This document shows positions 1-64,000 of a stretch of 64,000 nt of DNA, piece after piece. The stretch is from the NCBI GenBank assembly GCA_029257805.1, contig JARIAR010000067.1, positions 1 through 64,000 of the forward strand, read 5' to 3'. The notes beneath the pieces were generated by a model. It was not told where the DNA came from. It was given only the letters and a program-made list of their open reading frames with translations, and did no database searches. The DNA comes from Blautia sp. GTDB taxonomy: Bacteria; Bacillota; Clostridia; Lachnospirales; Lachnospiraceae. Position 1 is the stretch's first letter; the number at the start of each line of letters is the position of its first letter. A program made the position numbers and the translations under genes.

Positions 1-355
1 GAACGACCTGAGCATATCCGCCGCCTGCTGCACCGCCTTTTACCCCAAATACCGGTCCTAAAGACGGCTCACGAAGAGCTACCATAACATTTTTCCCAAG
101 TTTCTGCATACCGTCTGCAAGACCTACAGTTGTTGTTGTTTTTCCTTCTCCTGCAGGAGTTGGGTTAATGGCAGTTACAAGGATCAGTTTGCCATCTTTT
201 TTATCGCTTTCTTTTAAAAGATTATAATCAATTTTTGCTTTGTACTTTCCGTACTGCTCCAGATATTTGTCATCGATCCCCGCTTTTGCTGCAACTTCTG
301 TGATCAGAAGAGGGGTATTCTCCTGTGCAATTTCGATGTCGCTTTTAAATCCCAT
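1..355 (-). CDS. fhs: formate-tetrahydrofolate ligase, N-terminal part (3' end outside window)
   Basis: First 118 codons of formate-tetrahydrofolate ligase, which makes 10-formyl-THF from formate, THF and ATP in the cytoplasm, feeding purine synthesis and one-carbon metabolism. The start reads [12 protein letters not shown], with the P-loop [10 protein letters not shown] at residues 66-75 and the family stretch [19 protein letters not shown] near residues 95-113. The ATG at 355-353 follows an AAAGGAGAAG ribosome site. The gene sits behind a ZTP riboswitch and has its own promoter, which fits its role in making 10-formyl-THF, the substrate whose shortage raises ZMP/ZTP. The stop codon lies beyond the left edge. 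Confidence 0.96.
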
Positions 356-431
356 AATATCTTCTCCTTTCATTTTAAGGCTGGTGTTATGCAGAATAAA
401 ATCCAGCCATGGTAGCCGCCGAAGATTTTAG

Positions 432-471
432 AAAAAAAGGGCAGTACCTGGTCATTCACCAAATACTGCCC
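432..471 (-). terminator. riboswitch-controlled intrinsic terminator upstream of fhs
   Basis: On the minus strand an 8-bp GGGCAGTA/TACTGCCC stem is followed by seven T (forward A-run 432-438). The first bases of the stem are the CTGGGC that closes the ZTP aptamer, so aptamer and terminator cannot both form. This predicts read-through into fhs when ligand is bound. Confidence 0.88.
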
Positions 472-543
472 AGACGGTCGGCTAAAACAATTCCCTGAAT
501 CCCTCGTGGTATTTCCCACCCTGCTCCGTCAGTAATCAAGGAA
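468..543 (-). promoter_or_regulatory. ZTP (pfl motif) riboswitch aptamer
   Basis: Read on the minus strand the leader contains the hallmark blocks of the pfl/ZTP class: GGTGGGAAATACCACGAGGG and, nearer the 3' end, CCGACCGTCTGGGC. The P1 pairing TTCCTTGA/TCAGGGAA is visible. ZTP riboswitches sense the purine intermediate ZMP/ZTP, which builds up when 10-formyl-THF runs short, and fhs is a classic target. The class assignment is by recalled consensus. A THF riboswitch was considered and does not fit the 3' block. Confidence 0.9.
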
Positions 544-562
544 CTTCCTGTTTATGGTAAAA

Positions 563-591
563 AGTGTATCATCTTTTATAAATAGTGTCAA
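563..591 (-). promoter_or_regulatory. sigma-A promoter of fhs
   Basis: TTGACA (591-586) and TACACT (568-563) on the minus strand, 17 bp apart. Transcription would start about 12 bases before the aptamer, so the riboswitch is the 5' end of the mRNA. Confidence 0.75.
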
Positions 592-695
592 GCATTTGTC
601 ACATTTTTTTGAGAAAATATAATATATTATGAAAATATTATCAAAAAAAATATAAGGAATAAAAAAGGTTTATAGAAATTTTATGATTTGAATAG

Positions 696-724
696 TTGCT
701 ATCTGGCAGGAGTATGTTAGAATA
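696..724 (+). promoter_or_regulatory. possible promoter of the HAAS-domain gene
   Basis: TTGCTA and AGAATA 17 bp apart, upstream of the ATG at 760. The match is modest and rests on position and spacing only. Confidence 0.35.
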
Positions 725-759
725 AAATTAATTAAAATCAAGTAAAAATAAGGGAGAAT

Positions 760-1197
760 ATGCGGGTGTACAGAACAGAGTTTCTAGATATTTTAAAGAC
801 CCAATTATCCGGACAGATGCACGAAGGGAAAATAGCTGCACATCTTCGATATTATGAAGATTATATCCAGTCCAAAGTGAGATCCGGAGAAGAAGAAGAG
901 GAGGTTATCCGTCAGATTGGAGATCCCCGGCTGATTGCAAAGACGCTTTTGGATACAGATACAGGAGATGATGTTTACGAAGAAAGTCAGAGTTACTCGG
1001 AACATGAGGCGGAAAGTAGTCGTGAAGAACGAAGAAGTTACCGGCTGGATCTATCTACCTGGTATGGAAAATTAATTGTAGTGGCAGTTGCTGCCGGAAT
1101 TATTTTCGTGCTTGTAAGCGTATTGACAATGGCATTGCCATTTATTTTGATATTTGCGGCTGTATTATATCTGATTTCTAAATGGAGAAAGCGCTGA
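760..1197 (+). CDS. HAAS/DUF1700-type small membrane protein
   Basis: 145 aa. The first ~65 residues form a charged helical domain with the HAAS/DUF1700 pattern: EFLDILKTQL, then HLRYYEDYIQ, then acidic EEEEEVIRQIGDP and a conserved GDP turn. A variable hydrophilic linker follows (70-100). A hydrophobic segment at about 107-140 would anchor it in the membrane, followed by a basic end KWRKR. Proteins of this type often act with PadR-like regulators or in envelope signalling, but no PadR gene is adjacent here. AGGGAG precedes the start closely. A terminator follows, so it is probably monocistronic. The fold is a reasonable call; the function is unknown. Confidence 0.8.
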   Translation: MRVYRTEFLDILKTQLSGQMHEGKIAAHLRYYEDYIQSKVRSGEEEEEVIRQIGDPRLIAKTLLDTDTGDDVYEESQSYSEHEAESSREERRSYRLDLSTWYGKLIVVAVAAGIIFVLVSVLTMALPFILIFAAVLYLISKWRKR

Positions 1198-1215
1198 GAA
1201 AATAAAATGTAAGAT

Positions 1216-1253
1216 AAGGCATTGATCGAGAGTTGAGGGTCAGTGCCTTTTTT
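1216..1253 (+). terminator. intrinsic terminator after the HAAS-domain gene
   Basis: AAGGCATTGA pairs with TCAGTGCCTT around a loop of about 14 bases and runs into a T tract. Confidence 0.8.
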
Positions 1254-1286
1254 CTAAATAGAAAGAGAAATGTAAGAAAGCGCATA

Positions 1287-1315
1287 TTGATGTTTGTATA
1301 GAAGAATATTATAAT
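1287..1315 (+). promoter_or_regulatory. sigma-A promoter of the sugar kinase
   Basis: TTGATG and TATAAT separated by 17 bp, about 50 bases before the ATG at 1369. Confidence 0.7.
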
Positions 1316-1368
1316 GAAGTTAATAGAAAACTTATCGTGTATTCAAATAGAAACAAGGAGGATTTATA

Positions 1369-2973
1369 ATGAATATACAGGAGATAAAGAAGGGGATCTT
1401 GGAAAATAAAACGGCATTAGGAATTGAGTTTGGATCTACAAGAATTAAGGCAGTTCTTGTCAATGAAAAAAATCTTCCCATTGCTTCAGGAGGATATGAA
1501 TGGGAAAACCGATATGAAAATGGAATCTGGACATATAGCCTGGAAGATGTTTGGAAAGGTGTTCAGGAATGTTATCAGAAACTTGTACAGGATGTAAACG
1601 AAAAATATGGAGTGGAACTGACCTCTGTAGGCGCTATGGGCATTAGTGCCATGATGCATGGATATATGCCATTTAATAAGAATGGTGAATTACTTGTCCC
1701 GTTTCGTACATGGCGAAATAATATTACAGAGAAGGCAAGTGATGCTTTAACAGAATTGTTTCAATATAATATTCCACAAAGATGGAGCATCGCCCATCTT
1801 TATCAGGCAATTTTAAATAAAGAAGAGCATGTAAAAGATATTGATTATATTACAACTTTAGAGGCATATGTACACTGGAAGCTTACAGGAAAAAAAGTCC
1901 TGGGAATTGGTGATGCTGCAGGAATGTTTCCGATAGATATTGCAGCAAAAGATTATAATCAGGATATGATAGAAAAGTTTGATCATCTTATTGCTCCCTA
2001 TGGATTTTCCTGGAAGCTTCGGGATATTATGCCCAAAGTACTGGTGGCAGGGCAGGATGCAGGTTTTCTTACGGAAGAGGGGGCAAGGCTTCTTGATGTC
2101 AAGGGAAAATTAAAGGCAGGAATTCCTATGTGTCCGCCGGAAGGCGATGCAGGAACCGGAATGGTGGCTACAAACAGCGTAGCAAGGCGTACAGGAAATG
2201 TTTCAGCAGGAACTTCCGTATTTGCCATGATCGTTTTGGAGAAAGAGCTTTCCAGACCATATAAAGAAATTGATATGGTTACAACACCATCCGGAGATCT
2301 TGTGGCAATGGCGCATTCCAATAACTGTACATCCGACTTAAATGCCTGGGTGGGCCTTTTTGGAGAGTTTGCAGAAGCTATGGGAATAAAGGCAGACACA
2401 AGTAAACTCTTTGAAGTTTTGTATAATAAGGCATTGGAAGGAGATGTGGACTGTGGAGGTCTTTTGTCTTATTGTTACTTTTCCGGGGAACATATGACGG
2501 GATTTGAAGAGGGAAGACCATTATTTGTTCGTTCTCCGGAAAGCAGATTTACACTGGCCAATTTTATGAGAACAAATCTTTATACCTGTTTTGGCGCCAT
2601 GCGGGTAGGATTGAATATTCTCTTTGAAAAAGAAGGTGTAAAAGTAGATCGTTTGCTGGGACATGGAGGTTTGTTTAAAACAAAGGGTGTGGGACAGCAG
2701 ATTCTGGCAGATGCCGTTAATGCGCCTGTTTCGGTTATGGAAACCGCCGGAGAAGGTGGAGCGTGGGGAATTGCCCTTTTGGCGTCTTATCTCATAAATA
2801 AAGAAAAAGGCGAAACACTGGATCATTTTCTGGATACAGAAGTATTTGAAGGAAATGAGGGAACGTCTCTTATGCCGGATCCTCAGGGAGTAAAAGGTTT
2901 TCAGGAATTTATGGACAGATATATAAAAGGACTGGAAATCGAAAAAGCAGCAGTGAATTCAAAAATCTGGTAA
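1369..2973 (+). CDS. FGGY-family carbohydrate kinase
   Basis: 534 aa, the usual FGGY size. The N-terminal actin-like phosphate loop is at about 18-30 ([12 protein letters not shown]), with a family-type [10 protein letters not shown] near 95. The C-terminal half carries the ATP-site stretches [12 protein letters not shown] (about 278) and [12 protein letters not shown] (about 429). It should phosphorylate a pentose-type sugar, a ribulose or xylulose in related enzymes, but the substrate cannot be told from sequence. No isomerase or epimerase lies next to it, so it is not in an obvious catabolic operon. AAGGAGG lies 9 bases before the ATG. No terminator is seen before the ParA gene 50 bases downstream, so the two may be co-transcribed. 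Confidence 0.88.
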
Positions 2974-3022
2974 AATAGATTTTATAAAATGAGGATCCTA
3001 TGGAAACAGCAGGAGGTAAGGG

Positions 3023-3814
3023 ATGAAAAAAACAGTAACCATATGTTTTACGAATAATAAAGGGGGAAGCGGAAAGTCTACAACATGCTCCAATGTAGGA
3101 GCAGCAATGGCTCGTAAAGGAAAAAAAGTGCTGCTTGTAGATGGAGATATGCAGCTGAATCTTTCCCTCTCTTTTTTCTCTGAGGAAGAGGTATTAAAGA
3201 TGGCAGCAGGAGAAAAAAACCTGTACCATGCGATTGGCAAACAGCAGGATCTGACAGATTATATTGTGCCGACTGCATATGACAATCTGGATCTGATCCC
3301 TTCTTCTACACAAATGAGTTCCATTGAATATGAACTTTTTACAAAGTGGCAGAGAGAATTTATTTTAAAAAAATGTCTTCAAAAGATTAAAGATTCCGGG
3401 GTATATGATTATATTCTTATTGATGCTCCTCCTACGCTGGGAGGCTGGGTAATGAATATTTTATGTGCTTCTGATAAGGTGCTTGTTCCGGTGGAAGCAA
3501 GTCCATGGGGAATGTTTGGTCTGGCAAATATGTTTGATTTTTTAAATGAAGTAAAGGAAATCGCACCGGATCTGGATGTTTTGGGAATTGTAATTACAAA
3601 GGCTGACACCAGAAAAAATTATTTCAAACAGACGTTAGAAGTTTTTCATGATATGAAAGACATTCAGCTTTTAGAATCCTATATACGGGTAGATAGTTCT
3701 ATTGAATGGGCACAGGACAGCAGTGCGCCTGTTGTAGAATTTAAAAAGAGCAGTAGAAGTGCAAAAGAATATACAGCATTAGCAGAGGAGGTTATGGAAC
3801 GTGTCGGTAGGTAA
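3023..3814 (+). CDS. ParA/Soj-like P-loop ATPase
   Basis: 263 aa. Deviant Walker A KGGSGKST at 13-20 with the signature lysine, Walker A' DGDMQLNLS near 39-47, and Walker B YDYILIDAPP near 128-137 place it in the ParA/MinD family of dimerising, DNA- or membrane-binding ATPases. It is not beside parB, dnaA or gidAB, so it is unlikely to be the chromosomal Soj. It overlaps by 14 bp a short basic protein in the place usually held by a ParB-type partner. AGGAGG precedes the ATG. The cargo is unknown; chromosome, protein-cluster or relic plasmid partitioning are all possible. Confidence 0.85.
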   Translation: MKKTVTICFTNNKGGSGKSTTCSNVGAAMARKGKKVLLVDGDMQLNLSLSFFSEEEVLKMAAGEKNLYHAIGKQQDLTDYIVPTAYDNLDLIPSSTQMSSIEYELFTKWQREFILKKCLQKIKDSGVYDYILIDAPPTLGGWVMNILCASDKVLVPVEASPWGMFGLANMFDFLNEVKEIAPDLDVLGIVITKADTRKNYFKQTLEVFHDMKDIQLLESYIRVDSSIEWAQDSSAPVVEFKKSSRSAKEYTALAEEVMERVGR

Positions 3815-4004
3815 GGCAAGTATTAAACGTGCGGCAAGTGCGGAAGGAAAGAAAACAGTAGCGGGAGAAGGTACAAAGCAGGGCGTGATCAGTCCTGTAA
3901 ATGCAGAAGAAATTCAGGTGAAGTTTCTCACCGGAAATAAGAAAATGCCGGAGAAAGAAGGAAATGTGAGAATTTTGGAAGAACTTCCGAATTATTTGTT
4001 ATAA
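3801..4004 (+). CDS. 67-aa probable partner of the ParA-like ATPase
   Basis: GTG start inside the end of the ParA gene (14-bp overlap, different frame) with GAGGAGG ahead of it, which argues for translational coupling. The N-terminus MSVGKASIKRAAS is short, basic and Ser/Ala-rich, like the ATPase-stimulating tails at the start of ParB-type partners. The rest is polar with a C-terminal IQVKFLTGNKKMP patch. No helix-turn-helix is visible, so it is not a full ParB. I do not recognise a named family; the partner role is inferred from position and the N-terminal peptide. Confidence 0.7.
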   Translation: MSVGKASIKRAASAEGKKTVAGEGTKQGVISPVNAEEIQVKFLTGNKKMPEKEGNVRILEELPNYLL

Positions 4005-4010
4005 ACATGA

Positions 4011-4079
4011 AAAAAGAGCGTTTTGATAGGTCCTCTGTCTATTTAAGAGGAATCCTATCATTTAAACGCTCTTTTTTTA
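4011..4079 (+). terminator. terminator of the parA-like operon
   Basis: A long stem pairs AAAGAGCGTTT.TGATAGG with CCTATCA.TTAAACGCTCTTT, with a smaller inner TCCTCT/AGAGGA pairing, and ends in seven T. Confidence 0.85.
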
Positions 4080-4094
4080 TAGAAAAATTGCAGA

Positions 4095-4202
4095 TAAAAA
4101 GAAATACCCGCTAGGGGAGCTAACGGGTATTTCGAGGGGAGTATAAATAATTAAATAAGGGGTTATGTAAAAAAAATTTTTGAAGGGTAAATTCTTTTTA
4201 CA
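4095..4202 (-). ncRNA. candidate C-rich regulatory small RNA
   Basis: About 108 nt on the minus strand, starting about 7 bases after a TTGCTT-17-TATAAT promoter. Hairpin 1 (4201-4189 with 4179-4167) is 13 bp with a loop containing ACCCUUC. A linker carries AACCCCUUA and ACUCCCCUCG. Hairpin 2 (4132-4120 with 4114-4102) is 13 bp with loop CUCCC and is followed by UUUCUUUUU, so it doubles as the terminator. In both stems the only non-Watson-Crick pair is G-U when read on the minus strand but A-C on the plus strand, which supports this orientation. Repeated C-rich unpaired motifs are typical of RNAs that pair with ribosome-binding sites, such as RsaE/RoxS. No homology to a named family is claimed. 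Confidence 0.6.
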
Positions 4203-4208
4203 ACATTG

Positions 4209-4237
4209 ATTATAATATAAATTGGAAAAAAAAGCAA
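4209..4237 (-). promoter_or_regulatory. promoter of the candidate small RNA
   Basis: TTGCTT (4237-4232) and TATAAT (4214-4209) on the minus strand with 17 bp between. The predicted start falls at the first base of hairpin 1. Confidence 0.6.
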
Positions 4238-4249
4238 TATAATTTTGTT

Positions 4250-4278
4250 GAATATTATTCGGGCTTTTTGACATAATA
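4250..4278 (+). promoter_or_regulatory. forespore sigma-G/sigma-F-type promoter
   Basis: GAATA and CATAATA with 17 bp between match the Bacillus sigma-G pattern GHATR - 17/18 - CATWHTA at every position. A weaker sigma-A reading (TTGAAT-18-CATAAT) overlaps it. It drives the 50-aa gene at 4323. Confidence 0.6.
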
Positions 4279-4322
4279 AGTACTGTAAGAAACAAAATCA
4301 TTGTATCAGGAGGAGTATTAAA

Positions 4323-4475
4323 ATGGCAAAAAATTATGAATCCGCAAACAAAAATATTAAAAACGAAATGGAAGGTCAGGCTGAGAAAACTGTAAAGACT
4401 GTACAGAGCAGTCGTTATAGCGAAAACAGTAAAAATGCAAAAGATAAAGACGAAGTTTCTAAAAACAGATACTAA
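4323..4475 (+). CDS. 50-aa polar protein, probably forespore-expressed
   Basis: ATG to TAA, 50 codons, starting MAKNYESANKNIKNEMEG and ending KDEVSKNRY. AGGAGGAG lies 6 bases before the start, and a terminator follows. The protein is very hydrophilic, rich in Asn, Lys, Glu and Ser, with no Cys, Trp or hydrophobic core, so it is likely disordered. It does not carry the alpha/beta-type SASP signature. Size, composition and the sigma-G-like promoter at 4250-4278 suggest a minor spore-core protein of a type other than the main SASPs, but this is inference. The ribosome site and flanking signals make it a real gene in my view. Confidence 0.75.
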   Translation: MAKNYESANKNIKNEMEGQAEKTVKTVQSSRYSENSKNAKDKDEVSKNRY

Positions 4476-4513
4476 AATATTTCTTCCTTTGCAGAACAGG
4501 GGAAAAGAGCGAG

Positions 4514-4538
4514 AAAGGCGGCATATGCTGCCTTTTTT
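4514..4538 (+). terminator. terminator of the 50-aa gene
   Basis: AAGGCGGC and GCTGCCTT pair (one G-U) around ATAT and are followed by TTTTTT. Confidence 0.85.
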
Positions 4539-4607
4539 GTTTTGGATAGAGTTACATACTATCTATACAGAAAAATGCGCATATAATAGATAAAAAAGGA
4601 GTATGCT

Positions 4608-4919
4608 ATGTTTCCGGTAGAAACAATTTCCGCAAGAATGCTTGATTATTATGTGGATCGCAGAGATTCTTTGATCATAGATCTGCGTGAGGAAAAAGAA
4701 TATAGGAAAAGCCATGTAAAAGGAGCAAAAAATGTTTCTTATAAAGAGATAGAAGAAGGGTACTTTTTTCCGGAAAATAAGATTTTGGTATTGTATTGCG
4801 ACAGAGGTGGAGCGAGTTTGAAGGCTGCAAAGTTTTTAGCCGGAAAAGGATACCGAACAAGGAGTGTTATAGGGGGATTTCTTGCATATAGAGGAAGAAA
4901 TCTTGTAATTTCCCGTTAG
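4608..4919 (+). CDS. rhodanese-like domain protein
   Basis: 103 aa, a single rhodanese domain. It shows LIIDLREEKEYRKSHVKGAKN (residues about 23-43) and the active-site loop YCDRGGAS with Cys near residue 64, the persulfide-carrying residue, then GYRTRSVIGGF. Single-domain rhodaneses move sulfane sulfur in the cytoplasm; the physiological acceptor is unknown. AAAAGGAG precedes the ATG. It is followed at 49 bp by a phosphoesterase in the same direction, with no terminator seen between them. Confidence 0.88.
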   Translation: MFPVETISARMLDYYVDRRDSLIIDLREEKEYRKSHVKGAKNVSYKEIEEGYFFPENKILVLYCDRGGASLKAAKFLAGKGYRTRSVIGGFLAYRGRNLVISR

Positions 4920-4967
4920 GCATGATAATGTAATAGAAGAAAACAATAACGAACAGGAGAAGACTAT

Positions 4968-5510
4968 ATGAAATACATGTTTGCATCTGATGTTCATGGG
5001 TCGGCATATTATTGCAGGAAAATGTTAGAAGCATATAAGAATGAAAAGGCAGAAAGACTCGTTTTATTGGGAGATCTGCTGTATCATGGCCCAAGGAATG
5101 ATCTGCCGAAAGAGTATGCGCCTAAAGAAGTGATCGCCATGCTGAATGCCATGAAAGATGAAATTTATACAGTCAGAGGAAATTGTGAAGCAGAGGTGGA
5201 TCAGATGGTTCTGGAATTTCCTGTGCTGGCAGACTACTGCGTGCTGGTAATTGAAGGAAAGACATTTTTTGCAACACACGGACACGTCTACAATACCGAT
5301 CATCTGCCGCCTCTGAAAAAAGGCGATATTCTTATACACGGACATACTCATGTATTAAAAGCAGAAGATATGGGAGATTATATATGGTTGAATCCGGGAT
5401 CTGTTTCTATTCCAAAAGAAGGAAATCCACCGACTTATGCTGTTCTTGAAAATGGGATCTTTGAAATTAAAGATTTTGATGGAAATATCATAAAAAGCAT
5501 ACATATTTAA
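4968..5510 (+). CDS. yfcE: YfcE/MJ0936-family metallophosphoesterase
   Basis: 180 aa with the five metallophosphoesterase blocks in order: SDVHG (7-11), GDLLYHG (about 35), RGNCE (about 72), THGH (about 103) and HGHTH (about 124), then LNPGS. This is the short YfcE type, a two-metal phosphodiesterase active on simple phosphodiesters in vitro; the natural substrate is not known. Good ribosome site CAGGAGAAG. It lies 20 bp before the methyltransferase gene and has a shorter paralogue at 7274, with RdgB and the methyltransferase between them. Confidence 0.9.
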   Translation: MKYMFASDVHGSAYYCRKMLEAYKNEKAERLVLLGDLLYHGPRNDLPKEYAPKEVIAMLNAMKDEIYTVRGNCEAEVDQMVLEFPVLADYCVLVIEGKTFFATHGHVYNTDHLPPLKKGDILIHGHTHVLKAEDMGDYIWLNPGSVSIPKEGNPPTYAVLENGIFEIKDFDGNIIKSIHI

Positions 5511-5530
5511 AGCAGAGAAAGGATAAATGC

Positions 5531-6685
5531 ATGGAAAAATGGGAATTGATTGCGCCCTGCCATTTTGGTCTGGAAGCAGTTTTAAAAAGAGAAATATTGG
5601 ATCTTGGATATGAGATCAGTAAAGTTGAGGATGGAAAAGTTACATTTTGGGCAGATGCACAGGGAATTGCAGATGCAAATATGTTTTTACGTACGACAGA
5701 GAGGATTCTTTTAAAAGTAGCAGAGGTAAAGGCAACTACATTTGAAGAGTTATTTGACAAAACAAAAGAACTTCCATGGGAGAAATTTATTCCTTCAGAT
5801 GGAAAATTCTGGGTTGCAAAAGCAAATTCTGTAAAAAGTAAATTATTTAGTCCTTCTGACATTCAGTCGATTATGAAAAAAGCCATTGTGGAACGTTTAA
5901 AAAGCGTATATGGCATTTCCTGGTTTCAGGAGGACGGGGCAAGTTTTCCTATTCGAGTAGCGTTTATGAAGGATGTTGCAACAATTGGAATTGATACATC
6001 CGGTGTTTCCCTGCATAAAAGGGGATATCGTCAAATGACTGTAAAAGCTCCTATCACAGAGACGCTGGCATCTGCTTTGATCATGCTTACACCGTGGAAC
6101 AAAGACAGAATTTTAATTGATCCGTTTTGTGGAAGCGGAACTTTTCCAATAGAGGCGGCAATGATAGCTGCAGATATTGCACCGGGCATGGAACGTTCTT
6201 TCCTTGCAGAAGACTGGAAGCATCTTGTGCCGAGAAAATGCTGGTATGAAGCGTTGGAAGAGGCACAGGATCGAGTGAATCTGAATATTGAAACAGATAT
6301 CCAGGGATTTGATATTGATCCGGATGCCTTAAAAGCAGCAAGAGCCAATGCCAAGATGGCAGGTGTGGACAGCCTTATTCATTTTCAGCAAAGACCGGTA
6401 AAAGATCTGCGGCATTCGAAACCATACGGATTTATTATTACCAACCCTCCTTATGGAGAACGATTAGAGGAAAAAGAAGCTCTTCCGGGACTTTATAGAG
6501 AAATTGGAGAAAGTTATAATCGTTTGGACAAGTGGTCCATGTATCTGATTACCTCATATGAAAAAGCAGAACAGGATATAGGAAGAAAAGCAGATAAAAA
6601 CCGCAAAATATATAATGGAATGTTAAAAACATATTATTACCAGTTTCTTGGACCTCGTCCGCCTAAGAAAAACAAAGGAAAGTGA
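5531..6685 (+). CDS. THUMP-domain class I RNA methyltransferase (RlmL/YpsC family)
   Basis: 384 aa. A ferredoxin-like/THUMP half (about 1-160) begins WELIAPCHFGLEAVLKREI. A Rossmann methyltransferase half follows, with the SAM-site motif DPFCGSGTFPIEAA near 197-210 and the catalytic TNPPYGERL near 309, the NPPY motif of N-methyltransferases. Relatives such as E. coli RlmL modify a guanine in 23S rRNA, while many genomes label the family as adenine-specific DNA methylase; the RNA assignment is better supported. The protein ends in a basic PRPPKKNKGK tail. It precedes rdgB by 7 bp, implying one transcript. Confidence 0.9.
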   Translation: MEKWELIAPCHFGLEAVLKREILDLGYEISKVEDGKVTFWADAQGIADANMFLRTTERILLKVAEVKATTFEELFDKTKELPWEKFIPSDGKFWVAKANSVKSKLFSPSDIQSIMKKAIVERLKSVYGISWFQEDGASFPIRVAFMKDVATIGIDTSGVSLHKRGYRQMTVKAPITETLASALIMLTPWNKDRILIDPFCGSGTFPIEAAMIAADIAPGMERSFLAEDWKHLVPRKCWYEALEEAQDRVNLNIETDIQGFDIDPDALKAARANAKMAGVDSLIHFQQRPVKDLRHSKPYGFIITNPPYGERLEEKEALPGLYREIGESYNRLDKWSMYLITSYEKAEQDIGRKADKNRKIYNGMLKTYYYQFLGPRPPKKNKGK

Positions 6686-6692
6686 GGCAAAT

Positions 6693-7277
6693 ATGAAGAA
6701 AATTATTTTTGCAACAGGAAATGCAGGGAAAATGAAAGAAATCAGGGAGATCCTGAAGGACATGGATGCAGAGGTACTTTCCATGAAAGAAGCAGAAGTA
6801 GACGTGGAGATTGTAGAAGACGGAAAAACTTTTGAGGAAAATGCAGTAATCAAAGCGAAAACGGTATGTGAACTGACAGGAGAGATTGCCCTTGCAGATG
6901 ATTCCGGATTGGAAATCGATTATCTGAATAAAGAGCCTGGTGTATATTCTGCAAGATACATGGGAGAAGATACTTCTTATAAAATAAAAAATGCAAATCT
7001 TATAGAGCGTCTGGAAGGTGTACCTCTGGAAAAAAGGACAGCCCGTTTTGTGTGTGCAATTGCAGCGGCTTTTCCTGATGGAACTATAAAAACAGTAAGA
7101 GCAACCATGGAAGGTTACATAGGTTATGAGGAAAAAGGGGAGAATGGATTCGGATATGATCCTATTTTCTATCTTCCGGAATACGGATGTTCCTCTGCAG
7201 AACTTTCTATGGAAGAAAAAAATAAAATCAGTCACAGAGGAAAGGCTTTAAGAGCCATAAAGGAAGAACTTAAATGA
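6693..7277 (+). CDS. rdgB: XTP/dITP diphosphatase (RdgB/HAM1)
   Basis: 194 aa from ATG 6693. An in-frame upstream ATG at 6648 lies inside the previous gene and would add a non-family extension, so it was rejected. Signature blocks: IIFATGNAGKMKEI (3-16), EENAVIKA, LADDSGLEID (about 66), PGVYSARY and GENGFGYDPIF (about 146). It hydrolyses non-canonical purine triphosphates (XTP, dITP, ITP) to monophosphates, keeping deaminated bases out of DNA and RNA. Its last four bases ATGA start the next gene, a common rdgB-phosphoesterase pairing in Firmicutes. Confidence 0.96.
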   Translation: MKKIIFATGNAGKMKEIREILKDMDAEVLSMKEAEVDVEIVEDGKTFEENAVIKAKTVCELTGEIALADDSGLEIDYLNKEPGVYSARYMGEDTSYKIKNANLIERLEGVPLEKRTARFVCAIAAAFPDGTIKTVRATMEGYIGYEEKGENGFGYDPIFYLPEYGCSSAELSMEEKNKISHRGKALRAIKEELK

Positions 7278-7756
7278 AAGTATTGATCGTAAGTGATACC
7301 CATGGGAGAGATAGGGAATTAGAGCAGGTAATCTTGAAAGAAACACCATTTGATATGCTGATACACTGTGGAGATGTGGAAGGGCGTGAATTTTATATAG
7401 AAGCTCTTGCAGAGTGTTCCTGCTGTATTGTAGCAGGAAATAATGACTTCTTTTCAGATTTGGACAGAGAACAGGAAATTTCGATTAGTGGAAAGCGTGC
7501 TCTTGTTACTCATGGTCATTATTATGGTGTTTCCATGGATATAAGCGGGATAGTGGAAGAGGCAAGAGATAGGGGATGTGAGATTGTGTTTTTTGGACAC
7601 ACTCATAAGCCGGTTGTAGTGGAGAGAGAGGGAGTTTTGGTTGTAAATCCAGGCAGCCTTGCATATCCGCGACAATCTGATCATAAGCCAAGCTATGGAG
7701 TTTTGGAAACAAATGGAAAGGGAGAAATAAAAGTAGAGATTAAATATCTTAGATAA
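7274..7756 (+). CDS. YfcE-type metallophosphoesterase
   Basis: 160 aa, overlapping rdgB by ATGA and so translationally coupled. Motifs: SDTHG (7-11), HCGDVEG (about 31), AGNND (about 55), THGHYYG (about 77) and FGHTHKP (about 101), then VNPGS. This is the MJ0936/YfcE fold, as in the gene at 4968 but shorter. It is probably a cytosolic phosphodiesterase with a two-metal site; the substrate is unknown. It ends the run of co-directed genes that starts at 4608. A hairpin terminator follows, after which the tRNA array runs the other way. Confidence 0.9.
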   Translation: MKVLIVSDTHGRDRELEQVILKETPFDMLIHCGDVEGREFYIEALAECSCCIVAGNNDFFSDLDREQEISISGKRALVTHGHYYGVSMDISGIVEEARDRGCEIVFFGHTHKPVVVEREGVLVVNPGSLAYPRQSDHKPSYGVLETNGKGEIKVEIKYLR

Positions 7757-7759
7757 ATG

Positions 7760-7805
7760 AAAATGGCAGGAACTCATGTGTTTCATGAAGTCCCTGCCAT
7801 TTTTT
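7760..7805 (+). terminator. terminator between the phosphoesterase gene and the convergent tRNA array
   Basis: AAATGGCAGG.ACT.CATG pairs with CATGAAGT.CCTGCCATTT and runs into T6 on the plus strand. The minus strand has a shorter T-rich run, so it may also stop the tRNA transcript. Confidence 0.8.
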
Positions 7806-7813
7806 GTCTGGAA

Positions 7814-7894
7814 TGCGGATGACAGGACTTGAACCTGCACGTCGTGGACACCAGAACCTAAATCTGGCGCGTCTGCCAATTCCGCCACATCCGC
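7814..7894 (-). tRNA. tRNA-Leu(TAG)
   Basis: Acceptor GCGGATG/CATCCGC, anticodon stem CCAGA/TCTGG around TTTAGGT, giving anticodon TAG. It has a long class II variable arm and GGTTCAAGTCC as T-loop. Discriminator A; CCA is not encoded. It is the last gene of the array. Confidence 0.96.
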
Positions 7895-7935
7895 AAGATA
7901 AAAAATATAGCGGAAAGTTTAACTTTCCGCTATAG

Positions 7936-8008
7936 TGAAGCATCGGGGATTCGAACCCCGGACAACTTGATTAAAAGTCAAGTGCTCTACCGACTGAGCT
8001 AATGCTCC
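7936..8008 (-). tRNA. tRNA-Lys(TTT)
   Basis: Acceptor GGAGCAT/ATGCTTC (one G-U), anticodon loop CTTTTAA, T-arm GGGGTTCGAATCCCC, discriminator A, no encoded CCA. Confidence 0.96.
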
Positions 8009-8016
8009 ATAAAAGA

Positions 8017-8088
8017 CTGGGCTAGTTGGATTCGAACCAACGCCTGCAGCAGTCAAAGTGCTGTGCCTTACCGCTTGGCGATAGCCCA
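8017..8088 (-). tRNA. tRNA-Gln(TTG)
   Basis: Acceptor TGGGCTA/TAGCCCA, anticodon stem CAGCA/TGCTG around CTTTGAC, giving TTG. T-arm TTGGTTCGAATCCAA, discriminator G, no encoded CCA. Confidence 0.96.
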
Positions 8089-8099
8089 ATATGGGAAAG

Positions 8100-8174
8100 G
8101 GTGGATACAGGGATTCGAACCCTGGGCCTCCAGAGCCACAATCTGGCGCGCTAACCAACTGCGCTATACCCACC
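8100..8174 (-). tRNA. tRNA-His(GTG)
   Basis: Acceptor GTGGGTA/TATCCAC with an extra 5' G facing C73, the histidine identity element. Anticodon stem CCAGA/TCTGG around TTGTGGC, giving GTG. CCA is not encoded. Confidence 0.95.
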
Positions 8175-8178
8175 ACAA

Positions 8179-8252
<74 letters not shown>

Positions 8253-8275
8253 ATTTCTCTGGATTGCATCAGAGA

Positions 8276-8346
8276 AGCGGGTGATGGGAATCGAACCCAC
8301 GTATCTAGCTTGGAAGGCTAGTGTTCTACCATTGAACTACACCCGC
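8276..8346 (-). tRNA. tRNA-Gly(TCC)
   Basis: Acceptor GCGGGTG/CACCCGC, anticodon stem CTAGC/GCTAG around CTTCCAA, giving TCC. T-arm GTGGGTTCGATTCCCAT, discriminator T, no encoded CCA. Confidence 0.96.
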
Positions 8347-8377
8347 ATTTCGCTGAAACGGTAAAATGTTACAGCAG

Positions 8378-8452
8378 TCGGGGTGACAGGATTCGAACCT
8401 GCGGCCTCCTGGTCCCAAACCAGGCGCTCTAGCCAAGCTGAGCCACACCCCG
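8378..8452 (-). tRNA. tRNA-Pro(TGG)
   Basis: Acceptor CGGGGTG/CACCCCG, anticodon stem CCTGG/CCAGG around TTTGGGA, giving TGG. T-arm GCAGGTTCGAATCCTGT, discriminator A, no encoded CCA. It is the first gene of the array, 86 bases from the promoter. Confidence 0.96.
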
Positions 8453-8537
8453 CTGATATTCATTTTAATGTAAACTATTAAGTTTTCATTTCGCCGTTGC
8501 TTTGTTTCTTTCTTGTTTCCCGCCCGACGCAAGACAT

Positions 8538-8566
8538 ATTATATTATAGCATATTGGAAATGTCAA
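8538..8566 (-). promoter_or_regulatory. strong promoter of the tRNA array
   Basis: Perfect TTGACA (8566-8561) and TATAAT (8543-8538) on the minus strand with 17 bp between, as expected for a stable-RNA operon. Confidence 0.9.
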
Positions 8567-8616
8567 CACCTTTTTTTAAAAAAATTAAAAAAAATTTTCG
8601 GGGTGTTTTCAGGGTG

Positions 8617-8644
8617 TTGTCAGACCTTGAAATTATGCTATAAT
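8617..8644 (+). promoter_or_regulatory. promoter of the sigma-like gene
   Basis: TTGTCA and TATAAT with 16 bp between, 39 bases before the ATG at 8684. Divergent from the tRNA promoter. Confidence 0.7.
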
Positions 8645-8683
8645 ATGCCGTATATATCGATGTTTTTAAGAGGAGGATCCTGA

Positions 8684-9436
8684 ATGGATGTATTAGAGTT
8701 TCAGAAAAAATTAGAAGGAATCTGTGCATTAGCAGAAAAAAATAATAAAAAACTTACAACCGAACAGGTAAGAGAATATTTTGAAGCTGCAGAGTTGGAA
8801 AAGGAACAGCTTATTAAAATATTGCAGTATTTAAAAATAAAAGGAATTTCTATAGAAGGGATTCCCGGGAATGACACAAAAGAATCTTCTAATATAGAAA
8901 AAGTAGAAGAAAAACAAGAGCCGTTAACAAAAGAAGAAGAAATTTATCTGAAAAATTATCTGGAAGGTCTTTCAGAGGAGGAAAAGGAAGAAACAGAAGT
9001 ATTATTTCAGCGAATGACAGAGGGAGATGTGCTTGCCCAGGCAAAAATAGCAAGGAAATATCTTCCGGAAGCGGCGCATATGGCAGTCGAGATGAATTGT
9101 AAGAGTATTTTTCTTGGCGATCTCATTCAGGAGGCGAATGTGGGGCTTTTAACAGCATTAGAGGAAGAAGAGCCTAAGCAGAAAAATGAAGAATGGCTTC
9201 TGGGAAGAATCCGTTTTAGTATCCGTCATGCTATTGAGGAACAGGAACAGCAGAATTTTGAAGACGATTACCTTGTTTCAAAAGTAGAAAAACTGGAATC
9301 TGCTGTAAAAGAGCTTACAGAAGAGGAAGAAGACGGAGAACTTAAATTTAGTATCGATGAGCTTGCTGTAATTCTTGACATGGATGCAGAAGAGATAAGA
9401 GATGTACTTCGCCTTACAGGTGATGATAAAGAATAA
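8684..9436 (+). CDS. sigma-70-like protein lacking region 4
   Basis: 250 aa. Residues about 20-58 (LTTEQVREYFEAAELEKEQL...) look like sigma region 1.1. Acidic linker 60-90. Residues about 105-150 match regions 2.1-2.2: QRMTEGDVLAQAKIARKYLP and then FLGDLIQEANVGLLTALEE, the segment that binds the beta' clamp of RNA polymerase. The region 2.3-2.4 equivalent (WLLGRIRFSIRHAIEEQ) is weak, and the end (IDELAVILDMDAEEIRDVL) resembles region 3.1. There is no region 4, so it cannot read a normal -35 box. It may be a degenerate sigma or a polymerase-binding regulator. GAGGAGG precedes the start. The next gene, a phospholipase D-like protein, follows at 16 bp. Confidence 0.8.
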   Translation: MDVLEFQKKLEGICALAEKNNKKLTTEQVREYFEAAELEKEQLIKILQYLKIKGISIEGIPGNDTKESSNIEKVEEKQEPLTKEEEIYLKNYLEGLSEEEKEETEVLFQRMTEGDVLAQAKIARKYLPEAAHMAVEMNCKSIFLGDLIQEANVGLLTALEEEEPKQKNEEWLLGRIRFSIRHAIEEQEQQNFEDDYLVSKVEKLESAVKELTEEEEDGELKFSIDELAVILDMDAEEIRDVLRLTGDDKE

Positions 9437-9452
9437 AAGAGTGAAAAAGAAT

Positions 9453-10880
9453 ATGAATAAAAAAGTGATAATATGTATTATTCTGGCCATTGTTGTCTAT
9501 TTGGTTATTGGGATGCTTGCTCCGTTTGCAGTCCAGAAAAAAATAGAACCCGAAGATGGCACCTTCCAAAAAGATGCTTTTTATGCATCGGCAAATGAGA
9601 AATGTGTGGACAGAGCCCATATTGTGGAGGAAAATGCAGAAGCGCTTGATCTGAGACTTCGAATGATAAAAGAAGCAAAAGAAAGAGTCATTCTTTCTAC
9701 TTTTGATTTCCGGGAAGATAAAAGCACATGGGATCTTGGTGCAGCATTATATGAAGCAGCAGAGAGAGGAGTACAGATCCAGATTATGGTGGATGGGATC
9801 AGTGGTATTCTTCGTATGGAAAGAAATCCTTTCTTTTATGCACTTTCCGGACATGAAAATATTGAAATCCGTCTTTACAATTATCCGAATCTTTTGAAAC
9901 CGTGGACTTTTCACGGACGGATGCATGATAAATATGTAATCAGCGATAATAAAACGCTGCTTCTTGGGGGAAGGAATACATTTCGATATTTTCTTGGCGG
10001 ATACGATACAAAATCAAGAAGTTATGACAGGGAAGTTCTTATTTATAATACAGATTATAAAAACGGGACGGAAAAAAGTGTGATTTCCCAGGTGGAAAAA
10101 TATTTTCGGAGTATATGGGATGGTCCCTATATGACGGTGTTTCATGATGGGGAAAAGGTAAATAAAAAGAAAAAAGTTGTGGAAAATATCCGGAAATTAG
10201 AGAAGAGATGGGGAAAAGTACAAAAACAATACCCGCAGGCATATGAAGAATATTCCTATGAGGAGCATACAGTTCCTATAAAAAAAGCAACGCTCATTTC
10301 CGGTGAAACAGGTATTTATGGGAAAAAACCATATGTATGGAATACCTTGAAAGAGCTTATGGCTCATGCAGAAAAAAAAGTTGTTTTTCATACACCATAT
10401 GTAGTACTAGACTCTGCCATGGAAGACGGGATAAGAGAAATTGCAGAAAATGTGAATGATTTTACCATGGTCATTAATTCCGTGGCAAACGGTGATAACA
10501 TAGTTGCGTCCAGTGATTATCTTATTCATAAAAAAGATATTTTAAAAACAGGAGTACAATTATACGAATTTGACGGCGGAGATTCTACTCATGGAAAATC
10601 GATTCTTATTGATGATAATATGGCAATAATCGGTTCTTACAATCTGGATATGCGCAGTACTTACATGGATACAGAACTTATGTTGGCAATACATGGAGAA
10701 GAATTTGCAGAAGAGTTAAAAGGCTGCATGGACTTTTTTATGGAAAAAAGTATAAAAGTGTTAGATGCAAAAAATTATGAAAATCCAGAAGAGATAAAGA
10801 TGCAGGAAATTCCTTTTATGAAAAAAGTAGTTTTACGGATCGCAGGACCGTTGCTTCAGCTTGTACGATATCTGGCATAG
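9453..10880 (+). CDS. phospholipase D-like membrane-anchored protein (cardiolipin synthase-like)
   Basis: 475 aa from ATG 9453. In-frame ATGs at 9402 and 9423 are possible, but 9402 lies inside the upstream gene. One N-terminal membrane helix at about 5-27. Two HKD motifs are intact: HDKYVISDNKTLLLGGRN (H158, K160, D165) and HGKSILIDDNMAIIGSYN (H379, K381, D386), each followed by the G-G/S-x-N element. Two HKD sites form one phosphatidyl-transfer centre, as in cardiolipin synthases. However, standard ClsA has two N-terminal helices and a different spacing, so the phospholipid substrate is not certain. Probably co-transcribed with the sigma-like gene. Confidence 0.85.
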   Translation: MNKKVIICIILAIVVYLVIGMLAPFAVQKKIEPEDGTFQKDAFYASANEKCVDRAHIVEENAEALDLRLRMIKEAKERVILSTFDFREDKSTWDLGAALYEAAERGVQIQIMVDGISGILRMERNPFFYALSGHENIEIRLYNYPNLLKPWTFHGRMHDKYVISDNKTLLLGGRNTFRYFLGGYDTKSRSYDREVLIYNTDYKNGTEKSVISQVEKYFRSIWDGPYMTVFHDGEKVNKKKKVVENIRKLEKRWGKVQKQYPQAYEEYSYEEHTVPIKKATLISGETGIYGKKPYVWNTLKELMAHAEKKVVFHTPYVVLDSAMEDGIREIAENVNDFTMVINSVANGDNIVASSDYLIHKKDILKTGVQLYEFDGGDSTHGKSILIDDNMAIIGSYNLDMRSTYMDTELMLAIHGEEFAEELKGCMDFFMEKSIKVLDAKNYENPEEIKMQEIPFMKKVVLRIAGPLLQLVRYLA

Positions 10881-10887
10881 TCAGACG

Positions 10888-10916
10888 TTGCAGAAAAAAG
10901 GATTTTATGATACCAT
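10888..10916 (+). promoter_or_regulatory. possible promoter of the DtxR/MntR-type gene
   Basis: TTGCAG and TACCAT 17 bp apart in the gap after the phospholipase D-like gene. Confidence 0.4.
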
Positions 10917-10943
10917 AAATGTAATATTATAGGAGGTACTTTT

Positions 10944-11321
10944 ATGGAGATTCGTGAATCTGCAGAGGATTATCTGGAGGCGATTCTGAGGCTGTCAAAA
11001 AAAGGAGAGGGTGTTCGCTCAATCGATGTTGCAACAATGCTTGGAGTTTCCAAGCCAAGTGTAAGTCATGCAATGAAGCTGCTTAGAGAAGATGGCTACA
11101 TAGCGATGGACCGCTATGGTACGATTACACTTCTTGAAAAAGGTGCACAAATTGCAAATAGTATTTACGAGCGCCATAAAGTTTTATCTAGTATGCTTGA
11201 GAGCCTTGGTGTAAGTCCGGAGATAGCACTGGCAGATGCGTGCAAAATGGAACACGACATCAGCCAGGAATCTTTCGAAAAAATCAAAGAGCATTTCCTG
11301 GAACATCTGGAAGAAAAATGA
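10944..11321 (+). CDS. DtxR/MntR-family metal-dependent transcriptional regulator
   Basis: 125 aa, short form without an SH3-like C-terminal domain. The N-terminal winged helix (about 5-65) starts with the family hallmark RESAEDYLEAILRLSK and has the recognition helix VSKPSVSHAMKLLREDGY. The C-terminal half (about 70-122) is the dimerisation and metal-binding helix bundle: ERHKVLSSMLESLGV then ADACKMEHDISQESF, whose His, Glu and Cys side chains are candidate Mn/Fe ligands. It should repress metal-uptake genes when metal is bound. No feo or mnt gene is adjacent, so its targets lie elsewhere. AGGAGGT precedes the ATG. Confidence 0.92.
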   Translation: MEIRESAEDYLEAILRLSKKGEGVRSIDVATMLGVSKPSVSHAMKLLREDGYIAMDRYGTITLLEKGAQIANSIYERHKVLSSMLESLGVSPEIALADACKMEHDISQESFEKIKEHFLEHLEEK

Positions 11322-11332
11322 TAAGAGAAAGA

Positions 11333-11375
11333 AAGCCACCGGCTGTCTGTATTCAGACAGCCGGTGGCTTTTTAT
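11333..11375. terminator. bidirectional terminator
   Basis: AAAGCCACCGGCTGTCTG pairs perfectly with CAGACAGCCGGTGGCTTT around TATT, with T5 on the plus side and a T-rich run on the minus side. It serves the regulator and the convergent permease gene. Confidence 0.92.
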
Positions 11376-11389
11376 AAAGCAATGATCTA

Positions 11390-12766
11390 TCAGAGCAAAA
11401 TGTATTTCAGTATAAATAAAACGGCAAGAACATACATAAGAACACTGATCTTTTTCTCTTTTGCTTTTCCGGTTACCAGGTTGATGATAACATAGGAAAT
11501 GATTCCCAGAGAGATTCCTTCAGAAATACTGTACAGGAATGGCATTGCAATGATCGCCATAAAAGCAGGGATTGCTTCTGTCATATCTGAGAAATCAATT
11601 TTTGTAACAGAAGTTAACATTAAAAATCCTACAATAATCAAAGCAGGAGCAGTTGCAAAAGATGGAATCGCAAGGAAGATAGGGGACAGGAACAGAGAAA
11701 GAGCAAACAGGATAGCTGCTACGATAGAGGTTAATCCTGTACGACCGCCTTCTGCAACACCGGAAGCACTTTCTACAAATGTAGTTACTGTGGATGTACC
11801 ACAGACAGCACCTACAGAAGTACCGATGGAGTCTGCCAGGAGCGCTCCTTTAATTTTTGGAAGTTTTCCGTCCTTATCCAGCATTTCTGCTTTGGAAGCA
11901 ACACCGATCAAAGTTCCGAGAGTGTCGAACATGTCAACAAACAGGAATGCAAACATGATTACAATAAAATCAAGAGAGAATACAATGGAAAAATCCATTT
12001 TCATAAAGGTCGGAGCCATACTTGGTATGGAAATTCCATGTGAAAAATCTGGAAGAAGGCTGAAAAATCCGGCTTCCGGATTTGGAGTATAAATGCCGGT
12101 AAACTGACAAAGGATGCCAAGACCCCATGTAATCAGGATTCCCCAGAGGATGCCGCCTTTTACATTTTTAACAAGAAGAACGGCAGTGATTAAGATGCCG
12201 ATTAAAGCAAGGAGTACGGTAATTCCTTCTGTGTGGAAGGTACCGGATGAAAGGGAACCTTTGAAGGAAAAGATTCCTACAAGTGTGGCATCGTTATTTA
12301 CTACGATTTTTGCATTCTGCATTCCAATGAAAGCAATAAAAAGACCAATACCTACAGAAACAGCATGTTTCAGATTCATAGGAATTGCATTAAAAATAGC
12401 TTCACGAACATTTGTAAGAGACAACAGAATGAAAATAAGACCTTCGATAAATACAGCTGCAAGTGCCTGCTGCCATGAGTATCCCATGCCAAGAACAACT
12501 GTGTAGGCGAAATATGCGTTCAATCCCATTCCGGGAGCAAGAACGAAGGGATAATTGGAAAGCAGTGCCATAAGGCAGGTAGCAATAAAGGAAGCAAGTG
12601 CAGTAGCAGTAAATACGGCTCCGCGGTCCATACCGGAGGCTTCCAGGATATTAGGATTTACAGCAAGTATGTATGCCATGGTCATGAATGTTGTAATACC
12701 TGCCATTACTTCTGTTTTCACATCTGTGTGATGTTCTTTCAAATGGAATATTTTGTCGAGATTCAT
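11390..12766 (-). CDS. NCS2 (AzgA-type) hypoxanthine/guanine/adenine permease
   Basis: 458 aa, polytopic, about 12-13 hydrophobic segments. The AzgA/PbuG hallmarks are present: KTEVMAGITTFMTMAYILAVNP at the N-terminus, LAPGMGLNAYFAYTV near 75-90, VFVDMFDTLGTLIGVAS near 275, and GTSTVTTFVESASGVAEGGR near 320, which form the substrate site. It imports purine bases by proton symport across the cytoplasmic membrane. It is the second gene of the guanine-riboswitch operon, 32 bp after guanine deaminase, which points to guanine or hypoxanthine as the physiological substrate. Ribosome site AAGGGGGAA. Confidence 0.93.
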   Translation of the reverse strand: MNLDKIFHLKEHHTDVKTEVMAGITTFMTMAYILAVNPNILEASGMDRGAVFTATALASFIATCLMALLSNYPFVLAPGMGLNAYFAYTVVLGMGYSWQQALAAVFIEGLIFILLSLTNVREAIFNAIPMNLKHAVSVGIGLFIAFIGMQNAKIVVNNDATLVGIFSFKGSLSSGTFHTEGITVLLALIGILITAVLLVKNVKGGILWGILITWGLGILCQFTGIYTPNPEAGFFSLLPDFSHGISIPSMAPTFMKMDFSIVFSLDFIVIMFAFLFVDMFDTLGTLIGVASKAEMLDKDGKLPKIKGALLADSIGTSVGAVCGTSTVTTFVESASGVAEGGRTGLTSIVAAILFALSLFLSPIFLAIPSFATAPALIIVGFLMLTSVTKIDFSDMTEAIPAFMAIIAMPFLYSISEGISLGIISYVIINLVTGKAKEKKISVLMYVLAVLFILKYILL

Positions 12767-12798
12767 AATTTTTCCCCCTTCTTTGTTGCACGTATGTG

Positions 12799-14079
12799 CT
12801 AAAATAGCTTGACACCGGAGACATATTTTCCTTTAATATGCCGGTCGTCAGATAAATAGATCAGCCGTTCCAGTCGTTGTTTTGGTGAAAGCGGCTGGGG
12901 ATGTAAAAGTGTGGAATCATCAAGGATCACCGCATCAAATTCGTATCCAGGAGTAAAACATCCAACTTTTCCGAAGAAAGATCCACCGCCTGCAGTTGCC
13001 ATATAAAATACTTCTTCTACAGTAAGCGGTTTCAGAGAATCATCCAGAAGACGCCAGCGTAATTTGGAAGTCTGGATAGCGTCAGACATAGCACGGAAAA
13101 TAGATAAACTAGTGCCTCCGGCAATGTCGCTTCCAAGCCCGATATGAAGCCCTTCCTCCAGATAGCGGCGTATAGGAGCAATTCCAGAGGAAAGATTGGA
13201 ATTGGATTGAGAGCAGTGTGCAATGTAAACACCGCGTTTTTTCATAAGTTCTATTTCTTCTTCCGGACAATGAACACAATGTGCCATGATCGTAGGACAG
13301 TCTTCTCCGCCAAATAAACCAAACTGATCATAAGCTTCTCCATAGAAACTTGTATTTGGACAGAGCTCTTTTACCCAGGCGATTTCACCAAGATTTTCAG
13401 ATAAGTGTGACTGAACCGGAAGATGGTAATCTTTCTGGATCTGTCCAAGCTGCTTCATAAGTTCATCTGAACAGGATGGTGTAAAACGGGGAGTAAGAAT
13501 TGGTTTGACGTTTTGGAAACCGGTAAGTGTTTCTTCCACCCACTGTCGTGTTGCCGCTGCCGAAGTATCTGCATCTTTTTCCTGAAGAGACGGAGCACCG
13601 TTTCGATCCATATTTACTTTTCCTACCAGTGCATGGACTCCGGTTTCTTCCAGAAGTTTCATAAGCTGTACGGTTGCCGGAACGTGAAGTGTGGCAAAAA
13701 TAGAAGCACGTGTAGTTGCACTTTGCTTCAGATCTTCTGCAAAGATAGAGTATGCTTTCTTAGCATATTCCATGTCTGCATATTTGGATTCTTCCGGGAA
13801 AGCCAGAGTATCCAGCCATTCAAGAAGTTCCAGATCCATGCCGATGCTTCGGAAACTGTACTGCGGGGCATGAAGATGCAGGTCGGTAAAGCCCGGGATA
13901 ATTATGCTGTTTCCTGTATCTCTACATGGGATTCCTGCAAATTTATCAGGAAGCTCTGGAAATACACCGGCGCAAATACCGTTTTCGCATATAAGGTAGG
14001 CATTTTCATGAATAGAAAGCTTTGTGAGGCTCTCGCTCCAGATTATGGTACCTTTCAGTGCGAAGGTTTCTTTTGTCAT
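12799..14079 (-). CDS. guaD: guanine deaminase
   Basis: 426 aa from the ATG at 14079, which has AAGGTGA ahead of it; a longer frame to 14121 would start inside the leader. Amidohydrolase metal ligands: DLHLHAPQ (H68, H70), VQSHLSEN (H225), AHCVHCPE (H267) and GLGSDIAGG (D318), with the guanine-deaminase PGFTDLHLHAPQ context. The enzyme converts guanine to xanthine and ammonia in the cytoplasm. It is directly preceded by a guanine riboswitch and followed by a purine permease, and a divergent xanthine/uracil-type permease lies at 14486, so the region handles purine-base uptake and interconversion. Confidence 0.93.
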   Translation of the reverse strand: MTKETFALKGTIIWSESLTKLSIHENAYLICENGICAGVFPELPDKFAGIPCRDTGNSIIIPGFTDLHLHAPQYSFRSIGMDLELLEWLDTLAFPEESKYADMEYAKKAYSIFAEDLKQSATTRASIFATLHVPATVQLMKLLEETGVHALVGKVNMDRNGAPSLQEKDADTSAAATRQWVEETLTGFQNVKPILTPRFTPSCSDELMKQLGQIQKDYHLPVQSHLSENLGEIAWVKELCPNTSFYGEAYDQFGLFGGEDCPTIMAHCVHCPEEEIELMKKRGVYIAHCSQSNSNLSSGIAPIRRYLEEGLHIGLGSDIAGGTSLSIFRAMSDAIQTSKLRWRLLDDSLKPLTVEEVFYMATAGGGSFFGKVGCFTPGYEFDAVILDDSTLLHPQPLSPKQRLERLIYLSDDRHIKGKYVSGVKLF

Positions 14080-14133
14080 GTAAATCACCTTCTTTCTTGT
14101 TTCTAACAGCAGTCGCGCCATGGCGGAATCGTC

Positions 14134-14209
14134 AAAAAAACTACCGGGTGCAGCCTTTGTTTTTTCCGCCGTCCACGAATAAAACTTATAGGCAACTATT
14201 ACGGTAGTT
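14134..14209 (-). terminator. riboswitch-controlled terminator upstream of guaD
   Basis: On the minus strand AACTACCG (14209-14202), which is the 5' half and loop of aptamer stem P3, pairs with CGGTAGTT (14146-14139) that runs into seven T. The stem spans a long loop of about 55 nt. No local partner for the 3' arm exists, so termination should need an unfolded aptamer. Confidence 0.65.
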
Positions 14210-14247
14210 GGTAGAGACGTCCAACCTATTATGGACTTATATAAGTT
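14183..14247 (-). promoter_or_regulatory. guanine-class purine riboswitch aptamer
   Basis: P1 AACTTATA/TATAAGTT, P2 GTCCA/TGGAC, J2/3 GTCTCTACC, P3 CAACTA/TAGTTG with loop CCGTAA, and J3/1 ending in C directly before P1. That C is the specificity base equal to C74 of xpt, which pairs with guanine (U would mean adenine). All core elements of the purine class are present. Confidence 0.93.
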
Positions 14248-14278
14248 GCTGTGTTAAAATATGTCTTTCTCATAAAAT

Positions 14279-14307
14279 ATTATAGAAGATAATAATTTTT
14301 CTGTCAA
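14279..14307 (-). promoter_or_regulatory. promoter of the guaD-permease operon
   Basis: TTGACA (14307-14302) and TATAAT (14284-14279) on the minus strand with exactly 17 bp between; start about 25 bases before the aptamer. Confidence 0.88.
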
Positions 14308-14420
14308 TTAGTTTATATGAAAAGAAAATGTTGAAAATGTCAAAAATTTATATATGAAATTGGAGAAAATGTACAACGCTATGAGAATTGGAAAAAAATT
14401 TTTTTTTATGTGAAAAATGT

Positions 14421-14449
14421 TTGCGTAATAGAGTAATATATTATATACT
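14421..14449 (+). promoter_or_regulatory. promoter of the xanthine/uracil-type permease
   Basis: TTGCGT and TATACT, 17 bp apart, 36 bases before the chosen ATG. I see no riboswitch in this short leader. Confidence 0.55.
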
Positions 14450-14485
14450 TTGCTATATAAAATACAAGAAACGGGAGGTGTTTCT

Positions 14486-15826
14486 ATGAAAAAAGATGGA
14501 AATGTAAGTATGAGTAACATTTACCGTCTGGATGGAAGGGTTCCGTTTGGCAAAGCGGTTCCTTTCGGTCTTCAGCATGTGTTGGCAATGTTTGTTGCAA
14601 ACCTTACGCCAATTACCATTATTGGGGCTGCAGCAGGATTAAAGAGTGAGCAGATTGCTGTTTTGCTTCAGAACGCTATGTTTGTAGCTGGTATTGCTAC
14701 CTTGATCCAACTTTATCCAGTGTGGAAAGTTGGTTCAAAACTTCCTATCGTAATGGGAGTCAGCTTTACATTTGTTACCATCTTGAGTTATGTTGGGGCA
14801 ACATACGGATATGAAACGATGGTCGGCGCGGTACTGGTTGGCGGTATCGTAGAAGGAACACTCGGATTGCTGGCAAAATACTGGAGAAAAATCATTACCC
14901 CGATAGTTGCTGCATCTGTAGTAACGGCTATTGGATATTCGCTCTTTACAGTTGGGGCAAGATCTTTTGGCGGAGGATATACAGAAGATTTTGGTTCTGC
15001 AAACAATTTGCTCCTGGGTACGATTACACTGGCAACCTGTCTTTTATTTAATATTCTTGCAAAAGGATATTGGAAACAGTTGTCCGTATTAGCCGGACTT
15101 GTAGTAGGATACATTGTAGCTATTTTTATGGGAATGGTGGATTTTTCCAATATTATGTCAGGCGGCTTTATTTCCCTTCCGCATCTGCTCCCGTTTGTAC
15201 CAAAGTTTCATGTGGGTGCGATTGTGTCTGTTGTTATTATTTTCATTGTTTCGGCAGCAGAGACAATTGGGGATACAACAGCGATGGTATCCGGCGGTCT
15301 GAACCGGGATATTACAACAGAAGAGATTTCAGGATCTTTGGCATGTGATGGATATGCAAGTTCTATTTCCGCTTTGTTTGGCTGTCCGCCAGTTACTTCT
15401 TTTAGTCAGAATGTAGGTCTTATAAATATGACAAAAGTTGTCAATCGTTTTACGATTATGACAGGTGCCGTTTGCATGATACTGGCAGGTCTGCTTCCAC
15501 CAATCGGAAATTTCTTTGCAAGTCTTCCGGATGCTGTTCTTGGAGGATGTACGATCATGATGTTTGGAAGCATTATGGTAAGTGGTATCCAGATGGTTGC
15601 AAAAGCAGGATTTACCCAGAGAAATATTATGATCGTAGCACTTTCCCTGGCAGTAGGAATTGGATTTACAAGTGCCAGTGAAATGGATATATGGAGAATT
15701 TTCCCGCAGGTTATAAAAGATGTTTTTTCTGCAAACTGCGTGGCGGTTGTATTTGTTGTGTCCATTATTTTAAGCCTTGTGCTTCCGAAAGATATGGACA
15801 TTAAAAAAATAGAAGACGAAAAATAG
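14486..15826 (+). CDS. NCS2 xanthine/uracil-type permease
   Basis: 446 aa from ATG 14486, preceded by GGGAGG; an upstream in-frame ATG at 14450 overlaps the promoter and was rejected. The protein begins after a short polar lead with FGKAVPFGLQHVLAMFVANLTP, the NCS2 UraA/XanQ start. The substrate-site helix IVSAAETIGDTTAMVSGG near 255-272 and the motif GCPPVTSFSQNVGLI near 304-318 are clear. About 14 membrane segments. The NAT-type ET.GD and Q-N-x-G pattern fits xanthine or urate transport; uracil cannot be excluded. It is divergent from the guanine deaminase operon, which produces xanthine. Confidence 0.88.
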   Translation: MKKDGNVSMSNIYRLDGRVPFGKAVPFGLQHVLAMFVANLTPITIIGAAAGLKSEQIAVLLQNAMFVAGIATLIQLYPVWKVGSKLPIVMGVSFTFVTILSYVGATYGYETMVGAVLVGGIVEGTLGLLAKYWRKIITPIVAASVVTAIGYSLFTVGARSFGGGYTEDFGSANNLLLGTITLATCLLFNILAKGYWKQLSVLAGLVVGYIVAIFMGMVDFSNIMSGGFISLPHLLPFVPKFHVGAIVSVVIIFIVSAAETIGDTTAMVSGGLNRDITTEEISGSLACDGYASSISALFGCPPVTSFSQNVGLINMTKVVNRFTIMTGAVCMILAGLLPPIGNFFASLPDAVLGGCTIMMFGSIMVSGIQMVAKAGFTQRNIMIVALSLAVGIGFTSASEMDIWRIFPQVIKDVFSANCVAVVFVVSIILSLVLPKDMDIKKIEDEK

Positions 15827-15861
15827 AGACAAAAGTGTGAAAATATAGATGGAGGAAATTT

Positions 15862-17019
15862 GTGGACATAAAAATAAGTAAAGACACAATGAAAAAGGCA
15901 GTGTGTCTGATTACATTTGCGGTACTTCTATATGTGGGAATGAGAAATATGCATATTGTTTTGAAATATGTGAAACTGGTATGGCAGCTGCTGTTCCCAT
16001 TTGTGCTTGGGGGGGCTATTGCATTTGTACTGAACGTACCCATGAAATTTATGGAGAAGCATTTATTTGAGAGGGCGCAGGAGAAGGGAAATCGTCTGGC
16101 TGTAAAATTGGGGCGGCCAGTAAGTCTGATACTGTCAATTCTGTTTGTCGTGATTGTTATTATGATAGTGGCGCTTGTGGTGGCGCCGGAACTTGGGGCG
16201 ACTTTTTTAAGTGTAGCAAAGCGAATCGAATGGAGTATTCCAAGACTTCAGGAATGGTTGGAACATACATTGCGTCCAGATTCTCCTATTGTGGAATGGG
16301 TAAATTCCATAAATTTTCAGCCGGAAAAAATGTTGAATTCTGCTATGGATGTATTGAAAAACGGTGTGGATAATATTCTTTCTTCTACGCTTACTGTAAC
16401 ATTGGGTATTGTAAATGCCGGAGTAAATGTAGGGATTGGTTTTATTTTTTCCTGCTACATTCTTTTGCAGAAAGAACATTTAAGTCTTCAGATAAAAAAA
16501 GCGATGTATGCACTTTTTCCGGAACGGGCGGTGCACTACATTATGCATGTATGTACGTTGGCAAATAAAACATTTGCCAACTTTATTGCCGGTCAGTGCA
16601 TCGAGGCAGTGATATTGGGAAGCATGTTCTTTGTAACAATGAGCCTTTTGCGTTTTCCCTATGCCATGTTGGTGGGAGTTTTAATTTCCTTTACAGCGTT
16701 GATTCCGATTTTTGGCGGATTTATTGGATGTTGGATTGGATTTTTCCTGATTTTTATGGTGAATCCCGTGCAGGCATTTGTATTTCTGGGCATATTCCTG
16801 TTACTGCAGCAGATTGAGGGAAATCTTATTTATCCTCACGTAGTTGGAAGTTCTGTTGGACTGCCTTCTATATGGGTGTTAATGGCTGTTACAGTAGGAG
16901 GCAGTCTTATGGGGGTTGTGGGAATGTTAATTTTCATTCCTTTAACTTCTGTGGTATATGCGTTGTTCCGGGAATGGGTATACAAACGTCTGAAAAAAAA
17001 GAAAATTCAGATATGTTAA
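15862..17019 (+). CDS. AI-2E (PerM/YdbI) family membrane protein
   Basis: 385 aa from GTG 15862, with GGAGG 5 bases ahead. About eight membrane segments in the AI-2E/UPF0118 layout: two at the N-terminus (12-60), one near 85-105, then a long extracytoplasmic region, and a C-terminal cluster containing FTALIPIFGGFIG (about 275) and EGNLIYPHVVGSSVGL (about 320), the family's most conserved parts. Members include exporters or ion antiporters; the substrate here is not known. It follows the permease at 35 bp and could share its transcript. Its stop overlaps the convergent response regulator by 4 bp. Confidence 0.88.
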   Translation: MDIKISKDTMKKAVCLITFAVLLYVGMRNMHIVLKYVKLVWQLLFPFVLGGAIAFVLNVPMKFMEKHLFERAQEKGNRLAVKLGRPVSLILSILFVVIVIMIVALVVAPELGATFLSVAKRIEWSIPRLQEWLEHTLRPDSPIVEWVNSINFQPEKMLNSAMDVLKNGVDNILSSTLTVTLGIVNAGVNVGIGFIFSCYILLQKEHLSLQIKKAMYALFPERAVHYIMHVCTLANKTFANFIAGQCIEAVILGSMFFVTMSLLRFPYAMLVGVLISFTALIPIFGGFIGCWIGFFLIFMVNPVQAFVFLGIFLLLQQIEGNLIYPHVVGSSVGLPSIWVLMAVTVGGSLMGVVGMLIFIPLTSVVYALFREWVYKRLKKKKIQIC

Positions 17020-17639
17020 TGAATTTCTCTATAATAAAAGATCGCAAGTTGTGTGCGGTCCCGAAGATTTAACTTATCAAGAAGCGTGCTTATATAATTG
17101 CGGACAGTTCCTTCGCTAAGAAAAAGACTGTCCGCAATTTCTTTATTGTTCAGCCCTTTTGCAACAAGTTCCATGATTTCCGCTTCTCTTTGATTTAAAC
17201 CGGATGCTTCAGGGCAAAAGGAAGGCGTGGAACGAAAAAGTGTAGGGATACGTGTTGCGATTTCGTTTCCAAGAACATTTTGTCCACTCATGACTGCGTG
17301 GAGAGCCGGAATCAAAGAATCAATATCCTGTTTGATTAGATAGCCTTTGGCACCCATGCCAAGGGCTTTTATAATATACGCATTATCAGCAAAAGTAGTA
17401 AGAAAAAGAATGCGGGCATCAGGGAATTGGTGAAGGATGGTCTCCCCGGCTTTCAGCCCGCCGATTCCTTTCATTTGAATATCCATAAGCAAAATATCAG
17501 GTTGGTATGTTTCATAAAGAGAAACGGCTTCTTCACCGCTTGTTCCTATTGCAGATACCGTGATTTCAGGGTCAGTCTGAAGAATTGTTTTTAAGGAAAG
17601 GCAGACAAGGGTGTCATCATCAATAAGAATTACGTTCAT
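17016..17639 (-). CDS. NarL/LuxR-type response regulator
   Basis: 207 aa. Receiver domain about 1-120, with acidic pocket D7-D9, phosphoacceptor D53 in ILLMDIQM, T80 in LFLTTF and K103 in KGYLIKQD. C-terminal helix-turn-helix LNQREAEIMELVAKGLNNKEI to SEGTVRNYISTLL at about 145-190, the LuxR/GerE fold. It pairs with the histidine kinase upstream, whose end it overlaps by 20 bp. It probably activates the divergent ABC exporter through the repeats at 18798-18835. The 3' end overlaps the convergent AI-2E gene by 4 bp without a terminator. Confidence 0.93.
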   Translation of the reverse strand: MNVILIDDDTLVCLSLKTILQTDPEITVSAIGTSGEEAVSLYETYQPDILLMDIQMKGIGGLKAGETILHQFPDARILFLTTFADNAYIIKALGMGAKGYLIKQDIDSLIPALHAVMSGQNVLGNEIATRIPTLFRSTPSFCPEASGLNQREAEIMELVAKGLNNKEIADSLFLSEGTVRNYISTLLDKLNLRDRTQLAIFYYREIH

Positions 17640-18720
17640 GTTGTTTTCCTCCTGTAAGTGTTTGATTTTTAGGGATGGAGATAAAAATGCGGAAGCCTTT
17701 TGTCCGGGTAATGGTAAAAATTCCGTTAAGAGCCAAGATCCGTTCTTCCATACTGGTCAGTCCAAGTCCTTTTGGTTCGGAATGTTCTTTTGGGGTTCCG
17801 TTATCCCATATGATGATCTGGTAAAAGGAAGGATGTTCCAGTACAGAAACGGAGGCTTCTGTGGCATTGCTGTGACGGGCAATATTGGTAAGTGCCTCTT
17901 TTGCGATTGCGAGAACTGCATAATTCATTTGAGTAGGAAGAGGGTTGCAGTGAAAAGTAAGGCTTACAGGACAAAAAGAGAAATTTTGAATAAGAACTTC
18001 CAGACTTTGTTTTAAGTCTGTAAAATCATCATGAAGATTGTGGACACTTTGGCGAACATTATTCATGGCATCAGAAAGTGTTTCCTTAATCGTTTGGAGA
18101 GATTCCAACAAAAGAGGATTTTCTTTCTGGGTAAAAAGAAGAGCACTAACCTGCAAAATACTGCGGGTAAGGAGATGTCCTACATTATCGTGAATTTCAC
18201 GTGCAATACGATTTCGTTCTTTTAATGTTGCAAGTTCAATTTCGTAGTCCTGATTTTTTATAAGTTCCCGATTTTGTTTTTTTAAGAGAAGAGCGGCCTC
18301 TGTAGTGTCATCACGAACCTGATGGTACTCTTTCAGAAGGGCATGATATTTATTTGTTCTGACAGAGAGCACGGCAGCGAGTATACAAAGAGTAAAGCAG
18401 AAAAAGAAGCTGGATGCTGTCTGGACAGTAAGCCCTCGTAAAAGCGGAAGAAGACACAGAATCTGTTTCCACAGAATCTTATCAGAAAAGCCGTCGTATA
18501 TAGCCAGTGGGAGAAAAATAAAAAGAGGCTGCCAGAAAAAAAGTAAAGTACAGAAAAGGATAAAAAAAACAAGCCGCTTATATCCTTCAAAGTAGCTGGT
18601 CAGGCTGGTGAAAATAACAGCCGTCAGAAAAGCAGTAATCGTGGATGTGGTAACACTATCCCCAATAAGGGAAGACAGGATAAATAATATAAGGATTAAT
18701 TTATTTAGAAAAAAAGACAT
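17620..18720 (-). CDS. NarL-type sensor histidine kinase (HisKA_3)
   Basis: 366 aa. N-terminal half (1-120) is hydrophobic, with five or six membrane helices and almost no extracellular domain, as in intramembrane-sensing DesK/LiaS/YvfT-type kinases. Coiled-coil linker about 122-165. H-box ERNRIAREIHDNVGHLL with phospho-His 177. ATPase part with N-box-like AIAKEALTNIARHSNA (about 270) and G-box PKGLGLTSMEERI. It sits 5' of its response regulator, and the end GGKQHERNSY overlaps it. The inducer is unknown, but the linked exporter suggests an antimicrobial or membrane-active compound. Confidence 0.93.
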   Translation of the reverse strand: MSFFLNKLILILFILSSLIGDSVTTSTITAFLTAVIFTSLTSYFEGYKRLVFFILFCTLLFFWQPLFIFLPLAIYDGFSDKILWKQILCLLPLLRGLTVQTASSFFFCFTLCILAAVLSVRTNKYHALLKEYHQVRDDTTEAALLLKKQNRELIKNQDYEIELATLKERNRIAREIHDNVGHLLTRSILQVSALLFTQKENPLLLESLQTIKETLSDAMNNVRQSVHNLHDDFTDLKQSLEVLIQNFSFCPVSLTFHCNPLPTQMNYAVLAIAKEALTNIARHSNATEASVSVLEHPSFYQIIIWDNGTPKEHSEPKGLGLTSMEERILALNGIFTITRTKGFRIFISIPKNQTLTGGKQHERNSY

Positions 18721-18797
18721 GGTAATCCTCCTGTATCAGCGTATTCTTTTTTTATCATAGCATGAACAGAGAAAGGTTTCCATGAAGATTTGAAAAA

Positions 18798-18835
18798 TGT
18801 GACATTTGTCATAAAAGAAATGTGACACATCTCAC
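18798..18835. promoter_or_regulatory. tandem operator-like repeats for the NarL-type regulator
   Basis: ATGTGACA occurs at 18798 and again at 18820, 22 bp or two helical turns apart. The first copy is part of a palindrome TGACATTTGTCA (18800-18811); the second is in GTGACACATCTCAC (18822-18835), with GTGA/TCAC ends. The pair lies directly upstream of the exporter promoter and between divergent regulator and target, as expected for activator sites. Confidence 0.6.
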
Positions 18836-18864
18836 TGGGAAGAAAAAAAGCACTTTGTTATAAT
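18836..18864 (+). promoter_or_regulatory. activator-dependent promoter of the ABC exporter
   Basis: A perfect -10 TATAAT at 18859-18864, but the base run 17 bp upstream (TGGGAA) is not a usable -35. The operator repeats end exactly there, which suggests that the response regulator supplies -35 contact. Confidence 0.6.
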
Positions 18865-18895
18865 GTGGGTAAAGAAAGGAAAGAGAGGTTTTTTT

Positions 18896-19648
18896 ATGAT
18901 AGAAGTAAATAATCTTGTAAAAAGATATGGAGATGTATTGGCATTGGATCACTTAAATCTTCATGTAAAAGACGGAGAGATTTTTGGACTTCTTGGTCCA
19001 AATGGTTCCGGTAAGACAACAGCTATTAACTGTATGCTTTCTCTTTTAAAATATGATAAAGGAGAAATTCGTATTATGGGAAAAGAAATGACTCCGGAAA
19101 GTTATGAGCAGAAGAGGAAGATAGGTGTTGTTTTTCAAAATGTAGCTGTCTATAATGAGCTGACTGTGGCGGAAAATATTGATTATTTTTGTGGCCTCTA
19201 TATAAAAGAAAAGAAAAAAAGAAAAGAACTTGTGGAAGAGGCCATTTCTTTTACAGGACTTACTGATTATTGGAAATTTCGTCCGGGAAAATTGTCAGGA
19301 GGACTTTTGAGAAGATTAAATATAGCTTGTGGGATAGCCCATAAACCAGAGCTTATATTTATGGATGAGCCTACTGTGGCAGTAGATCCTCAAAGCCGAC
19401 ATAACATTTTGGAAGGAATTAAAAAGCTGAATCAGGAAGGAGCAACGATTGTTTACACAACCCATTATATGGAAGAAGTAGAACAGATTTGCAGCAGGAT
19501 CATGATCATGGATAAAGGACGGGAACTGGCAAGTGGTACGAAAGAGGAATTAAAAGCCATGATAAGCATGAAAAAGAAGGATTCTGCTGAAGCAACTTCC
19601 CTGAATGATGTATTTTTGGAAATAACAGGAAAGGATCTTCGGGATTAA
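18896..19648 (+). CDS. ABC-2 exporter ATP-binding protein
   Basis: 250 aa from ATG 18896, preceded by GAGAGG; an upstream in-frame ATG at 18863 overlaps the -10 box. Walker A GPNGSGKTT at about 37-45, Q-loop VFQNVAVYNEL, signature LSGGLLRRL (the usual final Q is replaced by L), Walker B LIFMDEPTVAVDP and H-loop TTHYMEE. It is the single-domain type that energises drug, bacteriocin or lipid exporters. First gene of a three-gene operon with two ABC-2 permeases, opposite the NarL-type two-component system that likely controls it. Confidence 0.93.
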   Translation: MIEVNNLVKRYGDVLALDHLNLHVKDGEIFGLLGPNGSGKTTAINCMLSLLKYDKGEIRIMGKEMTPESYEQKRKIGVVFQNVAVYNELTVAENIDYFCGLYIKEKKKRKELVEEAISFTGLTDYWKFRPGKLSGGLLRRLNIACGIAHKPELIFMDEPTVAVDPQSRHNILEGIKKLNQEGATIVYTTHYMEEVEQICSRIMIMDKGRELASGTKEELKAMISMKKKDSAEATSLNDVFLEITGKDLRD

Positions 19649-19661
19649 AGGAGGACACGTT

Positions 19662-20789
19662 ATGTTTTTTAATATTTACAGAAAATACATACTCTGTTCG
19701 TTAAGAAATAAAGATATGGTTATATGGACCTTTTTGTTTCCTATACTTCTGGCAACCATCTTTCATTTTTCTTTTATGTCTATTGACTCGGCGGAAGCGA
19801 TGAAAGAAATAGAGGTCGCTGTAGTGAAAGACGGAGAAAGTGGGGAAGAACCGTATTTTTCCATGATGCTTGAAGAACTTTCAAAAGGTAAAAATCCTGT
19901 TCTGCATATTCGAAACGTATCGCAGGAAAAAGCAGAGGGACTTTTAAAAGATGGAAAAGTTCAGGGATATATGAAAATAGAGAAAGGGAACCCTGTTCTT
20001 TTTGTGAAAGATCATGGAATGGATCAGACAATTTTAAAAAATATTCTGGATTGTTATATACAGATCAGCGAAAGCGTGAAGAACTCTTTTTCAGAGGAAT
20101 TGCCAAAAAAACAGGACTTTTTTATAAAAGAAGAGAGTGTGGAAGAAATCACTTTTTCTGGAAATCCTCCTTCGTATACAATCAATTACTTTTATGCACT
20201 TCTTGCCATGACATGTTTTTTTGGAGCGTTTCAGGGTCTTTCTGTTATTAATTGTATGCAGGCAAATCTTTCGCCTCTGGGAGCCAGAAACACAGTATCT
20301 CCGGGAAACAGGGGAATGATTTTCCGGGCTTCTTTTCTGGCCTCTTTGACTGTGCTTGTTATATGTGTAATGGCAGCGTTTTTATATATGCAGTTCGTGT
20401 TGGGAGTGAATTTTGGCGGGAAATTTATTTTTGTATTTTTAAATTGTATTCTTGGTTCAGGAGTGGGGATTACTTTCGGATGTCTTGTTTCTCTTCCTTC
20501 AAAATGGAAAAATAGTATGAAAACTGCCATTGTTGTTTCTACAACTTTGATCTGCTGCTATTTTGCAGGTCTTATGGTAGAAGGGGTAAATTACTGGGTG
20601 CAGAAGCATATGCCGATTCTGTCAGCGTTAAATCCCGCTGCCAGAATTGCAGATGGGTTTTATTGTTTGTATTATTACGATAATTATGTCCGGTATTTTC
20701 AAAATATGGGCATTCTCGCTGTCATGTTTGCTGGGATGCTTCTGACGGCCTTTATCGGTGCAAGGAGGAAAGTGTATGAGAGTCTTTAA
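19662..20789 (+). CDS. ABC-2 type permease (first subunit)
   Basis: 375 aa. One N-terminal membrane helix (about 20-40), an extracytoplasmic domain of about 130 residues (45-175), then five helices from about 177 to the end. This is the ABC2_membrane_3/YhgE-like layout of drug and bacteriocin exporters. FLFPILLATIFHFSFM marks the first helix and LSALNPAARIADGFY a conserved C-terminal loop. Starts 13 bp after the ATPase gene behind AAAGGAGGA. It probably forms a heterodimer with the next gene. Confidence 0.88.
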   Translation: MFFNIYRKYILCSLRNKDMVIWTFLFPILLATIFHFSFMSIDSAEAMKEIEVAVVKDGESGEEPYFSMMLEELSKGKNPVLHIRNVSQEKAEGLLKDGKVQGYMKIEKGNPVLFVKDHGMDQTILKNILDCYIQISESVKNSFSEELPKKQDFFIKEESVEEITFSGNPPSYTINYFYALLAMTCFFGAFQGLSVINCMQANLSPLGARNTVSPGNRGMIFRASFLASLTVLVICVMAAFLYMQFVLGVNFGGKFIFVFLNCILGSGVGITFGCLVSLPSKWKNSMKTAIVVSTTLICCYFAGLMVEGVNYWVQKHMPILSALNPAARIADGFYCLYYYDNYVRYFQNMGILAVMFAGMLLTAFIGARRKVYESL

Positions 20790-21987
20790 TGCCTGTGTGA
20801 AAATATTATGGAATCATAAAAATGCTTTTTTTACGCATATCATTATTTTTGTAGGATTGCTGCTTGGTATGATTTTTATCAATAAAGAAGACATAGCTTA
20901 TTTATTTGAAACGGAAATGCCTAAATATGCTTTTGTAGTGGAGGATACAGGAGGACCTTTAACGGAAGGTCTTGCAGAAATTCTGGAACAAAAAGGGAGA
21001 AAACAGGAGATAGGATCTTCCCGGGAAGATTTAATGGATGCTGGTTTTTTTGGAGCAGTGGAGGGGATTTTTGTTGCACAAAAAGGATACGAAGAAGCTT
21101 TTTGGAATGGAGAAGAAGAAAAACTTGGTTTTTGGCAGAGACCGTCTTCTGCTTCCGGATATTATCTGGAATCTGTGGCAGAGCAGTACTTGTTTCTTGT
21201 GAGACTGAATCGGGAGATGAACGAAGGGCTGTCAGAAGAAGAAATTGTACAGCGTGCAGTGTCGGCAATGAAAATAGAAACAAAAGTAACAATGAAGCAA
21301 TATGAAGACAGTGCTGTCGTTTCTGAAAAAATACATTTGGCTATGCGGTTTATGCCTTATATATTTTTGATGGCAGAAATTTCTTGTGTAACCATTATAT
21401 TTTTAAATTTCCGGAGACCGGAAATACGTATGCGTAATTTATGCAGTCCTATGCATCCGTTTTCCGTGGCTGCACAGAAAATACTTTTTACATGTGCAGT
21501 GGCAGCTGTTTTATGGATTGTTATAAATGGTATAACAGTACTGGTATGTTTGCAGGAGTGGCGGATCATTGGCGGAAAAATACAGGGATTGTTAATGTTT
21601 AACAGTTTTTTATGTATGGTACAGGTGATTCCTATTGCACTTCTTTGCGGTTGTATGATCCGCAGTATGTCTTCACAGCCGTTTATTTCAAACAGCATAT
21701 CTCTGGGAATGTGCTTTTTAAGCGGTGTATTTGTACCACTTGAATTGTTAAGCGAGGATTTTCTTCGTGTAGGAAAATTTTTCCCTATTTACTGGTATGA
21801 AGAAAATTTGAAAGAAATTGCGGCACTTACCGGAGTTAGTGGAAAATATATGAATTCCATATGGGAAAATTTTGGTGTGCAGGCCGGGTTTGCAGTAATG
21901 CTTTTTCTTGTATACCTTCTTGTTAGTAAATATATGGATCGAGATTCTCAGTCTTATGGAGTGTCACAAACAGAGATAGAATTATAA
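20776..21987 (+). CDS. ABC-2 type permease (second subunit)
   Basis: 403 aa from ATG 20776, which has AAGGAGG 6 bases ahead and lies inside the previous gene (14-bp overlap), so the two are translationally coupled. Same layout as its neighbour: a single N-terminal helix (about 18-38), a long extracytoplasmic segment (40-190) and a C-terminal block of five helices ending in LFLVYLLVSKYM. Sequence similarity to the first permease is low apart from the pattern, as usual for heterodimeric ABC-2 pairs. A bidirectional terminator follows. Confidence 0.87.
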   Translation: MRVFNACVKILWNHKNAFFTHIIIFVGLLLGMIFINKEDIAYLFETEMPKYAFVVEDTGGPLTEGLAEILEQKGRKQEIGSSREDLMDAGFFGAVEGIFVAQKGYEEAFWNGEEEKLGFWQRPSSASGYYLESVAEQYLFLVRLNREMNEGLSEEEIVQRAVSAMKIETKVTMKQYEDSAVVSEKIHLAMRFMPYIFLMAEISCVTIIFLNFRRPEIRMRNLCSPMHPFSVAAQKILFTCAVAAVLWIVINGITVLVCLQEWRIIGGKIQGLLMFNSFLCMVQVIPIALLCGCMIRSMSSQPFISNSISLGMCFLSGVFVPLELLSEDFLRVGKFFPIYWYEENLKEIAALTGVSGKYMNSIWENFGVQAGFAVMLFLVYLLVSKYMDRDSQSYGVSQTEIEL

Positions 21988-22021
21988 AAAAGGTATCCGA
22001 CTGTTTTGTCGGATACCTTTT
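21986..22021. terminator. bidirectional terminator between the exporter operon and argG
   Basis: AAAGGTATCCGAC pairs with GTCGGATACCTTT around a TGTTTT loop. Both sides carry A/T runs. Confidence 0.88.
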
Positions 22022-22027
22022 GATGTA

Positions 22028-23254
22028 TTAGTTCTGTGCTTTTTCTAATTCAGCCATTTTCATTGCCCGTACTTTTAAAGGAAGTCCAAATAAAGTGATA
22101 AATCCTTCTGCATCGTGATGATCGTAGAGTTCCCCTGTTGTAAAGGAGGCAAGGGATTCACTGTAAAGGCTGTAAGGAGAGGTAGTACCTGCTTTTATAA
22201 TGTTCCCTTTATACAGTTTGAATTTTACTTCCCCTGTTACATACTGCTGTGTGGATTCTACAAAAGCCTGGATTGCTTCCCGAAGTGGGGTGAACCATTT
22301 TCCTTCGTATACAATTTGGGCAAACTGACTGCCGAGTTTCTTTTTGGTTTCCATAGTATCACGATCCAGGATCAGTTCTTCTAACTGGTCGTGAGCTTCC
22401 ATAAGAATGGTGCCACCCGGTGTTTCGTATACTCCACGTGATTTCATTCCTACAACACGGTTTTCTACGATATCGATGATTCCAATTCCGTTTTCTCCAC
22501 CAAGTTTATTTAATTCTGTGATAATTTCAGAAACTTTCATATTTTTTCCATTTAAAGATTTCGGTACACCGGCTTCAAAAGTGATGGAAACTTCTGTTTC
22601 TTTGTCCGGAGCCTGCTGTGGGGTTACTCCAAGTACAAGAAGATCATCGTAGTTGGGTTCCAGAGCCGGATCTTCCAGTTCCAGACCTTCATGGCTGATA
22701 TGCCACAAATTACGGTCACGGCTGTAGCTGTGGCTTGCATCAAACGGGAGGTCGATTCCGTGTGCTTTGCAGTAAGCAATTTCATCTTCCCGTGACTGCA
22801 TAGTCCATACATCCGTCATACGCCATGGAGCAATGATTTTTAAATCAGGAGCGAGAGCTTTGATTCCAAGTTCAAAACGAATCTGATCATTTCCTTTTCC
22901 GGTTGCTCCGTGACAGATTGCAGAAGCGCCTTCTTTTCTTGCGATTTCTACCAGTTTTTTTGCAATTCCCGGACGTGCCATAGAGGTTCCAAGAAGATAC
23001 TTGTGTTCATATACAGCTCCTGCCTGGACACATGGAACAATATAGTCATCACAAAATTCATCAATGATATTTTCGATATATAATTTAGAAGCTCCGGAGA
23101 GTTTGGCTCTTTCTTCCAGACCATCCAGTTCGTTGCCCTGTCCACAGTCAATGCAGCAGCAGATTACTTCGTAATCAAAGTTTTCTTTTAACCATGGAAT
23201 CAATGCAGTTGTGTCCAATCCGCCAGAATATGCTAAAATAACTTTTTCTTTCAT
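22028..23254 (-). CDS. argG: argininosuccinate synthase
   Basis: 408 aa, normal length. The N-type ATP pyrophosphatase P-loop LAYSGGLDTTALIPWL is at 8-23, GTSMARPGIAKKLVEIA near 89-105, ATGKGNDQIRFE near 116-127 and DASHSYSRDRNLWHISHEG near 174-192, all standard for ArgG. It joins citrulline and aspartate with ATP to give argininosuccinate, the seventh step of arginine synthesis. It is transcribed away from argCJBD from the same ARG-box region; argF and argH are not in the window. Ribosome site AAGGAGG. Confidence 0.97.
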   Translation of the reverse strand: MKEKVILAYSGGLDTTALIPWLKENFDYEVICCCIDCGQGNELDGLEERAKLSGASKLYIENIIDEFCDDYIVPCVQAGAVYEHKYLLGTSMARPGIAKKLVEIARKEGASAICHGATGKGNDQIRFELGIKALAPDLKIIAPWRMTDVWTMQSREDEIAYCKAHGIDLPFDASHSYSRDRNLWHISHEGLELEDPALEPNYDDLLVLGVTPQQAPDKETEVSITFEAGVPKSLNGKNMKVSEIITELNKLGGENGIGIIDIVENRVVGMKSRGVYETPGGTILMEAHDQLEELILDRDTMETKKKLGSQFAQIVYEGKWFTPLREAIQAFVESTQQYVTGEVKFKLYKGNIIKAGTTSPYSLYSESLASFTTGELYDHHDAEGFITLFGLPLKVRAMKMAELEKAQN

Positions 23255-23369
23255 AATTATATATCCTCCTTATGCTTTAAAATGAATCGTTCTGTTTTTT
23301 AGTTTTAAGAACGTTATATTTATTTTGGGGTTTGTCAGAAGCGTCTTCTTTGTCTTGCTGACAAGTAAT

Positions 23370-23398
23370 AATATACACTATTATTTATAAATATGCAA
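23370..23398 (-). promoter_or_regulatory. promoter of argG
   Basis: TTGCAT (23398-23393) and TATATT (23375-23370) on the minus strand with 17 bp between, leaving a leader of about 110 nt with no recognised riboswitch or T-box. Confidence 0.65.
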
Positions 23399-23427
23399 TA
23401 CATTTTTCTGAAAAAAGAAAGAAAAAT

Positions 23428-23445
23428 ATGAATAAAAATTCAATG
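23428..23445. promoter_or_regulatory. ARG box 1 (ArgR/AhrC operator)
   Basis: ATGAATAAAAATTCAATG is nearly identical to the Bacillus ARG-box consensus CATGAATAAAAATTCAAG. It lies just upstream of the argG promoter. Confidence 0.75.
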
Positions 23446-23490
23446 AGAGCAAGGATATAATTTTTAAATATACACAAAATACAATAAAAA

Positions 23491-23508
23491 ATGAATAAAA
23501 TACATAAA
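23491..23508. promoter_or_regulatory. ARG box 2
   Basis: ATGAATAAAATACATAAA, a second ARG-box-like site, placed upstream of the argC -35. Confidence 0.6.
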
Positions 23509-23514
23509 AATGTA

Positions 23515-23543
23515 TTGTGTATTATTCATTATAGATGTATAAT
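23515..23543 (+). promoter_or_regulatory. promoter of argCJBD
   Basis: TTGTGT and TATAAT with exactly 17 bp between, about 44 bases before the argC ATG. An ARG-box-like site fills the spacer. Confidence 0.75.
23516..23534. promoter_or_regulatory. ARG box 3, inside the argC promoter
   Basis: Read on the minus strand as ATGAATAATACACAA. It lies between the -35 and -10 of argC, where a bound arginine repressor would block polymerase. Confidence 0.55.
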
Positions 23544-23586
23544 CCTCTGGAATAAATAAATAGAAATTGCAGGAGGGTATCAGGAT

Positions 23587-24627
23587 ATGATAAAGGCGGG
23601 AATCATGGGTGCAACCGGATATGCAGGAAATGAGCTTGTAAGATTACTTATGGGTCATAAAGACGTGGAGATTGTATGGTATGGATCCAGAAGTTATATA
23701 GATAAGAAGTATTCAGAAGTTTATCAGAATTTTTTTAAACTGGTAGAAGGAAGATGTCTGGATGATAATATGGAAGAATTGGCAAAAGAAGCGGATGTAA
23801 TTTTTACGGCAACTCCACAGGGCTTTTGTGCTTCTCTTATAAATGAAGAAATTCTTTCTAAAACAAAGGTGATTGATCTAAGTGCTGATTTTCGTATGAA
23901 AGACGTTTCGAAATACGAAAAGTGGTATGGGATTCCCCATAAAGCACCACAGTTTTTGGAAGAGGCAGTATATGGTCTTTGTGAAATAAACAGAGATCAG
24001 ATAAAAAAGGCACGTTTGATCGCAAATCCAGGATGTTATCCTACATGTTCCACTCTTGCAATTTATCCGTTACTGAAAGAGGGAATTATTAATCCGGATA
24101 CAATCATTATTGATGCAAAGTCAGGTACATCAGGAGCTGGGAGAGGTGCCAAGACAGATAATCTTTTTTGCGAAGTTAATGAAAATATAAAGGCGTATGG
24201 TGTAGGGGTACACAGACATACACCGGAAATAGAAGATCAGTTGGGATATGCCTGTGGAAAGGAAGTACGGATTAATTTTGTTCCGCATCTGATTCCTATG
24301 AACAGAGGGATTTTAATTACTGCTTATGCTTCTCTTTCCAAAAAAGTGACATATGACCAGGTAAAAGAAGTTTATGAAACATATTATGGCAAAGAGTGGT
24401 TTGTACGTATATTGGAAAAAGATAACTGCCCGCAGACAAAATGGGTGGAAGGCAGTAATTTTGTAGATTTAAATTTTAAAATTGATGAGAGGACGGGGCG
24501 CATCATTATGATGGGCGCTATGGATAATCTTGTAAAAGGTGCAGCCGGACAGGCAGTACAAAATATGAATCTTATGTTCGGTTTTAAGGAAACAGAGGGA
24601 TTGTGTCAGATTCCAATGTGTCCGTGA
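23587..24627 (+). CDS. argC: N-acetyl-gamma-glutamyl-phosphate reductase
   Basis: 346 aa. The NADP-binding start is AGIMGATGYAGNELVRLL (4-21), and the catalytic cysteine is C150 in ANPGCYPTC. GTSGAGRGAK (about 180) and the C-terminal HRHTPEIEDQL and VPHLIPMNRGI stretches are family-typical. It reduces N-acetylglutamyl phosphate to the semialdehyde with NADPH, third step of arginine synthesis. First gene of argC-argJ-argB-argD, spaced 16 bp from argJ. Ribosome site CAGGAGGG. Confidence 0.97.
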   Translation: MIKAGIMGATGYAGNELVRLLMGHKDVEIVWYGSRSYIDKKYSEVYQNFFKLVEGRCLDDNMEELAKEADVIFTATPQGFCASLINEEILSKTKVIDLSADFRMKDVSKYEKWYGIPHKAPQFLEEAVYGLCEINRDQIKKARLIANPGCYPTCSTLAIYPLLKEGIINPDTIIIDAKSGTSGAGRGAKTDNLFCEVNENIKAYGVGVHRHTPEIEDQLGYACGKEVRINFVPHLIPMNRGILITAYASLSKKVTYDQVKEVYETYYGKEWFVRILEKDNCPQTKWVEGSNFVDLNFKIDERTGRIIMMGAMDNLVKGAAGQAVQNMNLMFGFKETEGLCQIPMCP

Positions 24628-24643
24628 AAGGAGAGAAAGGCAT

Positions 24644-25867
24644 ATGAAAAAAATAGAAGGCGGAGTAACAGCTGCGAAAGGATTTCAGGCAGCTTCCACA
24701 GCAGCGGAAATTAAATATAAAGGGCGTGCAGATATGGCAATGATCTATAGTGAGGTACCATGTGTGGCGGCAGGTACTTTTACTACGAACGTTGTAAAAG
24801 CATCCCCGGTTAAATGGGATCAAAATGTGGTATATAATCATGCATTTGCACAGGCAGTTATTTGTAACAGTGGAATTGCAAATGCCTGTACAGGAACAGA
24901 AGGGTATGGTTACTGCAAAAAAACAGCAGAAACAGCAGCAGAAGCGTTGGGGATTTCTTTGGAAAGTGTCCTTGTAGCCTCTACAGGCGTTATTGGGATG
25001 CAGCTTCCGATCGAACGGATACAAAAAGGAATTGAAAAAATGGTGCCGCTGCTTTCCGAAACAGTAGATGCAGGGAGCAATGCAGCAAAAGCAATTATGA
25101 CAACGGATACCGTGCATAAAGAGATCGCGGTTCAGATAGAAATCGGGGGAAAACAGGTTACGATTGGCGGGATGTGCAAAGGATCCGGCATGATTCATCC
25201 AAACATGTGCACGATGCTGAGTTTTGTGACGACAGATATAAAGATAAAAAAGGAACTTCTTCAGGAGGCGTTAAAAGAAGATGTGCAGGATACATATAAT
25301 ATGATTTCTGTAGATGGAGATACATCCACAAACGATACGGTCCTTCTTTTGGCTAATGGAATGGCAGAAAATATGGAGATCACAGAAAAAAATGAAGATT
25401 ATGAAACATTTAAGAAGGCTTTAAACTATGTAAATACTGTACTTTCCAAAAAGATTGCCGGAGACGGGGAAGGAGCGACTGCGCTTTTTGAAGTGAAGGT
25501 AACAGGAGCAAAAACAAAAAAGGATGCGGTGATTTTGAGTAAATCAGTTGTAACGTCTTCTCTTACCAAGGCGGCTATTTATGGACATGATGCAAACTGG
25601 GGCAGGGTATTATGTGCATTGGGCTATTCAGGCGTCCTGTTTGATCCGGAAAAAGTGGATTTATACTTTGAAAGCGTCAGAGGGAAAATAAAAATTATAG
25701 AAAATGGGGTGTCAACCGGATACGATGAGACAGAAGCTACCAAGATCCTTTCAGAAGAGGAAGTGACGGTTATTGCGGACATGAAAATGGGAGAGGCATC
25801 TGCCACGGCCTGGGGATGCGATCTTACCTATGATTATGTGAAGATTAATGCAGATTATAGAAGCTGA
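24644..25867 (+). CDS. argJ: bifunctional glutamate N-acetyltransferase/ornithine acetyltransferase
   Basis: 407 aa. The autocleavage region GMIHPNMCTMLSF (182-194) holds the nucleophile Thr190, which becomes the N-terminus of the beta subunit; the base before it is Cys instead of the usual Ala. GIANACTGTEGY near 77-88 and HGHDANWGR-like GHDANWGRV near 305 are typical. It transfers acetyl from acetylornithine to glutamate, the recycling step, so no separate NAGS is needed if it is bifunctional. Whether it can also use acetyl-CoA cannot be told from sequence alone. Confidence 0.96.
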   Translation: MKKIEGGVTAAKGFQAASTAAEIKYKGRADMAMIYSEVPCVAAGTFTTNVVKASPVKWDQNVVYNHAFAQAVICNSGIANACTGTEGYGYCKKTAETAAEALGISLESVLVASTGVIGMQLPIERIQKGIEKMVPLLSETVDAGSNAAKAIMTTDTVHKEIAVQIEIGGKQVTIGGMCKGSGMIHPNMCTMLSFVTTDIKIKKELLQEALKEDVQDTYNMISVDGDTSTNDTVLLLANGMAENMEITEKNEDYETFKKALNYVNTVLSKKIAGDGEGATALFEVKVTGAKTKKDAVILSKSVVTSSLTKAAIYGHDANWGRVLCALGYSGVLFDPEKVDLYFESVRGKIKIIENGVSTGYDETEATKILSEEEVTVIADMKMGEASATAWGCDLTYDYVKINADYRS

Positions 25868-25882
25868 GGAGGAGAGAAAGAG

Positions 25883-26773
25883 ATGGTAAATCATAAATAT
25901 CTGGAAAAAGCGGAAGTGTTAATTGAAGCGCTTCCTTATATACAGCGGTTTAATCGGAAGATCGTCGTAATTAAGTATGGGGGAAGTGCCATGCTGGATC
26001 AGGAATTAAAGCAGAATGTAATTAAAGATGTTGTGCTTTTAAAACTGGTTGGATTTAAGCCGATCATTGTACATGGCGGTGGAAAGGAAATTAGCCGCTG
26101 GGTAGAGAAAGTAGGTATGGAGCCAAAGTTTATTAATGGACTTCGTGTTACAGATCGCGAAACGATGGAGATTGTAGAGATGGTTCTTTCAAAAGTGAAT
26201 AAAGAACTGGTGACGATGGTGCAGTCTCTTGGAATAAAAGCGGTTGGAATTAGTGGGAAGGATGGAGGTCTCCTTTCCTGTGAAAAGAAATTTAAGGATG
26301 AAAAAGATATTGGGTTTGTAGGAGAGATTACAAAGGTAGATCCCAAAATTCTTTATGATCTTCTGGAAAAAGATTTTCTTCCGATTATTTTTCCGGTGGG
26401 ATACGATGAAAATTTTCAAACTTATAATATTAATGCAGATGATGCAGCCTGCTCTATAGCAAAGGCGGTTCATGCAGAAAAATTGGCCTTTCTTTCAGAT
26501 ATAGAAGGGGTTTATAAAGATAAGGAGGATCCTTCCAGCCTGATTTCTGAATTATATGTACATAATGCAGAGAAACTAATAGAAGAGGGATTCGTAGGAG
26601 GCGGTATGATTCCGAAATTACAGAATTGTATTGAGGCAATTGAAGAAGGTGTGAACAGAGTGCATATTCTGGATGGAAGAATTCCGCACAGTCTCTTATT
26701 GGAGATCTTTACAAATCAAGGGATTGGAACTGCAATTTTAAGAGAGGACAGTAAAATCTATGACGATGAATGA
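25883..26773 (+). CDS. argB: acetylglutamate kinase
   Basis: 296 aa. KYGGSAM near 31-37 (phosphate-binding lysine), VHGGGKEI near 61-68, ISGKDGGLL near 122, and [15 protein letters not shown] near 178 are the amino acid kinase motifs of ArgB. It phosphorylates N-acetylglutamate with ATP, second step of the pathway and the usual arginine-feedback target; an N-terminal extension (about 1-22, [19 protein letters not shown]) resembles the helix of arginine-sensitive hexameric enzymes. Overlaps argD by 14 bp. Confidence 0.97.
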
Positions 26774-27950
26774 ACAGATGATAAAAACAGAAGAAAATAT
26801 CCTTCATACCTATAATCGCTTTCCGGTTGTATTGGAAAAAGGAGAAGGCGTATTTCTTTATGATTCAGATGGAAAAAAGTATCTGGATTTTGCAGCAGGC
26901 ATTGCAGTGAATGCACTTGGATATCACTATCCGGGATATGATGAGGCTTTAAAAGAACAAGTGGATAAATTGCTTCATGTTTCGAATTTATACTATAATG
27001 AGACTATGGCAATGGCAGGGGAAAAACTGGCAGAAGCATCTGGAATGAAAAAAGTATTTTTTACAAATAGTGGAGCAGAGGCAATTGAAGGGGCAGTGAA
27101 GGCAGCGAAAAAATATGCGTATATTCGTGACGGACATGGAGATCATCAGATTCTCGCAATGAATCATTCTTTTCATGGAAGAACCATAGGTGCACTGTCC
27201 ATAACAGGGAATGAAGCGTATCGTTCTCCTTTTTTACCGCTAATGGATGGAGTGCGTTTTGCTGATTTTAATGATATAGAAAGTGTAAAAAAACAGATTA
27301 CGGATAAAACTTGTGCTATTTTTGTGGAGCCGATTCAGGGGGAAGGAGGAGTTTTTCCGGCAGAACAGGAGTTTCTGGAAGAACTTCGCCAAATTTGTGA
27401 CCAGCGTGATATTTTGCTTGTTTTTGATGAGATTCAATGTGGAATGGGAAGAACAGGAAATTATTTTGCATGGCAGGCATATGGGGTAAAACCGGATATT
27501 ATGACTTGCGCAAAAGCTCTTGGATGCGGTGTTCCTGTGGGGGCTTTTGTTCTGAATAAAAAAGCAGCTTCAGCTTCTTTAGAGCCGGGAGATCATGGAA
27601 CAACATACGGAGGAAATCCACTGGCATGTGCGGCGGTAAGTAAGGTGTTTGATATTTTTAAGGAGGATGGTATTTTAAGACATGTACAGGAATTGACGCT
27701 TTGTCTGGAAGAACACCTGGATGCTCTGGCAGCAAAGCATACCTGTATTTTGGAGAGAAGAGGAATGGGCTTTATGCAGGGGCTTGTATTAAAAGACGGT
27801 TCTGTGGGGGAAGTCGTAAAGAAGGCATTGGAAAAAGGGTTGCTTGTGATTTCAGCAGGGGGGAATGTGCTGCGTCTTGTTCCACCTCTTATTATTACAA
27901 AGGAGCACATTGAGCAAATGGCAGAAATCCTGGATTCGTGTTTTGAGTAA
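26760..27950 (+). CDS. argD: acetylornithine aminotransferase
   Basis: 396 aa, class III PLP aminotransferase. PLP contacts: [17 protein letters not shown] (about 103-119), [12 protein letters not shown] (222-233) and Schiff-base lysine K252 in [13 protein letters not shown]. It transaminates N-acetylglutamate semialdehyde with glutamate to N-acetylornithine. The ATG at 26760 lies within argB (14-bp overlap); a second ATG two codons later is an equally good start. A terminator follows at 28009, closing the arg operon. Confidence 0.96.
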
Positions 27951-28008
27951 CAAGAAAACGTATGCATAAAAGAAAAACCCTCTGGACATACTGTATAAAA
28001 ATAAAAAA

Positions 28009-28039
28009 AGGAGGTGCTGCCTGAGCAGCGCCTCTTTTT
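28009..28039 (+). terminator. terminator of the argCJBD operon
   Basis: GAGGTGCTGC pairs with GCAGCGCCTC around CTGA and is followed by TTTTT. Confidence 0.88.
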
Positions 28040-28060
28040 GACAGAAAATGGAGGAAGAAT

Positions 28061-28495
28061 ATGTGGGGATTGCTTGTGGCATTGCTTTCAGGAGCGTTAA
28101 TGAGTGTTCAGGGTGTGTTTAATACGGAGGTAACAAAACAGACAAGTTTATGGGTTTCTACAGGATGGGTACAGCTTTCGGCTTTTTTTGTGTGTGTTGT
28201 AGCATGGCTTTTTACAGGGCGTGATTCTATTGGCAGTTTATGGGAGGTGGAAAATAAATATACACTTCTTGGCGGGGTGATCGGAGCGTTTATTACGGTG
28301 ACGGTGATTCAGAGTATGAGCCTTCTGGGACCGGCAAAGGCAGCAATGCTTATTGTGGTAGCGCAGCTTTCCGTTGCATATATAATCGAACTTCTTGGAC
28401 TGTTTGGGGTGGAAAAACAGGCATTTGCATGGAGAAAACTTTTAGGTATGGCGATTTCCATTGTGGGGATTGTTATTTTTAAGTGGCAAAAATAG
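28061..28495 (+). CDS. YdcZ/DUF606-family DMT membrane protein
   Basis: 144 aa with about five hydrophobic helices (3-20, 33-52, 68-88, 95-115, 124-141). The start LLVALLSGALMSVQGVFNTE and the VGAFITV-type GGVIGAFITVTVIQ region fit DUF606/YdcZ, a half-size branch of the drug/metabolite transporters that should dimerise. Substrate unknown. GGAGGAAG precedes the ATG. It stands alone between the arg terminator and the comEA promoter. Confidence 0.83.
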   Translation: MWGLLVALLSGALMSVQGVFNTEVTKQTSLWVSTGWVQLSAFFVCVVAWLFTGRDSIGSLWEVENKYTLLGGVIGAFITVTVIQSMSLLGPAKAAMLIVVAQLSVAYIIELLGLFGVEKQAFAWRKLLGMAISIVGIVIFKWQK

Positions 28496-28505
28496 AAGAT
28501 TGCTA

Positions 28506-28534
28506 TTGTAAAAGTTTCCATAGTTCGTTAAAAT
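28506..28534 (+). promoter_or_regulatory. promoter of the comEA operon
   Basis: TTGTAA and TAAAAT with 17 bp between, in the gap before comEA. Confidence 0.5.
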
Positions 28535-28601
28535 AAGGTATGGTTTGTAGGAGAAAAGGGGACTCTTGCCACTGAATATGTGAGAGGAGTGAACCGGAAC
28601 C

Positions 28602-29303
28602 ATGACTGGAAAAACACTGATGTCTTTGAAAAAGAGAGTTGTTTTGATTTTTTTCTGTGTACTGTGCGGCGGGATGACAGGCTGCCGCAGAGGAGAAACG
28701 GAATTTCAGAAAGAAATAGAAATAGAGAATGAAATTACACCGGAGAAAGAGAAGGAAAATCAGGATGAGAAAGTTTCTCAAAAAAAAATTTCTCCTTCTC
28801 CTCCGGAAATAACAGAGAAGCCGGAAGAAACGAAAATTTATGTGGATGTATGTGGAGCAGTGACATCGCCGGGCGTGATCTGTATTTCAGAGGGAAGCCG
28901 TGTATTTCAGGCAATAGAAGCGGCAGGCGGTTTTTTGCCGGAAGCAGCAAGAAATTATGTGAATTGTGCCCAGAGCCTTTCAGATGGAGAAAAACTTTAT
29001 ATTCCAACACAGGAAGAGGCTGAAGAATGGGGATTGCAGCAGGGGAGCTCTGTGCAGGAAACACAGAAGCCGATACCTGAGAATGCATCTTCTAATGAAG
29101 CGGCAGAAAGTAAAGTGAATCTCAATACAGCAGATGAAACGCAACTTTGTACCCTGAGCGGAATCGGTCTTTCAAAAGCAAAGGCCATCATTGCCTATCG
29201 GGAACAGAATGGATCATTTGGGTCAGTGGAGGAATTAATGAACGTAGAAGGGATTAAAGAAGGCACATTTTCAAAGATAAAAGATCAAATTGTAGTAAAA
29301 TAA
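28602..29303 (+). CDS. comEA: ComEA-like DNA-binding lipoprotein
   Basis: 233 aa. N-terminal membrane segment ending in GGMTGC, a lipobox-like site with Cys28, then a charged linker (30-78). SLBB-type domain YVDVCGAVTSPGVICI at about 83-135. C-terminal double helix-hairpin-helix NLNTADETQLCTLSGIGLSKAKAI to VEELMNVEGIKEGTFSKIK (about 170-230), which binds double-stranded DNA at the cell surface during uptake. The lipid anchor differs from the plain transmembrane anchor of B. subtilis ComEA and the lipobox is not perfect. Start chosen for GAGAGGAGTG upstream; an ATG at 28620 is possible. Confidence 0.88.
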   Translation: MTGKTLMSLKKRVVLIFFCVLCGGMTGCRRGETEFQKEIEIENEITPEKEKENQDEKVSQKKISPSPPEITEKPEETKIYVDVCGAVTSPGVICISEGSRVFQAIEAAGGFLPEAARNYVNCAQSLSDGEKLYIPTQEEAEEWGLQQGSSVQETQKPIPENASSNEAAESKVNLNTADETQLCTLSGIGLSKAKAIIAYREQNGSFGSVEELMNVEGIKEGTFSKIKDQIVVK

Positions 29304-29315
29304 AAGGAGATTTAC

Positions 29316-30005
29316 ATGAGCAGGAAAGTATTGGTAGTAGATGACGAGAAATTGATTGTAAAGGGAATCCGTTTCAGTCTGGAACAGGACGGAATGGAAG
29401 TGGATTGTGCGTACGATGGAGAAGAGGCGCTTGAGAAAGCAAAAGAAAAGAAATACGATATCATTCTGTTGGATCTCATGCTTCCCAAAATGGATGGATT
29501 TGAAGTCTGCCAGCAGATTCGTGAATTTTCCAATGTTCCCATTGTCATGCTCACTGCCAAGGGAGAAGATATGGATAAAATTCTGGGGCTGGAATACGGG
29601 GCAGATGATTACATCACCAAACCATTTAATATTCTGGAAGTAAAAGCCCGTATTAAAGCGATCATTCGTCGTGCCGGAAGTGACCATGAAGAGAAAGAAA
29701 AAGCTAAAACCATGGAAGTGGGCGATCTGAAAATGGATTGTGAAGGACGCAGAGTCTTTATTGCAGGAAGAGAAATTAATCTGACTGCCAAAGAGTTTGA
29801 TGTTCTGGAACTTCTGGTGTTTAATCCGAACAAAGTATACAGCCGTGAAAATCTGCTAAATATTGTATGGGGTTATGAGTATCCCGGCGATGTGAGGACC
29901 GTGGATGTACATATCCGCCGTCTCCGTGAAAAAATTGAGGCAAATCCCAGTGAGCCTAAATATGTACACACCAAATGGGGTGTAGGATATTATTTCCAGG
30001 CATAA
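29316..30005 (+). CDS. OmpR/PhoB-type response regulator (WalR-like)
   Basis: 229 aa. Receiver domain 1-118 with D9-D10, phosphoacceptor D53 in IILLDLMLPKMDG, T81 in IVMLTAK and K103 in YITKPFN. Winged-helix domain about 130-228, with LTAKEFDVLELLVFNPNKVYSRENLL and RTVDVHIRRLREKIE. The WalR/PhoB subgroup resemblance is close, but target genes cannot be read from this. It follows comEA at 12 bp and overlaps the kinase by one base, so it is in the comEA transcript. Confidence 0.93.
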   Translation: MSRKVLVVDDEKLIVKGIRFSLEQDGMEVDCAYDGEEALEKAKEKKYDIILLDLMLPKMDGFEVCQQIREFSNVPIVMLTAKGEDMDKILGLEYGADDYITKPFNILEVKARIKAIIRRAGSDHEEKEKAKTMEVGDLKMDCEGRRVFIAGREINLTAKEFDVLELLVFNPNKVYSRENLLNIVWGYEYPGDVRTVDVHIRRLREKIEANPSEPKYVHTKWGVGYYFQA

Positions 30006-31432
30006 TGAAAGAAAAAGCAAAGATAAATTTTTTTAAAAGTCTTCGTTTTCGTATTCTCATTATTCTGATCATTCTGGGAATTGTGCCAAGTGTTATTGTG
30101 ACAAGAACGGTTATTACAAATTATGAAGAAAAAGCAATTGCCAATCGCAGTGCCAATGTAAGAAACCAATGTGACATTTTGTGCAACCTGTTGATACAGG
30201 AAAATTATCTCAACGACTCCAGCTCGCAGGTAGTAGACAGCAAGCTGGAGTTGTTGTCTAATATTTACAGCGGGAGAATTCTTCTTGTAGACAGGGATTT
30301 CAGAATTGTGAAAGATACGTATGGCGTAGATGAGGGAAAGACTCTTGTGTCCCCTGCTGTGGTCAGCTGTTTTCAGGGAAATGAAAAGAGTCATTTTGAC
30401 AACAAAAATCAGATGCTGGAAATGGCAGTCCCTATTAAGAGTCCGGAAGTAAAGCAGCTCCAGGGAGCAATGCTGGTGTATGTTTCTTCCAGCGAAATAG
30501 CTGCAACCATTGAGGAACTGGAGCAGAGAGAAATTTTGATCATAGGAAGTATTGTAGCCATTTCCATTCTTTTGGGATATGTGTTATCTACAATTTTAGT
30601 GAAACCATTTGCCCGTGTAACAAAATCCATCGAAGATTTAACGGACGGATATCAAAATGAAGATATTTCAGTGCCGGATTATACAGAGACAGCATTGATT
30701 ACAGATGCCTTTAATAAGATGCTTGGACGGATGAAGTTGCTGGATGAATCCAGGCAGGAGTTTGTTTCTAATGTGTCTCATGAGTTAAAAACCCCTATGA
30801 CCTCCATGAAAGTTCTGGCAGATTCTCTTGTAGGGCAGGAGGGGATTCCGGAGGAATTGTATCAGGAGTTTCTTCGTGATATCACAGCTGAGATCGATCG
30901 GGAAAATAAAATCATTACAGACCTTTTGTCTCTTGTTAAAATGGACAAAAAAGCAGCAGATGTAACCATTACCCATATGGATATTAATCAGCTTCTGGAA
31001 GATATTCTGAAACGTCTCCGTCCTATTGCGGATAAGAGAAAGATTGCGTTGATTCTTGATTGTTTCCGACCGGTAGATGCAGATGTGGATGAGGTGAAGT
31101 TTACCCTGGCCATAAGTAATCTGGTGGAAAACGGAATTAAGTATAATGTGGATGAAGGATGGGTACGCGTTTCTCTTGATGCAGATCATAAATATTTTTA
31201 TGTGACGGTAGCAGATTCCGGAATGGGTATTCCGGAAGAATCCATAGATCGTATTTTTGAACGCTTTTATCGTGTGGACAAATCGCATTCTAAGGAAATC
31301 GGAGGTACGGGACTGGGGCTTGCCATTACAAGGAGCTCAATCGCCATGCACCATGGAACTGTAAAAGTATTTAGCAAGGAAGGGGAGGGAACTACATTTT
31401 CCGTCCGTATTCCATTGTCGTATATTCCATAG
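30005..31432 (+). CDS. membrane sensor histidine kinase (WalK/PhoR-like)
   Basis: 475 aa from ATG 30005, whose A is the last base of the regulator's stop codon; a longer frame to 29975 would run into that gene. Two membrane helices (about 15-35 and 176-198) flank a 140-residue extracellular sensor domain of the sCache/PAS type. HAMP 198-250, then HisKA FVSNVSHELKTPMTSMK with phospho-His 259. HATPase_c with NLVENGIKYN (N-box), DSGMGIPEE (G1) and GGTGLGLAI (G2). There is no cytoplasmic PAS domain, unlike B. subtilis WalK. Signal unknown; operon position between comEA and comEC suggests envelope or DNA-uptake control. Confidence 0.92.
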   Translation: MKEKAKINFFKSLRFRILIILIILGIVPSVIVTRTVITNYEEKAIANRSANVRNQCDILCNLLIQENYLNDSSSQVVDSKLELLSNIYSGRILLVDRDFRIVKDTYGVDEGKTLVSPAVVSCFQGNEKSHFDNKNQMLEMAVPIKSPEVKQLQGAMLVYVSSSEIAATIEELEQREILIIGSIVAISILLGYVLSTILVKPFARVTKSIEDLTDGYQNEDISVPDYTETALITDAFNKMLGRMKLLDESRQEFVSNVSHELKTPMTSMKVLADSLVGQEGIPEELYQEFLRDITAEIDRENKIITDLLSLVKMDKKAADVTITHMDINQLLEDILKRLRPIADKRKIALILDCFRPVDADVDEVKFTLAISNLVENGIKYNVDEGWVRVSLDADHKYFYVTVADSGMGIPEESIDRIFERFYRVDKSHSKEIGGTGLGLAITRSSIAMHHGTVKVFSKEGEGTTFSVRIPLSYIP

Positions 31433-31443
31433 GAGGTGCAGGG

Positions 31444-32391
31444 ATGAAACGAATGTTAAATATATTTCTGCTGTCGGCTTTTTTGTGTATGGTATTAACA
31501 GGGTGTACAGTGGAGGAAGGCTCCAGAGGAGCAGAGGAGAACAGTAAATATTATTTTTATTATCTCAACAAAGGAGAGACGCGTCTGGAACGGGAAGCGT
31601 ATGAGCCGAAACAGGAAAGTACGGATTTTATGCTTCAGGATTTAATGAGCCGGTTAAATGGAAAAGAAAGCAGAATGTCGGGTATTCAGCTTCTTCCGGA
31701 AGATGTGGAAATTAATTCTTATGAAATTTCAGATACACTTCTTACGGTTGAGTTTAATAATCGCTATCGGAAAATGAGTGCTGCCAGAGAGATCCTTACA
31801 AGGGCGGGGATTGTAAAAACGCTTTTGCAGGTTCCGGGGATTGAGGCAGTCAAGTTCTATATTGGGAAAGAGGAAGTGAAAGATTCCAAGGAACAGCCGC
31901 TTGGAGAGATGGACCGCAATACGTTTGTGGAATTTTCTACAAATGATCAGGACTCCTATCGTTCCGATACTTTTACGCTGTATTTTACGGATAAAGAAGG
32001 AAAAAAACTTGTAGAAGAAAAAAGGCGTATTTTTTACAGAAGAAATATCCCAAAGGTCCGAGTAGCACTGGAACAGTTGGCAAAAGGGCCCATGGAAGAA
32101 AATCATTATCCGACGATTCCGGAGAATACCAGATTGTTGAATGCTGTTTTGGCAGATGGTGCATATTATGTTGATTTTAATCCGGTATTTCTCGATTATG
32201 CCTTTACCAATGTAGAAGAAAGCATTCCAGTATATTCTGTTGTAAATACAGTTTTGGCTGCGTCGGATGCGGAGAAAGTAGAAATCTCCATAGAAGGAGA
32301 CAGTGAACGGATTTTTCGTGAAAATATTAATCTTTATAATTTTTATAAATGGAATGAAAACATTATTTCCGGAAAGGAAAAAGAAGAATGA
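31444..32391 (+). CDS. GerMN-domain lipoprotein
   Basis: 315 aa. Signal peptide with lipobox LTGC, lipidated Cys21. Two GerMN-type domains in tandem: about 48-145 (TEFMLQDLM-like DFMLQDLMSRL, EINSYEISDTLLTVEFNNRY) and about 172-300 (TLYFTDKEG, LEQLAKGPMEENHYPTIPE, VDFNPVFLD). GerMN proteins occur in spore germination (GerM) and next to two-component systems such as LpqB-MtrAB in actinobacteria, where the lipoprotein modulates the kinase. The kinase gene is 11 bp upstream, so a similar accessory role is plausible. Overlaps comEC by ATGA. Confidence 0.87.
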   Translation: MKRMLNIFLLSAFLCMVLTGCTVEEGSRGAEENSKYYFYYLNKGETRLEREAYEPKQESTDFMLQDLMSRLNGKESRMSGIQLLPEDVEINSYEISDTLLTVEFNNRYRKMSAAREILTRAGIVKTLLQVPGIEAVKFYIGKEEVKDSKEQPLGEMDRNTFVEFSTNDQDSYRSDTFTLYFTDKEGKKLVEEKRRIFYRRNIPKVRVALEQLAKGPMEENHYPTIPENTRLLNAVLADGAYYVDFNPVFLDYAFTNVEESIPVYSVVNTVLAASDAEKVEISIEGDSERIFRENINLYNFYKWNENIISGKEKEE

Positions 32392-34616
32392 CAAGACGCC
32401 CTTTGAGTATTGTGTGTCTGTTTCTGCTGCTTTTTCTGATTTTGGGGGACTGGTTGGGGTTTTCTCTTGTAAGAGAAAATCCTCTGCCAGTATATTTGCA
32501 ACAATGGGTGAAAGAACATCCGGATTCTGTCATATGGGGAGAAGTCACTTCTTCCCGTGACACGGAATTTTCTCAAACAGTCTGTCTGAAAAAAACATAT
32601 CTTATTTACAAATCAAAAAAATTTCCAATAAAAAATGTAAAAGTCTTTTTAAAAGAAAAAAAAGAAATACCGGCAGGAACATATCTTATGTTGTCCGGAA
32701 AACTGGAAGAAGTTCCTTTGCCGTGTAATCCGGGCGAGTTTAACAGCCGGCAATATTATGCGTGTCACCATACATATTATTTTTTGAAAAAAGCATCTGT
32801 TAAAAAACAAATATCTGGAAAAAGAGTATCTGTGCAGCTTCTTTGGGATTTACGAGAACATCTTGAAAGAATACTGGAAGAAACAACCGGGGAAGATTCT
32901 CCTATATTTTCTGCTATGGTATTAGGGGAAAAAGAAAATTTAAAAGAGGAAGTCAGATTTCGCTATCAAATGGCAGGAGTCATACATATTCTGGCTATCA
33001 GCGGACTTCACATCAGCCTTCTGGGGATGGGGCTTTATGAGGTTTTGAAAAAAACAGGTATTGGAGTGTCTGTTTCCGGAATAGCGTCTCTTATGATCAT
33101 GGTAATGTATGGCGTGATGACAGGCGGAAGCGTTTCGGCTATGCGGGCAATTTTTATGTTTCTTCTGGCAATAGGAGCCAGGATTCTTGGGAGAATTTAC
33201 GATCTGATCACGGCGTTGTCTTTATCTGCAGTCATGCTTCTTCTGGAATCCCCTGCGTATCTTTATGATGCTGGATTTTTGCTGTCTTTTGGTGCTGTTC
33301 TTGGGGTTGCAGTTGTATTTCCTGTAATGCAAAAGGTTACTGCTTTAAAAAGTAAAATAGGAAAAAGTGTTCTGGCTTCTGTTTCGGTACAGATTACCAC
33401 GCTGCCGCTTATGCTTTGGTTTTATGGAGAAGTTTCTCTTGCTGGGGTTTTTATGAATCTTTTGGTTCTTCCTACTGTGGGTATTGTTTTATTAAGCGGT
33501 GTTATGGCTGCGCTTACGGGAACAGTATCGGTTGTTATAGGGACAGCAATGGCTATTCCGGGAAGAGTGGTTTTGGGGGTATATGAAAAACTTTCTATGT
33601 GTGTATGTAAAGTTTCTTTTTGCACATGGACAGGAGGAAAACCGGAATTGTATCAGGTGATTCTTTATTATATGATTTTACTCTTTTTTATAGGAGTGTC
33701 TGTTTTTCGGGTGAAAAAAGGGAAAAAAGATTTTGGGATTTGGATCATATCTGTATTTGCGGTAATATGTGCAGTACTGGTCATTGGAAGAAAAAAATCA
33801 GATTTTCTTGAAATTACGTGTCTGGATATTGGGCAGGGGGATGCTATTGCCGCACAGTTTCCTACAGGAGAGGTGTTTGTAGTAGATGGAGGAAGCAGCA
33901 GCAAAAAAAAGATTGGGCAATATCAGCTTCTTCCTTTTTTAAGGAGCAGGGGAATTTCCTATATAGATGCAATTTTTGTTTCTCATACAGATGAGGATCA
34001 TATTAGTGGGATAAGAGAACTTTTAGATTATATGGGGAAAGACCTTATATCTTTAAAGGCTGGAAATTTGATTCTTCCAGAAGTTTTAAAAAAGCAGGAG
34101 GCCTGGATGGAATTGAAAGAACTTGCAGAGAAAGCAGGTGTTTGTGTACAGACGGTAAATGCCGGGAGTGTATTTTCGATAGGAAATGGGACTATTTCTG
34201 TTTTATCTCCGCAAAAAGATGCTACAGGCGAAGATGTGAATGAAGATGCCATTGTGTTTCTTTTGGAATATAAAGAGTTTCAGGGACTTTTTACAGGAGA
34301 TGTGGGTGAAAAAACGGAAAAAGAAATTCTTTCTAATTTAAGAGATATAGATTTCTTGAAAGTAGGACATCATGGATCTCGTTATTCCTCTTCCATGCTG
34401 TTTCTGGAAAAAATCCTTCCGGAAGTATCTGTTATTTCCTGTTCCGATTCCAACAGATACGGACATCCATCGAAAGAGACAGTAGAGAGGTTGGAAAGGG
34501 TGGGAAGCCAGGTGGAATATACGATGAAAAGCGGAGCTGTGACCGTTATAACAGATGGATACAGAATCAAGGTACGGAGGTTTAAAGATCCTGAAAAGCG
34601 GTTTTCCTCTTCCTAA
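32388..34616 (+). CDS. comEC: ComEC/Rec2 DNA-uptake channel
   Basis: 742 aa, full length. N-terminal DUF4131 part (about 1-150), central Competence domain with many helices and the signature GVIHILAISGLHISLLGMGL near 200, plus GGSVSAMRAIFMFLLAIGAR near 245. C-terminal metallo-beta-lactamase domain from about 475 with LDIGQGDAIAAQFP, VVDGGSS, VSHTDEDHISG, FTGDVG and KVGHHGS. It forms the membrane channel for single-stranded DNA entry, and the lactamase-like domain may be the nuclease. Starts within ATGA of the GerMN gene. Together with comEA and comF this suggests transformability, although no pilus genes are in view. Confidence 0.95.
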   Translation: MTRRPLSIVCLFLLLFLILGDWLGFSLVRENPLPVYLQQWVKEHPDSVIWGEVTSSRDTEFSQTVCLKKTYLIYKSKKFPIKNVKVFLKEKKEIPAGTYLMLSGKLEEVPLPCNPGEFNSRQYYACHHTYYFLKKASVKKQISGKRVSVQLLWDLREHLERILEETTGEDSPIFSAMVLGEKENLKEEVRFRYQMAGVIHILAISGLHISLLGMGLYEVLKKTGIGVSVSGIASLMIMVMYGVMTGGSVSAMRAIFMFLLAIGARILGRIYDLITALSLSAVMLLLESPAYLYDAGFLLSFGAVLGVAVVFPVMQKVTALKSKIGKSVLASVSVQITTLPLMLWFYGEVSLAGVFMNLLVLPTVGIVLLSGVMAALTGTVSVVIGTAMAIPGRVVLGVYEKLSMCVCKVSFCTWTGGKPELYQVILYYMILLFFIGVSVFRVKKGKKDFGIWIISVFAVICAVLVIGRKKSDFLEITCLDIGQGDAIAAQFPTGEVFVVDGGSSSKKKIGQYQLLPFLRSRGISYIDAIFVSHTDEDHISGIRELLDYMGKDLISLKAGNLILPEVLKKQEAWMELKELAEKAGVCVQTVNAGSVFSIGNGTISVLSPQKDATGEDVNEDAIVFLLEYKEFQGLFTGDVGEKTEKEILSNLRDIDFLKVGHHGSRYSSSMLFLEKILPEVSVISCSDSNRYGHPSKETVERLERVGSQVEYTMKSGAVTVITDGYRIKVRRFKDPEKRFSSS

Positions 34617-34673
34617 AATCTTGATTTTATGATATGGTGTTAAAGAGAATATCATAAAGACAGGAGCGGAAAG

Positions 34674-35657
34674 GTGAAGAGCGTACAGGAAGATATCAAA
34701 ACAGGCAATTTCAAACAGATTTATCTTTTTTATGGAGAGGAAAGTTATTTAAAACAGCAGTATAAACAGAATCTTGTAAAAGCTCTTAATCCTCAGGAAG
34801 ATACGATGAATTTCGGTCATTACGAGGGAAAGGGAATTAATATAAAGGAACTGATCGATCTTTGCGAAACCATTCCTTTTTTTGCAGAGCGCAGAGTGAT
34901 GCTTCTGGAAGATACAGGGTTTTTTAAAAGTAAGTGTGAGGAACTTGCAGATTATATAAAGAGTATACCGGACTATCTCTATTTAATCTTTGTGGAATCA
35001 GAAGTAGATAAAAGGAATAAGATGTATAAAGCCGTCAAAAATGCAGGAAGAATCGTGGAATTTTCGAAGCAGGATGAAAAAACACTGATGCGCTGGGCTG
35101 CTGGATTTTTGGGGAAAGCAGGAAAAAAAATCACCCAGAAAGATATGGAAATGTTTCTTACAAAAGTTGGAACGGATATGGGAAATATTAGAATGGAAAT
35201 GGAAAAGCTGATTTCCTATACAGCAGGGCGGGATGTTGTAACGGCACAGGATATCGAGGCAGTATGTGTTACGCAGACAACAAATAAGATTTTTGATATG
35301 GTTCGTGCTGTAACAGAAAAAAATCAGAAAAAAGCACTGGAGCTTTATTATGATCTTTTAACTTTGAAAGAACCGCCTATGCGCATTTTGTTTCTTCTTG
35401 CAAAACAGTTTCGTCAGCTTCTTCTTACAAAAAAAATGTCTGGAGAGGGTGCGTCTCAAAATGAAATTGCGGCAAAGCTTGGAGTTCCTTCGTTTGTAGT
35501 CAGGAATGTAGCGGCATGTGCCCGTGCTTACACGGTGAAAGAGTTGGAGCAGGCAGTAATGGATTTTGTAGATGCAGAAGAAGCTGTGAAGACAGGAAGA
35601 TTGGGAGATGTGCTCAGCGTGGAACTTCTGATCATAAAATATAGTTCCGGAAGATAA
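34674..35657 (+). CDS. holA: DNA polymerase III delta subunit
   Basis: 327 aa from GTG 34674, AGGAGCGG ahead. N-terminal HolA domain starts with YLFYGEESYLKQQYKQNLVKAL, the degenerate AAA+ start, and F-F-AERRVMLLED follows near 75. The C-terminal collar domain has QTTNKIFDMVRAVTEKNQKKAL near 205 and PPMRILFLLAKQFRQLL near 240. Delta opens the beta clamp in the clamp loader. Position between comEC and rpsT is the standard Firmicute order. A bidirectional terminator shared with rpsT follows. Confidence 0.95.
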   Translation: MKSVQEDIKTGNFKQIYLFYGEESYLKQQYKQNLVKALNPQEDTMNFGHYEGKGINIKELIDLCETIPFFAERRVMLLEDTGFFKSKCEELADYIKSIPDYLYLIFVESEVDKRNKMYKAVKNAGRIVEFSKQDEKTLMRWAAGFLGKAGKKITQKDMEMFLTKVGTDMGNIRMEMEKLISYTAGRDVVTAQDIEAVCVTQTTNKIFDMVRAVTEKNQKKALELYYDLLTLKEPPMRILFLLAKQFRQLLLTKKMSGEGASQNEIAAKLGVPSFVVRNVAACARAYTVKELEQAVMDFVDAEEAVKTGRLGDVLSVELLIIKYSSGR

Positions 35658-35658
35658 A

Positions 35659-35693
35659 AAAAGACAGCCACATGACGGTATGGCTGTCTTTTT
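35659..35693. terminator. bidirectional terminator between holA and rpsT
   Basis: AAAAGACAGCCA pairs with TGGCTGTCTTTT, with T5 on the plus side and A-rich flank giving a T-run on the minus side. Confidence 0.88.
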
Positions 35694-35733
35694 CATTCTT
35701 ACTTATAAGCTTATAATTAAAAACGAATATCTA

Positions 35734-35997
35734 TTAACCGATGCTGTTAACGGCTTTGGATAAACGGGAAACTTTTCTTGCACAGTTGTTTTTGTGGTAA
35801 ACACCTTTAGAGGTAGCTTTGCTGATTGTGGAGATAGCTTCTTTTAATGCTACTTCTGCAGCTGCTTTATCCTGATTTGCTACTGCTGCGTCTACTTTCT
35901 TAATGGAAGTTTTAACAGCAGATTTGATTGCTTTGTTTCTCGCTGCTTTTGTTCTGTTTACTAAGATTCTTTTTTTTGCAGATTTGATGTTAGCCAA
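35734..35997 (-). CDS. rpsT: 30S ribosomal protein S20
   Basis: 87 aa, normal size for S20. Starts MANIKSAKKRILVNRTKAARN and is very basic and helical, with KKVDAAVANQDKAAAEVALK in the middle and KNNCARKVSRLSKAV near the end. It is a primary binder of 16S rRNA at the body of the small subunit. The ribosome site GGAGGTGTAG is 6-7 bases before the ATG. It is the only minus-strand gene in this long plus-strand run and has its own promoter and structured leader, usual for rpsT in Clostridia. Confidence 0.98.
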   Translation of the reverse strand: MANIKSAKKRILVNRTKAARNKAIKSAVKTSIKKVDAAVANQDKAAAEVALKEAISTISKATSKGVYHKNNCARKVSRLSKAVNSIG

Positions 35998-36043
35998 TTT
36001 CTACACCTCCGATTCGTATTTTGATAGTGAAAATATTTTCTCC

Positions 36044-36069
36044 ATGAGAACAGACACGGGCGTTCTCAC
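36044..36069 (-). other. leader hairpin of rpsT
   Basis: GTGAGAAC and GTTCTCAT pair (one G-U) around ten bases in the S20 leader, between promoter and start codon, with no T-run. It may be an autoregulatory S20-binding site; this is a guess from position. Confidence 0.45.
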
Positions 36070-36084
36070 GAAACATGCTTATTT

Positions 36085-36113
36085 AGTTTAGTATAATTCT
36101 GAAAAAATGTCAA
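36085..36113 (-). promoter_or_regulatory. promoter of rpsT
   Basis: TTGACA (36113-36108) and TAAACT (36090-36085) on the minus strand with 17 bp between. Confidence 0.78.
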
Positions 36114-36190
36114 TACATATTTCCTGAAAAAAAGTAGAAAATAAGAAAAAGATTGTAAATAACAAAAATGAAAGGGAAAAAGGAAGGGCT

Positions 36191-37099
36191 ATGTTGACAG
36201 GATACAAAATTAGAACAGATCTTGCATTGGAAACACGAGAACAGTTTAAAGAAGAAAATGTAGAAGTAAGAGGGGTAGAAGTAAAAGAGCGTTACGATGA
36301 GAAAAAAGATATTCGAACAACCGTTGTAAAGATCCGTACAGAAAATGGTGCAAAAGCAATGGGGAGACCACAGGGAACGTATATTACCATTGAAGCGCCT
36401 AATCTGTCCGTGCCGGACGATGACTATCACCGAGAAGTGTCGGAAGAAGTTGCAAAGCACCTTCGCTGTCTGATAAATCTGGAAAAGATAAAATCGGTTC
36501 TTGTGGTAGGTCTTGGAAATCAGGGGATCACAGCGGATTCTCTTGGACCAGAGGTTATTGGAAATCTTCGTATGACACGCCATGTTATACAGGAATATGG
36601 ATGGATGGGGATCGGAGAAGAAAAGCAGTGCAGCGTTAGTGGAATTGTACCGGGAGTGATGGCACAGACGGGAATGGAAACATCGGAAATCGTACGAGGG
36701 GTTGTATCGGAAACAAAGCCGGATGTGGTGATTGCGGTGGATGCTCTGGCTGCCAGAAGTACAAAAAGATTAAATCGTACAATACAGATTACAGATACAG
36801 GAATTCATCCCGGCTCGGGGGTGGGAAATCATCGGTCTGGGCTTACAGAAGAAAATCTGAAGGTCAAAGTAATTGGAATTGGGGTCCCTACAGTTGTAGA
36901 TGCGGCAACAATTGTTCATGATTCCATGGCACACCTTTTAGAAACCCTGGAAGAAGAGGAACAAAAGGAATTTTTGGAAGAGATGATTTCACCGCATCTT
37001 CGTATGATGTTTGTAACACCAAAAGATGTAGATGAAACTGTGAAATATTTAAGTTTTACTATTTCCGAAGGTTTAAATATGGCATTTGAAAAAGTATGA
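36191..37099 (+). CDS. gpr: germination protease GPR (spore endopeptidase)
   Basis: 302 aa. The N-terminus IRTDLALETRE (7-17) carries the TDLA-type sequence that resembles the SASP cleavage site and marks propeptide processing of the zymogen. KSVLVVGLGNQGITADSLGP (about 101-120) and KPDVVIAVDALAAR (about 177-190), with HPGSGVGNHR near 215, are conserved A25-family parts holding the catalytic aspartates. GPR is made in the forespore and degrades SASPs at germination. The upstream gap has only a weak sigma-F-like match (ACATA, then GTAGAAAATA), so its promoter is not assigned. Clear evidence for sporulation. Confidence 0.96.
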   Translation: MLTGYKIRTDLALETREQFKEENVEVRGVEVKERYDEKKDIRTTVVKIRTENGAKAMGRPQGTYITIEAPNLSVPDDDYHREVSEEVAKHLRCLINLEKIKSVLVVGLGNQGITADSLGPEVIGNLRMTRHVIQEYGWMGIGEEKQCSVSGIVPGVMAQTGMETSEIVRGVVSETKPDVVIAVDALAARSTKRLNRTIQITDTGIHPGSGVGNHRSGLTEENLKVKVIGIGVPTVVDAATIVHDSMAHLLETLEEEEQKEFLEEMISPHLRMMFVTPKDVDETVKYLSFTISEGLNMAFEKV

Positions 37100-37168
37100 C
37101 AGCCATTGAGAAAAAATAACATATTCCTGCCGGGCTTATCATAAGATACCTTGTAAAGAGGTGATCGT

Positions 37169-38290
37169 GTGACAAATTTTCAGAAAGCATTTTGTGTGTT
37201 TTTAAGCCTGTGCTTTACAGCTGTTCTGGCATTTTTTCCGGAGCCTTTTTTTCTGCGGGGGAATGTTTACAGGCAGATACCACTATATGACTTTCTGGAA
37301 AAAGAGGTATGGAGTACGTCCATAGAAACTGACAAAGAGACGGAAGAATGTCTGATAGAAAAAAATGCACAATATCTTACCGGAAAGGTAGCAGAAGAAA
37401 ATCGACCAAAGATTACAAGTACCCCTGCGCCATCTCCGACTGTAACTCCAACGCCAGTACCCGTTCCCACTTCAGTTCCGGAAGTAAAAGAAACAGCAGC
37501 ACAGCCGCATCCGGTTCTTGATCTTTCGCCGGAAGCTTTGGCAGATTATGATTATTTGAAAAATCAGTTCTTTATACAGGATGAAAATGCAGCCCTTGAA
37601 CCAGGGATATTAGATGCAGCCGGTTTTCTTAAGAAAGATATGCGGATGAAGCAGGACAACGCAAAACCGCAAATTTTAATTTATCACAGCCATTCTCAGG
37701 AAGCATTTGTAGATTCCAGAGCTGGAGAGACAGAAGATACGGTAGTAGGAGTAGGCAATTATCTGACAAAGCTGCTTACAGAAAAATATGGATATAAGGT
37801 TTTGCATGTGACAGAACCTTTTGATATGGCAAAAGGTGTGGAAGACAGAAGTGCTGCGTATGATTATGCAAGAGAATATTTGGAACCTTTTTTAGAAGAA
37901 AATCCATCTATAGAGGTGATCATTGATCTGCATCGGGATGGCGTATCGGAAAATCGTCATCTTGTCACAGAAATAAATGGTAAAAAAACAGCGCAGATCA
38001 TGTTTTTTAATGGATTAAGCAATACAGTAAGCAAAGGTCCTCTTTCTTATTTGCCAAACCCTTATATAGAAGAAAACCTCGCTTTTTCTTTTCAGTTAGA
38101 ATATCAGGCTGCTCAGTATTATCCGGAATTTTACAGGGGGATTTACCTTGCGGGTCTGCGTTATAATCTTCATTTAAGACCAAAATCTATTCTTCTGGAA
38201 GCAGGAGCACAAACAAATACGGTAGAAGAAGTAAAAAACGCAATGGAACCGTTTGCGGATATTCTGGATCGGGTTTTAAAAGGGAAGTGA
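37169..38290 (+). CDS. spoIIP: stage II sporulation protein P
   Basis: 373 aa from GTG 37169, with AAGAGGTGAT just ahead. One N-terminal membrane helix (about 8-25), a low-complexity linker rich in Pro, Thr and Val (about 75-112), then the SpoIIP hydrolase domain: ILIYHSHSQEAF near 170-181 with the metal-binding His, VIIDLHRDGVSE near 250, and a C-terminal LLEAGAQTNTVEEVKNAM. In the DMP complex it cleaves glycan crosslinks (amidase and endopeptidase) to drive engulfment. Follows gpr at 69 bp. The lepA promoter begins at its stop codon. Confidence 0.95.
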   Translation: MTNFQKAFCVFLSLCFTAVLAFFPEPFFLRGNVYRQIPLYDFLEKEVWSTSIETDKETEECLIEKNAQYLTGKVAEENRPKITSTPAPSPTVTPTPVPVPTSVPEVKETAAQPHPVLDLSPEALADYDYLKNQFFIQDENAALEPGILDAAGFLKKDMRMKQDNAKPQILIYHSHSQEAFVDSRAGETEDTVVGVGNYLTKLLTEKYGYKVLHVTEPFDMAKGVEDRSAAYDYAREYLEPFLEENPSIEVIIDLHRDGVSENRHLVTEINGKKTAQIMFFNGLSNTVSKGPLSYLPNPYIEENLAFSFQLEYQAAQYYPEFYRGIYLAGLRYNLHLRPKSILLEAGAQTNTVEEVKNAMEPFADILDRVLKGK

Positions 38291-38316
38291 CAATGTGCGG
38301 TATGGTGTGTTATAAT
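38287..38316 (+). promoter_or_regulatory. possible promoter of lepA
   Basis: GTGACA and TATAAT separated by 18 bp; the -35 overlaps the spoIIP stop codon. Confidence 0.5.
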
Positions 38317-38340
38317 ATTTGGCGATATTATACTGGAATA

Positions 38341-38371
38341 GTCCAAACTATATTTTAAAAATAGATTGGAC
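38341..38371 (+). other. leader hairpin of lepA
   Basis: GTCCAA.CTAT pairs with ATAG.TTGGAC around nine bases, ending 30 bases before the GTG start. No T-run follows, so it is not a terminator; role unknown. Confidence 0.4.
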
Positions 38372-38400
38372 AGGAAAAGAAACAGAGGAGGAGCTCCTGC

Positions 38401-40209
38401 GTGATAGAACAGAGTAAAATTCGTAATTTTTGTATTATAGCCCATATCGATCATGGGAAATCTACACTTGCAGATCGGATTATTCAGAAAACAGGTCTTT
38501 TAACAGAAAGGGAAATGCAGTCTCAGGTTTTGGATAATATGGACCTTGAGAGAGAACGAGGGATTACCATTAAATCTCAGGCAGTTCGTATTGTTTATAA
38601 GGCAAAAGACGGTGAAGAATATATTTTTAACTTGATTGATACTCCGGGACATGTGGATTTTAACTATGAAGTTTCCAGAAGTCTGGCTGCCTGTGACGGT
38701 GCGATTCTTGTGGTAGATGCGGCTCAGGGGATTGAGGCACAGACACTGGCAAACGTATATATGGCACTGGATCATGACCTGGATGTGATTCCGGTTATTA
38801 ATAAAGTAGATCTGCCTAGCGCAGATCCGGAGCGTGTGATTAATGAAATCGAAGATGTAATTGGTCTGGAAGCACAGGATGCACCGCAGATTTCCGCAAA
38901 GACAGGGTTAAATGTGGATGAAGTTTTGGAACAGATTGTAACTAAGATACCGGCACCGTCTGGAGATATTCAGGAACCGCTGAAGGCGCTTATTTTTGAC
39001 TCTGTTTATGATCCATATAAAGGGGTAATTGTATTTTGCCGTATAATGGATGGATGTGTGAAAAAAGGAACGCCAATTCGTATGATGGCTACCGGGTTCA
39101 CAACAGAAGTGGTAGAAGTCGGATATTTTGGAGCCGGTCAGTTTATTCCTTGTGAAGAGTTAACTGCAGGAATGGTTGGATACATTACAGCAAGCATTAA
39201 GAACGTTCGTGATACCCGTGTGGGTGATACCGTAACAAATCATGAAAATCCATGTAAGGAAGCCCTTCCGGGATATAAAAAAGTAAATCCTATGGTTTAC
39301 TGTGGATTGTACCCTGCAGATGGAGCAAAATATGGAGATCTTAGAGATGCACTGGAAAAGTTGCAGTTAAATGACGCCTCTCTCTTCTATGAACCGGAAA
39401 CATCCGTTGCTCTTGGTTTTGGATTCCGTTGTGGTTTCCTTGGTCTTCTTCATTTGGAAATTATCCAGGAACGACTGGAGAGAGAATATAATCTGGATCT
39501 TGTAACAACAGCGCCAAGTGTTATTTATAAAGTTCACAAAACAAATGGAGAAGTGATCGACCTTACAAATCCTACAAATTTACCGGATCCATCTGAAATT
39601 GAATATATGGAAGAACCTATGGTAAATGCAGAGATTATGGTGACAACGGAATTTATTGGCGCGATCATGGATCTTTGTCAGGAAAGAAGAGGTCAGTATA
39701 TCGGAATGGATTATATGGAAGAAACGCGTGCCCTTCTGAAATATAAACTTCCTTTAAATGAAATTATTTATGACTTTTTTGATGCGTTAAAGTCGCGTTC
39801 CAGAGGATACGCATCTTTAGATTATGAACTTTTAGGATATGAGCGCAGTGAACTTGTGAAGCTGGATATTCTTGTAAACAAAGAAGAAGTGGATGCACTG
39901 TCCTTTATTGTTCATGCAGATACGGCATATGAACGTGGAAGAAAAATGTGTGAAAAATTAAAGGAAGAAATTCCGCGTCAGCTTTTTGAGATTCCTATTC
40001 AGGCAGCAGTTGGAAGTAAAATTATTGCAAGAGAAACAGTTAAGGCAATGAGAAAAGACGTTCTTGCAAAATGTTATGGTGGAGATATCAGCCGTAAAAA
40101 GAAACTTCTTGAGAAACAGAAAGAAGGAAAGAAGCGAATGCGGCAGATTGGAAATGTAGAAATCCCGCAGAAAGCTTTTATGAGTGTATTGAAATTGGAT
40201 GATAAATGA
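38401..40209 (+). CDS. lepA: elongation factor 4 (LepA)
   Basis: 602 aa from GTG 38401, normal length. GTPase G1 [10 protein letters not shown] at about 13-22, G2 region [13 protein letters not shown]3 DTPGHVDF (about 80), G4 NKVD (about 134). Then EF-G-like domains II, III and V, and the LepA-specific C-terminal domain containing [20 protein letters not shown] (about 460) and [24 protein letters not shown] (about 559), which has no counterpart in EF-G. It acts on ribosomes in elongation or 30S biogenesis. AGGAGGAG lies 9 bases before the start. Confidence 0.97.
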
Positions 40210-40249
40210 TGGATGCCCACCGAAGATCCTGTAGGAGGATGAGGGATAT

Positions 40250-40489
40250 ATGAAAAACAGAAATGGAAAAATGTGGATGGCTGTAGGCGGCATATGTATT
40301 TGTGTGCTTGCAGCCGGATGCGGCTGCGGAAAGAAAAAAGATAAAACAGAAGAGCAGGTGATGGAAATTACCATTACCCCAGAGCCGACCGCAACACCGG
40401 CACCGAAAGAAATAAACGCGGATGCAGTTGTTACAAATGGGAATATGACAATGGTAAATCTTTATCTGGCAGAAAGCGGGGAAAAATGA
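40250..40489 (+). CDS. small lipoprotein
   Basis: 79 aa. Signal peptide with lipobox LAAGC and acylated Cys24, then a short basic patch (GKKKDKTEE) and a Thr/Pro-rich stalk TITPEPTATPAPKE. The rest (about 57-79) is short and polar. Ribosome site AGGAGG 9 bases from the ATG. Its last four bases (ATGA) start hemW. No domain recognised; likely a membrane-tethered peptide exposed to the wall. The position between lepA and hemW is otherwise usually direct. Confidence 0.75.
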   Translation: MKNRNGKMWMAVGGICICVLAAGCGCGKKKDKTEEQVMEITITPEPTATPAPKEINADAVVTNGNMTMVNLYLAESGEK

Positions 40490-41619
40490 AAAACAGTAAT
40501 TCTCCTTTTGAAATTTACGTTCACATCCCGTTTTGTGTAAAAAAATGCGATTATTGTGATTTTCTCTCTGCGCCGGGAAATCCGGACATGCAAAAGGAAT
40601 ATGTAAAAGCACTGTTAAGAGAAATGGATGCAGTGAAGGAAGAAAAAAGACAGGTTACCTCAATTTTTGTTGGAGGCGGTACGCCGTCTGTTTTAGATCC
40701 TTCCCTTATAGGGCTGATTTTTGAAAAACTTCATAAAAGCTTTTCTGTTGCCCCGGACGCTGAAATTACAATAGAAGCGAATCCGGGGACTTTAAATAAA
40801 GAGAAGCTTTGTTTTTACAAAAAGGCCGGAATTAACCGTCTTAGTTTGGGACTGCAATCTCCTGTTGAAAAAGAACTGCGGGCTCTTGGAAGAATTCATA
40901 CATACGAAGATTTCCTGGAGAGTTTTTCGTTAGCAAGAGAAGAGGGATTTAAAAATATAAATATAGATCTGATGTGTGCAATTCCTGATCAGACATATGA
41001 AGGATGGATTAAAAATCTTAGACAGACAGCAGGTCTTGGCGCGGAGCATATTTCCGCATACAGTCTGATCGTAGAAGAGGGAACCCCTTTTGCAAAAAGA
41101 AAGTTGTGTCTGCCGGATGAAGATACAGAGTACAGGATGTATGAGGATACTGCAGGAATTTTAAGAGAATACGGATATCTTCAGTATGAGATTTCAAATT
41201 ATGCAAAAAAAGATTTTGCCTGTGAACATAACATTGGATACTGGCAGTGTAAAGATTATCTTGGATTAGGTCTTGGAGCTGCCTCCTTGTGGGGAAAAGA
41301 ACGATTCTCCAACACAGAAAACTGGAAGGATTATCTGGAGAACAGCCATGATCCGCAGGCAATCCGCTGTAACAAAGAAATACTGACAAAAGAGATGGAA
41401 ATGGCAGAATTTATGTTTCTTGGACTTCGGATGACAGACGGAGTGTCAAAAACAGAATTTCAAAATCGTTTTGCTGTTTCCATGGACAAAATTTATGGAC
41501 AGGTATTGTGTAAATATAAAGAGATGAATTTGTTGAAAGAAGAAGAAAACAGGATTTTTCTTACAAGAGAGGGAATTCATGTAAGCAATAGCGTGATGGC
41601 AGAGTTTTTGCCGGAATAA
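40486..41619 (+). CDS. hemW: radical SAM heme chaperone HemW
   Basis: 377 aa. FeS-SAM motif [10 protein letters not shown] with Cys17, Cys21 and Cys24 close to the N-terminus, then [10 protein letters not shown] (about 61), EANPGTLN (about 96), SLGLQS, and QTYEGW. The CxxxCxxC spacing and the lack of a fourth nearby cysteine (HemN has CxxxCxxCxC) point to HemW, which delivers heme, rather than coproporphyrinogen dehydrogenase. Overlaps the small lipoprotein gene by ATGA. The lepA-hemW order is widespread in Firmicutes. Confidence 0.92.
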
Positions 41620-41638
41620 CAGAAGAATGGAGGAACGG

Positions 41639-44479
41639 ATGGCAGAAGAAACAGAAAAAAAACAATTTATCAGAATCAGAGGAGCGAACGAAAATAATCT
41701 GAAAAATTTAAGTGTGGATATTCCAAGGGATAAGTTTGTAGTCCTGACAGGTCTGAGTGGTTCAGGTAAATCTTCGCTGGCATTTGATACCTTGTATGCA
41801 GAAGGACAGCGCCGTTATATGGAATCCTTATCTTCCTATGCCAGACAGTTTCTGGGACAGATGGAAAAGCCGGATGTAGAGAGCATTGAGGGACTGCCTC
41901 CTGCGATTTCCATCGATCAGAAATCCACAAATCGAAATCCACGTTCCACAGTAGGAACCGTAACCGAAATTTATGATTATTTTCGACTTCTGTATGCCAG
42001 AGTTGGGATTCCCCATTGTCCAAAATGTGGAAAAGAAATTTCCAGGCAGACAGTAGATCAGATGGTGGATCAGATCATGCTGCTTCCGGAACGTACAAAA
42101 CTTCAGCTTTTGGCACCTGTTGTAAGAGGAAGAAAAGGAACTCATGCCAAATTGTTGGAACATACAAAAAAAAGCGGCTATGTTCGTGTACAGATAGATG
42201 GAAGTCTGTATGAACTTTCAGAAGAGATCAGCCTCGATAAAAATAAAAAACATAATATCGAGATCATTGTAGACCGTCTTATTGTGAAACCGGGAATAGA
42301 AAAGAGACTTTCTGATTCCATCGAGACAGTTCTGGAATTGTCGGATGGGCTTCTTGTAGTCGATACAATGGACGGAAATGTCCTGAATTTCAGCCAAAGT
42401 TTTTCCTGTCCGGATTGCGGGATTAGTGTTGAAGAAATAGAGCCGAGAAGTTTTTCTTTTAATAATCCATTTGGTGCGTGCCCGGAATGTGCAGGTTTGG
42501 GATATAAAATGGAATTTGATCTGAATCTTATGATTCCGGATCCATCTCTTAGTATTGCGCAGGGGGCCATTGCAGTGATCGGATGGCAGTCCTGTACAGA
42601 TAAAGGGAGTTTTTCGGGAGCTATTTTAAATGCTTTGGCTGAAGAGTACGGGTTTAGTCTGGAGACACCGTTTCAGGATTATCCGGAAAAGATAAAAGAT
42701 ATTCTTGTGTATGGAACAAAAGGGCATTCTGTAAAAGTGCGTTATAAAGGACAGAGAGGAGAAGGTATTTACGACGTGGCCTTTCCTGGACTGATCCGAA
42801 ATGTGGAACAGCGTTATAGAGAAACGGGTTCGGATGCTATGAAGCAGGAATATGAATCTTTTATGCGGATTACACCATGTACTGCGTGTAAGGGGCAGAG
42901 ACTGAAAAAAGAATCTCTTGCGGTAACGGTAGCAGATAAAAATATTTATGAAATTACCAATATGTCTATTGAAAATCTGAAAAAATTCCTGGAAAATATG
43001 GAATTGCGGGAGCAGCAGAAACTGATTGGAAAGCAGATTTTAAAAGAAATTAAAGCAAGGGTTAGTTTTCTTTCTGATGTTGGATTAGATTACCTGTCTT
43101 TGGGAAGATCTACCGGTACCCTTTCCGGAGGAGAAGCACAAAGAATCCGTCTCGCAACGCAGATAGGATCCGGACTTGTAGGAGTGGCATATATTTTGGA
43201 TGAACCAAGCATTGGTCTTCATCAGAGAGATAACGATAAACTTCTTCGTTCTTTAATGCATCTTAGAGATTTGGGAAACAGTCTTATTGTGGTAGAACAT
43301 GATGAAGACACAATGCGGGCTGCAGATTGTATAGTGGACATTGGACCTGGAGCAGGGGAACATGGCGGTGAGCTTGTGGGAATGGGAACCGCAGAAGAAC
43401 TGATGAAAAATGAAAAGTCTGTTACAGGTGCGTATCTCAGTGGGAAACTAAAAATTCCGGTTCCTAAAGTGAGAAGAAAACCAACAGGTTATTTGAAGAT
43501 AAAAGGAGCGGCAGAAAATAATCTGAAGCATATTGATGTGGACATTCCTCTTGGAGTCATGACTTGCGTTACCGGTGTTTCCGGTTCCGGAAAAAGTTCG
43601 CTGATTAATGAAATTCTGTATAAGCGCCTTTCAAAAGACTTAAATCGGGCCAGGGTGATTCCAGGTAAACATGATGATATGATTGGAATGGAACAGCTGG
43701 ATAAAGTGATAGATATTGATCAGTCTCCTATTGGACGTACGCCACGGTCAAATCCGGCTACTTATACAGGGGTGTTCGATCAGATCCGAGATTTATTTGC
43801 CTCTACAGCAGAAGCAAAAGCAAAAGGCTATAAAAAGGGAAGATTTAGTTTTAATGTAAAAGGCGGACGATGTGAAGCCTGCAGCGGTGATGGTATCATC
43901 AAAATTGAAATGCATTTTCTTCCGGATGTTTATGTGCCATGTGAAGTGTGTAAAGGAAAAAGATATAATAGGGAAACTCTGGAAGTAAAATATAAGGATA
44001 AAAGTATTTACGATGTGCTGAACATGACCGTGGAAGAGGCATTATCGTTTTTTGAAAATATTCCATCTATCAGAAGAAAAATAGAAACGCTTTATGATGT
44101 AGGTCTGTCTTATATTCGTCTTGGTCAGCCTTCCACTACTCTTTCCGGAGGAGAGGCTCAGAGAATTAAACTGGCTTCTGAGTTAAGTAAAAGAAGTACA
44201 GGGAAGACGATTTATATTCTGGATGAGCCTACTACAGGACTTCATTTTGCGGATGTGCATAAGCTGATTGAAATTTTAAAACGTCTGTCAGAAGGCGGGA
44301 ATACGGTTGTTGTAATTGAACATAATCTGGATGTGATTAAAACGGCGGATTATATTATTGATATTGGTCCTGAAGGCGGCGATAAGGGCGGCACAGTCAT
44401 TGCAAAGGGAACCCCGGAAGAGGTAGCAGGGAATCCCGGGTCTTATACAGGTCAATATATTGCAAAATGTCTGAAATAA
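41639..44479 (+). CDS. uvrA: excinuclease ABC subunit A
   Basis: 946 aa from ATG 41639, chosen because GGAGG is 5 bases ahead; the in-frame ATG at 41627 lacks one. Two ABC ATPase halves with Walker [11 protein letters not shown] (about 35) and [10 protein letters not shown] (about 650), signatures LSGGEAQRI twice, Walker [10 protein letters not shown] and ILDEPTTGL. Zinc fingers: CPDCG with CPECAG (about 257-285), and CEAC with CEVC (about 744-770). It scans DNA for lesions in nucleotide excision repair with UvrB and UvrC, which are not in the window. It follows hemW at 20 bp. Confidence 0.97.
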
Positions 44480-44491
44480 AAAAGGTAACTC

Positions 44492-44520
44492 TTTCATTTG
44501 TTCTAAGATTTGTATATAAT
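44492..44520 (+). promoter_or_regulatory. possible promoter of mreB
   Basis: TTTCAT and a perfect TATAAT with 17 bp between, in the uvrA-mreB gap. Confidence 0.5.
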
Positions 44521-44558
44521 AGAAGAAAAGAAGACAAGCAGATCAGAGAGGAATAAAA

Positions 44559-45545
44559 ATGCCGGCAAGTGATATTGGAATTGATATTGGAACCAGAAAT
44601 AGTCTGGTATATTCTACAGGAAAAGGAATTGTTCTGCAGGAACCATCTGTGGTTATATATGATAAAAATACAGAGAAAATCAGGGCAATCGGAGAAGAAG
44701 CCCGACAAATGGCAGCACATGCCAATTCGAATATGGAAGTGATATGGCCGATCCGTCAGGGCGTAATTGTGGATTATAATGTATTGGAAAAAATGTTGAA
44801 ATTTTTTGTTTCAAAAGCAATGGGGCGTCGGGCATTTCGTAAACCGCGTATCAGTATTTGTGTTCCCAGCGGAATTACAGAAATTGAACGAAAAGCGGTT
44901 GAGGAAGCAACGTATCAGTCCGGTGCCCGCCGGGTATATCTTGCGGAAGAACCAATTGCTGCGGCCATTGGTTCTGGTGTGGATATTACAAAGCCTTTTG
45001 GGAATCTGATTGTGGATATTGGAGCAGGAACAACAGATGTTGCAGTAGTGTCTGTTGGGGGTGTGGTTGTGTCTGCTTCCCTTAAAGTGGCAGGAGACAA
45101 TTTTAACCATGCCATTATGCGATATATTCGAGAAAAACATAGTTTGTTTATTGGAGAAGATACAGCGGAATCTATTAAAATTCAGATAGGAACAGCATGT
45201 GAAGAAGCAGAAACCCGCACAATGGAAGTGAAGGGAAGAAATGTGATCACAGGTCTGCCCAAAGTGGCAACGCTTACTTCGGAAGAAATACGTGCGGCGT
45301 TGAAAGATGCAACAGGACAGATTGTAGAAGCAGTTCATGGTGTTTTGGAAAAGACACCGCCGGAACTTGCAGCAGATATTGTGGATCGGGGAATTGTTCT
45401 GACAGGAGGCGGTGCTATGCTTCATGGCATGGATACTTTAATTGAGCAGAAGACAGGTGTGAATACACTGACCGTGCAGGATGCAATGCTGGTAGCAGCT
45501 GTTGGAACAGGAAAATATGCAGAGATAATGGCGAAAATGGAATGA
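44559..45545 (+). CDS. mreB: MreB/Mbl-family rod-shape protein
   Basis: 328 aa actin homologue. Phosphate-1 loop IGIDIGTRNSLVY (6-18), VPSGITEIERKAV (about 103), AEEPIAAAIGSG (about 129), phosphate-2 VDIGAGTTDVAV (about 148) and adenosine loop GIVLTGGGAMLHGMD (about 278). Polymers under the membrane guide lateral wall synthesis. There is no mreC/mreD behind it, so this is an mbl/mreBH-type solitary copy, not the main mre operon. Preceded by GAGAGG. Confidence 0.94.
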   Translation: MPASDIGIDIGTRNSLVYSTGKGIVLQEPSVVIYDKNTEKIRAIGEEARQMAAHANSNMEVIWPIRQGVIVDYNVLEKMLKFFVSKAMGRRAFRKPRISICVPSGITEIERKAVEEATYQSGARRVYLAEEPIAAAIGSGVDITKPFGNLIVDIGAGTTDVAVVSVGGVVVSASLKVAGDNFNHAIMRYIREKHSLFIGEDTAESIKIQIGTACEEAETRTMEVKGRNVITGLPKVATLTSEEIRAALKDATGQIVEAVHGVLEKTPPELAADIVDRGIVLTGGGAMLHGMDTLIEQKTGVNTLTVQDAMLVAAVGTGKYAEIMAKME

Positions 45546-45547
45546 AA

Positions 45548-45583
45548 ACAGAAGAGGTGCTGCCCAGGCGGCACCTCTTCTGT
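45548..45583. repeat. perfect 13-bp inverted repeat after mreB
   Basis: ACAGAAGAGGTGC and GCACCTCTTCTGT flank a ten-base loop. There is no T-run on either side, so Rho-independent termination is doubtful. The stem core GAGGTGCTGCC is shared with the terminator at 28009. Confidence 0.7.
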
Positions 45584-45603
45584 CTCATACAGGAGAAGAC
45601 AAG

Positions 45604-47844
45604 ATGAGTGAAACGGTAACAGGTTATATTGATCATATTATTTTTCGCAATGACGATAATGGATATACAGTAATGGTGTTGAAGCAGGCAGGAGAAGAAG
45701 AGCTGACATGTGTAGGGACCTTTCCTGCAATTGTACAGGGCGCGACGATTGAGGCAGAAGGGACGTATATAAACCATCCCGTATACGGGCGCCAGTTTCA
45801 GATTGCATCCTATACAGAAAAGATGCCGGAAGATTCTCTGGCAATGGAGCGATATCTTGGTTCCGGCGCTATTAAGGGGATTGGAGCAGCTTTGGCAGCA
45901 AGAATTGTAAGAAGATTTGGGGAGGAAACACTACGTATTGTAGAGGAAGAACCAGAGCGCCTTTCAGAGGTAAAAGGTATTAGTGAAAAAAAGGCAAGAG
46001 AAATCGCTGCACAGATTGCAGAAAAAGCTGACATGCGCCGGGCAATGATATTTTTGCAGAAATATGGAGTATCTTTAAATCTTGGTGCGAAGATTTATCA
46101 AAAGTATGGACAGTCCCTTTACAATGTTCTTCAGGAAAATCCATATCGTCTTGCGGAGGATATTAGCGGGGTAGGGTTTAAAATAGCAGATGAAATAGCA
46201 GGGCGCATTGGGATCCATGCAGATTCAGATTACAGAATAAGAAGCGGAATGTTGTATGTTTTATTACAGGCATCAGGAGAAGGACATATCTATCTTACAA
46301 AAGCGGAATTGTTTCAAAGGGCCTCCAGACTTTTGGGAGTGGACGAGTCTTACATGGAAAAACATCTGATGGACATGGCAATTGACAGAAAACTGGTTTT
46401 GAAAGAAGACAGAAGTGGAACCATCGTGTATCCCAGTCAGCATTTTTATCTGGAATTAAATACAGCCCGTATGTTGTGCGAGTTGAATATTTCCTGTCCG
46501 GAAGATGAGAAGATGACAGAACGGAGAATTGCCCAGATCGAAAAGGAAACGGAGACCGTTCTGGATGAAATGCAGAAAAAAGCAGTTCGGGAAGCGGCGT
46601 CTCATGGATTGTTTGTTTTAACAGGAGGTCCCGGAACAGGAAAAACAACCACGATCAATGCGATCATTCGTTTTTTTGAAAGTGAAGGTGCAGAACTTCG
46701 CCTTGCAGCGCCAACCGGCCGTGCCGCAAAGAGAATGACAGAGGCAACCGGATATGAGGCCCAGACCATACATAGGTTGTTGGAACTTTCCGGTATGCCG
46801 GAAGGAGAGCATGAGGGACAGGCTGTTCAATTTGAAAGAAATGCACAGAACCCATTGGAAGCAGATGTGATCATTATTGATGAAATGTCAATGGTGGATA
46901 TTTTTCTTATGCATTCTCTTTTATTGGCAGTGACAGCCGGGACACGTCTGATCCTTGTAGGGGATGAAAATCAGCTTCCAAGTGTGGGACCGGGAAATGT
47001 ACTCAGGGATATTATAAGGAGCGGACAATTTCCGGTAGTGGAACTGACAAAGATCTTTCGTCAGGCGTCAGAGAGTGATATTGTGGTAAATGCACATAAG
47101 ATCAACAGAGGGGAACAGGTTACCATTACCAACAAGAGCCGGGATTTTTTCTTTTTAAAACGATATGATGCAGATATTATCATACGTGTGGTGATTGCAC
47201 TGATCCAGGAAAAAATGCCCAAATACGTACAGGCGAAACCATTTGAAATACAGGTGCTTACTCCTATGCGGAAAGGACTTCTTGGAGTGGAACGGTTAAA
47301 TCAGATTTTGCAGCGTTATCTGAATCCGCCGGAAAAGGGCAAGAAGGAAAAGGAATTTGGGAATCATATTTTCCGCGAAGGGGATAAAGTGATGCAGGTT
47401 AAAAATAATTATCAGCTGGAATGGGAAGTAAGAGGACGTTACGGGATTCCGGTAGAAAAAGGCGTAGGAGTATTTAACGGAGATACCGGGATTCTTGCAG
47501 AAATTAACGAATTTGCGGAAACAGCAACAATAGAATTTGAAGATGGGCGATGTGCAGAATATTCTTTTAAGCAAATGGAAGAACTGGAACTGGCATATGC
47601 CATTACCATTCATAAATCCCAGGGTTCGGAATACCCCGCTGTTGTAATCCCGCTGTTATCCGGTCCGCAGATGCTGATGAATCGCAATCTTTTGTATACG
47701 GCAGTCACAAGAGCGCGGAAATGTGTTACGATTGTGGGAAGTGAAGAAACTTTTAGTGAAATGATACAAAATGAAAAACAACAGCAGAGATACAGCTCTC
47801 TTGATATCAGAATTCAGGAGATGAGTCAGGAAGAGGAAAAATAG
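45604..47844 (+). CDS. recD2: RecD2-type ATP-dependent DNA helicase
   Basis: 746 aa. N-terminal OB-like and helix-hairpin-helix region (1-220), with GSGAIKGIGAALAARIV and VKGISEKKAREIA. Walker A GGPGTGKTTT at 341-350, Walker B VIIIDEMSMVDIFL (about 424-437), GDENQLPSVGPGNVL (about 456), and the C-terminal motif LAYAITIHKSQGSEYPAVVIPL (about 662) and TAVTRAR. The long N-terminal extension marks RecD2 (5'-3' SF1B helicase acting without RecBC) rather than RecD. It is involved in replication-fork repair. Ribosome site CAGGAGAAG. Confidence 0.94.
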   Translation: MSETVTGYIDHIIFRNDDNGYTVMVLKQAGEEELTCVGTFPAIVQGATIEAEGTYINHPVYGRQFQIASYTEKMPEDSLAMERYLGSGAIKGIGAALAARIVRRFGEETLRIVEEEPERLSEVKGISEKKAREIAAQIAEKADMRRAMIFLQKYGVSLNLGAKIYQKYGQSLYNVLQENPYRLAEDISGVGFKIADEIAGRIGIHADSDYRIRSGMLYVLLQASGEGHIYLTKAELFQRASRLLGVDESYMEKHLMDMAIDRKLVLKEDRSGTIVYPSQHFYLELNTARMLCELNISCPEDEKMTERRIAQIEKETETVLDEMQKKAVREAASHGLFVLTGGPGTGKTTTINAIIRFFESEGAELRLAAPTGRAAKRMTEATGYEAQTIHRLLELSGMPEGEHEGQAVQFERNAQNPLEADVIIIDEMSMVDIFLMHSLLLAVTAGTRLILVGDENQLPSVGPGNVLRDIIRSGQFPVVELTKIFRQASESDIVVNAHKINRGEQVTITNKSRDFFFLKRYDADIIIRVVIALIQEKMPKYVQAKPFEIQVLTPMRKGLLGVERLNQILQRYLNPPEKGKKEKEFGNHIFREGDKVMQVKNNYQLEWEVRGRYGIPVEKGVGVFNGDTGILAEINEFAETATIEFEDGRCAEYSFKQMEELELAYAITIHKSQGSEYPAVVIPLLSGPQMLMNRNLLYTAVTRARKCVTIVGSEETFSEMIQNEKQQQRYSSLDIRIQEMSQEEEK

Positions 47845-47874
47845 AGGAGCGTCATCGGGGAGAAAGGATGTTTC

Positions 47875-48573
47875 TTGAAAGAAAAGATTTTAAATATGAT
47901 TTATCCAAGGCACTGTCCCATGTGTCATGAAATTTTAAAAAATCAGAATCGGCTGATATGTCCGGAATGTGAAAAAGAATTACACCCTATTTCGGGTGCC
48001 AGGTGTATGAAATGCGGCAGACCGGTGGATAAAGAGGAAGAATATTGCAAAGAATGTGGAAAACATCATGCAAAATTCACCCAGGGAAAAAGTGTGTTTC
48101 TGTACAATGAGAAGTGGAAGCACTCTATTGAAAAATATAAATATTATGGATACAGGGAATATGGAGATTTTTATGCAAAAGCCATGTTTGCTTTTGCCGG
48201 AGACTCCATAGCGAGATGGAATCCGGATGTGATCCTACCGGTACCGCTTCACAGAAAAAAACAGAAAATAAGGGGATTTAATCAATCGGCGTATCTGGCA
48301 GAGCGAATCAGTCGTTTTAGCGGTATCCCGTATGAGGAAAATACCATTTACAAGCGGTGTATGACAAAGTCCCAAAAAAAGTTAAATGCACAGGAAAGGC
48401 GGAAAAATTTAAAAGGGGCATTTGGACTTTTGAGAGAGGTAAGAGGAAAATCTTTCCTGGTGATTGATGATGTATATACAACAGGCAGTACCATAGAGGC
48501 TGTAACAGAATGCCTTTTGGAAGGTGGCGCCGAAAAGGTTTATTTTCTCACATTATGCATGGGAATTCAATAA
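47875..48573 (+). CDS. comFC: ComF family phosphoribosyltransferase-like protein
   Basis: 232 aa from a TTG start with GAAAGGATG ahead; an ATG at 47896 (MIYPRHCPMC) is the alternative. Zinc-ribbon pairs CPMC, CPEC, CMKC and CKEC occur in residues 14-60. PRTase domain with PVPLHRKKQKIRGFNQSAYL and the PRPP loop VIDDVYTTGSTIEAV near 196-210. ComFC is needed for natural transformation and may carry DNA inward with ComFA; no comFA is adjacent. It follows recD2 at 30 bp. Confidence 0.92.
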   Translation: MKEKILNMIYPRHCPMCHEILKNQNRLICPECEKELHPISGARCMKCGRPVDKEEEYCKECGKHHAKFTQGKSVFLYNEKWKHSIEKYKYYGYREYGDFYAKAMFAFAGDSIARWNPDVILPVPLHRKKQKIRGFNQSAYLAERISRFSGIPYEENTIYKRCMTKSQKKLNAQERRKNLKGAFGLLREVRGKSFLVIDDVYTTGSTIEAVTECLLEGGAEKVYFLTLCMGIQ

Positions 48574-48590
48574 AAGGTTGGGAAAAATAC

Positions 48591-48619
48591 TTTTCATAGG
48601 TAGGGATATATGTTACAAT
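48591..48619 (+). promoter_or_regulatory. promoter of the 48.7-kb membrane-protein/c-di-AMP operon
   Basis: TTTTCA and TACAAT with 17 bp between, after comFC. No terminator is obvious before it. Confidence 0.5.
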
Positions 48620-48706
48620 CAAACTATATGGTTATTTCTCAATTACTGTATAAAAATATATGGCTGAAAATATAAAACAGCCGGAAAATATGAGGAGTCA
48701 TTTCAT

Positions 48707-49141
48707 ATGTTAAATGAAGAAAAAGTAAAGGTAATGACCAGACTTTCTATGTATGAGCACAGGGAAGGAAGAAAGTACCTTCCGGTCAGCAAATATTACA
48801 GAAGCGATTATATCGGTCTTGCGCTGATAAAAAATTTTTTCCTTGTGACAATAGGGTATGTTCTGATTCTTGCGGGTGTTGCAGCATATTTTGCAGAATA
48901 TCTTATGGACAACATTCATAAAATGAATCTGGTGAATCTGGGAGTTTATGCAGTTCTTGGATATGTGGGAATGTTGATTTTTTATTCGGTTTTAACGTAT
49001 GTTCAATATTCCATACGATATTACCGTGCCAAGAAAAGTGTAAAAGAATATTACATAGAATTGACAAAACTTGAGAAGATGTATGAACGAGAAGAAAAGA
49101 AAGCGGCAGGACGCACAAAAGCAGGAGGATATAGAAAATGA
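48707..49141 (+). CDS. unknown two-helix membrane protein
   Basis: 144 aa. A basic N-terminal segment (1-40, with RSDYIGLALIKNF), two membrane helices (about 41-66 and 77-103), then a cytoplasmic charged coiled-coil-like tail with many Lys, Glu and Arg (YYRAKKSVKEYYIELTKLEK). The tail overlaps the next gene by ATGA, suggesting a coupled pair. AGGAGTC precedes the ATG. I do not recognise a family. The linkage to a second membrane protein and then cdaA hints at an envelope role; function unknown. Confidence 0.8.
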   Translation: MLNEEKVKVMTRLSMYEHREGRKYLPVSKYYRSDYIGLALIKNFFLVTIGYVLILAGVAAYFAEYLMDNIHKMNLVNLGVYAVLGYVGMLIFYSVLTYVQYSIRYYRAKKSVKEYYIELTKLEKMYEREEKKAAGRTKAGGYRK

Positions 49142-50238
49142 CGGCTTTACTGGAATTAAAACAGAAAATTAAAAATCTGTACGGGCAGTATGAGGTATAT
49201 CTTCTGCCAATTATAAAATTTGTGGTGGCTCTTGTGTATTTTGTATGGATCAATGCAAACATGGGGTATATGAAGCAGCTGGACAGTGTTTTTATTGTAT
49301 TAATACTTGCGCTGATCTGTTCTATTCTCCCATCCGGCGTAACGGTTTTTGTGGGATTTTTACTGATGCTAGGTCATGCCTATGCACTGGGAATGGAAAC
49401 CGCAGCGTTTATGCTGATCCTGATTCTGTTTCTGGCTGTTCTGTTTCTTAGATTTAGTGCAGGACAGAATATTGTTCTTGTATGCACTCCCCTTTCCTTT
49501 GGATTTGGAGTTCCTGTGTTGCTTCCAATTGGAAGCGGGCTTTTGGGAAATGCCTTTGCAGCATTTCCGGCAGGAAGTGGTGTGATCCTTTATTATTTTA
49601 TTCGTTTTATCCGTGCACAGTCAGCAGCACTCCAGAATCCGGATGTTGAAATTTTTGATAAACTGAAAATTCTTACAGATGGACTTATGCAGAACTGGGC
49701 AATGTGGATTACGCTTGTTGCATTTGTAATGGTTATTATTCTGGTAAATATTATCCGTACACGTGCGTTTGACTATGCATGGAGGATTGCCATTGTGGCA
49801 GGTGGTGTGTGCTATGTGCTGGTAATGTTGGGTGGAAGCCTTTTTGTTGAGGTAACGGTATCAATGGTTACGTTAATCGTACAGACCGTATTGTCTCTGG
49901 TGGCTGGAATTATTCTGGAATTTTTTGTATTTGGAGGAGATTACAGTCGTACAGAGCGTCTGGAATATGAGGATGATGAATACTATTACTATGTAAAAGC
50001 AGTTCCAAAGGCATCTGTTTCAACTTCCGAGAGAAGTATTAAGAGAATTACGGCGCAGCCTGCAAAAGAAGAGAAAAAAGCAGAAGTAGACGTTGCTTCC
50101 TATGCAAATCCTATTTTCCACAGTGAAGAAAAAAAGAAAAAAGCAGAAGTAGAGAAGATGGTTTCTCCTGTTTCCAGAACAGAAGTGGATGAAGTGGATT
50201 TTGAGAAAAAACTGGAAGAGTCTTTAAAAGATTTATAA
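49138..50238 (+). CDS. unknown polytopic membrane protein with charged tail
   Basis: 366 aa. About eight membrane helices between 20 and 270, including paired helices around GMETAAFMLILILFLAVLF and FGFGVPVLLPIGSGLLG. From about 273 a long cytoplasmic tail rich in Asp, Tyr and Glu (YEDDEYYYYVKAVPK), then Lys/Glu runs, ends in EKKLEESLKDL. The tail looks like a docking region and is not a known domain. Its start overlaps the previous gene (ATGA). Next gene is cdaA, 53 bp away, with the weak GAGTTT/AAACTC hairpin between. Confidence 0.8.
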   Translation: MTALLELKQKIKNLYGQYEVYLLPIIKFVVALVYFVWINANMGYMKQLDSVFIVLILALICSILPSGVTVFVGFLLMLGHAYALGMETAAFMLILILFLAVLFLRFSAGQNIVLVCTPLSFGFGVPVLLPIGSGLLGNAFAAFPAGSGVILYYFIRFIRAQSAALQNPDVEIFDKLKILTDGLMQNWAMWITLVAFVMVIILVNIIRTRAFDYAWRIAIVAGGVCYVLVMLGGSLFVEVTVSMVTLIVQTVLSLVAGIILEFFVFGGDYSRTERLEYEDDEYYYYVKAVPKASVSTSERSIKRITAQPAKEEKKAEVDVASYANPIFHSEEKKKKAEVEKMVSPVSRTEVDEVDFEKKLEESLKDL

Positions 50239-50291
50239 GAGTTTAAAAAACTCATAAAATATGTAGAAAAATAATTGGAAAGGAGAGTGCC

Positions 50292-51179
50292 ATGGAGAGC
50301 GTTTCCTCTATATTATCAGGATTTTTTTCAAAAGTTTCCCTGCCGAGTGTGGGAATCATTGATGTGATAGAAATTATTTTGATATCTTTTTTCATATACC
50401 AGTTTATGGTGTGGATTAAATTTACAAGAGCATATACGTTATTGAAAGGCATTCTTGTAGTGCTGGCATTTATTTTTCTGGCATATATCTTTAAGATGAA
50501 TACGATTTTGTGGATCATCAGTAAGCTTTCCAATGTGCTGATCATTGGTGTGATCGTTATTTTCCAACCGGAATTACGAAAGATGTTGGAACAGCTTGGT
50601 CAGAAGAAAATCATGGCGACGATTATTCCGTTTGATACAGGAAAAGAAGTAAAAGAAAGATTTACAGACAAAACCATCAATGAGCTGGTAAAAGCCTGTT
50701 TTGATATGGGTGAGGTAAAGACAGGCGCGTTGATCGTAATAGAACAGGAAAATCGTCTTTCTGAGTATGAAAGAACGGGGATTAATGTGGATGCTGTACT
50801 GACCAGTCAGCTTCTGATTAATATTTTTGAGCATAATACCCCTCTTCACGATGGCGCTGTGATTGTCAGGGGGAATCGTGTGGCTGCTGCAACATGTTAT
50901 CTTCCACTTTCGGATAATATGGAATTAAGCAAGCAGCTGGGAACACGTCACAGAGCTGGTGTGGGAATCAGTGAGGTAAGTGATTCTCTTACCATCATTG
51001 TTTCGGAAGAAACAGGAAAAGTTTCTATTGCATATCGTGGTGAGCTTACACGAGGAATCAACAGTGCAACGCTTCGGGCGGCGCTTGTAAAAGCACAGAA
51101 TAAGACAGTTGTAGAAAATGGAAAACTGCGACATCTTTTGAAAGGGAGAGTGAGACATGAAGAAAAATCTGACAAATAA
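50292..51179 (+). CDS. cdaA: diadenylate cyclase CdaA
   Basis: 295 aa. Three N-terminal membrane helices (about 20-40, 46-66 and 70-92), then the DAC domain with DGA motif (187-189) in TPLHDGAVIVRGNR and RHR motif (219-221) in GTRHRAGVGISE. Condenses two ATP to c-di-AMP, the second messenger for osmolyte and potassium control and wall homeostasis. Translationally linked to cdaR, which overlaps by 23 bp. GGAAAGGAGAG precedes the ATG. Confidence 0.97.
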   Translation: MESVSSILSGFFSKVSLPSVGIIDVIEIILISFFIYQFMVWIKFTRAYTLLKGILVVLAFIFLAYIFKMNTILWIISKLSNVLIIGVIVIFQPELRKMLEQLGQKKIMATIIPFDTGKEVKERFTDKTINELVKACFDMGEVKTGALIVIEQENRLSEYERTGINVDAVLTSQLLINIFEHNTPLHDGAVIVRGNRVAAATCYLPLSDNMELSKQLGTRHRAGVGISEVSDSLTIIVSEETGKVSIAYRGELTRGINSATLRAALVKAQNKTVVENGKLRHLLKGRVRHEEKSDK

Positions 51180-52455
51180 TATCCCTTTAAAAATTATGTC
51201 TGTTGTAGTGGGGATTATGGTGTGGCTGTTGGTGGTGAATGTGGACAATCCCGTAGTCAGCAAAAATTACATGATTTCCAATGTGGAGCTGATCAATAAG
51301 CAGTATATAGAGGATATAGATAAAGTGTGCCTGCGGGACGATGAACAGATACCGGTGCGGGTTACGATTAAAGCAGAGAAAAAAACGCTTAGCCGAATAA
51401 CGGCAGAAAATATAAAAGCGGTAGCAGATGCACAGCAGGCTGTCAGCCTGGAGACAAATCCTGTTATGATTCCCATTACAGTGACCTGTCCGGGAATCTC
51501 TCCATCCAATATTTCTGTCCAGCCGCAAAATATGAGTGTGCGTCTGGAAGACAAAGCTACAAGTGAGTTCATTGTAACGGTAAACAGCGGAGATGGGACT
51601 CCCGGCAAAGGGTATGAAATTGGTTCTCAAACAGTAAGCCCGGAGAAAGTGCGGATTACAGGACCGAAATCCCTGATCAATAAAATAGATAAAGTAATGG
51701 TCAGTACAGATGTGGATGGTATTACCGAAGATTTAGTAGAGACCGAAGATCTTACGATCATTGATAAAAATCAGGAACAGCTTTCGGAAGATGCCATGAA
51801 GTATCTTGGAATAGATAATGCAAAGGTAGTGGTAAGTACAAAGTTGTGGAAAGTACGGACCGGTGTAAAGATCAATGTGAATTACATTGGAGAACCGGCG
51901 GAAGGTTTCGTGGCAGACAGTGCAGCAACGGTACCAGAAAGTGTAAGTGTTGCAGGAAACAAGGAAGCACTGGAAGAACTGAAAGAAATGGGAAACAGTA
52001 TCTGGATACAAAATGAGAACAGTGTGGATATTTCCGGAGCCACAAATGATGTGGAAGAGAAGGTTAATATTACAGAATTTTTGCCGGAAGGTTTAAAATT
52101 AACAAGTGGTTCCAGTGAAGAAGTATGGGTGAAGGTAAGAATTCTTCCGGAAGGAGGAAAAATTTTCACCATTCCAACAAGCAAAGATACAATTAAACTG
52201 AAAAATAAACCAGATGATTTGCAGATTTCCTTTGAAATTGATAAAATTGAAGTGCGCGTAAAAGCTAAAAATGGCGATGTGGGAAATTTAAAGGAAAAAG
52301 ACATTAAAGCATCTATTGATTTAAAAGGAAAAAAAGAGGGAAGTTATGAAATTCCGGTTAAGATTTCTCTGCCAGAGGGCTATGAAGTGATCGGAGATGT
52401 CAAAACGGAAGTTAAGATTTCTAAAATTGTAAGCGGAGAAGAAAATAAAAATTAA
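51157..52455 (+). CDS. cdaR: CdaR, YbbR-domain regulator of CdaA
   Basis: 432 aa. One N-terminal membrane helix (about 9-30) with the short motif NNIPLKIMSVVVGIMVWLLV; the rest is extracytoplasmic with four YbbR repeats, each with PxVRI-type turns, for example VRITGPKSLINKIDKV and VSVAGNKEALEELKEM. CdaR binds CdaA in the membrane and tunes its activity. The usual third gene glmM is not next; an HPr-like gene follows at 13 bp. Overlap with cdaA implies coupled translation. Confidence 0.93.
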   Translation: MKKNLTNNIPLKIMSVVVGIMVWLLVVNVDNPVVSKNYMISNVELINKQYIEDIDKVCLRDDEQIPVRVTIKAEKKTLSRITAENIKAVADAQQAVSLETNPVMIPITVTCPGISPSNISVQPQNMSVRLEDKATSEFIVTVNSGDGTPGKGYEIGSQTVSPEKVRITGPKSLINKIDKVMVSTDVDGITEDLVETEDLTIIDKNQEQLSEDAMKYLGIDNAKVVVSTKLWKVRTGVKINVNYIGEPAEGFVADSAATVPESVSVAGNKEALEELKEMGNSIWIQNENSVDISGATNDVEEKVNITEFLPEGLKLTSGSSEEVWVKVRILPEGGKIFTIPTSKDTIKLKNKPDDLQISFEIDKIEVRVKAKNGDVGNLKEKDIKASIDLKGKKEGSYEIPVKISLPEGYEVIGDVKTEVKISKIVSGEENKN

Positions 52456-52468
52456 GGGGAGAACAGAT

Positions 52469-52732
52469 ATGATCAGCCAAAAGGTAATGGTAAAAAATCC
52501 TACAGGGTTGCATTTACGTCCGGCAGGGATTTTGTGTAAGGAAGCAATGAAATATAAATCGCTGATCACGTTTACATTTGATGGTGGAACAGCAAATGCA
52601 AAAAGTGTATTAAGCGTATTGGGAGCCTGTGTGAAATGTGGGGATGAGATTGAACTGGTTTGCGAAGGAGAAGATGAAACAGAAGCTCTTCAGGCGCTTG
52701 TGGCTGCAGTTCAAAATGGTCTTGGCGAGTAA
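52469..52732 (+). CDS. HPr-family phosphocarrier protein
   Basis: 87 aa. The phosphorylation site NPTGLHLRPAG has His15 and Arg17 of HPr, and NAKSVLSVLG keeps the serine at the Ser46 position. This suits both PTS transfer and HPr-kinase control. It differs from typical HPr by LHLRPAG instead of HARPA and by a Cys-containing ACVKCGDEIEL. It is not next to ptsI or PTS enzymes, so it may be a second HPr or Crh-like copy. The gap to cdaR is 13 bp, with AAGGGGAG. Confidence 0.92.
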   Translation: MISQKVMVKNPTGLHLRPAGILCKEAMKYKSLITFTFDGGTANAKSVLSVLGACVKCGDEIELVCEGEDETEALQALVAAVQNGLGE

Positions 52733-52774
52733 TGACAAAGATGTGTTTTATTACAATAAAAGGAGGAACTATTT

Positions 52775-55363
52775 ATGAAGAAGAAGTTGGTTGCAGTTGT
52801 GCTGAGTCTTACCATGTGTATGTCCATGGTTGTGCAGGCAGGTGCGGCGGCGCTTGATGATGGCAGCAGTGATGCAGGTGACATTTCCGTTGCAGAGCCT
52901 TTTGAACCAGAGGTTCCGGTACCGTCTGACAGTGTAGATGGGCCGAGCGTAGAGGATCCTCAGCAGGGCCAGGAGCAGATTCCGGAGGTATCAGAAACAC
53001 CGGAAATGCCAGGGGAAACGGAGATTCCTCAGGAACAGCAGATGCCGGAAGAAGATCTGCTTACAGATTCCGCAGATCCTTCTGAAGTAGATGGAAAAGT
53101 TCAGGATGATCGTGTCCTTGAAGAAATTGATAAAGGGATGGAATACAATGCAGTTTCCGGAACTATAGTGGTAAGTCCAAGCGACTGGGTAAAAGTTCCA
53201 CAGGGTTTTAAACTTGTAAAAAGAACTTCTTTTTCTGCGGAACAGTCAGTAGAAAATAGTGAAATACCGCAAGAGGAATACGCAGAAGAACTGTACACAG
53301 AAGATGGGGAAACAGAACCGCAGGCAGAAGAAATCCCTGTTGAAGAGCCGCAGATCCAGACATTGGAAGAACCGGTTCAGCAGGAATCGGAAACAGAATA
53401 CGATGGCAGTGAAGAAAGAGCAGCAGCCGGAAGTGATTTTTATACAGCAGCTGACGGAATCGTACAGGTTACCACCCAGTCCGTAAAAGGAAGTAATACA
53501 GGTTACTATCTGTTTGATGAAAATGGAATTATGGTAACAGGTAAAAAAACAGTGCAGCAGGGAACACCTGGATATGAAGGCAGCAAAACTGGCGATATGT
53601 ACTTTACAGAAGAAAGCGCAGCTTCTTTATACAGCAATTACGAAGGTGTTGCCAAAAGTCCTGTAACATCAGATATTGGTCAGCAGAAAAAAGAGTATTG
53701 GCTGTATGAGAATGGTAAATTTTCTTTCTATGATGCATCCGGAGAGAATGTTCCCATAAAATTAATAAATGATAAGAATAAAAAAATCGGATATTTAAAA
53801 ATTAATGGAAAATATTATTGCTTAAAAGATGATGGAACACCAAAAACAGGATTTATTGGTATTTATGGTTCCAAATACTTCTTTGATCCGGAAAGTAGCA
53901 TTCCGGGACAGATGTTCATGGGCGGATGGCGCTGTATGGGCACAAATGAAAAAGGGGAAAAGTGGATCTACTTTAACCGTGAAAGCAAAGGGGAAGAGAA
54001 GGGAAAAGCAATACTTTATAATGGCAATGTGGCAATTACCATTACACCAAAAAGTAAAACTGTAAAATATCTTCTGGATCATAATGGATATATCCAGAAA
54101 AGCAGAAGAAGTTATTGTGTAGATAAAGCATGGTATGGTTCAGATTCCCAGGGACGTATCGTAAAGGATAAACTTGTGCGGTATGGAAAATATCGTTATT
54201 ATTTCACAAAAAACGGTAAACAGGTTGGCTGGAAAAACATGTGGAAACAGTGTCCGACTTCCACAGGACCAAGATACTATTATTTTGGAAGTGAAAGCGG
54301 AAGAGTAGTAGAGAAAAAGGCATGGCAGAGAGTAAACTGGCCATCTGGAAAATTCCTTGGATGGTTTTACTTCCGTGATAATGGAGATCATTATAAAGAA
54401 CGATGGGTTGGAAACCAGTATTTTGATTCCATTGGAAGACTGGCAAGCGGAATAAAAGAGATTGACGGAAAAACATATTTCTTTGAAATTTCTAATGAAA
54501 AGACACATCGTGGAAGAGCATTCCGTAATACCATGATCAAATATAAAGACAGATGGTACTACGCAGAAAGCGATGGTCAGTTGTCTAATAATGAATGGAA
54601 GAAAATTAATGGAAGCTGGTATTATTTTGAGAAATTTGTTTCTGTGACAAATGCTTTCCGCTGGAAAGGAAGTACATATGGATGGCTTGATGATCAGGGT
54701 AAATTCTGTACAGGCTGGGTTGTGTTAAGTAATTCCAGCAATAAAGTTCGTTATGTGAATCCAAAAGGAAATGGTTTCTATAAAAATACAAGTGCAGTCA
54801 TTGATGGTCTTCGTTATTACTTTGATGAAAAAGCTTATCGTATCAATGATCTGACTTCTGTATACAGAGGCCCATATTATGTAGAAGTTGACCGCGTAAA
54901 TGGTGTCATGACGATTTATGATCACAGCAGAAAAGTACCGGTAAAAGCAATCCGTGTATCTGTAGGTGCTCCGGGAACCGAAACACCTTTGGGAACGTAT
55001 TCCCTGTCCAGAAGTTTAAGATGGCAGCCATTAATGGGACCGACATGGGGACAATATGGAACCCATGTTGACGGAGCAGGAATTGGAGGTATCTTTATTC
55101 ACTCTGTCTCCGGACCGGAAAGGCATCCTTATAGTGTTCCTTCTGTAGAATACAACAAGCTTGGAAATCCGGCATCTCATGGATGTATTCGTGCATGTGT
55201 GGCAGATGCAAAATGGATATATGAAAATTGTAATGGTGCAACAATCCGCATTTTTGACGGAGCTTATCAGGGAAGAGAAGCCTTAAAAGGTCCTCTTGGC
55301 AGAAAAGGACGTGTTCCTATGAGACCGCCATACAATTTTGATCCAACAGATCCATCAATATAA
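52775..55363 (+). CDS. secreted L,D-transpeptidase (YkuD) with wall-binding-type repeats
   Basis: 862 aa. Signal peptide (1-26, ends VVQAGAAA). Acidic Pro/Glu-rich region (30-210). About 20 aromatic repeats of the CW_binding_1/GW-like type (215-700), for example KYYCLKDDGTPKTGF and GSWYYFEK. YkuD domain at about 705-835: IFIHSV and the catalytic SHGCIR with Cys804. It should make 3-3 cross-links or attach proteins to peptidoglycan. The catalytic domain is C-terminal, unlike in many LDTs. Pairs with the GH25 lysozyme downstream, which has the same repeats. AGGAGG precedes the ATG. Confidence 0.93.
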   Translation: MKKKLVAVVLSLTMCMSMVVQAGAAALDDGSSDAGDISVAEPFEPEVPVPSDSVDGPSVEDPQQGQEQIPEVSETPEMPGETEIPQEQQMPEEDLLTDSADPSEVDGKVQDDRVLEEIDKGMEYNAVSGTIVVSPSDWVKVPQGFKLVKRTSFSAEQSVENSEIPQEEYAEELYTEDGETEPQAEEIPVEEPQIQTLEEPVQQESETEYDGSEERAAAGSDFYTAADGIVQVTTQSVKGSNTGYYLFDENGIMVTGKKTVQQGTPGYEGSKTGDMYFTEESAASLYSNYEGVAKSPVTSDIGQQKKEYWLYENGKFSFYDASGENVPIKLINDKNKKIGYLKINGKYYCLKDDGTPKTGFIGIYGSKYFFDPESSIPGQMFMGGWRCMGTNEKGEKWIYFNRESKGEEKGKAILYNGNVAITITPKSKTVKYLLDHNGYIQKSRRSYCVDKAWYGSDSQGRIVKDKLVRYGKYRYYFTKNGKQVGWKNMWKQCPTSTGPRYYYFGSESGRVVEKKAWQRVNWPSGKFLGWFYFRDNGDHYKERWVGNQYFDSIGRLASGIKEIDGKTYFFEISNEKTHRGRAFRNTMIKYKDRWYYAESDGQLSNNEWKKINGSWYYFEKFVSVTNAFRWKGSTYGWLDDQGKFCTGWVVLSNSSNKVRYVNPKGNGFYKNTSAVIDGLRYYFDEKAYRINDLTSVYRGPYYVEVDRVNGVMTIYDHSRKVPVKAIRVSVGAPGTETPLGTYSLSRSLRWQPLMGPTWGQYGTHVDGAGIGGIFIHSVSGPERHPYSVPSVEYNKLGNPASHGCIRACVADAKWIYENCNGATIRIFDGAYQGREALKGPLGRKGRVPMRPPYNFDPTDPSI

Positions 55364-55387
55364 ATTATATAAGAGAAATGATATGAA

Positions 55388-55427
55388 ACAGGAAGGCTGC
55401 TTTACAGGCAGCTTTCCTGTTTTTTTG
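55388..55427 (+). terminator. terminator of the L,D-transpeptidase gene
   Basis: ACAGGAA.GCTGC pairs with GCAGC.TTCCTGT around TTTACAG, then seven T. Confidence 0.9.
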
Positions 55428-55441
55428 CCGGATATTCTTCC

Positions 55442-55470
55442 TTGAAATTTAGAACTTGAATCTGTATAAT
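55442..55470 (+). promoter_or_regulatory. promoter of the GH25 gene
   Basis: TTGAAA and TATAAT with exactly 17 bp between, 44 bases before the ATG. Confidence 0.75.
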
Positions 55471-55514
55471 AAAGTCTGTAGTTTAATGTAGAAGAATATG
55501 AAGAAGAGGGTAAC

Positions 55515-57050
55515 ATGAAAAAGTGGAAAAAATGGCTGGCAACGGGATTGGCAGCGTTGTCTTTATGTGCAGGAACTGTTAGTGTGGCAAATGCGAATCC
55601 TTTTGCACCTTACGATAGAAGCGGGACAGTCGCTTTAGAAGAAAGAAGCAGGGCCAATGATACTTGGAAAAAGGAGAAAAATCCTAAAGCCTGGCAGAAA
55701 ATTAATGGTGTATGTTATAATGGAAGCGGAGTGAAGATTCCTGGCGCCATTACAAGAGGAATTGATGTATCCGAATGGCAGGGAAAGATTAATTGGGGAA
55801 AAGTTAAAAAATCAAATGTTGATTTTGCAATGATCCGAATTGCATATGGCACTGGATATATGGATAAAACATATGATTATAATATGCGGGAAGCCAATGC
55901 AGTTGGAATGCCGGTTGGAACGTATGTGTACAGTACCGCAACTACGAACCAGCAGGCCCTGGACGAAGCGCACCTTGCTATTGAGAAAATGAGAGGATAT
56001 AAGATATCTTATCCGGTTGTATTTGATCTGGAGTATCAGAAGATGGGAAAACTTTCTCCGGAGAAAATTTCAGATCTCGCCCTAACATTTTGCAATGAAG
56101 TGGAAAGAGCAGGATATTATCCCATGATTTATTGCAATACATATTGGTATAAAAGTAAAATAGACATGAATCGTCTTTCGGGTCTTGATGTGTGGATCGC
56201 AAGTTATGGAGATAAAATTCAGGCACCATCAAAATCCAGTTATGATTATACAATCTGGCAGGCAACAGATGGTGATGGCGGAGGCGTTTTAAAACCTACA
56301 AAAGGATTGATTGATGGGATTCCGGGAGACTGTAATGTTGATGTTAATTTTGGATATGTAGATTATACAAAAAAAATTATTCCACGGACAGAGCCGGTAC
56401 CTGAATATCAGCCGGATGAAGAATCTGGTATAGAAAAAGACGGATGGACAGAGGAAAATGGAGAAACCTATTATTATAAAAATGGGGAAAAGCTGAAAGG
56501 CACAAGAATGGTAGATGGGAAATACTATTGTTTTCACAGTAAAGACGGACGCCTTTTCCGAAACACTCTTTTGTATTCTTCCTCTACAAACCGCACCTGT
56601 TATGCAGATGAAAATGGAGAACGTGTAAAAAATACCTGGGTAGAAGCAGGCGGAAAGCGTTATTACATGGGGACAGACAGCTATGCTTATAAAGGGTCCA
56701 GAAATGTACATGGAAAATATTATCTTTTTGACAGTAAGAGAGGATATGCATTTACAAATCGGAAGAGGATCACAAAAGAAGGCGACATTTACTATTATGG
56801 AGAAGATGGAGCCCGGCTGAACAGTGGCTTTGCGAAAATCATGGAAAAAGGGAAAATGAACACCTACTATTTTAATAAGCAGGGAAAAGCTTATAAACAG
56901 TGGCATACAGTAAAGGGAAAAAAATATTATTTTTACCCTGGAAGAAGCGAAAAATCAGGGGTAAGAGTGGAAAACACAAAACTTGCCATTGATGGAATCG
57001 TTTATGTTTTTGATCAAAATGGTGTATGTGTAAGAGAGGAAAAACGTTAA
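55515..57050 (+). CDS. secreted GH25 lysozyme with wall-binding-type repeats
   Basis: 511 aa. Signal peptide 1-28 (ends VSVANANP). GH25 muramidase domain at about 79-290: GIDVSEWQGKINW (D84) and VVFDLEYQK (D171, E173, the catalytic acid pair), then IWQATDGDG. C-terminal aromatic repeats about 305-500 in units such as GETYYYKNGEKLKGTRMVD and GKYYLFDSKRG. It cleaves the MurNAc-GlcNAc bond of peptidoglycan. The repeats resemble those of the L,D-transpeptidase just upstream, suggesting a shared wall anchor. Its end lies next to a convergent gene with an overlapping terminator. Confidence 0.94.
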   Translation: MKKWKKWLATGLAALSLCAGTVSVANANPFAPYDRSGTVALEERSRANDTWKKEKNPKAWQKINGVCYNGSGVKIPGAITRGIDVSEWQGKINWGKVKKSNVDFAMIRIAYGTGYMDKTYDYNMREANAVGMPVGTYVYSTATTNQQALDEAHLAIEKMRGYKISYPVVFDLEYQKMGKLSPEKISDLALTFCNEVERAGYYPMIYCNTYWYKSKIDMNRLSGLDVWIASYGDKIQAPSKSSYDYTIWQATDGDGGGVLKPTKGLIDGIPGDCNVDVNFGYVDYTKKIIPRTEPVPEYQPDEESGIEKDGWTEENGETYYYKNGEKLKGTRMVDGKYYCFHSKDGRLFRNTLLYSSSTNRTCYADENGERVKNTWVEAGGKRYYMGTDSYAYKGSRNVHGKYYLFDSKRGYAFTNRKRITKEGDIYYYGEDGARLNSGFAKIMEKGKMNTYYFNKQGKAYKQWHTVKGKKYYFYPGRSEKSGVRVENTKLAIDGIVYVFDQNGVCVREEKR

Positions 57051-57085
57051 AAAAGAAAAGCTTCCTGTTTTAACGGAAGCTTTTC
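57049..57085 (-). terminator. terminator of the WbqC-like gene, stem overlapping its coding end
   Basis: GAAAAGCTTCC and GGAAGCTTTTC pair around nine bases and run into T6 on the minus strand. The 5' arm (57085-57075) encodes part of the last four amino acids and stop of the WbqC-like gene. On the plus strand the T-run is weak. Confidence 0.82.
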
Positions 57086-57765
57086 ATATATTTAGGAGCG
57101 TCTTTTCCGGTGTTGAAAATAAGATCCAGAATGGTAACAGAATGTTCGAAATCTCCAAATAATTGCGGATATTCAGGATAATCGCTATAATCCATGTAAG
57201 TAAGCTGGATTCCGGCTTCTTCAAAACAGGAATCTACAATGTAATCTTTTGCAGCAGGACCGGAAAGATATTCGGTTCCACCTGCATCTTTTACAAGATT
57301 TACAAGGCGTTCTGTTTTTCCATCAGATAATGTGTAGTCAGAAGACCAGGTGATTTTTGTGGAGATACCCAGCATACGGCAAATTTCTGTAAGAAAGAGA
57401 TAGTTGATCCGGCTTAAATAGTCTTCTTTTTCGCATTGTTTATAAATGGCTTCAATCTGGTCAAAATATTCTTTAAAGAAAGGAGCGTGGGCATAGTTCA
57501 GGGAAAGAGCATGAAGATGTTCTTTGCACCAGTCGTGTCCGGTTACTTTTGTTTCATTGATCTTCTGGTAGAATTTTCCTTTTGTATCAACTGGGATCGT
57601 CATCCAGTGAAGACCGGAAGGAGTCTTAATTTTATTGCGATTACGCCAGTCACGGCGTGTATACTGCATGTCATCGTACAGAATAAATTCATCTACCATA
57701 TTGATCATATCAAAGTATCCCTTCCATGGGATGTAATTAGATTGAAGAATGGCAACTTTTTTCAA
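57070..57765 (-). CDS. WbqC-like protein
   Basis: 231 aa from a TTG start at 57765, chosen because GGAGGTG lies seven bases ahead and the protein then starts LKKVAILQSNYIPWKGYF, the family start; a longer frame to 57831 has a hydrophobic extension and no ribosome site. Features: DEFILYDDMQYTRRDWRNRN (about 25-44), TKITWSSDY, GGTEYLSGPAAKDYI (about 161) and DYPEYPQLFG. WbqC proteins occur in O-antigen and surface glycan clusters and are thought to help modify sugars, but no reaction is established. Divergent from the ATP-grasp gene at 57859. Confidence 0.9.
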   Translation of the reverse strand: MKKVAILQSNYIPWKGYFDMINMVDEFILYDDMQYTRRDWRNRNKIKTPSGLHWMTIPVDTKGKFYQKINETKVTGHDWCKEHLHALSLNYAHAPFFKEYFDQIEAIYKQCEKEDYLSRINYLFLTEICRMLGISTKITWSSDYTLSDGKTERLVNLVKDAGGTEYLSGPAAKDYIVDSCFEEAGIQLTYMDYSDYPEYPQLFGDFEHSVTILDLIFNTGKDAPKYMKSFR

Positions 57766-57858
57766 AAAATACACCTCCAAAATATGTAATATAAGAATGA
57801 TATCTAACAATTTTATACTATAACATATCAAAAGAAAAAAGAAAAGGAATATGGCTTT

Positions 57859-59043
57859 ATGAAAAGGCTTATGATATTGGGAGCCAGTTATTCACAGCTT
57901 CCACTGATTGATGCCGCAAAAAAAGCGGGGATTTATACAATTGTAGCAAGTACGCCGGGGAGCTGGCCGGGATTTCAGGCAGCAGATGATTTTACATATA
58001 CAGATATTTCAAATCCGGAAGACGTGTTAAAAGCTGCAGAAAAATTTCAGATTGATGGAATTACAAGTTGTTGTCTTGATACAGGGGTTCCGGCGATAGG
58101 ATTCGTAAGTGAAAAAATGGGACTTTGTGGTCCGTCTAAAGAGGCAGCCTGTATTACGACAAATAAATATAGGATGAAAGAAGCCTTTTTAAAAGGCGGT
58201 GTTTCCTGTGCAGTGCATAAAAAAGTAAAAAACAGGGAAGAACTGGAGGAGGCACTGCTGCATCTAAAGCTTCCTATTGTAACAAAAGCTGTAGATTTAA
58301 TGGGGAGCAGAGGAATTTATCGGTGTAATACAAAAGAAGAAGTGTATGATAATTATGAAAAGACAATGAAAGATACCGGAATGGATTATTGTCTGGTGGA
58401 AGAATTTATAGAAGGCACTCTTTTTGGGGTAGAGGCAATGGTAAAAGATGGAGAAGTAGTCTTTTGTCTGCCGGATAATACAGAGGCATATGCCGGATAT
58501 GTTCCAACTCCGGTAGGTCATTCTGTTCCATTTGAAAAAGAAGAACAGCTTGGTATTCAGGTAAGAGAGCAGTTAAGAAAGGCGGTTAAGGCAGTCGGTC
58601 TTGATAATTGTGCAGTTAACAGTGATATGATTTATAAGGATGGCCGCGTTTATGTCATTGAAATTACAGGGCGAGCAGGTGCAACCTGCCTTCCGGAAAT
58701 TGTAGGGATTTATTATGGGATCAATTATTACGAAGCTATGGTGCGGCTTGCTCTTGGAATGGAGGTTGCGTCTATGTTTCAGAATCCGACTGGAAAAAGC
58801 TGCATTGCAAGAACTCTTCTTTCCGATAAAAGCGGAATCGTAAAAAAAATAGAAAATAACAATACTTCTGCAAGTGATATTGTAGATCTGCAATTTAACA
58901 TTGCACCGGGAGATGCTGTGCGTAAATATGAGAATGGACGTGACAGAATCGGACAGGTCATTATAAAAGAGGACATTTTGCCGGATTGCAACAAGAGACT
59001 GGAAGAAGTTTTGTCAAAAATAAAGATTGAATTTGTAGAATAA
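57859..59043 (+). CDS. ATP-grasp carboxylate-amine ligase-type enzyme
   Basis: 394 aa. N-terminal Rossmann-like pre-ATP-grasp domain (MILGASYSQLPLIDAAKKAG at 5-24), ATP-grasp core from about 95 with VTKAVDLMGSRGIY (about 141), VEEFIEGTLFGVEAM (about 181) and metal-binding VYVIEITGRAGATC (about 269), where E and N/R contacts are typical. ATP-grasp ligases activate a carboxylate as acyl phosphate and join it to an amine. Beside an amino-sugar transaminase and WbqC, a plausible role is attaching an amino or hydroxy acid to the sugar amine. Family only is certain; the substrate is inferred. Follows a divergent gap without a clear promoter. Confidence 0.85.
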   Translation: MKRLMILGASYSQLPLIDAAKKAGIYTIVASTPGSWPGFQAADDFTYTDISNPEDVLKAAEKFQIDGITSCCLDTGVPAIGFVSEKMGLCGPSKEAACITTNKYRMKEAFLKGGVSCAVHKKVKNREELEEALLHLKLPIVTKAVDLMGSRGIYRCNTKEEVYDNYEKTMKDTGMDYCLVEEFIEGTLFGVEAMVKDGEVVFCLPDNTEAYAGYVPTPVGHSVPFEKEEQLGIQVREQLRKAVKAVGLDNCAVNSDMIYKDGRVYVIEITGRAGATCLPEIVGIYYGINYYEAMVRLALGMEVASMFQNPTGKSCIARTLLSDKSGIVKKIENNNTSASDIVDLQFNIAPGDAVRKYENGRDRIGQVIIKEDILPDCNKRLEEVLSKIKIEFVE

Positions 59044-59058
59044 TTGTGGGAAAATGAC

Positions 59059-59415
59059 ATGAGAGAAAATTCGTTAAAAACAAAAACAGGATTATTTCTG
59101 GTTTTACATTTTTGTTTGCTGTTTAGCTCATTAAGCGGAATCTGTTCAAAAATGGCTGCAAATCAGAAAAATTTTACAGGTTTTGCACTGTGGTATGGCG
59201 GTGTACTTGGGATTATGGCTGTGTATGCCATTGTGTGGCAGCAGATTTTAAAAAAACTTCCTCTTACGGTTGCGTATGCGAATAAGCCGGTAAGCCTTGT
59301 GTGGGGAATGTTATGGGGAAGTTTTATTTTTCATGAAAAAATTACCTGGAACATGCTTCTGGGAGCACTGGTGATTTTCGCAGGGATTTATTTGGTGGTG
59401 ACAAGTGATGAGTGA
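59059..59415 (+). CDS. small EamA/EmrE-type membrane protein, first of a pair (ArnE/F-like)
   Basis: 118 aa from ATG 59059; a TTG at 59044 is an alternative. Four helices (about 14-34, 38-62, 69-85 and 92-113). PLTVAYANKPVSLVWGMLWG and the ending GALVIFAGIYLV are like EmrE/ArnE half transporters. It overlaps a second similar gene, so the two likely form a heterodimer, as ArnE-ArnF does to flip undecaprenyl-phosphate-linked amino sugar. The adjacent glycosyltransferase of the ArnC type supports the idea. Confidence 0.8.
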   Translation: MRENSLKTKTGLFLVLHFCLLFSSLSGICSKMAANQKNFTGFALWYGGVLGIMAVYAIVWQQILKKLPLTVAYANKPVSLVWGMLWGSFIFHEKITWNMLLGALVIFAGIYLVVTSDE

Positions 59416-59752
59416 GTTACATATTTATATTGGGATTTTGATACTTTCTGTTTTGGTGGCTTCTGTTTCCCAGATTTTATTGAAGCTTTCCGCAAATAAA
59501 AAGTATACATGTGCATTTCGGGAATATTTTAATAAATACGTGATCATGGGTTATGGACTTTTGTTTGTGTCTACGATCCTTACTATGATCGCACTAAAAA
59601 AAGTACCGTTATCCTGGTCACCGGTGATAGAATCCAGCAGTTATATTTTTGTATCGGTTATGGGATACTTTATTTTAAAAGAGCGTTTTACCAAAAGAAA
59701 GATAATGGGGCTTCTTGTTATATTTGCAGGAATTCTCATATTTTCCATGTAA
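59408..59752 (+). CDS. small EamA/EmrE-type membrane protein, second of a pair
   Basis: 114 aa from ATG 59408 (GTG 59405 is one codon earlier), overlapping the first gene by 8 bp. Four helices, with SVSQILLKLSANKKYT (about 20-35), the helix-2 basic-polar start typical of SMR-like proteins, VPLSWSPVIESSSYIFVSVMGY (about 67-88) and the C-terminal IMGLLVIFAGILIF. It differs from the first subunit, which fits a heterodimer with opposite topology. Likely the flippase for the lipid-linked sugar made by the downstream glycosyltransferase. Confidence 0.8.
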   Translation: MSELHIYIGILILSVLVASVSQILLKLSANKKYTCAFREYFNKYVIMGYGLLFVSTILTMIALKKVPLSWSPVIESSSYIFVSVMGYFILKERFTKRKIMGLLVIFAGILIFSM

Positions 59753-59776
59753 GAAAAAGAGGAGAGGAATGAACCA

Positions 59777-60775
59777 ATGCTTTTATCCATAGTGATTCCC
59801 TGCTACAATTCTGCTCATACAATAGGAAAAGTTGTGGAATTGAGTATGGAAGAAATTCAGAAAATAAAAGGGTTAGACTGTGAATTTATTCTTGTTAATG
59901 ATTATTCACCTGATAATACGTACCAGGCAATTTGTGAACTTGCAAAAAAATATCCAAATGTAAAAGGAATCAATCTGGCCAAGAATTTTGGACAGCATAA
60001 TGCCATTATGGCAGGTCTGTCAGAGGCTAAGGGTGATTATATTATGGGAATGGATGATGATATGCAGACGCATCCTTCACAGATTCCTGCCTTTATAAAT
60101 AAAATGCAGGAAGGGTATGATGTTGTGTTTGGGATTTATAAAAAGAGAAAATTCAACTTTTTTAAAAACCTTACAAGTAAAGCGGCATCGTTTATTATGT
60201 GGCATATGGTAGACAGACCAAAGGGACTGGAAGCAAGTAATTATTGGTGTTGTCGAAAATATGTACGGGATGAACTTGTAAAATATCAGGGATACAATTT
60301 GTATCTTCAAATGCTTTTTTATCGTACAACAAGAAATATTGCAAATATTGAAATTGAGCATTTTGACAGGGAAGAAGGAACGTCCAATTATAATTTTCGA
60401 AAACTTTTTAAGTTGTTTATGTCGTTCCTTAATTATTCCGTTGTGCCGTTGCGAATTGCAACCTGCCTTGGAACTTTATTTTCGGCAGCAGGATTTATCG
60501 GCGCCATTGTAATTCTCATACAAAAGATTCTATCCCCGGAAATGCTGGTTGGATGGGCGTCGATTATGTGTGCTTTGTTTGTATTTTTTGGTTTTACATT
60601 TTTGATGCTGGGTATTATTGGAGAATATATTGGAAAGCTGATTTTAAATCAAAGCCGGACACCGCAGTACGTTGTGCGGGAAACCATAAATATTAATCCG
60701 GATTCGCAGGTACATAGCAGTAGGGACTATATGGAAAGAATACAGAAGACAGGGGAAGAAACAGGAAATGATTGA
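59777..60775 (+). CDS. GT2 polyprenyl-phosphate glycosyltransferase (ArnC/GtrB type)
   Basis: 332 aa. GT-A start LLSIVIPCYNSAHTI, metal-binding D-x-D at IMGMDDDMQTHP (about 92-103), acceptor region RNIANIEIEHFDREEGTSNYNF near 185-206, with basic lead KLFKLFMSFLNYSV. C-terminal two membrane helices (about 230-252 and 262-287) and a cytoplasmic tail with RTPQYVV. This is the pattern of enzymes that move a sugar from a nucleotide to undecaprenyl phosphate. Sugar not known; the rffA gene overlapping by 8 bp suggests dTDP-Fuc4N or derivative. Ribosome site AGGAGAGGAA. Confidence 0.88.
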   Translation: MLLSIVIPCYNSAHTIGKVVELSMEEIQKIKGLDCEFILVNDYSPDNTYQAICELAKKYPNVKGINLAKNFGQHNAIMAGLSEAKGDYIMGMDDDMQTHPSQIPAFINKMQEGYDVVFGIYKKRKFNFFKNLTSKAASFIMWHMVDRPKGLEASNYWCCRKYVRDELVKYQGYNLYLQMLFYRTTRNIANIEIEHFDREEGTSNYNFRKLFKLFMSFLNYSVVPLRIATCLGTLFSAAGFIGAIVILIQKILSPEMLVGWASIMCALFVFFGFTFLMLGIIGEYIGKLILNQSRTPQYVVRETININPDSQVHSSRDYMERIQKTGEETGND

Positions 60776-61904
60776 TTTTAACAGACCAGCGTTTGTAGGA
60801 AAAGAACTTGAGTATATAAAAGATGCAGTGGAGAGAGGGATGCTTTGTGGAGATGGAATTTACACAAAGCGATGTTCTGCGTGGATGGAAGAGCGTTTTC
60901 ATGCGAATCATGTAATGCTCACCACTTCCTGTACGCATGCACTTGAAATGGCTGCATATCTTTGTGATATTCAGCCGGGAGATGAAGTGATCATGCCTTC
61001 CTATACCTTTGTATCAACTGCAGATGCGTTTGTACTGAGGGGTGCTAAAATTGTATTTGTGGACATTAGACCGGATACAATGAATATTGATGAAAGAAAG
61101 ATAGAGGCAGCGATCACTCCAAAGACAAAAGCAATCGTGCCGGTACATTATGCCGGCATTGCCTGTGAAATGGATACGATCATGGAACTTGCAAAGAAGT
61201 ATGATCTGAAAGTTGTGGAGGATGCAGCGCAGGCAGTTGGTTCTTATTATAAGGGAAAGGCTCTTGGAACCATTGGAGATTTTGGATGTTACAGTTTCCA
61301 TGAAACAAAAAATTATACAATGGGAGAAGGGGGAGCTCTTGTTTACCAGGATGACAAATACCGGGAGAGAGCAGAAATATTAAGAGAAAAAGGAACAGAC
61401 AGAAGTAAATTTTTCCGGGGACAGGTAGATAAGTATCGCTGGATCGACTATGGTTCTTCTTATCTTCCAAGTGAGCTGAATGCGGCTTACCTCTATGCAC
61501 AGTTGGAAGAATGTGATAGAATCAGTAAGAAACGAGAAGAAATTTATCAGTATTATCATACACATCTGGCATCTTTGGAAGCAGAGGGGAAAATCGAGCG
61601 CCCTGTTGTTCCGGAGGGTTGTACCAACAACTGCCATATGTATTATATGAAAGTGAAAAATATAGAGGTACGTAAACGGATGCTGGCGTATCTTAGAGAA
61701 AAGGGAATTTGCAGTGTATTCCATTATGTTCCGTTACATACTGCTCCTGCAGGACAGAAGTTTGGAAGGTTTTCAGGAGAAGATATTTATACAACAAAAG
61801 AAAGCGAAAGACTGATTCGTCTGCCAATGTTTTATAATCTGGATATGGAAGATGTAAAAACAGTGACAGAAGCAGTTCTGGCTTTTGATGAATATGAGGA
61901 TTAG
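60768..61904 (+). CDS. rffA: dTDP-4-amino-4,6-dideoxygalactose transaminase
   Basis: 378 aa DegT/DnrJ/EryC1/StrS aminotransferase. Very close to E. coli RffA/WecE: LCGDGIYTKRCSAWMEERF, SCTHALEMAAYL, DEVIMPSYTFVSTADAFV, PVHYAGIACEMDTI and SFHETKNYTMGEGG with PLP lysine K181, then KESERLIRLPMFYNL. It converts dTDP-4-keto-6-deoxyglucose with glutamate to dTDP-Fuc4N. The dTDP sugar would come from RmlA/RmlB, not seen in the window. Overlaps the GT2 gene by 8 bp. In enteric bacteria an acetyltransferase (RffC) follows; here none is seen. Confidence 0.92.
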   Translation: MIDFNRPAFVGKELEYIKDAVERGMLCGDGIYTKRCSAWMEERFHANHVMLTTSCTHALEMAAYLCDIQPGDEVIMPSYTFVSTADAFVLRGAKIVFVDIRPDTMNIDERKIEAAITPKTKAIVPVHYAGIACEMDTIMELAKKYDLKVVEDAAQAVGSYYKGKALGTIGDFGCYSFHETKNYTMGEGGALVYQDDKYRERAEILREKGTDRSKFFRGQVDKYRWIDYGSSYLPSELNAAYLYAQLEECDRISKKREEIYQYYHTHLASLEAEGKIERPVVPEGCTNNCHMYYMKVKNIEVRKRMLAYLREKGICSVFHYVPLHTAPAGQKFGRFSGEDIYTTKESERLIRLPMFYNLDMEDVKTVTEAVLAFDEYED

Positions 61905-61921
61905 AAGAAAAGGAGAAAAAA

Positions 61922-62476
61922 ATGGGAAAAATCAAGGTGACACCATGTGGAGATATTGAAGGATTAAAGGTAATAGAACCAACTGTATTTGGAGATTCCA
62001 GAGGATATTTTATGGAAACATATAATTATAATGATTTTAAAGAAGCTGGGATTGATGTAGAATTTGTACAGGATAATCAGTCCAGTTCTCATTATGGAGT
62101 TCTTCGTGGCCTTCACTTCCAGATCAACTATCCGCAGGATAAACTTGTGCGTGTTGTAAGCGGAGAGGTATATGATGTGGCTGTGGATTTACGAGAAGGA
62201 TCTGCCACATACGGAAAATGGTATGGAGTTCTTCTTTCAGCAGAAAATAAAAAACAGTTTTTTATTCCAAGAGGATTTGCCCATGGTTTTTTAGTTCTTT
62301 CAGAGAGAGCTGAATTTACTTATAAATGTTCTGATTTTTATCATCCAAACGATGAAGGCGGTTTAATCTGGAATGATCCGGATATTGGGGTAGAGTGGCC
62401 GATTCCGGAAGGTATGGAACTGGATTTGTCTGACAAAGACAAAAAGTGGCATGGTTTCAAAGAATTTCACAGATAG
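61922..62476 (+). CDS. rfbC: dTDP-4-dehydrorhamnose 3,5-epimerase
   Basis: 184 aa. FVQDNQSSSHYGVLRGLHFQ at 47-66 holds the catalytic His and Arg region, EVYDVAVDLREGS near 81 the Asp partner and FFIPRGFAHGFLVLSE (about 113-128) the conserved RmlC middle. Active in dTDP-rhamnose synthesis; acts on the keto sugar that RffA also uses, so both share the RmlB product. Ribosome site AAGGAG; 17 bp after rffA. Together they indicate that both rhamnose and Fuc4N-type sugars are available for this glycan. Confidence 0.95.
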   Translation: MGKIKVTPCGDIEGLKVIEPTVFGDSRGYFMETYNYNDFKEAGIDVEFVQDNQSSSHYGVLRGLHFQINYPQDKLVRVVSGEVYDVAVDLREGSATYGKWYGVLLSAENKKQFFIPRGFAHGFLVLSERAEFTYKCSDFYHPNDEGGLIWNDPDIGVEWPIPEGMELDLSDKDKKWHGFKEFHR

Positions 62477-62485
62477 GAGTTGCAA

Positions 62486-63301
62486 ATGTTGAAAACTATT
62501 TTTTCCCTGCCGGCGGAACTGTATAAAAACCGCCGGCTGGTTTTAAAACTGGCAAAAAATGATTTTAAGACAAAATATGCAGGTTCCTATCTGGGAATTG
62601 TATGGGCATTTGTACAGCCAATCGTAACAATCCTTGTGTATTGGTTTGTATTTTCAGTAGGATTCCGTTCAGGAACAGGAGATCTTGGGATTCCGTTTGT
62701 ACTGTATCTTGTAGCAGGTATTGTGCCCTGGTTCTTTTTTCAGGATGCTTTGATCGGAGGAACAAATTCTCTTCTCGAATATAATTATCTTGTTAAAAAA
62801 GTCGTTTTCAATATCAGCGTTCTTCCTGTAGTGAAGATTATTTCTGCGATGTTTGTACACGGCTTTTTCGTGTTGTTTACCATTATTTTATATATGGGCT
62901 ATGGCCGTTTTCCTGACTGGTATTATATACAGCTTCTTTATTACAGCGGATGTACATTTTTACTTGTTCTGGGACTTACGTATGCCACATGTTCCATTGT
63001 TGTCTTTTTCAGAGATCTGACACAGATTATCAGTATTGGTCTTCAGGTGGGTGTCTGGCTGACTCCTATTATGTGGGTAGCAGAAAATTCTCTTGTAGGT
63101 CATCCGCTTTTGCAGAAAGTTTTACAGTTGAATCCGGTATACTATATTGTATCCGGATATCGTGATACATTTATTATGAAAAAATGGTTTTTTGAAAGCC
63201 CTGTTTGGACATTGTATTTCTGGATTTTTACAATTTTATGTTTTGTATTCGGAAACTGGGTATTTAAGCGCCTGCGTGTCCATTTTGCAGATGTATTATA
63301 A
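62486..63301 (+). CDS. ABC-2 polysaccharide export permease (Wzm/TagG type)
   Basis: 271 aa from ATG 62486 with AGGAG 6 bases ahead; a TTG at 62480 is weaker. Six helices; the N-terminal block KLAKNDFKTKYAGSYLGIVWAFVQP and GIVPWFFFQDAL match O-antigen/teichoic acid exporters, and the C-terminus shows LNPVYYIVSGYRDTF and FKRLRVHFADVL. Exports undecaprenyl-linked polymer with the ATPase encoded next. Stop and next GTG are 14 bases apart. Confidence 0.93.
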   Translation: MLKTIFSLPAELYKNRRLVLKLAKNDFKTKYAGSYLGIVWAFVQPIVTILVYWFVFSVGFRSGTGDLGIPFVLYLVAGIVPWFFFQDALIGGTNSLLEYNYLVKKVVFNISVLPVVKIISAMFVHGFFVLFTIILYMGYGRFPDWYYIQLLYYSGCTFLLVLGLTYATCSIVVFFRDLTQIISIGLQVGVWLTPIMWVAENSLVGHPLLQKVLQLNPVYYIVSGYRDTFIMKKWFFESPVWTLYFWIFTILCFVFGNWVFKRLRVHFADVL

Positions 63302-63315
63302 AGAGAGGGAAAAAC

Positions 63316-64000
63316 GTGGAAAATAAAAAAGTCATTCAGGTGGAACATCTGACAAAAATGTATAAACTTTATGACAAGCCCTCAGACAGATTAAAAGAGT
63401 CACTGGGATTAACGAGAAAGAAACGTTACAGAGAGCATTATGCCCTTCGTGACATAAATTTTGATATAGAAGAGGGAGAATGTGTGGGTATTATCGGAAC
63501 AAATGGTTCTGGAAAATCCACCATTTTGAAAATTATCACAGGCGTTCTTTCGCCTACAGAAGGTGAAGTAAAAGTAAACGGCAGAATTTCAGCTCTTTTG
63601 GAACTGGGAGCCGGATTTAATATGGAATATACAGGATTGGAAAATGTTTATTTAAATGGAACCATGATCGGTTTTACAAAAGAAGAGATAGACGCCCGTC
63701 TTGATGATATTCTTTCTTTTGCAGATATTGGGGATTTTATACATCAGCCGGTAAAGATGTATTCCAGTGGTATGTTTGTACGTCTGGCATTTGCTGTTGC
63801 CATTAATATTGATCCGGAAATTTTAATTGTAGATGAAGCACTGTCAGTTGGCGATGTGTTTTTCCAGGCAAAATGTTATCATAAATTTGAAGAATTTAAA
63901 AAGCAGGGGAAAACCATTTTAATTGTCAGCCATGATCTGAGCAGTATTTCTAAATATTGCGATAAGGTTATTCTTTTAAATAAAGGAGAAATGCTGGATC
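63316..64000 (+). CDS. ABC polysaccharide export ATPase (Wzt/TagH type), C-terminus outside window
   Basis: 228 complete codons from GTG 63316 (AGAGAGGGA ahead) to the window edge. N-terminal extension with KLYDKPSDRLKESLGLTRKKRYREHYALRDINFDI, typical of Wzt/TagH. Walker A GTNGSGKST at 61-69, signature YSSGMFVRL, Walker B ILIVDEALSVGD and H-loop IVSHDLSS. Partner of the permease. If a C-terminal carbohydrate-binding domain follows, the polymer is capped before export (Wzt type); the window does not show it. Confidence 0.93.
   Translation, partial: MENKKVIQVEHLTKMYKLYDKPSDRLKESLGLTRKKRYREHYALRDINFDIEEGECVGIIGTNGSGKSTILKIITGVLSPTEGEVKVNGRISALLELGAGFNMEYTGLENVYLNGTMIGFTKEEIDARLDDILSFADIGDFIHQPVKMYSSGMFVRLAFAVAINIDPEILIVDEALSVGDVFFQAKCYHKFEEFKKQGKTILIVSHDLSSISKYCDKVILLNKGEMLD

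Follow-up and report, generated by a model that had tools for sequence, protein, structure and literature searches.

A conserved C-rich small RNA gene with a frozen linker in Blautia, predicted to act in trans and used as an integration site

The small RNA gene, its structure and its strand

The window, by which we mean the whole 64,000-nucleotide stretch of Blautia sp. contig JARIAR010000067.1 (assembly GCA_029257805.1) that was analysed, carries on its minus strand a predicted small RNA (sRNA) gene (Table 1), which comparison of sequences leads us to regard as real with high confidence. A TTGCTT-17-TATAAT minus-strand promoter followed by a unit of about 108 nt had been proposed here in an initial annotation, and both are present, with a likely start near 4202. 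The proposed second stem and T-run are likewise seen, as a terminator hairpin followed directly by a U-run to ~4095, and each stem has its single G-U pair on the minus strand as claimed, though the fold gives 14 bp in both hairpins and not the 13 bp originally counted. The linker between them carries CCCC near its 5' start and CUCCCC near its end, with an AU-rich middle. The fold of 4202-4085 has a minimum free energy of -29.8 kcal/mol against a shuffle mean of -9.2 (sd 2.55, n=200; z -8.1), and none of the 200 shuffles is as good. The likely genes flanking the sRNA on both sides in the window lie on the plus strand. A long inverted repeat at window 4010-4077, with an A-run before it and a T-run after, is likely a bidirectional terminator separating the sRNA from the region of the ParA-type gene.

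Table 1. Features of the predicted sRNA gene in the window
Feature	Position	Strand	Basis or remark
-35 box TTGCTT	4232..4237	minus	sequence reading; aligned in congeners
-10 box TATAAT, 17-nt spacer from -35	4209..4214	minus	sequence reading; aligned in congeners
sRNA gene, covariance model R1 match	4096..4202	minus	129.3 bits, E 2.1e-26, the window sequence itself being among the 27 training sequences of R1
Predicted transcript	~4202 to ~4095	minus	start position likely
5' hairpin, 14 bp, loop ACCCUUCAA	4166..4202	minus	fold and covariation
Unpaired linker, 32 nt	4134..4165	minus	fold and conservation
Linker 20-mer TTAATTATTTATACTCCCCT	4135..4154	minus	exact in 41/295 order genomes
3' terminator hairpin, 14 bp, C-rich loop CUCCC	4101..4133	minus	fold and covariation

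The stems are conserved in relatives, where a covariance check finds compensatory changes both within the genus and across the order. In the genus alignment of 27 Blautia sequences, picked because their linkers are equally long, 97.3% of the 741 cells are paired and two-sided changes occur in 17 of the 28 pairs; no shuffle among 500 attains any covariation measure, and structures slid along the same alignment drop to 43-59% paired cells. Covariance model R1, built from these 27 sequences, gave 96 matches over 93 chosen loci at E 0.05, a count that includes three on the wrong strand (L205, L060, L023). The order-wide alignment, which leans towards R1, has 95.7% of 2468 cells paired and two-sided changes in all 28 pairs, a pair count also attained by 63/500 shuffles, while the other four measures are attained by none. 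Folding without an alignment points the same way, 164/179 of the 5' segments and 175/179 of the 3' segments beating all 20 of their own shuffles. When 29 congener copies are aligned with the window, the promoter, loop 2 and linker are near-invariant and the terminator stem is altered on both sides.

Strand was decided by the wobble pairs. G-U/U-G cells outnumber A-C/C-A cells by 43 to 3 in the genus and by 146 to 21 order-wide, which identifies the minus strand as the RNA, the orientation first proposed. The unpaired C-runs that had been assigned to both loops and the linker fared unequally: those of the linker are the constant part, unlike those of the loops, where a C-run is found in loop 1 of 99/179 distinct members and CCC in loop 2 of 123/179, counting the last loop of each predicted fold. 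Comparison can be said to establish that there is a gene and on which strand it lies, along with the two hairpins, the promoter-like boxes, the frozen linker described below and, for the 48 Lachnospiraceae genomes sampled, the lack of a recognised Hfq. Stand-alone gene status would fit the conserved promoter and terminator that the gene has of its own, together with the gene order shared by its relatives.

Distribution, frozen linker and neighbouring genes

When the sRNA was compared by blastn with 145 relatives, including 63 congeners, clear matches (E 5e-9 or better) were obtained in 57 of the 63. For four of these (G006, G017, G034, G063) the full RNA is not spanned by any one match: three are broken by contig ends, and G017 has an interior fragment together with another stretch where a contig begins. 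The six congeners lacking a clear copy have completeness of 75 to 89%; blastn gave no match in two of them (G007, G050) and matches only at E 0.001 to 0.08 in the others (G025, G049, G055, G061). Model R1 at E 0.01 matched 48/295 genomes of the order under strict filters that lose weak matches. The carriers comprise 26/48 sampled Lachnospiraceae (f1), the other 22 having no clear copy in this strict search, 16/22 Vallitaleaceae (f22), both f21 genomes and the single f4 genome; three weak matches, probably due to chance, come from f2, f8 and f11. Relatives of the sRNA are found in Lachnospiraceae, Vallitaleaceae and two further families. Beyond the order, a search of the class yielded one match with an E-value of 4e-6 (L107) and five between 0.004 and 0.01.

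Scanning named genomes with a sequence pattern returned at least 118 stretches, mostly titled Lachnospiraceae or its genera, with three of Vallitalea type among the matches listed; because most of the linker is fixed by the pattern itself, loci found in this way were excluded from measuring linker conservation. Among the 207 distinct pattern matches listed, 197 have a hairpin on either side and a promoter-like pair, as scored by a loose pattern. A pattern search of 299 phylum genomes found, besides the window, only two-mismatch places, none folding similarly. The plasmids searched contained no match to the sRNA, and the phages searched gave two 32-base matches at E 0.08, both in staphylococcal phages. 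A large structured-RNA screen of human microbiomes has been reported, and this sRNA may be among its candidates. In the titles and abstract beginnings of the openly licensed literature we found no paper describing it, and excerpts from PMC5171806 name no such RNA.

Scanning the linker 20-mer TTAATTATTTATACTCCCCT with up to two mismatches over the 295 order genomes located it at 57 places in 47 genomes: 49 exact, none with one mismatch and eight with two. The exact places belong to 41 genomes of f1, f4, f21 and f22, and four of the two-mismatch places (G085, G301, G230 and G134:C109) are also model matches; in the 299 phylum genomes the only exact occurrence is the window's own. Three Vallitaleaceae genomes have the exact 20-mer three times each, with differing stems around the same core. 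The AU-rich middle is conserved as strongly as the C-runs. That the linker stays frozen across four families, with both stems drifting around it, calls for an explanation.

Neighbours within 3 kb were grouped for 206 locus records, with clusters formed by single-linkage BLAST and named by likeness. An RlmL/Trm14-like methyltransferase cluster lies near the sRNA in 115/206 records, with 105 members placed upstream in divergent orientation and 10 placed downstream; for the window's own methyltransferase-like gene (5531-6685) the best NCBIfam models score below their own cut-offs. A phosphodiesterase cluster occurs in 70/206, an RdgB-type cluster in 43/206 and the family of window 760-1197 in 38/206, mostly downstream and convergent, which is also the placement of 49 of the 53 tRNAs encoded within 2 kb of the sRNA at 18 loci. 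This shared gene order points to vertical inheritance. A second setting is seen in some genera (L047, L048, L051, L088, L220), where a tRNA array with tRNA-Arg as its nearest gene faces the sRNA in convergent orientation.

On the plus strand of the window a small divergent Asn/Lys/Ser-rich ORF (MAKNYES..., 4323-4475) is preceded by an AGGAGG site. Of the 188 loci with sufficient flank, 64 have a similar ORF on the upstream side of the sRNA, as scored by a loose pattern with at least one probably false hit (L036); the window ORF, a conserved neighbour, has no Pfam or NCBIfam match. Just upstream of the -35 box, a GGTACTTTGGTACTAT-like repeat is seen in 15/201 sRNA promoters (L083, L087, L092, L157, L159, L163, L171, L180, L187, L189, L208, L210, L214, L225 and L230); considered as an operator, it was rejected, as its count over six genomes (13 places) showed no excess over that of the control (14). 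A ZMP/ZTP riboswitch lies a few kb from the sRNA both in the window (461-546, minus) and in L205 (4869-4950, minus), which is from another genus, and the window has a purine riboswitch at 14169-14264 (minus).

Likeness to known families and probable mode of action

At curated cut-offs no Rfam family matches the sRNA in the window or in 15 chosen relatives. Below threshold, a 131-base search ranked csRNA first (RF02379, 30.1 bits against a cut-off of 57), with RsaOG/RsaI (RF01775, 27.7 against 50) and RsaE/RoxS (RF01820, 21.7 against 79) also present; csRNA is absent from the listing of a 331-base search, in which RsaOG alone of these three C-rich families appears. Like the csRNAs, the sRNA has two hairpins, the second a terminator, with an unpaired, conserved anti-Shine-Dalgarno region between, but it falls short of the csRNA cut-off, its whole linker is frozen and it belongs to another bacterial group. 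CiaR-dependent csRNA promoters carry TTTAAG repeats, and inspection by eye of 4300-4238, upstream of the sRNA -35 box, finds no TTTAAG. For the csRNAs of streptococci, the relevant parts of PMC3091779 describe a pair of stem-loops separated by an unpaired anti-SD stretch, an inter-hairpin region common to related copies, an unpaired anti-start CAU in 53/61 and a UCCUAAA nonamer in all but four; by eye, neither CAU nor the nonamer occurs in linker 4165-4134. The layout is closest to that of the csRNAs, of which the sRNA is not a member, and it probably works as they do.

The other two families share less. The model of RsaI/RsaOG, a CcpA-repressed sRNA of Staphylococcus, has a 5' domain, a long unpaired pyrimidine-rich region and a terminator, but its 5' domain is larger and the score is well below cut-off; RsaI/RsaOG represses glcU_2 and fn3K by pairing with the SD sequence, according to a section of PMC9266662. 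The resemblance to RsaE/RoxS raised in the initial annotation holds for the UCCC motif in an unpaired region (CUCCCC in the linker here) and otherwise, given the low score and a different linker sequence and layout, amounts to analogy; in RsaE/RoxS this motif is proposed, in the same section, to pair with mRNA and block the ribosome. Pairing at Shine-Dalgarno or start regions is described or proposed for all three families in extracts of PMC3091779, PMC4507080 and PMC9266662. We regard the sRNA as a new family of a known kind, the C-rich regulatory sRNAs.

The reading we favour, and consider on balance probable, is of a stand-alone, trans-acting sRNA of about 105 nt whose linker C-runs cover ribosome sites, with no Hfq taking part in Lachnospiraceae. 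The gene's own promoter and terminator would yield the free RNA, the 5' hairpin and terminator would guard its ends and keep the linker open, and the linker CCCC and CUCCCC would block the translation of several mRNAs by pairing with their G-rich ribosome-binding sites. Transcription, mRNA pairing and repression are steps that we infer, and a role as translation regulator is probable. PF17209 (Hfq) had no match in any of the 48 f1 genomes sampled, among them that of the window, so the sRNA would act without a recognised Hfq in Lachnospiraceae. The same search, which gave matches in 5/14 control genomes, finds Hfq in 107/295 order genomes, among them the f4 genome, both f21 genomes and 15/16 f22 carriers.

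Pairing was assessed on 382 genes from 464 kb of sequence, made up of the window and a further 400 kb of its genome, with genes called by a crude script demanding a ribosome-site-like motif. As to the pairing with ribosome sites anticipated at the outset, start regions (mean linker pairing energy -10.5) beat coding (-7.4) and far-upstream regions (-7.0), but not beyond what shuffled linkers achieve: 55/60 full shuffles and 56/60 shuffles of the AU part only have a mean start-region energy at least as low. Specific targets gain no support from this comparison, and the top-ranked start-region pairings were consequently dropped as targets, the real linker being no better than shuffles. A long complementary target for the core was likewise rejected: across 10 Blautia genomes a 16-nt complement to the core, with up to two mismatches, occurs at 27 places, 10 of them the sRNA gene itself, against 35 for a reversed-pattern control. 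One two-mismatch form of this complement recurs in G004 and G051.

Ribosome-site pairing alone does not explain the frozen AU-rich middle, which is probably read by a protein or by a few specific targets. Conceivably, the linker chiefly binds a dedicated RNA-binding protein, as a sponge or hub or for carriage of the kind Hfq provides, with mRNA pairing secondary or absent. We hold this to be a tentative, rather doubtful account, to which the conservation of the AU-rich middle along with the C-runs, the showing of the shuffled linkers and the lack of excess of long complementary sites all lend weight; the missing Hfq in f1 would require another partner there, and the authors of the csRNA work, in part of PMC3091779, float such a role for the nonamer conserved among their RNAs. 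The partner protein is, however, hypothetical only, C-runs at both linker ends are typical of anti-Shine-Dalgarno sRNAs, and nearly all sampled Vallitaleaceae carriers have Hfq together with the same core. An extended form, in which the frozen linker is the site for an RNA-binding protein replacing Hfq in Lachnospiraceae and the sRNA is its main partner, a lineage-wide hub as well as an integrative-element landing site, we think unlikely. An sRNA as conserved as this offers a direct handle on RNA-based control in Lachnospiraceae, which are major gut commensals.

Promoterless copies and integration of mobile elements

In Blautia sp. MSJ-9 (G023:C18, L235 1-19991; L057 is the same place and not a further locus) a full sRNA gene and a promoterless linker-terminator copy lie 19.5 kb apart (core positions 125 and 19583). 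The gene of a tyrosine integrase (PF00589, E 2.7e-26) is convergent with the first core at a distance of some 230 bases, and the 19.5-kb element also encodes a resolvase-domain protein. Linker and terminator form direct repeats in L235, L062 and L130, the left edge of the repeat coinciding, give or take a few bases, with the junction of hairpin 1 and linker (AACCCC in L235, CATAAACCCC in L062, TAACCCC in L130). Integrase relatives or their C-terminal remnants are found downstream of the gene in L024, L030, L149, L018 and L062. These data identify the sRNA gene as an integration site of a tyrosine-integrase element in Blautia, and so as a definite place on the chromosome at which a mobile element of this genus attaches; the incoming element would supply its own linker and terminator, leaving the gene whole.

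The promoterless linker and terminator copies (second copies in L062, L130 and L235; L236) might suggest a cis element, that is a leader, an attenuator or the 3' end of an adjoining mRNA. We judge this very improbable, as the promoter boxes are kept across the genus, the window's likely flanking genes are both on the plus strand and the sRNA on the minus, the L235 copy marks the distal end of an insertion, and the remaining promoterless copies are inferred to be element ends from direct repeats or likeness. Slightly less likely again is the view that the locus is only an attachment site or mobile-element repeat with no RNA gene: the direct repeats and downstream integrase sequences would suit it, but the shared gene order, with its methyltransferase cluster, the conserved promoter outside the repeat and the compensatory stem changes would all be superfluous for an attachment site. 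Least credible of all is a small protein gene or plus-strand transcript: a 74-aa minus-strand ORF (4077-4301) spanning the sRNA would suit it, but linker and stem lengths vary by one or a few bases among relatives, so that no frame is kept, and the order-wide excess of G-U over A-C cells favours the minus strand.

Two viral contigs of IMG/VR carry the linker and a terminator-like hairpin with no sRNA promoter, at L231 247-270 and L234 85-108. In L231 a lysin-type gene and a holin are followed by the promoterless copy, some 2.6 kb from the contig end, an arrangement that looks like the end of a prophage.
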